Source: Candidatus Cloacimonadota bacterium
GTDB taxonomy: Bacteria; Cloacimonadota; Cloacimonadia; Cloacimonadales; TCS61
Direction: 5' to 3'
Assembly: GCA_021736135.1 (NCBI GenBank)
Contig: JAIPGO010000028.1
Span: 1-39,331, forward strand
Length of the DNA: 39,331 nucleotides
The notes beneath the pieces are model-generated. The model made no database searches and had not been told where the DNA came from. It worked only from the letters and a program-made list of their open reading frames with translations. The position numbers were made by a program, and so were the translations under genes. Positions within the stretch are counted from its first letter, which is position 1; every line of letters begins with the position of its first letter. Shown here piece after piece: positions 1 to 39,331 of the stretch.

Positions 1-396
1 TAACATTCCCTAAACTATCTCAGGAAATTTAGTTTTGTCAATTACGATAATCCTGCCTAAAGCGTAGCAGATGTGCACATTTCATCTTCATTTTAAGAAT
101 TTTGGTGATTATATAAAGAGTTACACTGAACAGTATCGTAAAGAAAATTAAACCCATTTTGTGCAGTAGACTTTTACAAAGAGCACTAAGGTTCTGAGTG
201 CAGAGAAGTTAGAAAATTATCACTGAATATTTTTGATATTTATGATCATTTTGTAACTTTCTCTGTGCCAGAAACTTGGTGCTATTTATGAAATCCTAAC
301 CTGGACAAGCCAGAACCGAAAAAGAAGAATTTGAACCGCGGATTTTACAGATAGCACGGATAAAAGATAAGAGGATTAAAAAAAAAGGAGATTTAT

Positions 397-414
397 ATGA
401 GCTGTAAATACTGA
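397..414 (+). other. Five-codon minigene with strong Shine-Dalgarno
   Basis: GGAG at 387-390 is followed six bases later by an ATG, four sense codons and a TGA, encoding MSCKY. The ribosome binding site is better than that of many real genes in the window. It may be the start of a decayed gene, a leader peptide or chance. Nothing downstream within 500 bases is an obvious regulatory target. Confidence 0.2.
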
Positions 415-593
415 TACATTTTGCAAATTTACCGGTAAATGACAAAAGTCAGAGAGTTGACAAAATTGTCACCCAGCCAAGCCCGTACTTTTAGACATGT
501 ACTCTGGACAAATCCAGTCCCTATACGCATCAGGAAGTTTTGAGCAACATGGCTGATTCCCCCGCTTATTTAGTAGTCAATTATATATAAGAT

Positions 594-653
594 ACCGCTA
601 CACGGTGGACACGCATAACATTGCGTAGTTATGGGTGTGCGCCGTGTAGTGGT
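594..653. repeat. Long imperfect hairpin (about 26-bp stem)
   Basis: The arms 594-619 and 628-653 pair over about 26 positions with only two G-G mismatches and two G-U pairs, leaving a loop of about 8 bases. The outer arm reads accgctacacgg and the returning arm ccgtgtagtggt. No T-tract follows on either strand, so it is not a simple intrinsic terminator. It looks like a dispersed palindromic (REP or MITE-like) unit. The family is not identified. Confidence 0.6.
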
Positions 654-930
654 AAATATGATGTAACTTCCCGTTAATTAGTGAGATATATGGTGAAAGG
701 TTACGGTGCTGCGGAGATAAAACGGGATATATTCCAGCGGTCTGAAATTTCTTTATGCACATAGCAATTTTGATTTATTTACCGTTAAATGACTTAAAAA
801 CAGCTATGTGGAAATACTACATAGAACGGGATTTTTCTGGTTGCGTAATATATTATTATGGAATAAATTATCATCAGACCTTTGATATTTTATTTTTGAG
901 GTCAGGTATCAGTAATAAAAGGGGCATATT

Positions 931-2031
931 ATGAAAAGTTTTAGTAAGACGCGTAAGGACTATACCGGTACTAAATCACGGAGGGAGATTACTCCGATTG
1001 ATTTTTTTGTTAATATGTGCGATATTCATGGGCGATTGGGAAAAATTGTTTACCGGCATAAGCGGAATGGGAAGTTTTATTCGTATCCTTATGAATATGT
1101 TCCCAAATATGCGGCGACAGTGCTGAGCAGGCGTTCGGAATGTGTTTTCCGGGCTGTGGCAAAGGTCACCAATTCTTCCCAGCCGGGTTATCAGTCTATC
1201 ATCGATAAAATGTATTATTATTCACCCTATTTCGTGTTTCCGGGTAATTACAAATTCAGTTGTAATACTTTCTTTAAGCTGCGCAAAAAGGGGAATTATT
1301 CGCTGCAGATCGATGAGGGTTTACAAATTGGTCTTGCGCTGGCACCGCGCAGTTCAGTGAATTTAGGATTTAATGAGCCGGGTGAGCATACCGTTAAATG
1401 CTATAAAGGTGAAATGCTTTATTGTGAGCGAAAGATTTCGGTGCTCAGTGCAGAATGCGACCTGGAAACGGTTTATGCTGACTGGTTTGCAGAGCATCTG
1501 ACTGAAATACTGCTGCTGCCGGAACCGCGGTTTGCTCCTTTGGAGAAATATTTCCGTTGTGTGATACCGCCGAACTGGATCACGTCTATGGCAGGCGAAT
1601 GTGAGAATATCGTGTTTTACAGTACGCGTAATTCACATCTGGATTTTGGCTTATACAAGAAGAAAATATATATGTATTCCCGCAGTCTGGCGAGTTTTAA
1701 ACCGAGTGAACAGAATGATTATTTCGGCAAAGTGCAGCCGCGGGTAACGCATTGCTGGAGCGGAGCTGCGGCGGAATTCCGGCAGGTCTGGGAAAAATAT
1801 TACTCAAGCTGGTTTAAGGTGAATTCCCGCAAGGTCGGGAGGGTGATGCGAAAGCATAATCTCTGGTCAAAGCTGGTATATCGAGCAGCAAAAATACTGG
1901 AATTTGATCTGGAAACACTGAACCAGGAAAACTGGCTGCCGGGGATTAATACTATCGGGGAGCTGATTGCAGTGGCCTCTATGAGTAATTTTGGACTAAC
2001 TTCTCAAGAACTTGAGACTAAATTATTTTAA
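931..2031 (+). CDS. Hypothetical protein, possibly two repeated modules
   Basis: This 366-aa protein is not recognised. The ATG is preceded by AAAAGGGG at a suitable distance. It is basic, rich in Tyr, Phe and Cys, and shows no signal peptide or membrane segment, so it is probably cytoplasmic. The N-terminal part (about residues 34-75) carries GRLGKIVYRHKRNGK followed by a Ser-Arg-Arg-x-x-C-x-F segment. A later part (about 255-290) has QPRVTHCWSGAAAEFRQVW. Both resemble, very weakly, the 'GK-G-VVYR...NGK...F--A' layout of DUF6266-type proteins of Bacteroidetes, which would imply an internal duplication; this is low-certainty inference. The gene stands alone between two repeat-like spacers and is followed by a structured spacer and a terminator, so it is probably monocistronic. 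Confidence 0.7.
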   Translation: MKSFSKTRKDYTGTKSRREITPIDFFVNMCDIHGRLGKIVYRHKRNGKFYSYPYEYVPKYAATVLSRRSECVFRAVAKVTNSSQPGYQSIIDKMYYYSPYFVFPGNYKFSCNTFFKLRKKGNYSLQIDEGLQIGLALAPRSSVNLGFNEPGEHTVKCYKGEMLYCERKISVLSAECDLETVYADWFAEHLTEILLLPEPRFAPLEKYFRCVIPPNWITSMAGECENIVFYSTRNSHLDFGLYKKKIYMYSRSLASFKPSEQNDYFGKVQPRVTHCWSGAAAEFRQVWEKYYSSWFKVNSRKVGRVMRKHNLWSKLVYRAAKILEFDLETLNQENWLPGINTIGELIAVASMSNFGLTSQELETKLF

Positions 2032-2098
2032 GCGTAAATCAGAAGAATGAAAAAAAGTATTGACCTGGATCAATTACTCCTTATTTTATAGTTATAGC

Positions 2099-2246
2099 CT
2101 GCCCCATAATATTAACATATATCAGTAACACACTGATCGAGGCAGACCAAAAAAACATATATGATAGCCCGACCGGCTATCGCAGGTTCGGCTCTAACCA
2201 GGTACGAACCGCAGAAATCAGAAGCGATGCTGTTACAGCATCGCTT
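2099..2246 (+). ncRNA. Candidate structured RNA in spacer (multi-hairpin)
   Basis: Consecutive paired segments fill this spacer. CTGCC 2099-2103 pairs with GGCAG 2141-2145 and encloses the hairpin ATCAGT/ACTGAT (2121-2126, 2132-2137). GATAGCC/GGCTATC follows (2163-2169, 2175-2181). Then GGTTCG/CGAACC (2185-2190, 2205-2210) is extended by a GC pair across a bulged A. An 11-bp terminator-type stem (2222-2246) ends the array. No riboswitch consensus was recognised. It could be a small RNA with its own terminator, the 3' UTR of the upstream gene, or a leader for pepD. The strand is assigned only because the terminator T-rich side is on +. Confidence 0.35.
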
Positions 2247-2258
2247 TGATTTTAATTG
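2222..2258 (+). terminator. Intrinsic-type terminator
   Basis: A perfect 11-bp stem, AAGCGATGCTG with CAGCATCGCTT, closes on a three-base loop (TTA). It is followed by the T-rich run TGATTTTAATT. It would end transcription from the 366-aa hypothetical gene or from the structured spacer before it. The T-run is interrupted, so efficiency is uncertain. Confidence 0.65.
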
Positions 2259-2451
2259 TTCTATTAAAACATTGCGGCAATGAAATTAATCTCAAATATA
2301 CATATCAATTCTATTATTTTTGAATAAGATAGGATTTTCAAAATTCAAGGATTTCATCTCCCGCAATATCTGCAGAAAGATTTACTTTGACAGAATTATG
2401 TTTATACCCGTAAATTGTATAAATGGTAATATCTCTGGGAGTATTAATTTT

Positions 2452-3888
2452 ATGGATGTTGTTCTTGAAAAGATTCTAACGAATTTTGATAAAATATCGG
2501 CTATTCCTCGTTGTTCAAAGAGTGAGGCTGCCATCGGTAAGTGGCTGTGTGACTGGGCTGCTGCTGCTCAGCTTGAATATGAGCGTGATGTCGCAGGAAA
2601 TATAGTTATTCGCCTTCCAGCTTCCGCCGGTTATGAAAACAGCCAATCTGTTGTCCTTCAGGGACATATGGATATGGTCTGCGAAAAAATCCCCAGCAGT
2701 AAGCACAATTTCACCCGGGATGGTATTGTTACGATTCGCGAGGGAGACTGGCTGCGAGCTGATGGAACAACGCTGGGTGCTGATAATGGAGTGGCTATTG
2801 TCCTGGCAATGGCAATTGTTGAAGAAGGTATCCCGCACCCTCCTCTGGAATTACTTTTCACTGTAGATGAAGAAACCGGCTTAACCGGAGCTGGCTTCCT
2901 GGAACCTGGATTTCTGCGGAGCAGAAGACTTATAAATCTTGATTCCGAAGGGGAAGGCGCCTTTACTGTTGGATGTGCCGGAGGTAGAGATGCCATCATT
3001 TCTTTACCCCTGGAATATGATGCAGCCTCTGATAATAGTGAATTTCTTAAAATCACTGTTTCCGGCTCCCGTGGTGGACATTCCGGTGCCGATATCCATA
3101 AAAACCATGCTAATGCCATTAAAATCCTGGCTCGCCTGCTATACAACCTGAAGAGTGAATTCAGTTTTAATCTGATATCTATCCAGGGCGGGCAAGCGCA
3201 TAATGCCATTGCCCGTGATGCTTCTGCCACTATTTGTATCTTTCCCGAAGAACTGGAAGCGATCTCTGATAACATTAACCAGTTGACGGATATAATTCAA
3301 CAGGAATTTCGAACACAGGATCCTGAACTCACAATTCATCTCAGTAATACAGAAAAACCTCATGAGATGGTAACAGAAATTGATACTTTCAGAGCAATAA
3401 GTCTCCTAATGGCACTGCCACATGGACTGACTGCCATGTCTCCGGATATTCCCGGACTCGTGGAAACCTCCAATAATTTAGCCGTTATCGGTATTGAAAA
3501 TAAATCATTAAATATGCTTATAAGTATTCGTAGCTCTGTAGCAAGCAGAATCGATGCCCTGGCAGCCAGAATTTCGTCAATTGCAGAACTCGCCGGAGCA
3601 GAAGTGACTACAAGCGACGGCTATCCGGCCTGGGAAGCAGACATCTCTTCCCAGCTACTCCTAACCAGCCAGAAGGTGTATTCTGCACTCTTTGGCAAGG
3701 AAGCCAACGTGCTTACTATCCATGCAGGTCTGGAATGCGGTGTGATCGGGAAAATATTTCCCGATATGGAAATGATCTCTTTCGGACCCACTATCAAAAA
3801 CGCTCATTCGCCTGATGAAAAACTTTTCCTGCCTTCCTTATCACGTACCTGGGAGTTTCTGGTTCAGCTGCTAGCAGCATTAAAATAG
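2452..3888 (+). CDS. pepD: Aminoacyl-histidine dipeptidase (PepD-like, M20)
   Basis: This is a cytosolic zinc dipeptidase of peptidase family M20 (PepD/Xaa-His dipeptidase type), expected to cleave dipeptides during amino-acid use. Visible metal and active-site motifs are QGHMDMVCEK (His72, Asp74), TTLGADNG (Asp111, bridging), DEETGL (Glu140/Glu141), INLDSEG (Asp164) and NAHSPDE (His452). The length from this ATG is 478 aa, close to E. coli PepD (485). The frame is open upstream to a TTG at 2320, but GGGAG at 2437-2441 sits ten bases before the ATG at 2452, and the extra 44 residues are not part of the family, so the internal ATG is chosen. The next gene begins nine bases after the stop, suggesting an operon. 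Confidence 0.93.
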   Translation: MDVVLEKILTNFDKISAIPRCSKSEAAIGKWLCDWAAAAQLEYERDVAGNIVIRLPASAGYENSQSVVLQGHMDMVCEKIPSSKHNFTRDGIVTIREGDWLRADGTTLGADNGVAIVLAMAIVEEGIPHPPLELLFTVDEETGLTGAGFLEPGFLRSRRLINLDSEGEGAFTVGCAGGRDAIISLPLEYDAASDNSEFLKITVSGSRGGHSGADIHKNHANAIKILARLLYNLKSEFSFNLISIQGGQAHNAIARDASATICIFPEELEAISDNINQLTDIIQQEFRTQDPELTIHLSNTEKPHEMVTEIDTFRAISLLMALPHGLTAMSPDIPGLVETSNNLAVIGIENKSLNMLISIRSSVASRIDALAARISSIAELAGAEVTTSDGYPAWEADISSQLLLTSQKVYSALFGKEANVLTIHAGLECGVIGKIFPDMEMISFGPTIKNAHSPDEKLFLPSLSRTWEFLVQLLAALK

Positions 3889-3897
3889 CTCACTCTG

Positions 3898-5853
3898 ATG
3901 ATCCAGAAAGCATACTGCACAAACCTGACAATTCCCAATTCTCTGGAATTTCTCCCCTTGTGTGCTGCTTTCATTGAGCATAATTCTCAGTTGATCGGGT
4001 TTGATCCTGATGAAGTTCAGGCAATTTCGCTGGCTGTAGAAGAAACTCTCTCTAATCTGATCTTATATGCTTACACTCCGGGTATGATAGACACTATCGA
4101 TATTACCTGCTGGCAGACTCCCCTCGGAATTGAGATTATCATAAAAGATAAGGGTATGCCCTTCGATTATAATGAAGAAGAAGACTATGATCCTGAACAA
4201 CCTGAACTTGATAATACACGCGGTCTGGGGATGTTTCTTATCAAAAAGACAGTAGACGAGGTGATCTTTACAAACTGTGGAAGTGAAGGTAAGGAAACAC
4301 ACTTGGTCAAATATATCACCAAATGCCCCCTTAGCGATCTGATGCAGAAACCTGACCAGCATTTTAAACAGGAACCTCTCCGGCGTAAAAATGTTAATTT
4401 TCTGATCAGAAGACTCGCTGATAACGAAGCTTTTGAAATTTCCCGAGCCGTTTATCGCGTATATGGCTATAATTACTTCAATGAACATGCTTATTTTCCT
4501 GACCGTATTGAAAAACTGAATAAAAATGGTAATCTTGATACGCTGGCCGCTGTTACGGAAGACAACATCTTTGCCGGTACTTGTGCCGTCTACCGTGAAA
4601 GTCTGGAAGGTAAACTCGGTGAACTGCAGCAGGCGGTAGTTCTCGATGAATTTCGAGGTAACCATTGTATGGAGCAATTGCTGAATTCATTGCTGGCTAT
4701 CGCGCAGGATAAAAATATGCTGGGTGTTTTTGCCAGATCGGAAACCAGTGAGATCTTTGCCCAGCGCGCCCTCCATCGTCTGGAAACACGAGACTGTGCT
4801 CTTCTACTCGGTTTCACATCCCGACTCGTCTGGGATAAGGGTAATAAAGCACAGCAGCGGGAAAGTATGGTTCTTTCTTACCTGCCCCTGGGGAAAGACC
4901 TTCCCAAAAAGATCTATGTGCCGGAACATCATCAGAATATTGTAAGCCAGATATATGAAAATATTGGCTATCAAAGGGAGTTTAATCCAACTCCTTATGG
5001 CAAGAAACCCTGGCACGAGGAAGCTGAACTCGAGATCAAGTATTTTTACAATACATCTGCTGCCGAAATTAAGGTTGCTCTTCCTGGTAAAGATATTATC
5101 ACTAAACTGAAAACTGCCAAGAAAGAAGTGAAACTTAAAAAGTTCGCCGTAATCTATCTTTATCTCAGTCTCGAAAACCCGTTTACTCCCCTTTACTTCG
5201 AACAGATCGAAAATCTCGATTTCTTTTTTGCCGGTATCATTCCCCATGAGAAATTCGGTGATTCCATAATTCTGCAGTACATGAATAATATCGATATTGA
5301 TATTGAAAACCTCGTGTTATATTCCGACTTTTCCCGGCAACTGGCGGCTTATGTAAGTCAGTGTCGTTCCCGGCATCCTTTGCGTCTTCTGATCGATGCC
5401 GGAGAAAGTGAGAAACTGGAATTCAAATCCACGATGCGTCTGAACCTGAAGGATAATCAAAAGGACAGCCGCATAGGTTTTGCCATCCTGAAAAGCATTT
5501 CAGCCTTTCTGAATACCGATGGCGGTACTCTGCTCGTGGGTGTGGAAGATAACGGTAATATTCTGGGTTCCGAAATTGAGGACTTTGCCAGTGATGATAA
5601 ATATCTGCTTCATTTCTCTCAGCTGCTGCAGCATAATATCGGCCTTGATAATTCCCGTTTTGTTCATTATAAACTGGTGGATATCGATAACAAAAAAATT
5701 CTCAAAGTAGATTGCGAAGCTTCGCCCAAACCCATTTTCCTTATAAAAGACAGTGTGGAAGATTTCTATATCCGCAGTGGTCCCGCCAGTAAAAAGCTTT
5801 CTATCTCAACTGCCATCACTTATATTAGTGAGCACTTCCCAAAACATGATTAG
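3898..5853 (+). CDS. RsbW-like ATPase / GNAT-like / AlbA_2 fusion protein
   Basis: Three units are visible in 651 aa. Residues 1-140 form a HATPase_c_2 (RsbW/SpoIIAB anti-sigma kinase) domain with an N-box (AVEETLSN, 46-53), a G1 box (DKG, 84-86) and a G2 box (TRGLGMFLI, 107-115). Residues about 165-315 resemble a GNAT acetyltransferase fold, with a degenerate acetyl-CoA loop at FRGNHCMEQLL. From about 502 comes an AlbA_2 (Schlafen-type divergent) domain, with GESEKLEFKS and the diagnostic AFLNTDGGTLLVGVEDNG. Family knowledge gives anti-sigma or partner-switch kinases for the first unit and nucleic-acid-linked regulators for the last. The combined function is unknown. It starts nine bases after pepD without a clear Shine-Dalgarno, implying translational coupling, and ends seven bases from a convergent gene. 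Confidence 0.85.
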   Translation: MIQKAYCTNLTIPNSLEFLPLCAAFIEHNSQLIGFDPDEVQAISLAVEETLSNLILYAYTPGMIDTIDITCWQTPLGIEIIIKDKGMPFDYNEEEDYDPEQPELDNTRGLGMFLIKKTVDEVIFTNCGSEGKETHLVKYITKCPLSDLMQKPDQHFKQEPLRRKNVNFLIRRLADNEAFEISRAVYRVYGYNYFNEHAYFPDRIEKLNKNGNLDTLAAVTEDNIFAGTCAVYRESLEGKLGELQQAVVLDEFRGNHCMEQLLNSLLAIAQDKNMLGVFARSETSEIFAQRALHRLETRDCALLLGFTSRLVWDKGNKAQQRESMVLSYLPLGKDLPKKIYVPEHHQNIVSQIYENIGYQREFNPTPYGKKPWHEEAELEIKYFYNTSAAEIKVALPGKDIITKLKTAKKEVKLKKFAVIYLYLSLENPFTPLYFEQIENLDFFFAGIIPHEKFGDSIILQYMNNIDIDIENLVLYSDFSRQLAAYVSQCRSRHPLRLLIDAGESEKLEFKSTMRLNLKDNQKDSRIGFAILKSISAFLNTDGGTLLVGVEDNGNILGSEIEDFASDDKYLLHFSQLLQHNIGLDNSRFVHYKLVDIDNKKILKVDCEASPKPIFLIKDSVEDFYIRSGPASKKLSISTAITYISEHFPKHD

Positions 5854-5860
5854 CGGTAAA

Positions 5861-6256
5861 TCATAAAGCTTCATATAAGTTATCCAGTACGATCCGCTGT
5901 TCCTGGTTTTCATTTTTATAATTCTTATCAGTAAAAATCACGCAGTGATCACTATTATGTTCAATATAAAGCGTATGCGGATTATTTAGATAATTGATCA
6001 ATTCCGGGTATAGTTGCAGATATGTTTTCTGGAGAGATTGTGGACGCTGGGGATAGTTCAATTCTTCTGCTAAAACGAAATCCAGCTTTTTCTTTTCCCA
6101 GATACTTACCGGTACGATCAGGCATTTTTTGTCAGCATCAGCCAGGATCACTACTCTTTGATAGCGCGCCTTTAAAAGTTCAGTCTTGATCTTGTTTGGC
6201 AATCGAAATCTTCCATTTTTATATAACTTACAGGAAGGATACAATAGCATGTCCAT
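5861..6256 (-). CDS. MraZ-like / AbrB-fold DNA-binding protein
   Basis: This 131-aa protein opens with NGRFRLPNKIKTELL followed by VVILADADKKCLIVPVSIW. That matches the 'kGRl-iPkk-re-L...D--cL-lyp---W' pattern of MraZ (SpoVT/AbrB-like fold). A full MraZ has two such repeats of about 70 aa; only the first is clear here, the second half being divergent (HNSDHCVIFTDKNYK). MraZ normally heads the division and cell-wall cluster, but no mraW/ftsL neighbour is present, so this is probably a diverged paralogue acting as a transcription factor. CGGAGA lies just before the ATG at 6256, which is preferred over the ATG two codons later. It sits 14 bases after the GH57 gene and is probably co-transcribed with it. 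Confidence 0.6.
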   Translation of the reverse strand: MDMLLYPSCKLYKNGRFRLPNKIKTELLKARYQRVVILADADKKCLIVPVSIWEKKKLDFVLAEELNYPQRPQSLQKTYLQLYPELINYLNNPHTLYIEHNSDHCVIFTDKNYKNENQEQRIVLDNLYEAL

Positions 6257-6270
6257 ACATTCTCCGTTCT

Positions 6271-9183
6271 CTATTCTTCCACGGGAAAGTGCTCAATCAT
6301 CCCTATCACGAAACGCATGATCAAAGATGCATCATAGGCTTCTGCCAGCCCGTTGCCATCAACGTCTGCCGCTGTTATCTGCCATTCCTGCCAGTCTGTT
6401 ATAATACCCACAAAATACTGCAGAACCAGCGCTGCATCATAACTTTCCACCAGCCCGTTACCGTCCACATCTCCATAAATAAAACCACCGGAAAATTCAT
6501 ATAACAGGTATTCAGTCGCCTCAATAATTGTGTTACCATTTCCCGCCGGGGCCTGCTGCTGCAGAGAACCACCATCCGTTGTCTGGTAAGTTGCCAGGCA
6601 GATATATAACTGTTCGGGTGAGTTCCACTGTGCCAAATTTATCACTCCTTCCAGCACGGCTCCCTGGTCTGCCTGAGCAGAAGCGCTCTGGTCAAACCAG
6701 CCGCACCAGCCATTGGTACTTTCATTTGCCAGAAATACGTCCCACTCTGCTACAGTGCCGGCTTTTGCCCAGGGGGCATTGACCATAGTGACCGGATTTT
6801 CCGAGATAAAAATGAAAACATCTTCCCCGAGTGATACTGCAGAACTGCCAGCCACGTAGAGTTCTGTTGCCGATAATCCCGCATATAAGGTCAGTTCACC
6901 GCTGCCGGCAATTAACTCGGCTGCGTCATCCAGATTACCGTCTATTACAAAGGTATCTCCACTGCCGCCTGATAGATCTATCAAGTAATCCATGCCGTTA
7001 TTATTATCCCAACTGCCATCATAATAATGTATTACGAAATTTACTGAGTTTACCTGCTGCTCCTCCGCATTGAAGGGTCCCAGCTCCAGATGCAGATTGC
7101 CTTCGGCATCTGGTCCCAGCATTGGTGTTTCCACAGCTGGTCCAATATTATTAAATAACTGCGTACCTTCCACCCAGTAAACCTGAGCAGGCTGAGTAAA
7201 ATTATTTACTCCCCAGTGCAGATTTGCCCCAATGCTGGTGTCAGTAACTATTATGGAAATCATATCGTCGTTTGTCGGTTCTGCAGGTTCCCAGCTTACT
7301 TCTCCGTAACCTCCGGTTCCCCCGCCACTGCCATCACCAATATATGCATGCTGAATATCTGATTTTTGAATATTACCTGCTTCGTCTGCTGCTTCCACAT
7401 AATAATCAATAAGTTCGTTACTCAATCCCGTAATTGCCACGCTGTAGTGCCAGGCTTTGTAAAGAGGCTGAGGATTAGTCTGAGATATTTCGTTAGTTCC
7501 AGTCATAGGCAGAGAAATCCAGTCACTTACGTCTCCACCTCCGGCATAAAGCTCATTATCACTGGAAAAGGTGGAATTTATTCCGTCATTGTCCAGCCGG
7601 TATTTCAGTTCCACTCCTGCCAGTCCGCTGTAGTCATAAACGTAAGTCCAGATCTCCACATCTCCCGGCATGGCAATTGTCCACTCCGTGCTGCCGGGAT
7701 TATAAGGTTCACGCTGCGGCAGGTATATTGTCGGTGGCGTCAGGTCTGTATAGCCGTTCACGAAAGGTAGGGCATCAGTCACTGCCATGTTGGCCGCCCG
7801 AGCCGGATGACTGTCCCATATCCCGTTCTGTGATCCATCCCAATACCAGTAGCAGCTTGTTTCACCCGTCAATAGCATGCGGTAGGCGTCCTGCACCTGT
7901 TGTGAAGCCGGACTATTATCCAGTGCCGTAAATACGATATTTTTAGCGGCTGTCATTATACCCCAGCTATTACGGTCTGGACTGTAACCGTTATAGGGGT
8001 CTCCATTCCATTTCTTAAATTCGGGATCTCCATTATCAGCCCCACTCCAGCTTCCGGGTTCCACGTGTACCACGTCACCTGCTGCCGGGGGGAACATATC
8101 CAGATAATCCTGGATAGTCGTGCACACGAAGCGGTCGGAATTTGCTCCCAGCCACTGCACAAAAGCGGCAAAATTATTAGTATAATAGGAGCTGGCACCA
8201 CCCCCGTAATTATCTCCGTCATGATGTAATACGACCAGCACCGGATGGTCATCATCAGTATTAAAGGATTCAAACTGGCTCATTACCAGGTCATACTGCA
8301 AAGCGCCAAAGCCGCCCCTGCCATCCTCATTACCCAGATACCTGCTTGCCGGTACTCCTATTATCTGGCTTTCTTCTCCTGTTTCGGGATCAATATATTT
8401 TACCCAGTGCGGCTGATGTGCCCATTGCGCGGAAACATCCGAGCCTGCCCACAGTCCGTTCAATTGCAGCCAGTCACCCGGATCATTTTCCACCACATCT
8501 GCTTCATTCATCTCATAAAGGTTACTGCTGGTCGTGAAGGGATAGCCCTCCGTTACTCTTTCAAAATGGATATTATCTATTAAGACCCATTCAATGTTTT
8601 CGTCTGCCAGCGCCGGGATCATCGCTTCCGAAAAAGCACATTCCGGTGGAAACATCCCTCGTGAATAGGCTGTCACATTGAAAGTGCTCTCCACGGCATT
8701 CCTGTGCAAGGCTATCTGGCTGCGTATGTCACGGTAATCTATTAAACCCAGCAGAGGATGAAAATATCCGATTGATACCATATCCAGCCGTGGATTTCCC
8801 AGGTTTGTCGTCTGTGAGGACATATTTGTCCAGGATGACTGCCAGTTGGAAAAATTCCAGTTGCCGTTTGCCTGTAGCGTGTTCAGATTCTCTATTAGCG
8901 AACCACTAAAACTTACCTGGGAACCGAAATGCCCGAATCCAGCATTTATCCCCATCTGAACGGCATCTGAGGGCCAGCTGGTATAAGGTCCCCAGCGCTG
9001 ATTGTGGATGTCTTCTATGGAATAACTGTAATGCCCGGCATTATCCGTCTCAATAACATTCTCACCCGGATAATATATTGGCTGGTGCATATGCCAGAGA
9101 AATGCGATATATATCTTAGGCACCGCTAAACAATTCACTGCCAGTAAAAGACTAAATACTAATAATACTGTTTTCCTTATCAT
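6271..9183 (-). CDS. Secreted GH57 glycoside hydrolase with dockerin-like tail
   Basis: The 970-aa protein begins with a signal peptide (cleavage likely near residue 20). A GH57 catalytic barrel follows, as in alpha-amylase, amylopullulanase and branching enzymes. It has the family HMHQP motif (31-35), a probable nucleophile in MFPPECAF (Glu181) and an acidic motif LHHDGDN (Asp322/Asp324 region). The middle holds beta-sandwich-like modules (about 500-630 and 640-740) linked by a Gly-rich spacer, then a further sandwich near 745-890. The C-terminus carries two EF-hand-like dockerin repeats starting with DVDGNG at 905 and 940. The likely role is extracellular alpha-glucan breakdown, though the substrate cannot be read from sequence. 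GGAGAG precedes the ATG. It lies between the GPP34 gene and the MraZ-like gene on the same strand. Confidence 0.88.
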   Translation of the reverse strand: MIRKTVLLVFSLLLAVNCLAVPKIYIAFLWHMHQPIYYPGENVIETDNAGHYSYSIEDIHNQRWGPYTSWPSDAVQMGINAGFGHFGSQVSFSGSLIENLNTLQANGNWNFSNWQSSWTNMSSQTTNLGNPRLDMVSIGYFHPLLGLIDYRDIRSQIALHRNAVESTFNVTAYSRGMFPPECAFSEAMIPALADENIEWVLIDNIHFERVTEGYPFTTSSNLYEMNEADVVENDPGDWLQLNGLWAGSDVSAQWAHQPHWVKYIDPETGEESQIIGVPASRYLGNEDGRGGFGALQYDLVMSQFESFNTDDDHPVLVVLHHDGDNYGGGASSYYTNNFAAFVQWLGANSDRFVCTTIQDYLDMFPPAAGDVVHVEPGSWSGADNGDPEFKKWNGDPYNGYSPDRNSWGIMTAAKNIVFTALDNSPASQQVQDAYRMLLTGETSCYWYWDGSQNGIWDSHPARAANMAVTDALPFVNGYTDLTPPTIYLPQREPYNPGSTEWTIAMPGDVEIWTYVYDYSGLAGVELKYRLDNDGINSTFSSDNELYAGGGDVSDWISLPMTGTNEISQTNPQPLYKAWHYSVAITGLSNELIDYYVEAADEAGNIQKSDIQHAYIGDGSGGGTGGYGEVSWEPAEPTNDDMISIIVTDTSIGANLHWGVNNFTQPAQVYWVEGTQLFNNIGPAVETPMLGPDAEGNLHLELGPFNAEEQQVNSVNFVIHYYDGSWDNNNGMDYLIDLSGGSGDTFVIDGNLDDAAELIAGSGELTLYAGLSATELYVAGSSAVSLGEDVFIFISENPVTMVNAPWAKAGTVAEWDVFLANESTNGWCGWFDQSASAQADQGAVLEGVINLAQWNSPEQLYICLATYQTTDGGSLQQQAPAGNGNTIIEATEYLLYEFSGGFIYGDVDGNGLVESYDAALVLQYFVGIITDWQEWQITAADVDGNGLAEAYDASLIMRFVIGMIEHFPVEE

Positions 9184-9267
9184 CTAAATACTCTCCATTT
9201 TGATAACTTCGTCCACTGTGTCCGCTTTGTCCATAACAATTTTCGGCATTTCAGCCGTTCAGTTCCT

Positions 9268-9927
9268 TTAATAATACAACTGCTGCATACTCAGTTTCTG
9301 CAGTATTTCATAGATTGCCTGATATACCGCCTGTCCGATCACGTCCATTGCCGTAATACTGTCAATCCGTTCCTGATAGTTCTTCTGCTCGGAATTACCA
9401 AATACCAGTTCGGTCAGGTTACAGGATTTTATGAGGCTGATGAGCACAACGTCTCTTTCGGAAGGCGCTTCTCTGCTGAATACTGCTGCCCGGATGCGCT
9501 CTTTTACGTCGTCCTCAACTTGCTCATTCACCAGCGGATAGCATTTCCGGTGTAATATCCAGAGTATATTCTTCTCCTTTTTTTCCAGGATACCTTTTTC
9601 CACCAGGCGCTTTAAAAAGTAATCTTTGATCTCCTGGATATGGATGCCCAGTTTCCAGACCCAGTAACGGGCAGATTCCGCTTCCCGCTGCTCCTTTATC
9701 ATAGCCAGGGCATCATCAAATATTTCATCAGCGCAGGGATTCTCGTCGATCATTTCCACCATCTCCGGTGTCGCTTTAATTTTCCCCATTAGCGAGAGCT
9801 CCATTAATACTGCCCCCGCCAGGCCAAATTCTAATCCCATAAAGGGCTGGTTACACACTACCCCCTTTTCATCATCAAGGGCTAACAGGAGAAATTCTTC
9901 TGCTAAAGTCAATCTGGCATCATTCAC
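9268..9927 (-). CDS. GPP34 / GOLPH3-like protein
   Basis: This protein of about 219 aa matches the GPP34 family (bacterial relatives of Golgi phosphoprotein 3). The N-terminal hallmark is RLTLAEEFLLLALDDEKG, followed by the alpha-helical run GLAGAVLMELSLMGKI and, in the middle, LVEKGILEKKEK. Eukaryotic GOLPH3 binds phosphatidylinositol-4-phosphate at membranes; bacterial members are mostly uncharacterised, so a membrane-surface adaptor role is only inference. An in-frame ATG at 9939 exists, but the only good Shine-Dalgarno (GGAGG) lies inside its codons 2-3, placed correctly for the GTG at 9927, so that start is preferred. The REC-kinase gene ends about 10-20 bases upstream and the GH57 gene follows after 84 bases, suggesting one operon. 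Confidence 0.8.
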   Translation of the reverse strand: MNDARLTLAEEFLLLALDDEKGVVCNQPFMGLEFGLAGAVLMELSLMGKIKATPEMVEMIDENPCADEIFDDALAMIKEQREAESARYWVWKLGIHIQEIKDYFLKRLVEKGILEKKEKNILWILHRKCYPLVNEQVEDDVKERIRAAVFSREAPSERDVVLISLIKSCNLTELVFGNSEQKNYQERIDSITAMDVIGQAVYQAIYEILQKLSMQQLYY

Positions 9928-9948
9928 TTTTTCCTCCATTTTTGGATT

Positions 9949-11223
9949 TCAGGTAATGATCTTAAAAACCGCACCCTCGCCTTCATTCGCAGCGAGCAGT
10001 TTCCCCTTCATATTTTTCTCGATCACCATCTGGCACATATAAAGGCTTAGTCCTTTTCCGGCACTCTTGAATTTCGAAGTTACATAAGGCTCAAAAATAT
10101 GGTCATAAATTTCGGGGCTTATTCCCCCGCCATTATCGCTTATGGTCACCAGTGATCTGCCATCCTGGCTGCTGAGTTCTATCCGTATCTCTTTTCCGCC
10201 GTCACGGCTGTTTACGGCATCTCGCGCGTTATTCAATATCTGCAATATCACCTGGGCATAATCATTTTTATAGCCCAAGATCTGCATTTCCTGCTTTACA
10301 GTGTTTTTTAAATTGATATTGTCACTTTCCAGAGTTGGCTGCAGAAGTTTCAGACATTTATCCAGAACTTCTCCCACAGAAAATTCCTGCCGCTCTTCCA
10401 CAGGCTCAAAGAAATAACGCAGATCATCAATGGTTTCGGACATCTCCTGAATAATGATCATAGCTTTCACAGTCTGGTTTTGTACGTATTCCAGGCTGAT
10501 GTCCTCAGCAAATTCCAGGTCCTGGATCAACGCCATCACAGTATTCAAGGGCTGCCGCCACTGGTGTGAGATATTGGAAATAAGTTCGCTGATCGCCGTC
10601 TGGCGTGACTGCTTGATAATAATATGATCCTTTTCACGTATCTCTTCAACAGCGCTTTCCACTTTCTGCTGCAGATCCTGTCGGTATTCTTCCAGTGTCA
10701 CTAAGGAATTATAAGCTCTCAAACCCGACATTACAAGCGTAAATATCTTATCTGCCGTCAATTCCGTCTTGGATTTATAATCATTAATATCGTAATTCAA
10801 CACAACTTTGCGTTCCGGTGCATGCCCCGGTTGTCCGGTGCGCAGGATTATCCGTACAAAACCGTTGTGTAGTTCTTCCCGGATACGCTTCACCAGATCA
10901 AGTCCTGCCGTGGTTGTTTCCATCACCACATCCAGCAGCAGGATGGCAATATCTGCCTGTTCGCTCAGCAAATCATAAGCTTCTGCTGCCGAATAGGCAT
11001 CCAGTATCTTCACCGCCATACCCTCAAACTCAAAGTCATCCAGCGTTAGATGCGTCACCGTGTGCACGTCCTCTTCATCATCCACTACCAGGATTTTCCA
11101 GAATTCACCTCTGGCAGCAGTGCCAACCTGCAACTGTATTTTAGTGTCTTGTTTGTTTTCGCTTTCTTTCGCTTCTTCTTGAAAAAAGACCAGATCGTCC
11201 TGATTCTCTTCATTATAGTTCAC
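9949..11223 (-). CDS. Receiver-histidine kinase hybrid (REC first)
   Basis: The 424-aa protein has no membrane segment. A receiver domain (about 42-170) holds the acidic pair VVDDEED, phosphoacceptor Asp98 in LLLDVVME and Lys150/152 in DYKSKTEL. A coiled-coil linker (175-205) leads to a HisKA-type H-box, SNISHQWRQPLN, with His220. The HATPase domain shows an N-box (QILNNARDAV), G1 (DNGGGI) and KGLSLYMCQ. A receiver placed before the kinase suggests that an upstream kinase controls this one. The start is GTG: GGAGGAGG lies just upstream and itself encodes Gly-Gly-Gly near the end of the TPR kinase. The two genes overlap by 11 bases, so translational coupling is expected. Confidence 0.92.
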   Translation of the reverse strand: MNYNEENQDDLVFFQEEAKESENKQDTKIQLQVGTAARGEFWKILVVDDEEDVHTVTHLTLDDFEFEGMAVKILDAYSAAEAYDLLSEQADIAILLLDVVMETTTAGLDLVKRIREELHNGFVRIILRTGQPGHAPERKVVLNYDINDYKSKTELTADKIFTLVMSGLRAYNSLVTLEEYRQDLQQKVESAVEEIREKDHIIIKQSRQTAISELISNISHQWRQPLNTVMALIQDLEFAEDISLEYVQNQTVKAMIIIQEMSETIDDLRYFFEPVEERQEFSVGEVLDKCLKLLQPTLESDNINLKNTVKQEMQILGYKNDYAQVILQILNNARDAVNSRDGGKEIRIELSSQDGRSLVTISDNGGGISPEIYDHIFEPYVTSKFKSAGKGLSLYMCQMVIEKNMKGKLLAANEGEGAVFKIIT

Positions 11224-13474
11224 TTAATCCTCCTCCTGCGTAAGGAAAATCCATTTTAAAGCGTGCTCCTTTTCCCGGCTCGCTTTCCACGATAATATTG
11301 CCATTCAGCTTCTGTGTTACAAGGTTATAGATTATATGCATTCCCAGTCCCGTTCCCGTTTGTTTATTTGTAGTAAAGAAAGGATCGAATATCTTTTTCA
11401 AAACTTCCCCCGCCATACCTTTACCATCGTCATAATATTCAATATACAGTCTTTTATCGCTCTGAACCACATTAAAGGCGATCTCTCCCTCGTCAGTTTC
11501 TCCAAAGGCGTGTACCAGTGAATTGAGCACCAGGTTCGTGATGATCTGGGCAAATATTCCCGGATAAGAATTCCACACCAGAAACTCATCACAGTTGATC
11601 TTCACTTCCACTTTTCTGCCTTTGAATTTCGGCTCCAGGCTGGTGAGAACATCCCGGATGTAATTCCGGATCTTAAACTGCCGCTGGGCTTCTGTGCTCT
11701 GATCAACGCTTACCTGTTTAAAACTTTTCACCAGCTCTCCTGTGCGCTGCGAATTGCTCAAGATCAGGTTACCTGCTTTTTCTATATAACCCAGAAATGT
11801 ATCCAGGTCGCTCTTTTTCATCTGATTGTTCTGATATTTCTCCATCAGCGTCTTCTGCCGGTCACAGAGATTCGATGCTGCCGTGATGATAATGCCTACC
11901 GGCGTATTGATCTCATGTGCCACTCCCGTTACCAGACTGCCCAGAGATGCCATTTTCTCTGATTCCACCAGTTTTTTCTGCGTTTTCCGTAATTCCCCCA
12001 GTGTCTCACTTAATTCCTCTTTCTGCCGGGTGATAAGTGTATTCTTTGCTGCCAGGATTTCCGCTGATTTCTTCTTGCTACGGTAACGCCTGTAAACAAA
12101 GGCCACCAGCAGCAGAACGGCAAATGCCAGCGCAATCATGTAATTACGCTGCATTTCCTTGCGCGTTATCTCCAATTCTTTGATCTCATTATCTTTGCGC
12201 AGTAGTACGTTTTCCCGCTCTTTGCGCTCCGTATTATACTTGGTCTGCATCTCTGCTATCTGCTCAGCTGTGGTTGAAGCAAAAATGCTGTCCCGCAGAT
12301 TGGATTCCTTCTCCTTATACTGCAATGCCAGTTCCGCATCTCCCTTTGCCCGGTATAGTTCACTCAGGGAAGCATTGATCTCTGCCTTCAATTCCTGCGA
12401 TTTGAATTCCTCAGCATAAGCCAGCGCCTGCTTGATAGCTGTTTCCGCCTTAGTAAAGTCTCCCATCTCCAGATAGATCATGCCCATGTTATTAGTGAGA
12501 TATGCCTGGTACATTCCAACACCCTGTGCTTTAAATATTTCCAGGGTCTGCTGGTAATATTCCAGGGTCTTTTGATAATCCTTCTGATAATAATATAAAT
12601 TACCTATATTTCCCAGTACGGAAGCTATTCCCAGGTCGTCATCGAGACTGCGGTATTCTTCCAGCGATTTTTCATAATATTCCAAAGCTCTGGTATAGTC
12701 TTCCATTTCGGCATAGAGAGTTCCCATATTTCCATATACAACGGCAACTTCCTTCCGGTTATTCATCTCCTGGTGCACTTGCAGCGCCTGCCGGTAATAT
12801 TCCAGAGAAAGGGCAGGATTCATTAACGACTGATATACTCTCCCGATATATCCTTTTAAGGTCGCTTCCAGTGCCGGCTCCTTTATCTTTTCCGCTTCTT
12901 GCATGGCTTTCAGAAAACTGGCAAGTGCTTCCTCAAAACGTCCCCGCTCCAGATCTATCGTTCCCCGGTTTCTGTAACATCTTGCCAGTTCTTCTATTAC
13001 TTCCGGGGTCATTTCCAGCGATTTGTAAATTGCTTCCGATTCTTTCAATTTATCAATAGCCTTGTCTGCCCAGCCTAACTTGTTATATGCCAGGGCAATG
13101 TTGGCATTGATCATTCCCAGGTTCAATTGCTCGCTTTCGGCATCTACCAGCTTCAGTGCCTTTTCAAAACAATCTATTGCCTGCCAGTAATCTCCTTGCG
13201 TCAGTTGGATTCTCCCTGCTATGGTCAAAGCCTTGCTTTCTCCCTGCGTATACCGGGTTTCCCGCGAAAGCTTTAATGCCAGACTATCCGCTTCCCAGCT
13301 CGCAGTAATGTCATCTGTCAGCAGCAGCTTAGAAAGCTCCAACAGCAGATCCACTTTCTCTCTGCCCATGGCTTTCATTATCCGGCGCTCCAGCTCCAGG
13401 CGATTACCCTCGCCCCAGAGTGCGCTTATCAGCAGCAATATAATAATTATTATCAGTTTTTTTCCAGTTTTCAT
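11213..13474 (-). CDS. TPR-containing membrane sensor histidine kinase
   Basis: The 753-aa protein starts with a hydrophobic signal or anchor (residues 6-20). About eight tetratricopeptide repeats follow between roughly 60 and 400, with typical ALEYYEKSLE and NIGNLYYYQKDY blocks. A coiled segment leads to one transmembrane helix near 445-461 and then a cytoplasmic coiled coil. The H-box VTGVAHEINTPVGI has His520. The HATPase domain has IITNLVLNSLVHAF (N-box), DDGKGM (G1), DPFFTT (F) and GTGLGMHI (G2). The TPR part is therefore predicted to be periplasmic and to sense a protein or envelope signal. This architecture is frequent in Bacteroidetes and relatives. It is the first gene of the minus-strand run and overlaps the REC-kinase, its probable partner. 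Only a weak GGTAAG precedes the ATG. Confidence 0.92.
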   Translation of the reverse strand: MKTGKKLIIIIILLLISALWGEGNRLELERRIMKAMGREKVDLLLELSKLLLTDDITASWEADSLALKLSRETRYTQGESKALTIAGRIQLTQGDYWQAIDCFEKALKLVDAESEQLNLGMINANIALAYNKLGWADKAIDKLKESEAIYKSLEMTPEVIEELARCYRNRGTIDLERGRFEEALASFLKAMQEAEKIKEPALEATLKGYIGRVYQSLMNPALSLEYYRQALQVHQEMNNRKEVAVVYGNMGTLYAEMEDYTRALEYYEKSLEEYRSLDDDLGIASVLGNIGNLYYYQKDYQKTLEYYQQTLEIFKAQGVGMYQAYLTNNMGMIYLEMGDFTKAETAIKQALAYAEEFKSQELKAEINASLSELYRAKGDAELALQYKEKESNLRDSIFASTTAEQIAEMQTKYNTERKERENVLLRKDNEIKELEITRKEMQRNYMIALAFAVLLLVAFVYRRYRSKKKSAEILAAKNTLITRQKEELSETLGELRKTQKKLVESEKMASLGSLVTGVAHEINTPVGIIITAASNLCDRQKTLMEKYQNNQMKKSDLDTFLGYIEKAGNLILSNSQRTGELVKSFKQVSVDQSTEAQRQFKIRNYIRDVLTSLEPKFKGRKVEVKINCDEFLVWNSYPGIFAQIITNLVLNSLVHAFGETDEGEIAFNVVQSDKRLYIEYYDDGKGMAGEVLKKIFDPFFTTNKQTGTGLGMHIIYNLVTQKLNGNIIVESEPGKGARFKMDFPYAGGGLSEL

Positions 13475-13559
13475 CTTACCGACAGCTTTATTTTTATTCC
13501 ACTATTTTGTTAAGTTTTTTTTATCATACTGAAATTTTCCAGTGCTTTTTACAAAAATA

Positions 13560-13587
13560 TTGACACTTAATCCCCCTCAGTTAAATG
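13560..13587 (+). promoter_or_regulatory. Candidate promoter for arcC
   Basis: TTGACA at 13560-13565 is followed after 16 bases by TAAATG (13582-13587), a weak -10. It sits in the divergent spacer, and the predicted transcription start falls at the base of the hairpin at 13595. The promoter consensus of this organism is not known, so confidence is low. Confidence 0.3.
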
Positions 13588-13594
13588 ACGTCTT

Positions 13595-13625
13595 TCCCTC
13601 CTTAGCGGAGGGATTGATTTTTTTA
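13595..13625 (+). terminator. Terminator-like hairpin in the arcC leader
   Basis: TCCCTCC (13595-13601) pairs perfectly with GGAGGGA (13607-13613) around a TTAGC loop. TTGATTTTTTT follows. It lies only 20 bases before the arcC ribosome binding site and after the candidate promoter, so it could act as an attenuator or as a 5' stabilising hairpin. It could also be part of a dispersed repeat unrelated to arcC. Confidence 0.5.
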
Positions 13626-13645
13626 AGCTTGAAATGGAGTTTCTA

Positions 13646-14590
13646 ATGAAGAAAGTTGCAGTTATTGCTATTGGTGGTAATTCGCTGATCAAAGCTGGTG
13701 AGCGCGGAACTATTGAAGAACAGTTCAGCGCCGTGCAGGATACAGTGGAAAATATATATGAGATCATAAAACTCGGCTATAACGTGGTCATCACTCACGG
13801 CAATGGTCCCCAGGTTGGTAATATCCTCATTCAGTCAGAAGCCGGAAAACACCAGGTGCCCACCCTTCCCCTTTACTATTGCGGTGCCTTTTCCCAGGGA
13901 GGTATGGGTTTTATGATCCAGCAGGTGGCAAGTAATGTCTTTGCCCGTGAAGGTCTTCAAAAAGACGTAGCAGCCATTGTTACCCAGGTTCTCGTGGATG
14001 CAGATGACCCTGCCTTCAGTGCTCCTTCCAAACCCATTGGTCCTTTCTATAAAACTCTCGACGAACTCCAGCATCGCATAGAACATCATGGCTGGCAGGT
14101 AGTGGAAGATGCCGGACGTGGCTATCGCCGCGTGGTAGCATCCCCCCGTCCCATAGATATTATCGAAAAGAAGATCATAAAAACTCTCATTGATGCCGGT
14201 AATCTCGTTATCGCCGTCGGCGGTGGCGGTATTCCCGTTATCCGTCGGGACAATGAACTTCAGGGCATCAGTGCCGTGATCGACAAAGACTTTGCCTCTT
14301 CTTTACTTGCTACTGAGATTAATGCAAATGTTTTCATCATTTCCACGGGTATCGAAAAAGTCGCTCTTAATTTCAAAACTGCCAATCCCCTCTGGCTGGA
14401 TCATATCACTGCCGACGACTGCCAGAAATATATCACAGCAGGTGAATTCGCCAAAGGCAGCATGCTTCCCAAAATTGAAGCATCACTGAAGTTCCTCCAG
14501 AATGGGGGAGAAAAAGTCATCATCACTTCTCCCAGCAAACTCTCTGCTGCCCTTCAAAACCAGACCGGTACCCACATTACACTTTCTTAG
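13646..14590 (+). CDS. arcC: Carbamate kinase
   Basis: Carbamate kinase makes ATP from ADP and carbamoyl phosphate, the last step of fermentative arginine, citrulline or agmatine breakdown, in the cytosol. The 314-aa protein has the amino-acid-kinase glycine loops AIGGNSLIKAG and THGNGPQVGN, the family-specific AVGGGGIPVI, DKDFASSLLA and KGSMLPKIEA. The frame includes an upstream ATG at 13634, but GGAG lies inside those first codons, six to seven bases before the ATG at 13646, and family members begin MKK-VAIGGN, so 13646 is chosen. No arcA or arcB is adjacent, so the source of carbamoyl phosphate is not shown. Its only same-strand neighbours are distant; it appears monocistronic. Confidence 0.95.
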   Translation: MKKVAVIAIGGNSLIKAGERGTIEEQFSAVQDTVENIYEIIKLGYNVVITHGNGPQVGNILIQSEAGKHQVPTLPLYYCGAFSQGGMGFMIQQVASNVFAREGLQKDVAAIVTQVLVDADDPAFSAPSKPIGPFYKTLDELQHRIEHHGWQVVEDAGRGYRRVVASPRPIDIIEKKIIKTLIDAGNLVIAVGGGGIPVIRRDNELQGISAVIDKDFASSLLATEINANVFIISTGIEKVALNFKTANPLWLDHITADDCQKYITAGEFAKGSMLPKIEASLKFLQNGGEKVIITSPSKLSAALQNQTGTHITLS

Positions 14591-15093
14591 GGATGACATT
14601 TTCAACTTAACCTAATTCTATAATATTTTTGTTATAAAGCTTATCAAAACAAATCTGGCCTGTACTTAATCATTTTCTTAGTTATTACACTCTCCTTAAG
14701 GGAACCTTATTACTTCTAATTGATATATTTCATCAGCATATAGAACGTTTTTTACTTTGTCCTGGCAAGATATTATTCAAAATAAAAGATAACTTGAAAT
14801 CTGAAATTAAGTAACAATAATTAACGAAAATTTACTGGACAGCTTAAATCTGGGAGATATTCCATTTTCAGAGTTTAATATAACTTCTGGCTTTTGTGAT
14901 TCATTGATAAAACTCACAAATCAGCAATCATAAACGATTTCTTTATATCGAGAGAAAAAGCTGTTTTTATCCATAATTCTCAATATGTTATAGGGATATG
15001 GAAATATTCGTTAGTGAGAAGGTAAAACGAAACCGGGAGCGAAATCCGAAGCAGAACTGCGTGAATAGTGAAGCGACTCTACGTAACAGGCAA
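14591..15093. other. AT-rich intergenic spacer between convergent genes
   Basis: This stretch separates the 3' ends of arcC (+) and ygiQ (-). No credible gene, RNA or clear intrinsic terminator was found on either strand. The right end (about 15025-15085) is noticeably more GC-rich than the rest. An open frame beginning at 14998 continues antisense through ygiQ and is treated as spurious. Confidence 0.5.
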
Positions 15094-16833
15094 CTATTTA
15101 TTATACAGGAAGAATTTAATCAGCTCGGAGTGGTGGGCGTTATTGAGAGCTTCGATGACGAGTTTGCGGTTTTCGGGCAGGAACCATTGAATAAGCGCTT
15201 TCATCAGGCGGAGTTCACGACCTTTGGGAATGTGAATAGGATTACCACTCAAGTCTTTACCGGTATAATACATCAGTGCGCTGGCTGTCATCGGCAGTGG
15301 AATATATTCCTGGATCTGGCGGAGTTTAACGTTTTCTCTTTTCAGATGAGCTGCCAGTTCGATAGTGTGATTGAGGATTGCACCGGGGTGACCGACTATA
15401 ATATAAGGAACAACCGCCTGTTTTTTATTAGCCTGCCGGCTGTAAGCAGCAAATATCTGCAAAAATTTCTGGTAAAGTTCAAAGGAAGGTTTTTGCATCA
15501 ATTGCAGGATCTCGGGGCTTTTATGTTCAGGTGCCAGTTTGAGCAGCCCGCCGGTATGTTCAGTGGCGATCTGGCGGATATATTTATCATCGCAGAGTGC
15601 CAGGTCAAAACGGATACCGGAAGCCACGAAGAGGTGTTCGATTTCGGGGATAGCGGCAGCTTTTTTCAGAAGACTGAGCAAGGGAGCATGATCGGTTCTC
15701 AGGTTGGGGCAGATCTCGGGAAAAAGACAGGATGTGCGGGGACAGGTAGCACTGATGCCGATTTTACATGCCATTTCCCACATATTAGCAGAAGGTCCAC
15801 CCAGATCGGAAATAGTACCACGAAAATAATCCTGTCTGGTAATAGTACGAATTTCATTTAAAATGGAAGAGACGGAGCGTGACTGAATGGATTTGCCCTG
15901 ATGATAGCCGATACCGCAGAAATTACAGCCGCCGAAACAGCCGCGATGAGTGGTAACAGAGGTTTTGATCTGATCGAAGGCGGTAATGGTTTTACCGTCA
16001 TACATAGGATGAGGCTGGCGCGCGAAGGGAAGAGCATATATTTCATCGAGAATTTGCGGTTTTAAAGGGGGAGCAGGAGGGTTGATCTTCAGCCAGCGAC
16101 CGGCGAAACTTTGACAAATTGTATGCTGGCGGTAGTGCTTTTCGTAAAGCAAATGCTGTTTGAACAGATCTTCGGCTGAGAAATCAGCCTGAAAAGAAGG
16201 AAGAACAATAGCGTCCTGCGGACATTTTGAAATGATGACGGCAGTACCGGGGACGTCCTGGGGAATAAGAGCCGGATTGTCATTCAGCGCATCGGCAATA
16301 ACTTTTATGGCAGATTCGCCCATTCCGTATACAAGCAATTGAGCGCGGCTATCGAAAAGAATGGAATTACGCAGTTTATCTGACCAGTAATCATAATGGG
16401 GCAAACGGCGCATACTGGCTTCAATGCCGCCGAGAACAATGGGAATATCCTTATAAAGGCTGTGGACAATCTGGCTATAGACGAGAGTAGCCCGATCTGG
16501 GCGCAAATCCGTTCTGCCGTCCGGTGAATAGGCATCGAGTGAACGCAGTTTCTTCTGGGCAGTATATTTATTGATCATGGAATCCATATTACCGGAAGTA
16601 ATGCCAAAAAAGAGACGGGGAGCCCCAAGAGACATAAAAGAGTATGGATCATTAATATCTGGTTGAGGTAAAATGGCTACTTTGTAACCACAAGCCTGCA
16701 GCCAGCGTCCGATGACGGCAGCAGCAAAAGAGGGATGATCTACGTAAGCATCTCCGGAAATAATGATAATATCAGCCTGTTTCCAGCCTAGAGTTTCAAT
16801 TTCATGGCGAGAGACAGGGAGGAATTGTTTCAT
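15094..16833 (-). CDS. ygiQ: YgiQ-family radical SAM protein
   Basis: This 579-aa member of the YgiQ (UPF0313) family of large radical-SAM proteins has an unknown reaction. The N-terminal B12-binding-like region shows the family signature FLPVSRHEIETLGW and GDAYVDHPSFAAAVIGRWL. The radical-SAM cluster motif is RGCFGGCNFC (Cys299, Cys303, Cys306; CxxxCxxC), followed by YHQGKSIQSRS. Other conserved blocks are GGIEASMRRLPHYDYW and KLAPEHKSPEIL. The ATG at 16833 fits family N-termini but has no Shine-Dalgarno: it directly follows the T-tract of the csp terminator. Translation may be leaderless or depend on read-through. It lies downstream of the cold-shock gene on the same strand and ends in the spacer opposite arcC. 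Confidence 0.93.
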   Translation of the reverse strand: MKQFLPVSRHEIETLGWKQADIIIISGDAYVDHPSFAAAVIGRWLQACGYKVAILPQPDINDPYSFMSLGAPRLFFGITSGNMDSMINKYTAQKKLRSLDAYSPDGRTDLRPDRATLVYSQIVHSLYKDIPIVLGGIEASMRRLPHYDYWSDKLRNSILFDSRAQLLVYGMGESAIKVIADALNDNPALIPQDVPGTAVIISKCPQDAIVLPSFQADFSAEDLFKQHLLYEKHYRQHTICQSFAGRWLKINPPAPPLKPQILDEIYALPFARQPHPMYDGKTITAFDQIKTSVTTHRGCFGGCNFCGIGYHQGKSIQSRSVSSILNEIRTITRQDYFRGTISDLGGPSANMWEMACKIGISATCPRTSCLFPEICPNLRTDHAPLLSLLKKAAAIPEIEHLFVASGIRFDLALCDDKYIRQIATEHTGGLLKLAPEHKSPEILQLMQKPSFELYQKFLQIFAAYSRQANKKQAVVPYIIVGHPGAILNHTIELAAHLKRENVKLRQIQEYIPLPMTASALMYYTGKDLSGNPIHIPKGRELRLMKALIQWFLPENRKLVIEALNNAHHSELIKFFLYNK

Positions 16834-16859
16834 AAAAAAAAGCGGCGTTTACCGCCGCT
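16834..16859 (-). terminator. Intrinsic terminator of the csp transcript
   Basis: On the minus strand the 7-bp GC-rich stem AGCGGCG/CGCCGCT with a five-base loop is followed by eight T residues. It lies about 10 bases after the csp stop codon. The last T is immediately followed by the ATG of ygiQ. Confidence 0.85.
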
Positions 16860-16869
16860 AGTATTACTA

Positions 16870-17094
16870 TTATCTGTAATTTGCGGGGTTCACTCGAACA
16901 ACGTTGATAGCCTGTTCACCTTTATCGGTGTCTATCAATTCGAATTCGACTTCTTCTTCTGCAACCAGAAATTTGCGTTGATTATCACTAATAGTGACGA
17001 TCGATTGCCAGTGAACGAAGTATTCCTTATTATCTTCGCTCTGGATGAAACCATAACCTTTGGAATCATCAAACCATTTAACAGTTCCTTTCAT
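16870..17094 (-). CDS. Cold-shock domain protein (CspA family)
   Basis: This 74-aa single OB-fold RNA/DNA-binding protein probably acts as an RNA chaperone. The start MKGTVKWFDDSKGYGFI contains the RNP1 motif KGYGFI. RNP2 is YFVHWQSI, with Trp where most relatives have Phe (FVHF). The C-terminal half has VEFELIDTDKGEQAINVV. AAAGGA precedes the ATG. The THUMP-like methyltransferase gene ends 35 bases upstream on the same strand, so the two may share a transcript, and a strong terminator follows directly. Confidence 0.95.
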   Translation of the reverse strand: MKGTVKWFDDSKGYGFIQSEDNKEYFVHWQSIVTISDNQRKFLVAEEEVEFELIDTDKGEQAINVVRVNPANYR

Positions 17095-17129
17095 AATGCA
17101 TCCTTTAAAAATAATACAGGTAAAAAAAA

Positions 17130-18353
17130 TCAGAGAGCCGATTCTTTACAAGTTAAATCTTTTTCGGGTTCCAGAACGGCAACTTGATGCTGGCTGCCAA
17201 TACGCACTATGACAATAATCATTCTATTTGTGCCCTGCAATTTAAATTCCGAAAGTATTTTTTCGGCAGTGAGTGGGAAACCACGGGTTTTGATGATGAG
17301 TTCACCCACAGCATGCTGTTTGAAATATTTCTTAAGGTGTTTCAAATTCCAGGGAAAATGTTCAAGAATTCGATAAGTTTTTCCAAACTTGGAGGAAACG
17401 GGAATCTTACCGGTAAGCAGGGCAATATGTGGATCGAGTATTTGGTAGCCGAGATCTGTGCCGATTTTTTGAACCAGTCCGGCGCGGATGATGGCATTAT
17501 CTGGTTCAAAGAGAAATTCCTGCCATCCTGAGACAGCAATCTTTTCCAAACCGCTGCCGGACAAAGTGTGGTTTCCCGGTAACAATATTGCCTGACGTTT
17601 GGCTGATACATCAGATTCTTCCAGGCAGAGCAGTATCTCTTTTAGAACACCGTTTTCGGAAATAAATTCCCAGTGAAAACCAGATGTGGGGTAGATGCCC
17701 AGAGGAGAGAAATATTTTTTTTCAAGAACTTTGTAATCGAGAGCAGGGGCAAGTTTAAGCAGCAGACGCGGGGCAAGTTTTTGGGTGAAAAAAAGCTGCA
17801 GCAATGCGCTTAAAGGAGGTGACATGGTTTCAGGATCAAGGCTGCGACGTGAATCCGGTCTCCTGTCAGGATCGGCAAAGATGAGATCAATGCGTTGGTT
17901 AAAATCTTCAGCAGGTTGCTTGAGAAACTCAATTTGCGATAAATGCCGGCAGTTATACTGCGCACATAGCAGGGTCTCTTCATCAATATCGAGGGCATAG
18001 ACCTTTTCTTTATGTTGAGCTAGAGCGATTAGATCAGCGCCAATACCGCAACAGAGGTCGGCAATGGAGAAAGCATTTAAGCTTTTTTGATAATGATATT
18101 CTGCAAGCGCAAGAGATGAAGCCTGTTGCAGTCCCTTACTGGTGAAGAGTTTTTGCTGAGGTGAGTGGAACTTCAAGTGGGCTTTTTGACGCAAGTCTTT
18201 CTGAGTGAGTATTTCCGGCCAGGGGAATAGGGGAAATTGCTTTTTGAGATTCTGCAGTTCGTTGATGTTTACTTCGACTGAAGAATTGAGGATATTATCT
18301 ATATCAGAAGGTAAACCTTCATTTATCAGCTCAATCAGTTTTTTAATATCCAT
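17130..18353 (-). CDS. SAM methyltransferase with C-terminal THUMP-like domain
   Basis: The 407-aa protein has a Rossmann methyltransferase core with motif I IADLCCGIGADLIALA (97-112), an acidic motif II (ALDIDEET) and a motif IV variant, FADPDRR (159-165), in place of the usual NPPY. The C-terminal region (about 310-400, with LIIKTRGFPLTAEKI) resembles the THUMP-like domain of the PG_1098 group known from Bacteroidetes. The substrate is unknown; RNA is the likely class, by inference from the domain. AGGAAA is found before the ATG at 18353. It precedes the cold-shock gene on the same strand. Confidence 0.85.
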   Translation of the reverse strand: MDIKKLIELINEGLPSDIDNILNSSVEVNINELQNLKKQFPLFPWPEILTQKDLRQKAHLKFHSPQQKLFTSKGLQQASSLALAEYHYQKSLNAFSIADLCCGIGADLIALAQHKEKVYALDIDEETLLCAQYNCRHLSQIEFLKQPAEDFNQRIDLIFADPDRRPDSRRSLDPETMSPPLSALLQLFFTQKLAPRLLLKLAPALDYKVLEKKYFSPLGIYPTSGFHWEFISENGVLKEILLCLEESDVSAKRQAILLPGNHTLSGSGLEKIAVSGWQEFLFEPDNAIIRAGLVQKIGTDLGYQILDPHIALLTGKIPVSSKFGKTYRILEHFPWNLKHLKKYFKQHAVGELIIKTRGFPLTAEKILSEFKLQGTNRMIIVIVRIGSQHQVAVLEPEKDLTCKESAL

Positions 18354-18390
18354 ATTTTCCTATTTCCTATATATCATTCAACTAAGCCCC

Positions 18391-18495
18391 CTTGCGAATG
18401 GTTGAATGACCTCCGCAATGGTAGCGGCCGGTACTGCTGAATATCTTTTGGCTGGGTGTTTTTTGTCATTGCGGAGGTCAGCGACCATCCGCAAG
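18391..18495. repeat. Imperfect 30-bp inverted repeat (MITE/REP-like)
   Basis: The left arm 18391-18420 and right arm 18467-18495 are inverted copies, both carrying GACCTCCGCAATG on their inner side and CTTGCG on the outer side, with a small indel between. The 46-base centre codes for nothing evident. A second, mutually exclusive 9-bp stem (18374-18382 with 18401-18409) shares the left arm. It sits between two minus-strand genes and may be a non-autonomous element remnant. Confidence 0.6.
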
Positions 18496-18506
18496 ATTTT
18501 AGCGGA

Positions 18507-18547
18507 TAAAAAAAACGAAACCCTGGCATTGGGTCAGGGTTTCGTTT
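18507..18547 (-). terminator. Intrinsic terminator of the LPP20/YfaP unit
   Basis: A perfect 13-bp stem (18513-18525 with 18535-18547, core CGAAACCCTG) closes on a nine-base loop. On the minus strand it is followed by a T-run. It starts 15 bases after the stop codon of the lipoprotein gene. Confidence 0.85.
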
Positions 18548-18561
18548 GCATTAAATTTCGC

Positions 18562-19110
18562 TTACTTGTTCAGCTCAAATTCGAGTTCTTTGAAAGCCTG
18601 GGACGCTTTGAATTCGTTATAGAGGGCTTCTTCGTGTTTGATCTGGTCAACCAGGTTCTTGTTGACCGTTTCGCGCGGTATGGAAACGCGAATGAAAGCC
18701 TGATACCGTAAGCCGTTTTCAGTTTCAATAAGTTCTGATTTTTCTTTGGTGATCATCGTACCGGTGAATTTGGCATTGGCAACTTCCTTAATAACTTTGC
18801 TGGTAAGAGCGTGAATTTCAGGATTTTCGTATCCGATTTCTTCTTCGAAGTTTTTCACGAGTCCCTGAACTTCAGATTCCACGTATTGAGCAGCTTCGAG
18901 CATAGCATTAGCTCTTCCGGCATCGGTTGCCATAGTTCTGCTGGTCTTAATACCCACACCAAAAGTATGAATATAATTGGGATCGTCCTGTACTCTCCAC
19001 CATTCCGGGTAATCACCTTCAGCAAATTTCTGGGTTTCCTTGTTACCACCACAGGCAGTGATGAGAAATGCGGCTATAAGCGCCAGGATAAGGATTTTCA
19101 TAAGTTTCAT
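18562..19110 (-). CDS. LPP20-family lipoprotein
   Basis: The 182-aa protein has a lipoprotein signal peptide with lipobox LITAC; Cys20 is the predicted lipidated residue. The mature part starts GGNKETQKFAEGDYPEWW and continues with FGVGIKTSRTMATDAGRANAM, the 'PeWw...GvG...a...A...A' pattern of the LPP20 family, whose members sit in the outer membrane or associate with flagellar or envelope complexes. The exact function is unknown. GGAGGAATA stands before the ATG at 19110, which fixes the start over the internal ATG at 19101. The gene follows the YfaP-like gene by 14 bases and is closed by a strong terminator, so the two form an operon. Confidence 0.85.
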   Translation of the reverse strand: MKLMKILILALIAAFLITACGGNKETQKFAEGDYPEWWRVQDDPNYIHTFGVGIKTSRTMATDAGRANAMLEAAQYVESEVQGLVKNFEEEIGYENPEIHALTSKVIKEVANAKFTGTMITKEKSELIETENGLRYQAFIRVSIPRETVNKNLVDQIKHEEALYNEFKASQAFKELEFELNK

Positions 19111-19124
19111 TATTCCTCCATATT

Positions 19125-20288
19125 TTATTCGTGAATATTTTTATCATCCGCACAATAAGTAACCGTATTTATGGGGATGATGTTATTTGTTTCATCAATC
19201 CGGAATACATGCCAGGTATTGCCGCGTCCTTCCGGTACGTAGAAAGTTTTAAGCAACCTGTTCTCGCCATAGATATCGACTCTGGCTCCGCTTCTCTGCA
19301 GGTCTTTCGCTCTTTTAGAACTGCGATGAGAATAGTCAAATACCGAGTACTGATAAACACCTTTTGCCGGTTTATAGATGGTAATGGTTTCGGGACCATA
19401 AGAAGAACGGTCATCGCGGTCGAGAAAATCTTTGCCGCCCATAGGATAATGATCCTGATACCAGATATGGAAATTACCGCCATCAGGATTAGGTCCGCTG
19501 AGATGAGCATCAAGATCGCGGGGTCGGCTGCCCCAGGTAAGCACGATACGGTAGTTCTGAATGGTTTCACTGAGAGCAATCACGTATTCGCGGGGAGATT
19601 CGTCAATACCCATTACCACGGGCAGAGTATAGCCGATGTAGCCTTTTTTGGAAACACTTAGTTCATAATGTCCGATTTCGCAAGGGAACATAAAAAAACC
19701 TTCCGCATCGGTTGTCAGGTTTTGAAGCTCTCCAAATTCACCCGAGAGAGTAATGGATACATTGGGAATGAGTGTGCCGATAACGCAGTCTATAACGCTG
19801 CCGATTACCATACGAGAGCGGGGATAGTAGCGTAATTCATGGTCAATTTCACCGTTTTCGGCATCAAGATTGAACACCTTGCAGACAAGACCGGTACCTT
19901 CGGAAACAGCAATCTGATCTATGAGACTGCCGTTCTGAAATATTTTAACCAGTGGTTTTGCTGCTGCGAGACTAGTGAAATCAGGATTAAGGTCATCATC
20001 GGCAAATTTGTCTTTCACCCAGAAAGAGAAATAACCGCTTTCGGTGTTGATTATGAAACGCTGCTTGCTGCTGAAAGAAGACCCGTCCTCACCTTTGGAG
20101 ATGAGAGCGCCGTTAAGAGTAGTTTCAGGATGCATTCCCTGCACAAAACCCTGATTATTATCAACGCTGCCGGTAAGTATGCCATTGCATTCCGCACCAA
20201 ACTCATCCCAGGTGAGTTCCACCTCATAAACGGTTGCCGACATAATACTGAAGGCAATTAACATGCTCAAAAATATAACTTTCTTCAT
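19125..20288 (-). CDS. Secreted YfaP-like protein with carboxypeptidase-regulatory-like domain
   Basis: The 387-aa protein has a signal peptide (about residues 1-18). A first beta-rich domain (19-150) is followed by a CarboxypepD_reg-like beta sandwich (about 160-240: GSVIDCVIGTLIPNVSITLSG, TTDAEGFFMFPCEIGHY). The C-terminal YfaP/DUF2135-like domain (about 245-370) contains YRIVLTWGSRPRDLDAHLSGP, YGPETITIYKP and a Tyr-rich sandwich. The LTW-x(n)-DLDaHL motif is characteristic of that family. It is likely exported to the periplasm or cell surface; no ligand is known. It is first in an operon with the LPP20 lipoprotein. Confidence 0.8.
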   Translation of the reverse strand: MKKVIFLSMLIAFSIMSATVYEVELTWDEFGAECNGILTGSVDNNQGFVQGMHPETTLNGALISKGEDGSSFSSKQRFIINTESGYFSFWVKDKFADDDLNPDFTSLAAAKPLVKIFQNGSLIDQIAVSEGTGLVCKVFNLDAENGEIDHELRYYPRSRMVIGSVIDCVIGTLIPNVSITLSGEFGELQNLTTDAEGFFMFPCEIGHYELSVSKKGYIGYTLPVVMGIDESPREYVIALSETIQNYRIVLTWGSRPRDLDAHLSGPNPDGGNFHIWYQDHYPMGGKDFLDRDDRSSYGPETITIYKPAKGVYQYSVFDYSHRSSKRAKDLQRSGARVDIYGENRLLKTFYVPEGRGNTWHVFRIDETNNIIPINTVTYCADDKNIHE

Positions 20289-20357
20289 ATCCGGTTCCCT
20301 AATTTATTATCGAGGATATATATTCAAAAAGTTAAAGTTATTGTCAAGAAGCAAAAA

Positions 20358-20580
20358 ATGGTGAGGTGTGATCGGAGACGGGAGGTGGAGTGTCATCACC
20401 ATTCCCCCTTCAATCTGAGATCGTGACCACTCCCGTTGAAGGATAGGGGTAGACCTGTGTGTCTGCCCTTTATACCTGAATATAAAACACAAATCCTATC
20501 CTGGTATATATGTGCAAGAGGGTAAACACGCAGGTTTACCCCCTACCATTGGTCATCACACCTTTACTATATATATAGTA
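20358..20580. repeat. Cluster of nested palindromes in spacer
   Basis: The spacer 20289-20672 carries several inverted repeats. AGGTGTGAT (20364-20372) pairs with ATCACACCT (20555-20563) across the cluster. AATGGTGA (20358-20365) pairs with TCACCATT (20395-20402). AGGATAGG (20440-20447) pairs with CCTATCCT (20495-20502) and encloses GGGTAGAC/GTCTGCCC (20447-20468, one G-U). A sister hairpin, GGGTAAAC/GTTTACCC, lies at 20520-20541. A 16-bp AT palindrome sits at 20565-20580. No gene is seen in it. It resembles dispersed palindromic repeats of environmental genomes, or a decayed mobile element. Confidence 0.6.
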
Positions 20581-20651
20581 TGATTATATATTTAGTTAAT
20601 AGATAACAGGGGGATGCGAGATGTAAAGGAAAAAGCTTGTCAGGAAGAGGT

Positions 20652-20668
20652 GGGAATAAATTTTCTGG
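20652..20668. repeat. 17-bp direct repeat, left copy
   Basis: The sequence gggaataaattttctgg occurs here and identically at 21515-21531. The two copies flank the methyltransferase gene, the left copy ending five bases before its ATG. Flanking bases differ, so the identity is limited to 17 bp. Confidence 0.8.
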
Positions 20669-20672
20669 ATAA

Positions 20673-21272
20673 ATGGATAATGCAAAGAGATATTATAAAA
20701 AACATGCTGAAGAGTTTATTCAGCGCACGGTTTCTCTGGATATGAGTGATATCTATACTCCATTTCTGGAATTACTGCCCTTGGGGAGTTGCATTTTGGA
20801 TGTAGGCTGCGGATCCGGCAGAGATGCCGAAAAATTCCAGGAAAAGGGATATGCTGTTACGGCATTAGATCCAGTAGAAGAATTTGTGGCTTATAGCAGC
20901 AGGTTGACTGGTAAAAAAACTTTGCTGATGAAAGTAGAAGACATCGAATTTGCCGGGGAATTTGAGGGTATCTGGGCTTGCTCGTCATTACTGCATATTC
21001 GGCCGGAAAAGATGCAGGATGTATTCAGAAAACTTAATCGTGCCTTAAAGGAAGAGGGTATTTTATTTATATCTGTAAAATACGGGGAATTTGAAGGCGA
21101 GAAAGAAGGGACATTTTTCTGTTTTTATACTGAGGAGAAGTTTGAAGAAACCAGATTTCAGCAGGCTGGTTTTGAACTGGTAAAATATCTGTATACACTT
21201 GATAAACAGCCGGGGAGAGAAAATGAGAAATGGCTGAATGTGTATTTAAGGAAAGTGGCAGCAGTGACATAG
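20673..21272 (+). CDS. Class I SAM-dependent methyltransferase
   Basis: This 199-aa methyltransferase of the type 11/TehB-like group has motif I ILDVGCGSGRD (41-51), an acidic end to strand 2 (ALDP), a post-motif segment (GIWACSSLLHI) resembling the 'W....l.h' block, and LNRALKEEGILFISVK (motif VI area). The substrate is unknown; small molecules are typical of the group. The ATG is preceded by only a weak GGA, and the preceding 17-bp repeat occupies the ribosome-binding region. It stands alone between a palindrome-rich spacer and the tRNA-tuf operon, framed by direct repeats, which may mean it was inserted later. Confidence 0.85.
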   Translation: MDNAKRYYKKHAEEFIQRTVSLDMSDIYTPFLELLPLGSCILDVGCGSGRDAEKFQEKGYAVTALDPVEEFVAYSSRLTGKKTLLMKVEDIEFAGEFEGIWACSSLLHIRPEKMQDVFRKLNRALKEEGILFISVKYGEFEGEKEGTFFCFYTEEKFEETRFQQAGFELVKYLYTLDKQPGRENEKWLNVYLRKVAAVT

Positions 21273-21627
21273 TGGAGGAAAAAGAAGACTCACCAGGTCA
21301 GCTCAGGGAAGAACTGATTTTTTGAGTAAGAAGAAAATAAAATAAAAGAAAAGATATTTTATGTCAGCTGATTTGTGGAGAAGTGGGAGGGATACCGGAT
21401 AATATAAATTCACCAGGGTTTTAACTATCGTTAAAGTATGATATTGTGGAGGAATATGGCTTGGTAAGAGAAAAAATGGAAGCATGATAAAATAAAGTAA
21501 TTGACATATGAAAAGGGAATAAATTTTCTGGTTTTTCAAAGCGAGATCATTAAAAAGTTTAAAGTGTGCAGAAATAGGTTGACAGCCAGGAAGCAACCCG
21601 GCTTTTTGGCAAAACCTTGAAAAGGAA
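21273..21627. other. Spacer upstream of the tRNA-tuf operon
   Basis: No gene is credible here; a minus-strand frame (21303-21596) lacks family features. It must contain the promoter for the tRNA-tuf-rpoB block. Two TTGACA boxes are visible, at 21501-21506 and 21579-21584, but neither has a convincing -10 at 16-18 bases. An imperfect 9-bp stem (CCAGGAAGC with GCTTTTTGG, about 21586-21609) lies just before the first tRNA. The second copy of the 17-bp repeat is at 21515-21531. Confidence 0.45.
21515..21531. repeat. 17-bp direct repeat, right copy
   Basis: This is an exact match to 20652-20668 (gggaataaattttctgg), 863 bases downstream and in the same orientation. It lies 8 bases after a TTGACA box in the presumed promoter region of the tRNA-tuf operon. 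Confidence 0.8.
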
Positions 21628-21702
21628 GCCAGCGTGGCTCAACGGTAGAGCAACGCACTTGTAATGCGTAGGTTGTGGGTTCGATTCCTACCGCTGGCAC
21701 CA
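21628..21702 (+). tRNA. tRNA-Thr (UGU)
   Basis: The acceptor stem is GCCAGCG/CGCTGGC. The anticodon loop TTGTAAT gives anticodon TGT, and the T-loop is GTTCGATTC. CCA is encoded. It is the first of four tRNAs before tuf, in the thrU-tyrU-glyT-thrT order of the classical tufB operon. Confidence 0.96.
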
Positions 21703-21722
21703 TTATCTACTAAAAAGAATGT

Positions 21723-21808
21723 GGAGAGGTTCCCGAGCGGCCAAAGGGAACAGACTGTAAATCTGTCGTCAGACGACTTCGGAGGTTCGAATCCTCCCCT
21801 CTCCACCA
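21723..21808 (+). tRNA. tRNA-Tyr (GUA)
   Basis: This class II tRNA has a long variable arm (GTCGTCAGACGAC region), acceptor stem GGAGAGG/CCTCTCC, anticodon GTA in CTGTAAA, and encoded CCA. It is second in the cluster. Confidence 0.96.
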
Positions 21809-21818
21809 TAATAAACGA

Positions 21819-21894
21819 GCGAGGGTAGCTCAATTGGTAGAGCATCAGCCTTCCAAGCTGAGGGTCGCGGGTTCGAGACCCGTTCCTCGCTCCA
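21819..21894 (+). tRNA. tRNA-Gly (UCC)
   Basis: The acceptor stem is GCGAGGG/TCCTCGC with a G-U at the base. The anticodon loop CTTCCAA gives anticodon TCC. The discriminator is T and CCA is encoded. It is third in the cluster. Confidence 0.96.
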
Positions 21895-21914
21895 TTTTGA
21901 GATAAATGGGCTGT

Positions 21915-21990
<76 letters not shown>

Positions 21991-22058
21991 CGCACGGACA
22001 AAGAAGATAAAGATTAATAATAAGAAAAAGAATTGCTTAATAATAGCAAGGAGGAAAG

Positions 22059-23249
22059 ATGGCTAAGGCAAAATTTGTACGTAATAAACCGCATGTTAAC
22101 GTTGGAACTATAGGTCATATAGACCATGGGAAGACAACCTTAACGGCAGCTATTACCCTCTATTTATCAAAGTCAGGCGGTGCCAGTTTCATGAGCTTTG
22201 ATGCTATTGACAATGCACCGGAAGAGAAAGAACGCGGAATCACGATTGCCACTGCGCACGTGGAATATCAGACGGCAAATCGTCATTATGCTCATGTTGA
22301 CTGTCCCGGGCATGCAGATTACATTAAGAATATGATCACCGGTGCTGCCCAGATGGACGGAGCGATTTTAGTAGTGAGTGCAGCGGATGGGCCAATGCCT
22401 CAAACCCGTGAACACATACTTCTTGCGCGTCAGGTGGGTGTTCCGGCGATGGTTGTATATTTAAATAAAGCCGATATGGTTGATGATCCTGAACTGCTGG
22501 AACTGGTAGAGCTGGAAGTGCGCGAGCTTTTAAGCATTTATGAATTTCCAGGAGATGATATTCCTATCATTACAGGTTCAGCGTTACTGGCATTGAATGG
22601 CGATCCGGGAGATCTGGGAGAGCAGTCTATCCAGAGATTAATGGATGCTGTAGATAGTTATGTTCCGTTACCGGAGCGTGATATTGACAAACCGTTCCTG
22701 CTTCCCGTGGAAGACGTATTTTCTATTCAGGGACGTGGCACGGTTGCTACTGGAAGAATTGAACGTGGAGTAATCAAAGTAGGCGAGAAAGTTGAAAGAG
22801 TAGGAATTCATGCCACGGTTGAGACGGTATGTACGGGAGTGGAGATGTTCCGAAAGATACTTGATCGCGGAGAAGCCGGAGATAACGTAGGTATTCTTCT
22901 ACGCGGTATGGCAAAAGATGAGATCGAACGCGGAATGGTTCTGGCTAAGCCGAAATCAGTAAACCCGCACACGAAGTTCAGTGGCAAAACCTACATACTA
23001 ACCAAAGACGAAGGTGGACGACACAAACCATTCTTTAATGGCTATCGTCCCCAGTTTTATTTCCGTACGACCGACGTTACCGGCTCTATCAGTTTACCTG
23101 AAGGAGTTGAGATGGTTATGCCCGGAGATAATGTTAATATATCAGGCGAATTGATCACACCGATAGCCATGGAGCTAGGGCTTCGTTTTGCTATCCGCGA
23201 AGGTGGACGAACAATTGGTGCTGGCGTTGTAGCAGAGATAATGGAATAA
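22059..23249 (+). CDS. tuf: Elongation factor Tu
   Basis: This GTPase delivers aminoacyl-tRNA to the ribosomal A site. The 396 aa include G1 GHIDHGKT (19-26), switch [19 protein letters not shown]3 DCPGHADY, G4 NKAD (Ala where NKCD is usual) and the domain 2/3 blocks [20 protein letters not shown] and [16 protein letters not shown] precedes the ATG. It directly follows four tRNA genes whose products it carries, and it precedes rpmG by 12 bases. No second tuf follows fusA in this window. Confidence 0.98.
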
Positions 23250-23261
23250 GGAAGAATAAAC

Positions 23262-23411
23262 ATGCGCGAAATAATCATACTTGCCTGTGAGGATTGTAAG
23301 CGAAGAAATTACACGACAACCAAGAACCGTCGGGTACATCCTGAACGGGTAGCATTCAAGAAATACTGTCCATTTTGTCGTAAGCATACGTCCCACAAAC
23401 AGACGCGCTAA
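23262..23411 (+). CDS. rpmG: 50S ribosomal protein L33
   Basis: This 49-aa protein, [17 protein letters not shown] at the start, has two zinc-ribbon pairs (CEDC and CPFC), so it is the zinc-binding (C+) form of L33. It retains TTKNRR and HTSHKQTR. It lies between tuf and tRNA-Trp, a common order in bacteria. The start has a GGAAG element upstream. Confidence 0.95.
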
Positions 23412-23423
23412 GATATTAATTGC

Positions 23424-23499
23424 AGGTTAGTAGCTCAATTGGTAGAGCACCGGTCTCCAAAACCGGGGGTTGCGGGTTCGATTCCTGCCTGACCTGCCA
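23424..23499 (+). tRNA. tRNA-Trp (CCA)
   Basis: The acceptor stem is AGGTTAG/CTGACCT with one G-U. The anticodon is CCA within TCTCCAAAA, the discriminator is G and CCA is encoded. It lies between rpmG and secE, a conserved position in many bacteria. Confidence 0.96.
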
Positions 23500-23529
23500 T
23501 AATTATTTAGTAAATAAGGAAAAAGCAAG

Positions 23530-23721
23530 ATGTTCAAAAAGATTGCATCGTTTTTAAGAAGTGTACGTCAGGAGATGACTTACGTGAGCTGGCCGACCCG
23601 GGCAGACCTTCAGGAAGGCACCACGGCAGTAATCGTTATGTCAATAATTGTAGCTATATTTCTCTCATTGATAGACGCTTTGTTTGGTTATATTATCCGG
23701 ACATTGTTATTCAAAGGATAG
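23530..23721 (+). CDS. secE: Preprotein translocase subunit SecE
   Basis: This 63-aa short-form SecE with one transmembrane helix (about 33-55) stabilises SecY in the inner-membrane translocon. The conserved amphipathic segment FLRSVRQEMTYVSWPTRADL precedes the helix. AAGGAAAAA lies before the ATG. It is followed by nusG seven bases after its stop, as in nearly all bacteria. Confidence 0.96.
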   Translation: MFKKIASFLRSVRQEMTYVSWPTRADLQEGTTAVIVMSIIVAIFLSLIDALFGYIIRTLLFKG

Positions 23722-23728
23722 GTTTTCA

Positions 23729-24253
23729 ATGAAGAAATGGTATGTGGCACACACAATGGCGTCTCATGAGTTTAAGATTCGGGATGCGATCCTGCGAGCG
23801 ATCAAGGGAACGCATTTAGAGGATAAGGTGGGAGAGATTTTGATACCGACGCAAAATACGTTTCACATTCGAGATGGCAAACGTATTGAGCGGGAGAAGA
23901 AGCTTTTCAATAGCTACCTGATCCTGGAATTAGAGATGAGCCCGGAAGTGTATAATTTCATCGTAGGTTTACCGGGAGTAACGCATTTTCTGGGAACCGG
24001 AAAGAAGCCGCAACCACTGAGTGAGAAAGAAATCAATCGCTTATTAGGCTATGCAGATCGCGATGGGGATGATGCAAAATCTTATGATTTCCTACCCGGT
24101 GATATGGTTAAGATAACCGATGGACCTTTCAGTGATTTCGAAGGTGTGATAGAGAAAGCAAAGAAAGAAAGCGGAAAGCTGATTGTTAAAGTAACAGTAT
24201 TTGGTCGAGTGACACCCGTTGAGGTGGGCTATGATCAGGTAGAAATAATGTAA
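23729..24253 (+). CDS. nusG: Transcription termination/antitermination factor NusG
   Basis: The 174-aa protein has an NGN domain (MKKWYVAHTMASHEFKI; LFNSYLILELEM; GLPGVTHFLGTGKKP) that binds RNA polymerase. The C-terminal KOW domain (PGDMVKITDGPFSDFEGVI) contacts Rho or ribosomal protein S10. The open frame extends upstream into secE, but family N-termini and AAAGGATAGG support the ATG at 23729. It sits between secE and rplK. Confidence 0.97.
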   Translation: MKKWYVAHTMASHEFKIRDAILRAIKGTHLEDKVGEILIPTQNTFHIRDGKRIEREKKLFNSYLILELEMSPEVYNFIVGLPGVTHFLGTGKKPQPLSEKEINRLLGYADRDGDDAKSYDFLPGDMVKITDGPFSDFEGVIEKAKKESGKLIVKVTVFGRVTPVEVGYDQVEIM

Positions 24254-24274
24254 ACTGAAAGAGGAAAGATAATA

Positions 24275-24706
24275 ATGGCAAAACCAAAAGATGTAGAGCA
24301 CATGATAAAATTGCAGCTGCCAGCCGGCAAAGCGACACCGGCTCCGCCTGTGGGACCGGCCTTAGGTCAGGCAGGAATTAATATCGGAGAATTCTGCAAA
24401 GCATTCAATGAGAAGACAAGTGATTCACCGGGAATGATTTTTCCGGTAGTAATTTTCGTTAAAAAGAATAAGAGTTATACATTCGAAATAAAAACTCCTC
24501 CGGCAGCAGTCTTGATCAAAAAGGAAGCAGGGCTTGCTAAGGGTTCGGGCGTACCGAACCGTGAGAAAGTAGGAACTGTGACCCGGGAGCAGATCAGGAA
24601 AATCGCTGAGCTTAAAATGAAGGATTTGAATGCCTTTACAATTGAAGCTGCCATGCGGATGATCGAAGGTACTGCAAGAAACATGGGAGTATTAGTCGAA
24701 GACTAA
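24275..24706 (+). CDS. rplK: 50S ribosomal protein L11
   Basis: This 143-aa L11 is part of the GTPase-associated centre of the 50S subunit. The N-terminal domain has [19 protein letters not shown] and [12 protein letters not shown]. The C-terminal RNA-binding domain has [19 protein letters not shown] and [20 protein letters not shown] precedes the ATG. It is first of the L11-L1-L10-L12 series. Confidence 0.98.
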
Positions 24707-24749
24707 AGCTCAGTGTGAAAAGCAGGAGATAATAAAAAAAGGAGACTTT

Positions 24750-25451
24750 ATGGCTAGCAAGAGGTATCGCGAATCTTATGAGATGATCGATAAGACCAAG
24801 CGCTACGGTCTCGATGAAGCAATCAAATTATTGCAGGGATTCCCCAGGGCAAAATTTGACGAGACAGTAGAGATTCATTTTAATCTTGGTGTAGATCCTC
24901 GTAAAGCAGATCAGCAGATCAGGAACTCGCTAGTCCTTCCCCACGGAACCGGTAAGAAGGTAACAGTGCTTGTATTTGCCGAGGGTGAGAAAGCAGAAGA
25001 GGCAACAGCAGCCGGAGCTGACTTCGTAGGCGTTGATGACTACGTTGACAAGATCCAGGGCGGCTGGTTAGGCTTTGATGTAGCGATCACCACTCCCAAC
25101 CTGATGGGTAAGATAGGTCGTCTGGGACGCGTACTTGGTCCCCGGGGCTTAATGCCAAATCCGAAGGTCGGGACGGTAACAATGGATGTCGGCAAAGCAG
25201 TTACGGAAGCCAAAGGTGGAAAAGTGGCTTATCGAGTGGACAAATTCGCCAATCTTCACATTATGGCTGGAAAATTGAGTTTTGAGGAAGCTAATTTGAG
25301 AGAGAACATTGTCACTATAATCGGAGCGATTCTTCGTGAACGCCCGGCAGCGGTGAAAGGTCTCTTTATCAAAAGCATTGCCCTCACGGCAACAATGAGT
25401 CCAGGAATCAAGTTAGATGTTCCCAGTGCAACGTTAGAGGCAAAGAAGTAG
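24750..25451 (+). CDS. rplA: 50S ribosomal protein L1
   Basis: This 233-aa L1 stalk protein is also, in other bacteria, a translational repressor of the L11-L1 mRNA. Visible blocks are [51 protein letters not shown] and [20 protein letters not shown] precedes the ATG. The next gene starts only 10 bases downstream. Confidence 0.98.
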
Positions 25452-25461
25452 GAGGTGGAAA

Positions 25462-25998
25462 ATGCATCAACCGTATAAAGTAGAAGAAATCAAGCAGATC
25501 AAAGAACGTGTTGAAGGTGCTAAAGCCATCGTTTTAGTAGATTATAAAGGAATCAACATAGAGGAAGTGAATTCTCTTCGGGGTAGAATGCGTAATGCCC
25601 GGGTTGATTATTTTGTCTCTAAGAACACATTTATCAAGATCGCCTTGAATGATTTAGGGATCACAGCATTGGATGAATATCTGATAGGGCCAACTGCAGT
25701 AGCAGTATCCCTTGAAGATGAGGTGGCTCCTGCCCGGGAGCTGGCGAATTTCAAGAAAGCAGAAATGAAAGACAAAGCATTTCCGACTTTCAAAGCCGGC
25801 TTTATATCAGGTTCCGTAATTAACGTGGAAGGACTGAAGCAATTTGCTGATTTACCGAGTAAAGAACAATTACTCAGTATGGTATTACAGGGATTGAATG
25901 CACCGATAAGCGGCTTAGTTGGCGCTTTATCGGGAGTATTAAGGAAATTTGTATATGCGATTGACGCAATCGCGCAGAAACAAGATGAAGAAAAATAA
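25462..25998 (+). CDS. rplJ: 50S ribosomal protein L10
   Basis: This 178-aa L10 anchors L7/L12 dimers on the ribosome stalk. The N-terminal domain has AKAIVLVDYKGINIEEVNSL and the helix for 23S rRNA and L11 contact, and the C-terminal helix (GLVGALSGVLRKFVYAIDAI) binds L12. GGAGGTGG precedes the ATG. Only 10 bases separate it from rplA, leaving no room for the long L10 leader known from E. coli, so control must act within rplA or further upstream. Confidence 0.97.
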   Translation: MHQPYKVEEIKQIKERVEGAKAIVLVDYKGINIEEVNSLRGRMRNARVDYFVSKNTFIKIALNDLGITALDEYLIGPTAVAVSLEDEVAPARELANFKKAEMKDKAFPTFKAGFISGSVINVEGLKQFADLPSKEQLLSMVLQGLNAPISGLVGALSGVLRKFVYAIDAIAQKQDEEK

Positions 25999-26010
25999 AT
26001 CGGAGGAAAC

Positions 26011-26388
26011 ATGTCTGAGAAAAAACAACAGGTAATGGATTTGATCAAGGAGATGACAGTCCTTGAGCTTCATGAGCTGGTAAAAGAGCTGGAAGAATTT
26101 TTTGGCGTATCAGCGGCAGCGCCTGTGGCAGCAGTAGCAGCAGGTCCCGTAGCAGCCGGAGAAGCTGTTGAAGAGAAAACCGAGTTTGATGTAATACTAA
26201 CAGGTTCTGGAGATAAGAAAATCCAGGTAATTAAGGAAGTAAGACAAATCACGAAACTTGGTTTGAAAGAAGCCAAGGAATTAGTTGATACTTGCCCGAA
26301 ACCAGTCGTCGAAGCCGTAAGCAAAGAAGAAGCAGAAAAAATTAAAGCACAGCTTGAAGAGTCTGGTGCAACTGTCGAAATCAAATAA
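26011..26388 (+). CDS. rplL: 50S ribosomal protein L7/L12
   Basis: The 125-aa protein has an N-terminal dimerisation helix, an Ala/Gly-rich hinge (about 36-52) and the C-terminal factor-binding domain ([37 protein letters not shown]). CGGAGG precedes the ATG. An attenuator-like hairpin lies between it and rpoB. Confidence 0.98.
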
Positions 26389-26404
26389 GCGAGAAATAAA
26401 AATC

Positions 26405-26441
26405 GGAAGTGAATCTCCCTGCGATTCACTTCCTCTTTGTT
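26405..26441 (+). terminator. Attenuator-type hairpin between rplL and rpoB
   Basis: A perfect 11-bp stem, GGAAGTGAATC with GATTCACTTCC, has a seven-base loop. It is followed by TCTTTGTTT. It lies 16 bases after rplL and about 65 bases before rpoB. In E. coli a partial terminator at this position reduces rpoBC relative to ribosomal-protein expression; the same role is inferred here. Confidence 0.7.
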
Positions 26442-26507
26442 TATTAAGAGCAAGTCAGAATGCGTGGACGAGGCAGTGGCCTGACAACGTGAAAGGAGTA
26501 AGGACGC

Positions 26508-29500
26508 TTGGAATATAAGAATTATTCACGAATAAGGAAGCAAGCTCAAATAGCTGGTTTACCTTCTATAGATGTACCCAATCTGCTTTCGATGCAGATA
26601 GATTCCTACAATCTTTTTTTGCAGCGAGACAAACATCCCCAGAAGCGTAAGTTAGATGGGTTGGAAGCCGTATTTCAATCAATATTTCCCTTAGAAGACC
26701 CTAAGGGGTTGTATAAGCTGGAATATCTTGATTATGAAGTATTAAAAGAAAAATATGCAGTAGAAGAATGCGTAGAGCGTAACCAATCGTATGATGCTCC
26801 GATCAAAGCCCGTATGCGTCTGACGAAATATGATGAAGAGATATTAAAGGATACCGGTGAAAAGCGTGAAAAAGAGCAGATCGAGCAGGATGTTTTTCTA
26901 GGAGAGATTCCGTTAATTACCACTCAGGGAACCTTTATCATTAATGGAGCGGAGAGGATTATAATCAGTCAGTTGCATCGCAGTCCAGGGATATTTTTTT
27001 CCGAGACCAAGCATCCGAGTGGCAAATCATTATTTTCAGCAAAGTTAATCCCTTATACTGGATCCTGGCTTGAATTCACAATGGATATCCATAATGCGAT
27101 GTATGTGTTAATAGATAAACGTCGAAAGATACCAGTATCAGTGTTGCTCAGATCACTTGGGTATTCTACGAATCAGGATATACGGGAACATTTTTATATC
27201 TGGGAAGAAGAAAAAGTAAGTGAAAATATTAAAGAACGCTATCTATTTACCGATGTTGCAGATGAAGATGGAGAGATAGTATTACAGGCAGGTTATCTGG
27301 TTGATGAGGATTCCTATGATAAACTTATCGAACATGGTATAAAGAAAGTAAAACTGATTTCAGGAAAATCGGAAGTGCGTCGGAAAATTCTGGAGCAGAC
27401 CATTGCCAAAGATACTACAGAGAATAAAAAAGATGCTCTGATAAAAATATACAGTCTGATACGCCCCGGAGACGAACCTACCGAAAATTCAGCAGAAGAG
27501 CTTTTTGAGCGCATGTTCTTTAATGAGAAGCGTTATAATCTGGGAAGGGTCGGTAGATATAAGTTAAATACTCGTCTGGGAGTAGATGTTGACCCAGAGA
27601 TTAATATAGTAACTCGCGAAGATATGGTGGCAATCGTAACAAAACTTATTGAGTTGTTTAATGAAGAGGATTTCGTAGATGATATTGATCATCTGGCAAA
27701 TCGCCGGGTTAGAACAGTAGGTGAGTTGCTGAGTGAACAATATAATATTGGATTAGCGCGAGTAGCTAGAACAGCATTGGAGCGTATGAATATCGCCAAT
27801 CCTGACGAGATCACCATACATGATTTAATTAACAGTAATGCTTTGATAGCTGTAGTCAACAGTTTCTTTTTAACTGGTCAGCTATCGCAGTTTATGGAAC
27901 AGACTAATCCATTAACTGCCTTAACGCATAAGCGTCGATTATCTGCTCTGGGACCTGGAGGTTTAACCAGGGAACGTGCCGGGTTTGAAGTTCGCGATGT
28001 TCATTATTCACATTATGGCAGGATTTGTCCGATTGAGACGCCGGAAGGTCCTAATATTGGTTTGTTATCATCACCAGCCATGTATTCTCGCATCAATGAG
28101 CTTGGATTTATGGAAACGCCCTATATCAAAGTAGAAAATGGTAGAATCATTCATCAGATAGATTATCTTGATCCTCAGATGGAGGATAGATATACAATTG
28201 CGCAGGCAAATGTAAACTATGATGTAAAGACTCTTGATATTACAGATAAACTGGTATTTGCCCGTAAGAATGGCGAATATGTCGAAGTAAGTCCACTAGA
28301 AGTAGATTATATGGATGTCTGTTCACAACAGATAGTTTCTGTATCGGCAGCCTTGATTCCCTTTCTCGAGCATGATGATGCCAACCGTGCCCTGATGGGT
28401 TCCAATATGCAGCGACAGGCAGTACCACTGGTCAAGTCAGAAGTGCCATTAGTAGGAACCGGGATCGAAGCAACGGTTGCCAAGGATAGTGGAGTGGCGG
28501 CACTGGCACCATATAATGGAACTATCACCAGAGTTACCAGTTCGTACCTGGAAATAGAGCGTGATAATCCTGAAGAAAGTATTATGGATATTGATCGGCA
28601 TAATCGTATTTATTTACGAAAATATCAGCGATCAAACCAGGATACGACCATAAATCAGCGTCCGACTGTCAAAGTTGGTCAGCATGTCAATAAAGGTGAC
28701 ATCTTATCTGATGGACCGGCCATTGAAGACGGCAGACTTGCTCTGGGCAGAAATATGATGGTGGCATTTATGCCCTGGTATGGCTACAATTATGAAGATG
28801 CAATAATTCTGAGTGAGAATGTGGCACGTGAGGATATGCTTACATCCATCTATATTGAAGAGCATGAAGTACTTGTTCGTGACACTAAGAACGGTAAGGA
28901 AGAACTGGCTTATGATATACCGAATGTACCCAACAAAAGCCTTCGTAATCTTGATAAGACAGGTATAATCAGGATAGGTTCCGTAGTGAAAGCAGGAGAT
29001 ATTATAGTTGGTAAGATAACACCAAAGAATACCGATATAGATCCGTCTCCGGAAGAAAACCTGATGCGTGCTTTATTTGGTGACCGGGCTGGTGATTTCA
29101 GCAATAGTTCTTTAAAGGCAAAGCCGGGAATGGAAGGTGTTGTTATAGATGTGAAAGTATTCTCCCGTAAGGAAGAGAGATCAGAAGAATTTATAGACGA
29201 AAAAGAAAGAGTGAACAAGGAAATAGAACAGCTCAAGGAAGAGAAGCTTGATCGTCAGCAAAGGATAGATGAATATCTGGAACTGCATTTGGGACGAGCC
29301 TTACTGGGTGAGAAAGCAAAAAATATAGTCAACGAAAAGAATGGTATGTTTATGGTTCCTTCTGGAGAGAGCATCGATGAGGAAGCATTAACCAGAATAA
29401 ATTTCAAGAAACTGAACCTGGATTATGACCTGATAGAAGATACGGAAAAGAATGATAAGATTTATGAAGAAATAATCCTCAAGGTCAAAGAAGCACAGGA

Positions 29501-30323
29501 AGAAAGCGAAAACATCCTCAAGAAAAAGAAGGAACGCCTGAAACGTGGTGATGAACTGAGTAATGGTGTTCGTAAAATGGTGAAGGTCTTTATTGCCAAG
29601 AAGCGCAAGATCCAGGTTGGTGACAAGATGGCTGGTCGCCACGGTAACAAAGGTGTGATCAGTAGGATCAGTCCAATAGCCGATATGCCTTTTATGAAAG
29701 ATGGAACTCCTGTGGACGTGATATTGAACCCCCTGGGTGTTCCCTCACGCATGAATATTGGTCAGATAATGGAAACGCACCTGGGGATGGCAGCGAAGAT
29801 CCTGGGTTTTAGAGCCGAAACACCTGTTTTCGATGGCGCGACTATTGAAGATATTCGTATTGAATTAGCAAAAGCAGAAATGGCTTCAGACGGCAAAATG
29901 GTGCTATATGACGGCAAGACCGGCGAACCGTTTATGGAGCGGGTAACAGTGGGCGTGATGTATATGCTTAAGCTTAACCATCTGGTGGCAGATAAGATGC
30001 ATGCTCGTTCCACGGGACCTTATTCATTGATAACGCAACAGCCTTTGGGTGGAAAAGCCCAGCATGGTGGACAGAGACTGGGAGAGATGGAAGTCTGGGC
30101 TTTAGAAGCCTATGGTGCTTCCCGCTTACTGGAAGAGATGTTAACAATAAAATCTGATGATGTTGATGGGCGTACCAATGCCTTCAAAGCAATATCGAGT
30201 GGACAGAATCCTCCTAAGCCGGGGGTTCCGGAATCCTTCAATGTGTTGGTAAGTGAATTGAAGTCTCTCTGTTTTGAAATCGAGTTTATCTCGAACAAGG
30301 CAGAAGAGTCCAGTAACCAGTAG
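26508..30323 (+). CDS. rpoB: RNA polymerase beta subunit
   Basis: This is the 1271-aa catalytic-core subunit. The rifampicin-pocket region reads GQLSQFMEQTNPL then THKRRLSALGPGGL; the position equivalent to E. coli Asp516 is Glu464, while Gln513, His526, Arg529 and Ser531 equivalents are kept. Other hallmarks are GRICPIETPEGPNIGLL, MPWYGYNYEDAI, a charged coiled-coil insertion (about 890-1020) and GDKMAGRHGNKGVIS. The start is TTG at 26508, with AAAGGAG nine bases upstream; no in-frame ATG fits better. rpoC follows after 20 bases. Confidence 0.98.
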   Translation: MEYKNYSRIRKQAQIAGLPSIDVPNLLSMQIDSYNLFLQRDKHPQKRKLDGLEAVFQSIFPLEDPKGLYKLEYLDYEVLKEKYAVEECVERNQSYDAPIKARMRLTKYDEEILKDTGEKREKEQIEQDVFLGEIPLITTQGTFIINGAERIIISQLHRSPGIFFSETKHPSGKSLFSAKLIPYTGSWLEFTMDIHNAMYVLIDKRRKIPVSVLLRSLGYSTNQDIREHFYIWEEEKVSENIKERYLFTDVADEDGEIVLQAGYLVDEDSYDKLIEHGIKKVKLISGKSEVRRKILEQTIAKDTTENKKDALIKIYSLIRPGDEPTENSAEELFERMFFNEKRYNLGRVGRYKLNTRLGVDVDPEINIVTREDMVAIVTKLIELFNEEDFVDDIDHLANRRVRTVGELLSEQYNIGLARVARTALERMNIANPDEITIHDLINSNALIAVVNSFFLTGQLSQFMEQTNPLTALTHKRRLSALGPGGLTRERAGFEVRDVHYSHYGRICPIETPEGPNIGLLSSPAMYSRINELGFMETPYIKVENGRIIHQIDYLDPQMEDRYTIAQANVNYDVKTLDITDKLVFARKNGEYVEVSPLEVDYMDVCSQQIVSVSAALIPFLEHDDANRALMGSNMQRQAVPLVKSEVPLVGTGIEATVAKDSGVAALAPYNGTITRVTSSYLEIERDNPEESIMDIDRHNRIYLRKYQRSNQDTTINQRPTVKVGQHVNKGDILSDGPAIEDGRLALGRNMMVAFMPWYGYNYEDAIILSENVAREDMLTSIYIEEHEVLVRDTKNGKEELAYDIPNVPNKSLRNLDKTGIIRIGSVVKAGDIIVGKITPKNTDIDPSPEENLMRALFGDRAGDFSNSSLKAKPGMEGVVIDVKVFSRKEERSEEFIDEKERVNKEIEQLKEEKLDRQQRIDEYLELHLGRALLGEKAKNIVNEKNGMFMVPSGESIDEEALTRINFKKLNLDYDLIEDTEKNDKIYEEIILKVKEAQEESENILKKKKERLKRGDELSNGVRKMVKVFIAKKRKIQVGDKMAGRHGNKGVISRISPIADMPFMKDGTPVDVILNPLGVPSRMNIGQIMETHLGMAAKILGFRAETPVFDGATIEDIRIELAKAEMASDGKMVLYDGKTGEPFMERVTVGVMYMLKLNHLVADKMHARSTGPYSLITQQPLGGKAQHGGQRLGEMEVWALEAYGASRLLEEMLTIKSDDVDGRTNAFKAISSGQNPPKPGVPESFNVLVSELKSLCFEIEFISNKAEESSNQ

Positions 30324-30343
30324 AGTGAACGGAGGATAAGCAA

Positions 30344-33300
30344 TTGATACGCGAGATAAAGAGAAATAAGAGAATTGAAAATTACGATAGAGTACGCATT
30401 AAGATAGCTTCACCGGAAGTGATCAGAGAATGGTCTTATGGAGAAGTGACTAAACCTGATACGTTAAATTACCGGACGTTTAAACCTGAAAAAGGTGGAT
30501 TATTCTGCGAGCGCATCTTTGGACCGGAAAAGGATTATGAGTGCAGTTGCGGTAAATACAAGAAAAAGCGGTTTGCCAACCAGGTTTGTGATCGCTGTGG
30601 TGTGGAGATAACTACATCACGGGTTCGCCGTTCACATATGGGACATATTGAACTGGCTGTACCCATTTCTCACATCTGGTTTGTAAAGAGTATGCCCAGC
30701 ATAATCGGAACCTTACTTGAGCTTTCCATATCCAAGCTGGAAAGAATTATCTATTATGAATCATATATCGTGATTGATCCTGGCAACCAGGAAGATTATG
30801 AACGAAAAGACCTGATAGATGTGGAAGAATATTACGAAGTGCGGGATAGACTTGACGAAGATTTTCGGGCTTTAATGGGTGCTGAAGCAATCAAGGAGCT
30901 GCTTTCGGAAATAAATCTGGAAGATGAAGCGATGGATTTGCGTACACGTCTTAAAATGGAAACTTCCGTTCAGAAGAAACAAAAACTCACAAAGCGCCTG
31001 AAAGTAGTTGATGCTTTCCGTAAATCTAATAATCGTCCGGAATGGATGGTACTGGAAGTGCTTCCTGTATTACCACCCACTTTACGTCCTTTAGTACAGT
31101 TAGATGGCGGGCGTTTTGCAACAGCAGATTTTAATGAATTATATCGACGGGTTATTACACGTAACAACCGTTTGCATGGTCTTCTGGACATAAATGCCCC
31201 GGAAGTGATCCTGCGCAATGAGAAGAGGATGCTTCAGGAAGCGGTGGATGCTTTAATAGATAATTCCAGAAAAAGCAGACCTGTGAAAGGTCGTGGTAAT
31301 AGACCTTTGAAATCATTGGCAGACCAGTTAAAGGGTAAAACCGGACGTTTCCGTCAAAATCTTCTGGGAAAACGCGTCGATTATTCCGGTCGTTCAGTTA
31401 TCACCGTAGGCCCGGAATTAAAGTTGCACCAGTGCGGATTACCTAAGGAAATGGCAGTTGAACTGTTTAAACCATTTATTATAGAACGCTTAGAAAGTCT
31501 GGGCGAAGCAGAAAAGGCTAAATCAGCCAAAAAGCTGATTGAGAAGCAGCGTCCCGAGATCTGGAAAATTTTAGAAGAAGTAATAAAGGATTATCCTGTA
31601 CTTCTAAACCGCGCACCTACGCTGCATAAACATGGTATCCAGGCGTTTATGCCTATACTGATCGAAGAAAAAGCAATACAGTTACATCCTCTTGCCTGCA
31701 TACCTTTCAATGCTGATTTCGATGGTGATCAGATGGCAGTGCATGTTCCGCTTTCTCTAGAAGCCCAGATGGAAGCAAGAATACTAATGCTTTCAAGACG
31801 CAACCTGATTCTGCCAGCGAGTGGAAAATTGGCTATGGCAACAAATCAGGATATCGTGCTGGGTAATTACTATCTGACGTTGTTGCGTAACAAAGAAATT
31901 CCTGATGTCAAGGAAATGTATCATTTCAGTTCCATAAACGAACTCCTGCTTGCCTACGAACAGCATGAACTGATCACAGAACAGAAAAGCGTAGAAGATT
32001 TTAAGAGTAACTGGGGAAAAGGTCCTTTAACTTTGCATACATTTGTCCGTACATTTTATAAAGGGAAAGTTCGGACCTCAACCGTCGGACGTTTTATTTT
32101 CAACACTATTCTGCCGGAAGAGATGGAATTTATTGACTATACTCTAACTAAAGGGAAGTTGAATGATCTGGCAATGGATTGTTTTGATGCCGTAGGTCAA
32201 CTGGAAACTGCAGATCTGCTTGATAAAATCAAAGATCTGGGATTTCGTTACGCTACAAAAGCAGGTATCACTTTTAGCTTTGCAGATGTGATCACACCCA
32301 AAAAGAAACCGGAGATCATTGCTGAAACAGAAAAAGAAGTGACCGAAATTTATGAAGATTATATGAATGGTATTATCACGCAAAGTGAACGCCTTAATCG
32401 TGTAATCGACAAATGGAAAATGACTACGGAAAAAGTGACAAATGAGTTGATGCTTGAGCTGGCAGATGACCAGAAGGGATTCAACTCTATATATATGATG
32501 TATGATTCAGGTGCTCGTGGTGGTAAAGATCAGATCAAGCAGCTTGGAGCAATGCGCGGATTGATGGACAAACCTTCTAAAGGTGGGGCGGATTCAGGAC
32601 CTGATGTTATTGAAACACCAATCAAATCCTGCTTCAAGGAAGGATTAACCGTTCTGGAGTACTTTCTCTCCACTCATGGAGCGCGAAAAGGACTGGCAGA
32701 TACTGCTATGAAGACAGCTGACGCCGGTTATTTGACCAGAAGACTGGTTGATGTGGCGCAGAATGCTGTAATTACCAGTGAAGATTGTGGTACGATGGAA
32801 GGTGTGGAAGTTACTGCTCTTAAAGAAGGATTGGAAGTGGTGGAACCACTTTCTGAAAGAATCAAGGGTAGAACTGCTCTGGATGACGTTATTGATCCGG
32901 TTACAGAAGAGATAATCGCCTACGCGAATACAGAAATTACTAATGAACAGGCACAACAGATACAAAACCATGGTATTAACAGCGTCCGGGTACGTTCTGC
33001 ACTAACCTGTGAAAATGAACGCGGGATCTGTGCCAAGTGTTACGGACGTAATCTGGCAACACACAAGCCGGTTAAAAACGGTGAACCTGTGGGAGTTATT
33101 GCAGCTCAGAGTATTGGAGAACCCGGCACGCAATTAACATTGCGTACCTTCCATATTGGTGGAACAACAAGTACGGCAGTGGAAAAAGCAGAAGTGGTTG
33201 CTAAGACTGATGGTGTGGTTAAATTTGATCGTCTAAATACAATTCTAAACAGGGAAAATAAACTTGTATCCACAAGCAACCTTGGCAGGATAAAAATCAT

Positions 33301-34762
33301 TGCCAAACCAATTGTGGCTCCTTTTGGCGGAGATGTTGAAATTCTCAACTTTAATGAAGGTGAAAATTACATAGAAATCGAAACTGTGGAAGGTAAGGCT
33401 AATGTCTATCGCACTCTGGCACACAATCAGCGTCCTATGATCAAGGTTTTCAATAAAACAGCAGAGAAATGGATTAAGATTCCTACTGATTATGATATCA
33501 GCATGAGTATTCTGGAAGGTAAGCTTAAGAAAGGACAGATCATTGCCAAACCTCAAACTGAAATTCTGGAAAACCTGAAAGTAGAATATGCTGCCACTAT
33601 CTATGTTCAGAATGGTGATATGGTTGCCAAGGGAACTAAACTATTCGAATGGGATCATTATAATAATCCTCTGATCGCAACCGATAAAGGTGTTATCAAG
33701 TTTGAGCATTATGAAAAAGATGTAACCTATAAAGAAGAATTTAATGATATTACCGGAATGCGTGAAAGGACTATCATTGAGAGTAAGGACCGTAAAAAGC
33801 AGGCTCAGGTTAAGATTGTGAGAGAAGATAAATCGGAAGCTCTGGTTGTTCTGCCAAGCGGATTGAAACTGGATGATAGCGTAGATTCAGGTGTATATGT
33901 TCACCCCGGAGATATTTTAGGAAAATCATCGCGTTCCACTATGAAGCAAAGTGATATTACCGGTGGTTTGCCGAGAGTTCAGGATTTATTTGAAGCAAGA
34001 GTACCCAAGAACAAGGCAATTGTTTCTGAAATTAATGGTATTGTAACCATTGGTGATTTATCAAAATCGGGTCGTGTTATCTATGTACGTGCCGAAGACG
34101 GTTCAGAAAAGAAATATATCATTCCGCCAGGAAAACGCTTGAATGTACATCAGGACGATCAGGTTGTAAGTGGAGATCCATTATGCAGCGGACCACTTGA
34201 TCCGCATGATATATTAAAAGCAAAAGGTATCAAGGCTGCCCAGAAATTGATTCTGGACGAAATCCAGGAAGTCTACCGGAAACAGGGTGTGAAAATCGAC
34301 GACAAGCATATTGCTGTTATCATTCGCCAGATGTTCCACAAGTTGAAGATCGTTAATCCTAAGCATACGATGTTCCTGGAAGGTGAAATAGTAGATAGAA
34401 ATCGAGTTATCAAGGAAAACAAGAGGATTGAAGAAGAAGGTGGCGAAGGAGCCACGTTTGATCAGCTTCTTCTCGGTATTACCAAAGCTTCCCTATTGAC
34501 TGACAGTTGGCTTTCGGCAGCTTCATTCCAGGAAACCACGAAAGTGTTGACCCAGGCTGCCATCGAAGGCAAGATCGATGAATTGGAAGGACTTAAAGAA
34601 TCGATCATTATCGGTCACAGGATCCCGGTAGGTACGGGAACAAAATATTATAACGACCTCGTTGATGAGGCCGTTAGTAAAGGGAAGACAATCGGGGAGA
34701 TTATCAAACAGTTCGTACATCAGGAAGCAGTTGAAGACCTCGACCAGATACTTGATTTTTAA
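30344..34762 (+). CDS. rpoC: RNA polymerase beta' subunit
   Basis: The 1472-aa subunit contains the active-site Mg-binding loop NADFDGD (456-462). The N-terminal zinc ribbon reads YECSCGKYKKKR followed by CDRCG, and the second zinc site includes CENERGICAKCYG. The trigger-loop region is also visible (FHIGGTTSTA; QSIGEPGTQLTLR). The start is TTG, with CGGAGGATAAG upstream. A moderately sized insertion lies between the bridge/trigger part and the C-terminus (about 970-1160). rpsL starts 22 bases after the stop. Confidence 0.98.
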   Translation: MIREIKRNKRIENYDRVRIKIASPEVIREWSYGEVTKPDTLNYRTFKPEKGGLFCERIFGPEKDYECSCGKYKKKRFANQVCDRCGVEITTSRVRRSHMGHIELAVPISHIWFVKSMPSIIGTLLELSISKLERIIYYESYIVIDPGNQEDYERKDLIDVEEYYEVRDRLDEDFRALMGAEAIKELLSEINLEDEAMDLRTRLKMETSVQKKQKLTKRLKVVDAFRKSNNRPEWMVLEVLPVLPPTLRPLVQLDGGRFATADFNELYRRVITRNNRLHGLLDINAPEVILRNEKRMLQEAVDALIDNSRKSRPVKGRGNRPLKSLADQLKGKTGRFRQNLLGKRVDYSGRSVITVGPELKLHQCGLPKEMAVELFKPFIIERLESLGEAEKAKSAKKLIEKQRPEIWKILEEVIKDYPVLLNRAPTLHKHGIQAFMPILIEEKAIQLHPLACIPFNADFDGDQMAVHVPLSLEAQMEARILMLSRRNLILPASGKLAMATNQDIVLGNYYLTLLRNKEIPDVKEMYHFSSINELLLAYEQHELITEQKSVEDFKSNWGKGPLTLHTFVRTFYKGKVRTSTVGRFIFNTILPEEMEFIDYTLTKGKLNDLAMDCFDAVGQLETADLLDKIKDLGFRYATKAGITFSFADVITPKKKPEIIAETEKEVTEIYEDYMNGIITQSERLNRVIDKWKMTTEKVTNELMLELADDQKGFNSIYMMYDSGARGGKDQIKQLGAMRGLMDKPSKGGADSGPDVIETPIKSCFKEGLTVLEYFLSTHGARKGLADTAMKTADAGYLTRRLVDVAQNAVITSEDCGTMEGVEVTALKEGLEVVEPLSERIKGRTALDDVIDPVTEEIIAYANTEITNEQAQQIQNHGINSVRVRSALTCENERGICAKCYGRNLATHKPVKNGEPVGVIAAQSIGEPGTQLTLRTFHIGGTTSTAVEKAEVVAKTDGVVKFDRLNTILNRENKLVSTSNLGRIKIIAKPIVAPFGGDVEILNFNEGENYIEIETVEGKANVYRTLAHNQRPMIKVFNKTAEKWIKIPTDYDISMSILEGKLKKGQIIAKPQTEILENLKVEYAATIYVQNGDMVAKGTKLFEWDHYNNPLIATDKGVIKFEHYEKDVTYKEEFNDITGMRERTIIESKDRKKQAQVKIVREDKSEALVVLPSGLKLDDSVDSGVYVHPGDILGKSSRSTMKQSDITGGLPRVQDLFEARVPKNKAIVSEINGIVTIGDLSKSGRVIYVRAEDGSEKKYIIPPGKRLNVHQDDQVVSGDPLCSGPLDPHDILKAKGIKAAQKLILDEIQEVYRKQGVKIDDKHIAVIIRQMFHKLKIVNPKHTMFLEGEIVDRNRVIKENKRIEEEGGEGATFDQLLLGITKASLLTDSWLSAASFQETTKVLTQAAIEGKIDELEGLKESIIIGHRIPVGTGTKYYNDLVDEAVSKGKTIGEIIKQFVHQEAVEDLDQILDF

Positions 34763-34784
34763 TTAATAAAGAACGGAGGAAAAT

Positions 34785-35159
34785 GTGCCGACAATTAATC
34801 AGTTAGTCCGAAAAGGGCGTAAGCGCATTATTAAGAAGAAGAAAAACAGAGCCCTACTGTCGTGTCCGCAAAGACGTGGAGTTTGCACCAGAGTTTACAC
34901 GACGACACCCAAGAAACCGAATTCAGCTCTGCGTAAAGTTGCCAGGGTAAGACTTACCAATGGCTTTGAAGTTACTGCCTATATACCAGGAGAAGGGCAT
35001 AATCTTCAGGAACACTCAATCGTCCTTGTACGTGGCGGTCGTGTGAAAGATTTACCTGGTGTTCGTTATCACATTGTACGTGGTACTCTTGATACTGCTG
35101 GTGTGGAAAGTCGTAAGAATAGCCGTTCCAAGTATGGAACCAAGAAACCGAAGAAATAG
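34785..35159 (+). CDS. rpsL: 30S ribosomal protein S12
   Basis: This 124-aa decoding-centre protein has the universal N-terminus [12 protein letters not shown] and the loop [14 protein letters not shown]. The lysine positions linked to streptomycin response are the wild-type residues ([19 protein letters not shown]). The start is GTG at 34785 with CGGAGG upstream; an ATG two bases earlier is out of frame. Confidence 0.98.
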
Positions 35160-35168
35160 GAGATAAGG

Positions 35169-35639
35169 ATGTCAAGAAGAAGAAAGATCATCGAAAGAGA
35201 AATATATCCTGATCCCAAATTCAATTCCATCGTACTCAGCAAGTTTATAAATACGATAATGATGCGTGGTAAAAAGAGTCTTGCGGAAAACATCGTCTAT
35301 GATGCACTTGATATCTTAGCCACCAAGACGGGTAAAGGCGCTCTGGAAGTATTTTTACAGTCACTGGAAAACGTAAAGCCTTTAATCAAGGTTGTTTCCC
35401 GCCGTGTGGGTGGTGCTAATTATCAGGTTCCTACGGAAGTTACTCCCAAAAATGCTCAGGCTCTTGCTTTTCGCTGGATTATCAGCTATGCCCGTAAGCG
35501 TAGTGAAAAAACTATGACGGAGAAACTTGCCAATGAATTACTGGCTGCTTACAAGAAAGAAGGATCCAGTATTAAAAAGAGAGAAGATACACACAAAATG
35601 GCGGAAGCAAATAAGGCTTTTGCCCATTTCAGAGTGTAG
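35169..35639 (+). CDS. rpsG: 30S ribosomal protein S7
   Basis: This 156-aa S7 is the assembly initiator of the 30S head and contacts the E-site tRNA. Visible blocks are [50 protein letters not shown] and [31 protein letters not shown] lies before the ATG. It follows rpsL by 9 bases and is closed by a terminator before fusA. Confidence 0.98.
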
Positions 35640-35655
35640 TTTCCACTAATAATTC

Positions 35656-35702
35656 GAGCGAAAGTGTTTCCTGGCAGAAATCAGGGGTACTTTCGCTCTT
35701 TT
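35656..35702 (+). terminator. Terminator between rpsG and fusA
   Basis: A perfect 10-bp stem, GAGCGAAAGT (35656-35665) with ACTTTCGCTC (35689-35698), has an inner CCTG/CAGG pair and is followed by TTTTCT. It lies about 16 bases after rpsG, so fusA may be partly uncoupled from the ribosomal-protein transcript. Confidence 0.75.
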
Positions 35703-35724
35703 CTATATAAGAGGGATATTTAAG

Positions 35725-37815
35725 ATGCCGGAAAATTTGCAGGATCTCAGAAATATTGGTATAATGGCGCATATTGATGCAGGGAAGACCACCACGACCG
35801 AGCGAATGCTTTATTACAGCGGGATCATTCATCGCATGGGCGAAGTTCATGATGGCAACGCCGTAATGGACTGGATGATCCAGGAAAAGGAAAGAGGAAT
35901 TACAATAACCTCCGCTGTGACCACAATCTTCTGGAATAACGAACAGATAAATATTATTGATACTCCCGGTCACGTGGATTTCACCGCCGAAGTTGAAAGG
36001 TCTCTGCGAATTCTGGATGGTGCTGTAGGAATATTTTGCGCAGTTGGTGGTGTGGAACCGCAAAGTGAAACCGTCTGGCATCAGGCTGATCGTTATCGAG
36101 TTCCCCGCATTGCTTTCGTCAACAAAATGGATCGTGCCGGTGCTGATTTCGATAATGTTATTGATATGATACACGGCAGATTAACGAAAAACGCTTTACC
36201 AATTCAAATACCTGTAGGCAAAGAAGATAAATTCTCTGGTGTAATTGACCTGGTAAAAATGAAAATGATAGTCTGGGATAAAACTACCATGGGGCTGGAA
36301 TATGAACTAAAGGATATCCCGGCTGAATTGAAACAGGTTTCGCAAGAAGCAAGATTGAAACTGCTGGAACATGTGGCAGTTTTTGATGATACAGTCCTGG
36401 AAAAATATCTGGAAACGGAAGACCTCGCTGAGGAAGATATCATCCTGGCAATTCGGCAAGGCGTGATTAAGTACCAGTTTGTTCCGGTGCTCTGTGGCTC
36501 ATCTCTCAAGAATATTGGTGTTCAACCACTGCTGGATGCCGTTACTCTGTTATTACCATCTCCTCTGGATGTTCCTCCTGCCAAAGCTTTGGATAATAAA
36601 GAGCGTGAAGTTGAACTTGAACCAAAAGCAACTGCTTTTTTTGTTGCTTTGATCTTCAAAGTTCAAATTGATAAATATCTGGGAAAATTGATCTATATCC
36701 GCGTTTATTCAGGAACACTGCGCAAAGGTGATACGGTAGTTAATCAGACATCCGGCAAAAAAACCAGGATCTCACGTCTTTTGCAGATGCACTCTAATAA
36801 AAAGACTGATCTAAGTGAATTGCATGCCGGAGATCTGGGGGCAATTGTTGGAGCACGTGATCTGCAAACAGGTGATACCATTACAGCTTTTGGCAGAAAT
36901 CTGATAATGGAAAAAATCGTCTTTCCTGACAGTGTTATTTCTATTGCCATTGAGCCTAAAACCAAAGCTGATCAAGACACGCTTTCCGAAGCTCTGTTGC
37001 GTCTGGAAGAGGAAGACCCGACATTTCATGTGATTCAAAACAAAGAAACAGGACAAACTCTTATTTCCGGCATGGGTGAACTGCATCTGGAAATTATTGT
37101 TGACCGGCTGCTGCGGGAATTCAACGTGAGAGCGAATGTGGGTAATCCGCAGGTTTCCTATAAAGAAACTATTGCCGCTCCGGTTATATCAAATGGTGAA
37201 TTTATCCGCGAAATGAGCGGTAAAGGCCATTATGCTGTTGTGGAACTCAGACTCACACCTCTAGAACTTGCCGACTTACCTGCCGGGGAGAAGAATATTT
37301 TTGAAAATCATATAACAGAGGATTTAATTCCGTCAATTTACTGGGAAGCGGTAAAAAAGAGTGCTCTCAGTGCACTTCTGGATGGTCCTCTTATGAGCGC
37401 TCCTGTCGAAAGATTGAAAATTGAGCTTATCGGAGGAAAATTTCACGAAGTTGATTCCAGTGAAACTGCTTTCAGTATTGCTGCCTCTATCGCCGTAAAT
37501 CTCGGCTTGAATAAAGCCCAGGGTGTTATTATGGAACCTGTAATGCTCGTCTCGGTCATCACTCCTGATGATTTTACCGGTGATATCATAGGTGATATTA
37601 ATTCCAAACGCGGCAAGATCGAAGATATCCGTCCCGGAAAAAATAGTAAGCAGGAAATTACTGCCGAAGTGCCTATGAGCGAGCTGTTCGGATATTCCAC
37701 ACGCTTAAGAAGCCTCTCACAGGGACGCGCAGTTTACACGATGGAATTCCTAAAATACGAAAAAACGCCCTTGCCAATTCAAGAGAAAATACTTAAGCGA
37801 ATGCGGGGATACTAA
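35725..37815 (+). CDS. fusA: Elongation factor G
   Basis: This 696-aa translocation GTPase has G1 [14 protein letters not shown], switch [17 protein letters not shown]3 DTPGHVDF and G4 NKMD. Domain IV shows the loop [11 protein letters not shown], with the His equivalent to E. coli His583 present, so translocase activity is plausible. The other tip region ([15 protein letters not shown]) is clearly diverged from the usual SGGRGQYG, and the segment after it is unusual too. This may be one of several EF-G paralogue types (spdEFG-like is one option). GAGGG precedes the ATG. A terminator separates it from rpsG. prmC follows. Confidence 0.96.
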
Positions 37816-37818
37816 ATA

Positions 37819-37853
37819 ATTGATGATTGATAATGGATAATGGATAATTGAAG
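37819..37853. repeat. Five-unit heptamer tandem repeat
   Basis: Successive units are ATTGATG, ATTGATA, ATGGATA, ATGGATA and ATTGAAG. They fill the gap between fusA and prmC. The last unit contains the TTG that is the first possible start of prmC. Confidence 0.75.
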
Positions 37854-38678
37854 AGTATTATTGAATTGTTGTATTTGTTGAGGAATGAACTGGCTTCTTC
37901 TGGTATTCAATCCTCTAATGTTGAAGCGGAATTGATTCTATCACATTTTCTAAATATGAAAAGATTTGAGTTATACCTTTCTCCCAGGCTGGAAGTTACT
38001 TCTGAACAGGAAAAAATGGTTTACGACGTTTTAGAGAAAAGATGCACTCACTACCCTTTGCAGTACCTCCTTGGCAGTGTGGAATTTTATGATACGGTTA
38101 TTGAAGTTAATCCCTCTGTGCTGATACCACGTCCTGAAACGGAACTGCTCGTGGAAAAAGTGCTTTCTGATAACTCTCATTCTGAATTGAAGGTGCTGGA
38201 TATTGGCACTGGTTCCGGGGCAATTGCCATTGCTTTGAAAAAGAAACGTCCCTTATGGCAGCTCACGGCAACCGATATTTCAGAATCTGCTCTGGTAACT
38301 GCCCGGCATAATGCAGAGCTTAATAAATGTGGGATTGAGTTCCTGCTCTCAGATATCTGGGAAAACATTGACGCGAAATTTGATGTTATTATCAGTAATC
38401 CACCATATATTACTGAAAGTGACTATGCAGCCTTGTCGCCGGAGTTACATTATGAACCCAAACAGGCATTAACTTCCGCTGAGGATGGCTTATATTTTTA
38501 TCGTATAATACTCGCGGATTGTCAAAATTACCTGCCTTCGGATGGCAGATTATACCTGGAAACAGGATCTGAGCAGGCCAGGGCAGTAAAAGATATGGCC
38601 AGTCAGATCCGGCCTGCAAATATAGCAATATTTCCCGATCTGAACAATTTTGACCGGATCATCAGAATCACCTTTTGA
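37848..38678 (+). CDS. prmC: Release factor glutamine methyltransferase
   Basis: PrmC/HemK methylates the GGQ glutamine of peptide-chain release factors. The 276-aa protein has a helical N-terminal domain, the LIPRPETELLV block (93-102), SAM motif I VLDIGTGSGAIAIAL (116-130) and the catalytic NPPYI (184-188). An in-frame stop lies directly before the TTG at 37848, and no ATG occurs before residue 37, so a TTG start is used (37848, or one of the TTGs a few codons later). GGATAA is the only Shine-Dalgarno-like element. It is usually paired with prfA, which is not in this window; here it follows fusA. Confidence 0.94.
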   Translation: MKSIIELLYLLRNELASSGIQSSNVEAELILSHFLNMKRFELYLSPRLEVTSEQEKMVYDVLEKRCTHYPLQYLLGSVEFYDTVIEVNPSVLIPRPETELLVEKVLSDNSHSELKVLDIGTGSGAIAIALKKKRPLWQLTATDISESALVTARHNAELNKCGIEFLLSDIWENIDAKFDVIISNPPYITESDYAALSPELHYEPKQALTSAEDGLYFYRIILADCQNYLPSDGRLYLETGSEQARAVKDMASQIRPANIAIFPDLNNFDRIIRITF

Positions 38679-38734
38679 TAATATTGCTGAATTCCATTCC
38701 TGAACCACTTATTACGGATCGTCAGCGGTGTGCG

Positions 38735-38869
38735 TTAATATGGTGAAACAGGCTGAAAAGGAAATTGTTCCACCACATCGTTTCTTTTTGTAAGGTAAGC
38801 TTCCTCCTTTAATTCGCCATGTATAGCAAAATGCTTCTCCAGGAAGTTGGTTACATTCAAAGTTTTCAT
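38735..38869 (-). CDS. Possible small protein of 44 aa (or gene remnant)
   Basis: This short frame starts MKTLNVTNFLEKHFA with GGAGG placed five bases before the ATG, ends in a normal stop and is Glu/Lys-rich. No family is recognised. It may be the N-terminal remnant of a larger gene destroyed by the repeat and intron insertions nearby. An AAAAACC/GGTTTTT hairpin covers its ribosome binding site. Confidence 0.3.
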   Translation of the reverse strand: MKTLNVTNFLEKHFAIHGELKEEAYLTKRNDVVEQFPFQPVSPY

Positions 38870-39197
38870 AAAAACCTCCGGTTTTTTTACGTGATTCGAG
38901 ATCCGAAACCCGACACTCGAAAACACGATTGCAGGCCTTCACGACTACTCAAGTCTTGAGTTTGGTTTTTTACACTTTCGTATTTCCTCCAAGTTTTTTT
39001 CACCACCACGAGCCTTCGTGGTACTACGACGTGGCAGGCAGAGGGCACAGAGATCACAGAGAGCGGAAGAGTTGACTGAAAGACTGATGGAGCGACTGAT
39101 TGATAAACCAGCGAAGAGTCATATCGTCTAGTTATCTTGCAGTCATGCAGTCTTGTTTTCATGCCTTTCTTAACCTCCGTTTCCTCTGTGCACTCTG
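38870..39197. repeat. Repeat-like spacer carrying the intron insertion site
   Basis: No gene is seen. The sequence contains ACCACGA/TCGTGGT (39005-39022), a CACAGAGATCACAGAG block near 39050-39063 and the roughly inverted CTCTGTGCACTCTG at 39184-39197. This composition is typical of decayed dispersed repeats. The group II intron begins directly after CACTCTG, so its 5' exon lies in this repeat. Confidence 0.5.
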
Positions 39198-39331
39198 GTG
39201 CGTCACGAGGTGGTGTGCATCCAGTTGGTGAAAGTCCAACCCGGTTAATTTTCTGTTCGACCGGAAGTGAAAAAGATGGCTACTTCCAGTAATGGATTGG
39301 TCAAAGCTCTTTGAATCAGTAAGTAAGCCGT
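39198..39331 (+). mobile_element. Group II intron, 5' end only
   Basis: The canonical 5' boundary GTGCG starts at 39198. Downstream comes the domain I signature CAGTTGGTGAAAGTCCAAC (39222-39240), a helix seen in many bacterial group II introns. Two further stems follow, CCGGTTAA...TTCGACCGG and GGAAGT...ACTTCC. The reverse-transcriptase ORF and the 3' end lie beyond the window. The intron is on the + strand, same as the upstream core genes but outside them. Confidence 0.75.

Follow-up and report, generated by a model that had tools for sequence, protein, structure and literature searches.

A GOLPH3-like protein in a two-kinase gene triplet of Candidatus Cloacimonadota, and the recurrent linkage of bacterial GPP34 genes to STAS genes

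Partner switches of the Rsb/Spo type comprise RsbU/SpoIIE, RsbW and RsbV, and include variants with no sigma factor as output, such as BtrUVW and SypE/SypA. The SSAGL motif of RsbV-type proteins carries the phosphorylated serine. Relay histidine kinases, among them TPR-containing kinases of the FimS type, make up a second class of described signalling systems. On the side of possible outputs, GOLPH3 and Vps74 define a protein family (PF05719, GPP34), and the PI4P pocket of GOLPH3 is formed by W81, R90, R171 and R174. Bacterial homologues of GOLPH3 are widespread and almost unstudied. The sole experimental work that we found on such a protein states that GOLPH3 homologues had previously been undescribed in prokaryotes, and reports a conserved Streptomyces gene pair, SCO4439-SCO4440, which encodes a carboxypeptidase and a GOLPH3-like protein and has an envelope phenotype (PMC12402492). 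A literature search with incomplete coverage of subscription papers and preprints yielded no description of a link between STAS proteins and GPP34 (or between GOLPH3 and anti-sigma factors), and a review of STAS proteins makes no mention of GOLPH (PMC8256260).

The locus considered here lies in a window, by which we mean the whole analysed stretch of 39,331 nucleotides, from a 4.14-Mb genome of Candidatus Cloacimonadota (Table 1). An earlier, sequence-only reading had described five closely following minus-strand genes. The ORF list and Pfam agree with it on all five ORFs and, the last gene excepted, on their domains, and the coordinates bear out the 11-base overlap that it had claimed between the TPR kinase and receiver-kinase genes. 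Its description of close spacing holds for genes one to three, where that overlap is followed by a gap of 9 bases between the receiver-kinase and GPP34 genes, and for genes four and five, which stand 14 bases apart, but not for GPP34 and GH57, which are split by a longer gap. The true unit is three genes (13474-9268): a periplasmic TPR sensor kinase, a receiver-kinase and GPP34. Scanning the region for transcription signals was uninformative, with 3 terminator-like sites against 6 expected by chance from shuffled sequence and 20 promoter-like sites against 15.

Table 1. Features of the GPP34 locus and their positions in the window
Feature	Coordinates	Strand	Basis
Terminator-like stem-loop	13595..13613	+	Lies between the TPR-kinase gene and the carbamate kinase gene, which are divergent
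TPR sensor histidine kinase, 753 aa	11213..13474	-	Pfam TPR, HisKA (weak) and HATPase_c; motif positions
Predicted transmembrane segment YMIALAFAVLLLVAFVY of TPR kinase	12092..12142	-	Inferred by sequence inspection; TPRs precede the segment
Receiver-histidine kinase (REC-HK), 424 aa	9949..11223	-	GTG start; Pfam Response_reg and HATPase_c (and weak HisKA)
Receiver domain of REC-HK	10762..11094	-	Acidic residues, Asp of LLLD (D98), Thr and Lys kept (inspection)
GPP34/GOLPH3-like protein, 223 aa	9268..9939	-	Pfam GPP34
GPP34-GH57 intergenic gap, 84 bp	9184..9267	-	
Exported GH57 glycosidase with C-terminal dockerin, 970 aa	6271..9183	-	Pfam GH57 and Dockerin_1
Orphan protein, 131 aa	5861..6256	-	No Pfam or NCBIfam match

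The first gene of the triplet encodes a kinase with a signal-like hydrophobic N-terminus, periplasmic TPRs, a predicted transmembrane segment (residues ~445-461), HisKA (AHEINTP, H520) and HATPase_c, and its orthologues at loci L048, L052 and L057 score 990-1064 bits. In the second, a receiver (residues 44-154) is followed by an HQWRQPLN-type HisKA (H220) and HATPase_c; by inspection, both kinases retain the phosphoacceptor His and the N, G1 and G2 motifs. Full-length orthologues of the receiver-kinase (64-68% identity) occur only in three genomes of the sister genus Candidatus Stygibacter, each with GPP34 adjacent. Its receiver domain is closest to those of REC-HD-GYP proteins whose genes stand beside REC-SpoIIE and STAS genes, lying directly 3' of them in genomes G000, G088 and G089 and, by coordinates only, in G087. 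Such kinship in sequence suggests a common phosphodonor, or shared descent with a partner-switch module. Pfam identifies no output response regulator among the five window genes.

In all three Stygibacter genomes examined, G087, G088 and G089, the kinase-kinase-GPP34 triplet is arranged in unchanged order on one strand and closely packed: the two kinase genes overlap by 14 bases, and 12 bases separate the second from GPP34. The triplet was seen in these two genera only. A tie between GPP34 and a two-kinase, receiver-bearing module, as proposed in the sequence-only reading, is thus borne out by recurrence in the sister genus, and the idea that the pairing of GPP34 with a receiver-kinase has no recurring neighbourhood is refuted. 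Upstream of the triplet lies a carbamate kinase gene in the window and in G089, and different genes in G088. The further proposal that the five genes make up a single operon in which the relay, GPP34 and GH57 secretion are coupled has in its favour that G087 and G089 preserve the order of the five genes and that no terminator is predicted between GPP34 and GH57. We nevertheless regard it as very improbable, as the gap between these two genes varies (84 bp in the window, 167 in G087 and 234 in G089) and contains repeat-like DNA in these two Stygibacter genomes; the gene next after GPP34 in G088 is transposase-like, and the GH57 gene there begins near the end of another contig; and GH57 relatives in five other genomes (G091, G092, G112, G115 and G118) occur without a receiver-kinase orthologue. 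Dockerins of the GH57 type are also common in the window's genome. Because of the variable, repeat-like gap, the transposase-like gene and the GH57 relatives that lack nearby kinases, the exported enzyme is treated here as separate from the relay and GPP34, and GH57-dockerin and the 131-aa gene probably constitute a second transcription unit. Confident matches to the 131-aa protein were detected only in the window's genome and in Stygibacter, always behind GH57. Its suggested identity as an MraZ-like protein was not confirmed, since no similarity to MraZ appeared in Pfam or NCBIfam and no MraZ was among the PDB matches of a three-sequence profile (the window protein and two relatives).

The GPP34 protein, the single copy found in the window's genome, matches PF05719 over residues 12-211 with 162 bits (E 2e-47) against a curated cut-off of 29.1, and phmmer relates it to GOLPH3 with an E of 4e-12. 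Its structure model (pLDDT 82.7, pTM 0.83) has significant Foldseek matches only to GOLPH3 and Vps74 (9qpq, 3kn1 and 2zih; TM 0.58-0.68 by query length), with low confidence around residues 129-141, a region compared with the GOLPH3 oligomerisation beta-hairpin. By sequence and by modelled fold, the protein belongs to the GOLPH3/Vps74 family. The PI4P-contacting residues W81, R90 and R171 are not conserved, while R174 is mostly K/R. With three of the four pocket residues absent, lipid sensing of the GOLPH3 type is not supported, and it is from the fold that we infer membrane binding.

Across Cloacimonadota, GPP34 is present in 30 of 125 genomes examined, and some of its neighbourhoods contain signalling genes of another kind. 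Although Pfam finds no STAS, RsbW or SpoIIE in the window operon, the gene order at locus L042 is SBP-SpoIIE-RsbW-STAS-GPP34 (by Pfam) and at L049 it is SpoIIE-RsbW-STAS-GPP34 (by purpose-built profiles). At L053 GPP34 abuts the gene of an RsbW-like protein, with SpoIIE further along; SpoIIE is again near GPP34 at L037; and at L032, taken with L258, two GPP34 genes are clustered with genes for a PDC protein, solute-binding proteins, kinases (a TPR-kinase among them) and SpoIIE proteins that bear receivers. Of the 30 genomes, 6 have SpoIIE no more than 10 kb from GPP34, against 0.68 expected; four of the six belong to one family, such that these are not six independent events. Four STAS genes were seen near GPP34 in the phylum against 0.12 expected. 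An RsbW-like gene close to the window operon (3898-5853; HATPase_c_2 and AlbA) was considered as a member of the system and rejected: it is on the convergent strand, the gene that probably corresponds to it in G089 sits on a different contig, and its proximity looks coincidental. The RsbW-like protein at L053 is a relative of this one and has no Pfam AlbA match. Kinase-profile matches beside GPP34 at L035, L046, L050 and L055 proved Hsp90-like by homology to Pfam-checked members and were left out of the kinase count.

Outside Cloacimonadota the association is broader. Bacterial GPP34 is repeatedly linked to STAS genes, in several phyla and far above chance. A STAS gene lies within 1 kb of GPP34 at 14 of 64 such loci, and 16 STAS genes fall near GPP34 (0.43 expected) against 2 in the other 801 kb, a comparison made with a STAS profile trained iteratively on the same pool from Cloacimonadota seeds, which may miss distant STAS types far from GPP34. 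Independently of that profile, Pfam assigns STAS more often than any other family to the gene preceding GPP34 (7 of 58, compared with 2 of 56 for the gene after). In Verrucomicrobiota, a phylum label assigned from a Kiritimatiellaeota centre genome, Pfam STAS counts per genome give at least 11 STAS genes near GPP34 against 0.27 expected. As GPP34 sequences are related to one another, enrichment p-values overstate the evidence. The arrangements themselves are varied: genomes of the Verrucomicrobiota label show the order STAS-GPP34-RsbW (L183, L199 and L201) or GPP34-STAS-STAS-RsbW (L203 and L204), STAS and RsbW together flank or adjoin GPP34 at L130, L201 and L204, and the GPP34-linked STAS proteins bear an SSAGL motif. 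The sequence-only reading had tied GPP34 to signalling through the window relay, and these lineages extend that tie to other signalling modules. A quickly built tree of 148 GPP34 sequences requires the label for linkage to change 14 times, which indicates that linkage to signalling was gained or lost repeatedly; 108 of the 148 rows carry no signalling-neighbour label, many of these loci having been viewed with flanks of only 1.5 kb per side.

STAS and GPP34 form a single fusion protein in at least four genomes, three of them in Verrucomicrobiota (L206, L211 and L215) and one in Victivallales (L132). The halves of the L132 fusion are 56% (STAS) and 66% (GPP34) identical to the separate proteins of L130. 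A model of a STAS-GPP34 fusion has a loose linker, a pTM of 0.62 and no firm interface. These fusions, together with the repeated STAS adjacency, point to a direct functional connection in many lineages, and thereby speak against the view that GPP34 is an envelope-maintenance protein merely co-expressed with sensors from a shared promoter, the kinases having their targets elsewhere. We consider that view unlikely, though it draws on the fact that most GPP34 genes adjoin unrelated metabolic genes (PGM/PMM with PTS EIIA, ribonucleotide reductase, HemD, MatE and DHFR). It could also be that GPP34 stands upstream, as a scaffold that senses membrane state and reports to kinases or STAS proteins. 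Linkage alone gives no direction, and a fusion with STAS N-terminal to GPP34 would be just as compatible with a sensor arranged as in a stressosome. However, the modules of L042, L049 and L032 already own solute-binding, dCache or PDC sensors, and the PI4P-type pocket residues are mostly absent, which makes an upstream GPP34 improbable.

Given how closely the triplet is packed, that the kinase and receiver motifs look intact, and that GPP34 recurs at signalling modules, the relay most probably has GPP34 as its effector. Our preferred reading, to which we assign a probability of roughly 0.4, is that a signalling module controls GPP34, which acts as an effector at the membrane surface, and that the triplet is one signalling operon with its relay. 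The TPR kinase would sense a periplasmic condition and autophosphorylate, its phosphate would pass to the receiver ahead of the second kinase, and phosphorylation of that receiver would alter the activity of the second kinase. GPP34 would be the output, a cytosolic adaptor of GOLPH3 fold at the inner membrane face whose binding of putative client proteins is switched by the module. Elsewhere, in most lineages with a recognisable signalling neighbour, a phosphorylatable STAS protein may be the switch, in many cases accompanied by an RsbW-type kinase and in some by a SpoIIE-type phosphatase. Such a module would amount to a partner switch with no evident sigma factor, and in the window's genus and Stygibacter a histidine-kinase relay takes the place of that module. 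More tentatively, we suggest that bacterial GOLPH3-like proteins may be general non-sigma outputs of switches, STAS-based in many phyla and relay-based here, with the adaptor acting on membrane or envelope proteins.

The link between the relay and GPP34 is real within two genera, the link to secretion is weak, and the wider association of STAS with GPP34 is the stronger result and worth pursuing. The partner-switch tie and the natural fusions provide a concrete and cheap hypothesis for the binding partners and control of GPP34, and the STAS link bears on the origin of a eukaryotic trafficking adaptor. If the proposal is true, bacteria possess regulated GOLPH3-type adaptors that are independent of the Golgi or PI4P.

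Set against the described systems, the window GPP34 shares the sequence family and fold of GOLPH3 and Vps74 but is bacterial, about 22% identical, without three of the four PI4P-contacting residues, and neighboured by signalling genes. Like the Streptomyces protein, it is a bacterial GPP34 kept beside a conserved partner gene, although the partner there is a different one and the passages of that report considered here describe no kinase or STAS link (PMC12402492). Its operon resembles TPR-containing and relay histidine kinases of the FimS type in its periplasmic TPRs, transmembrane segment and HisKA-HATPase_c core, and likewise in a second kinase with an N-terminal receiver; it differs in having no DNA-binding response regulator and in ending with GPP34. 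As for the Rsb/Spo partner switches, it is the relatives of the window GPP34 that have their components as neighbours, namely a SpoIIE-type phosphatase, an HATPase_c_2 kinase and an SSAGL-bearing STAS protein. The window operon has none of the three, and its two-kinase relay occupies the position that a partner switch holds in other lineages.

A REC-SpoIIE / STAS / REC-HD-GYP module is conserved between the window's genome and its sister genus, Candidatus Stygibacter, and no relative is closer to the receiver-kinase of the window than the last receiver of this module. At L053, another cloacimonadotal locus, the GOLPH3-like GPP34 gene is directly adjoined by a relative of the window's RsbW-like/AlbA_2 protein. 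The TPR-kinase of L032 apparently carries alanine in place of the expected phosphoacceptor histidine (GHILAQWQQPL). In L040, the gene for the STAS protein is divergent from a pair that encodes GPP34 and a solute-binding protein.

The orphan 131-aa family, in which an NGRFRLPNK motif is conserved among members, was seen in two genera and only behind this exported GH57-dockerin gene. Repeat-like sequences have invaded the GPP34-GH57 gaps of two Stygibacter loci (L048 and L052). Genome G071 (locus L065) is titled Armatimonadetes in the public record, yet was grouped into the window genome's own family.

Coordinates of the signalling, fusion and neighbouring features
Feature	Position	Strand
REC-SpoIIE / STAS / REC-HD-GYP module	L254:527-3646	
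Same module	L255:3590-6732	
Same module	L256:2900-6110	
RsbW-like ATPase domain (N-terminus) and AlbA_2 domain (C-terminus) protein	window 3898-5853	+
Orphan 131-aa family member	window 5861-6256	
Transposase-like gene inserted between GPP34 and GH57 (Stygibacter)	L057:52-630	
TPR-kinase, two GPP34 genes nearby	L032:10588-12702	
786-aa protein, STAS N-terminal, phosphotransferase-like stretch C-terminal	L040:2828-5188	
STAS-GPP34 natural fusion protein	L132:3636-4649	
Same fusion	L206:1063-2139	
Same fusion	L211:1111-2142	
Same fusion	L215:1060-2109	

Outside Cloacimonadota, STAS and GPP34 occur naturally fused in one protein, and one genome (G358, contig 119) appears to hold two such fusions.
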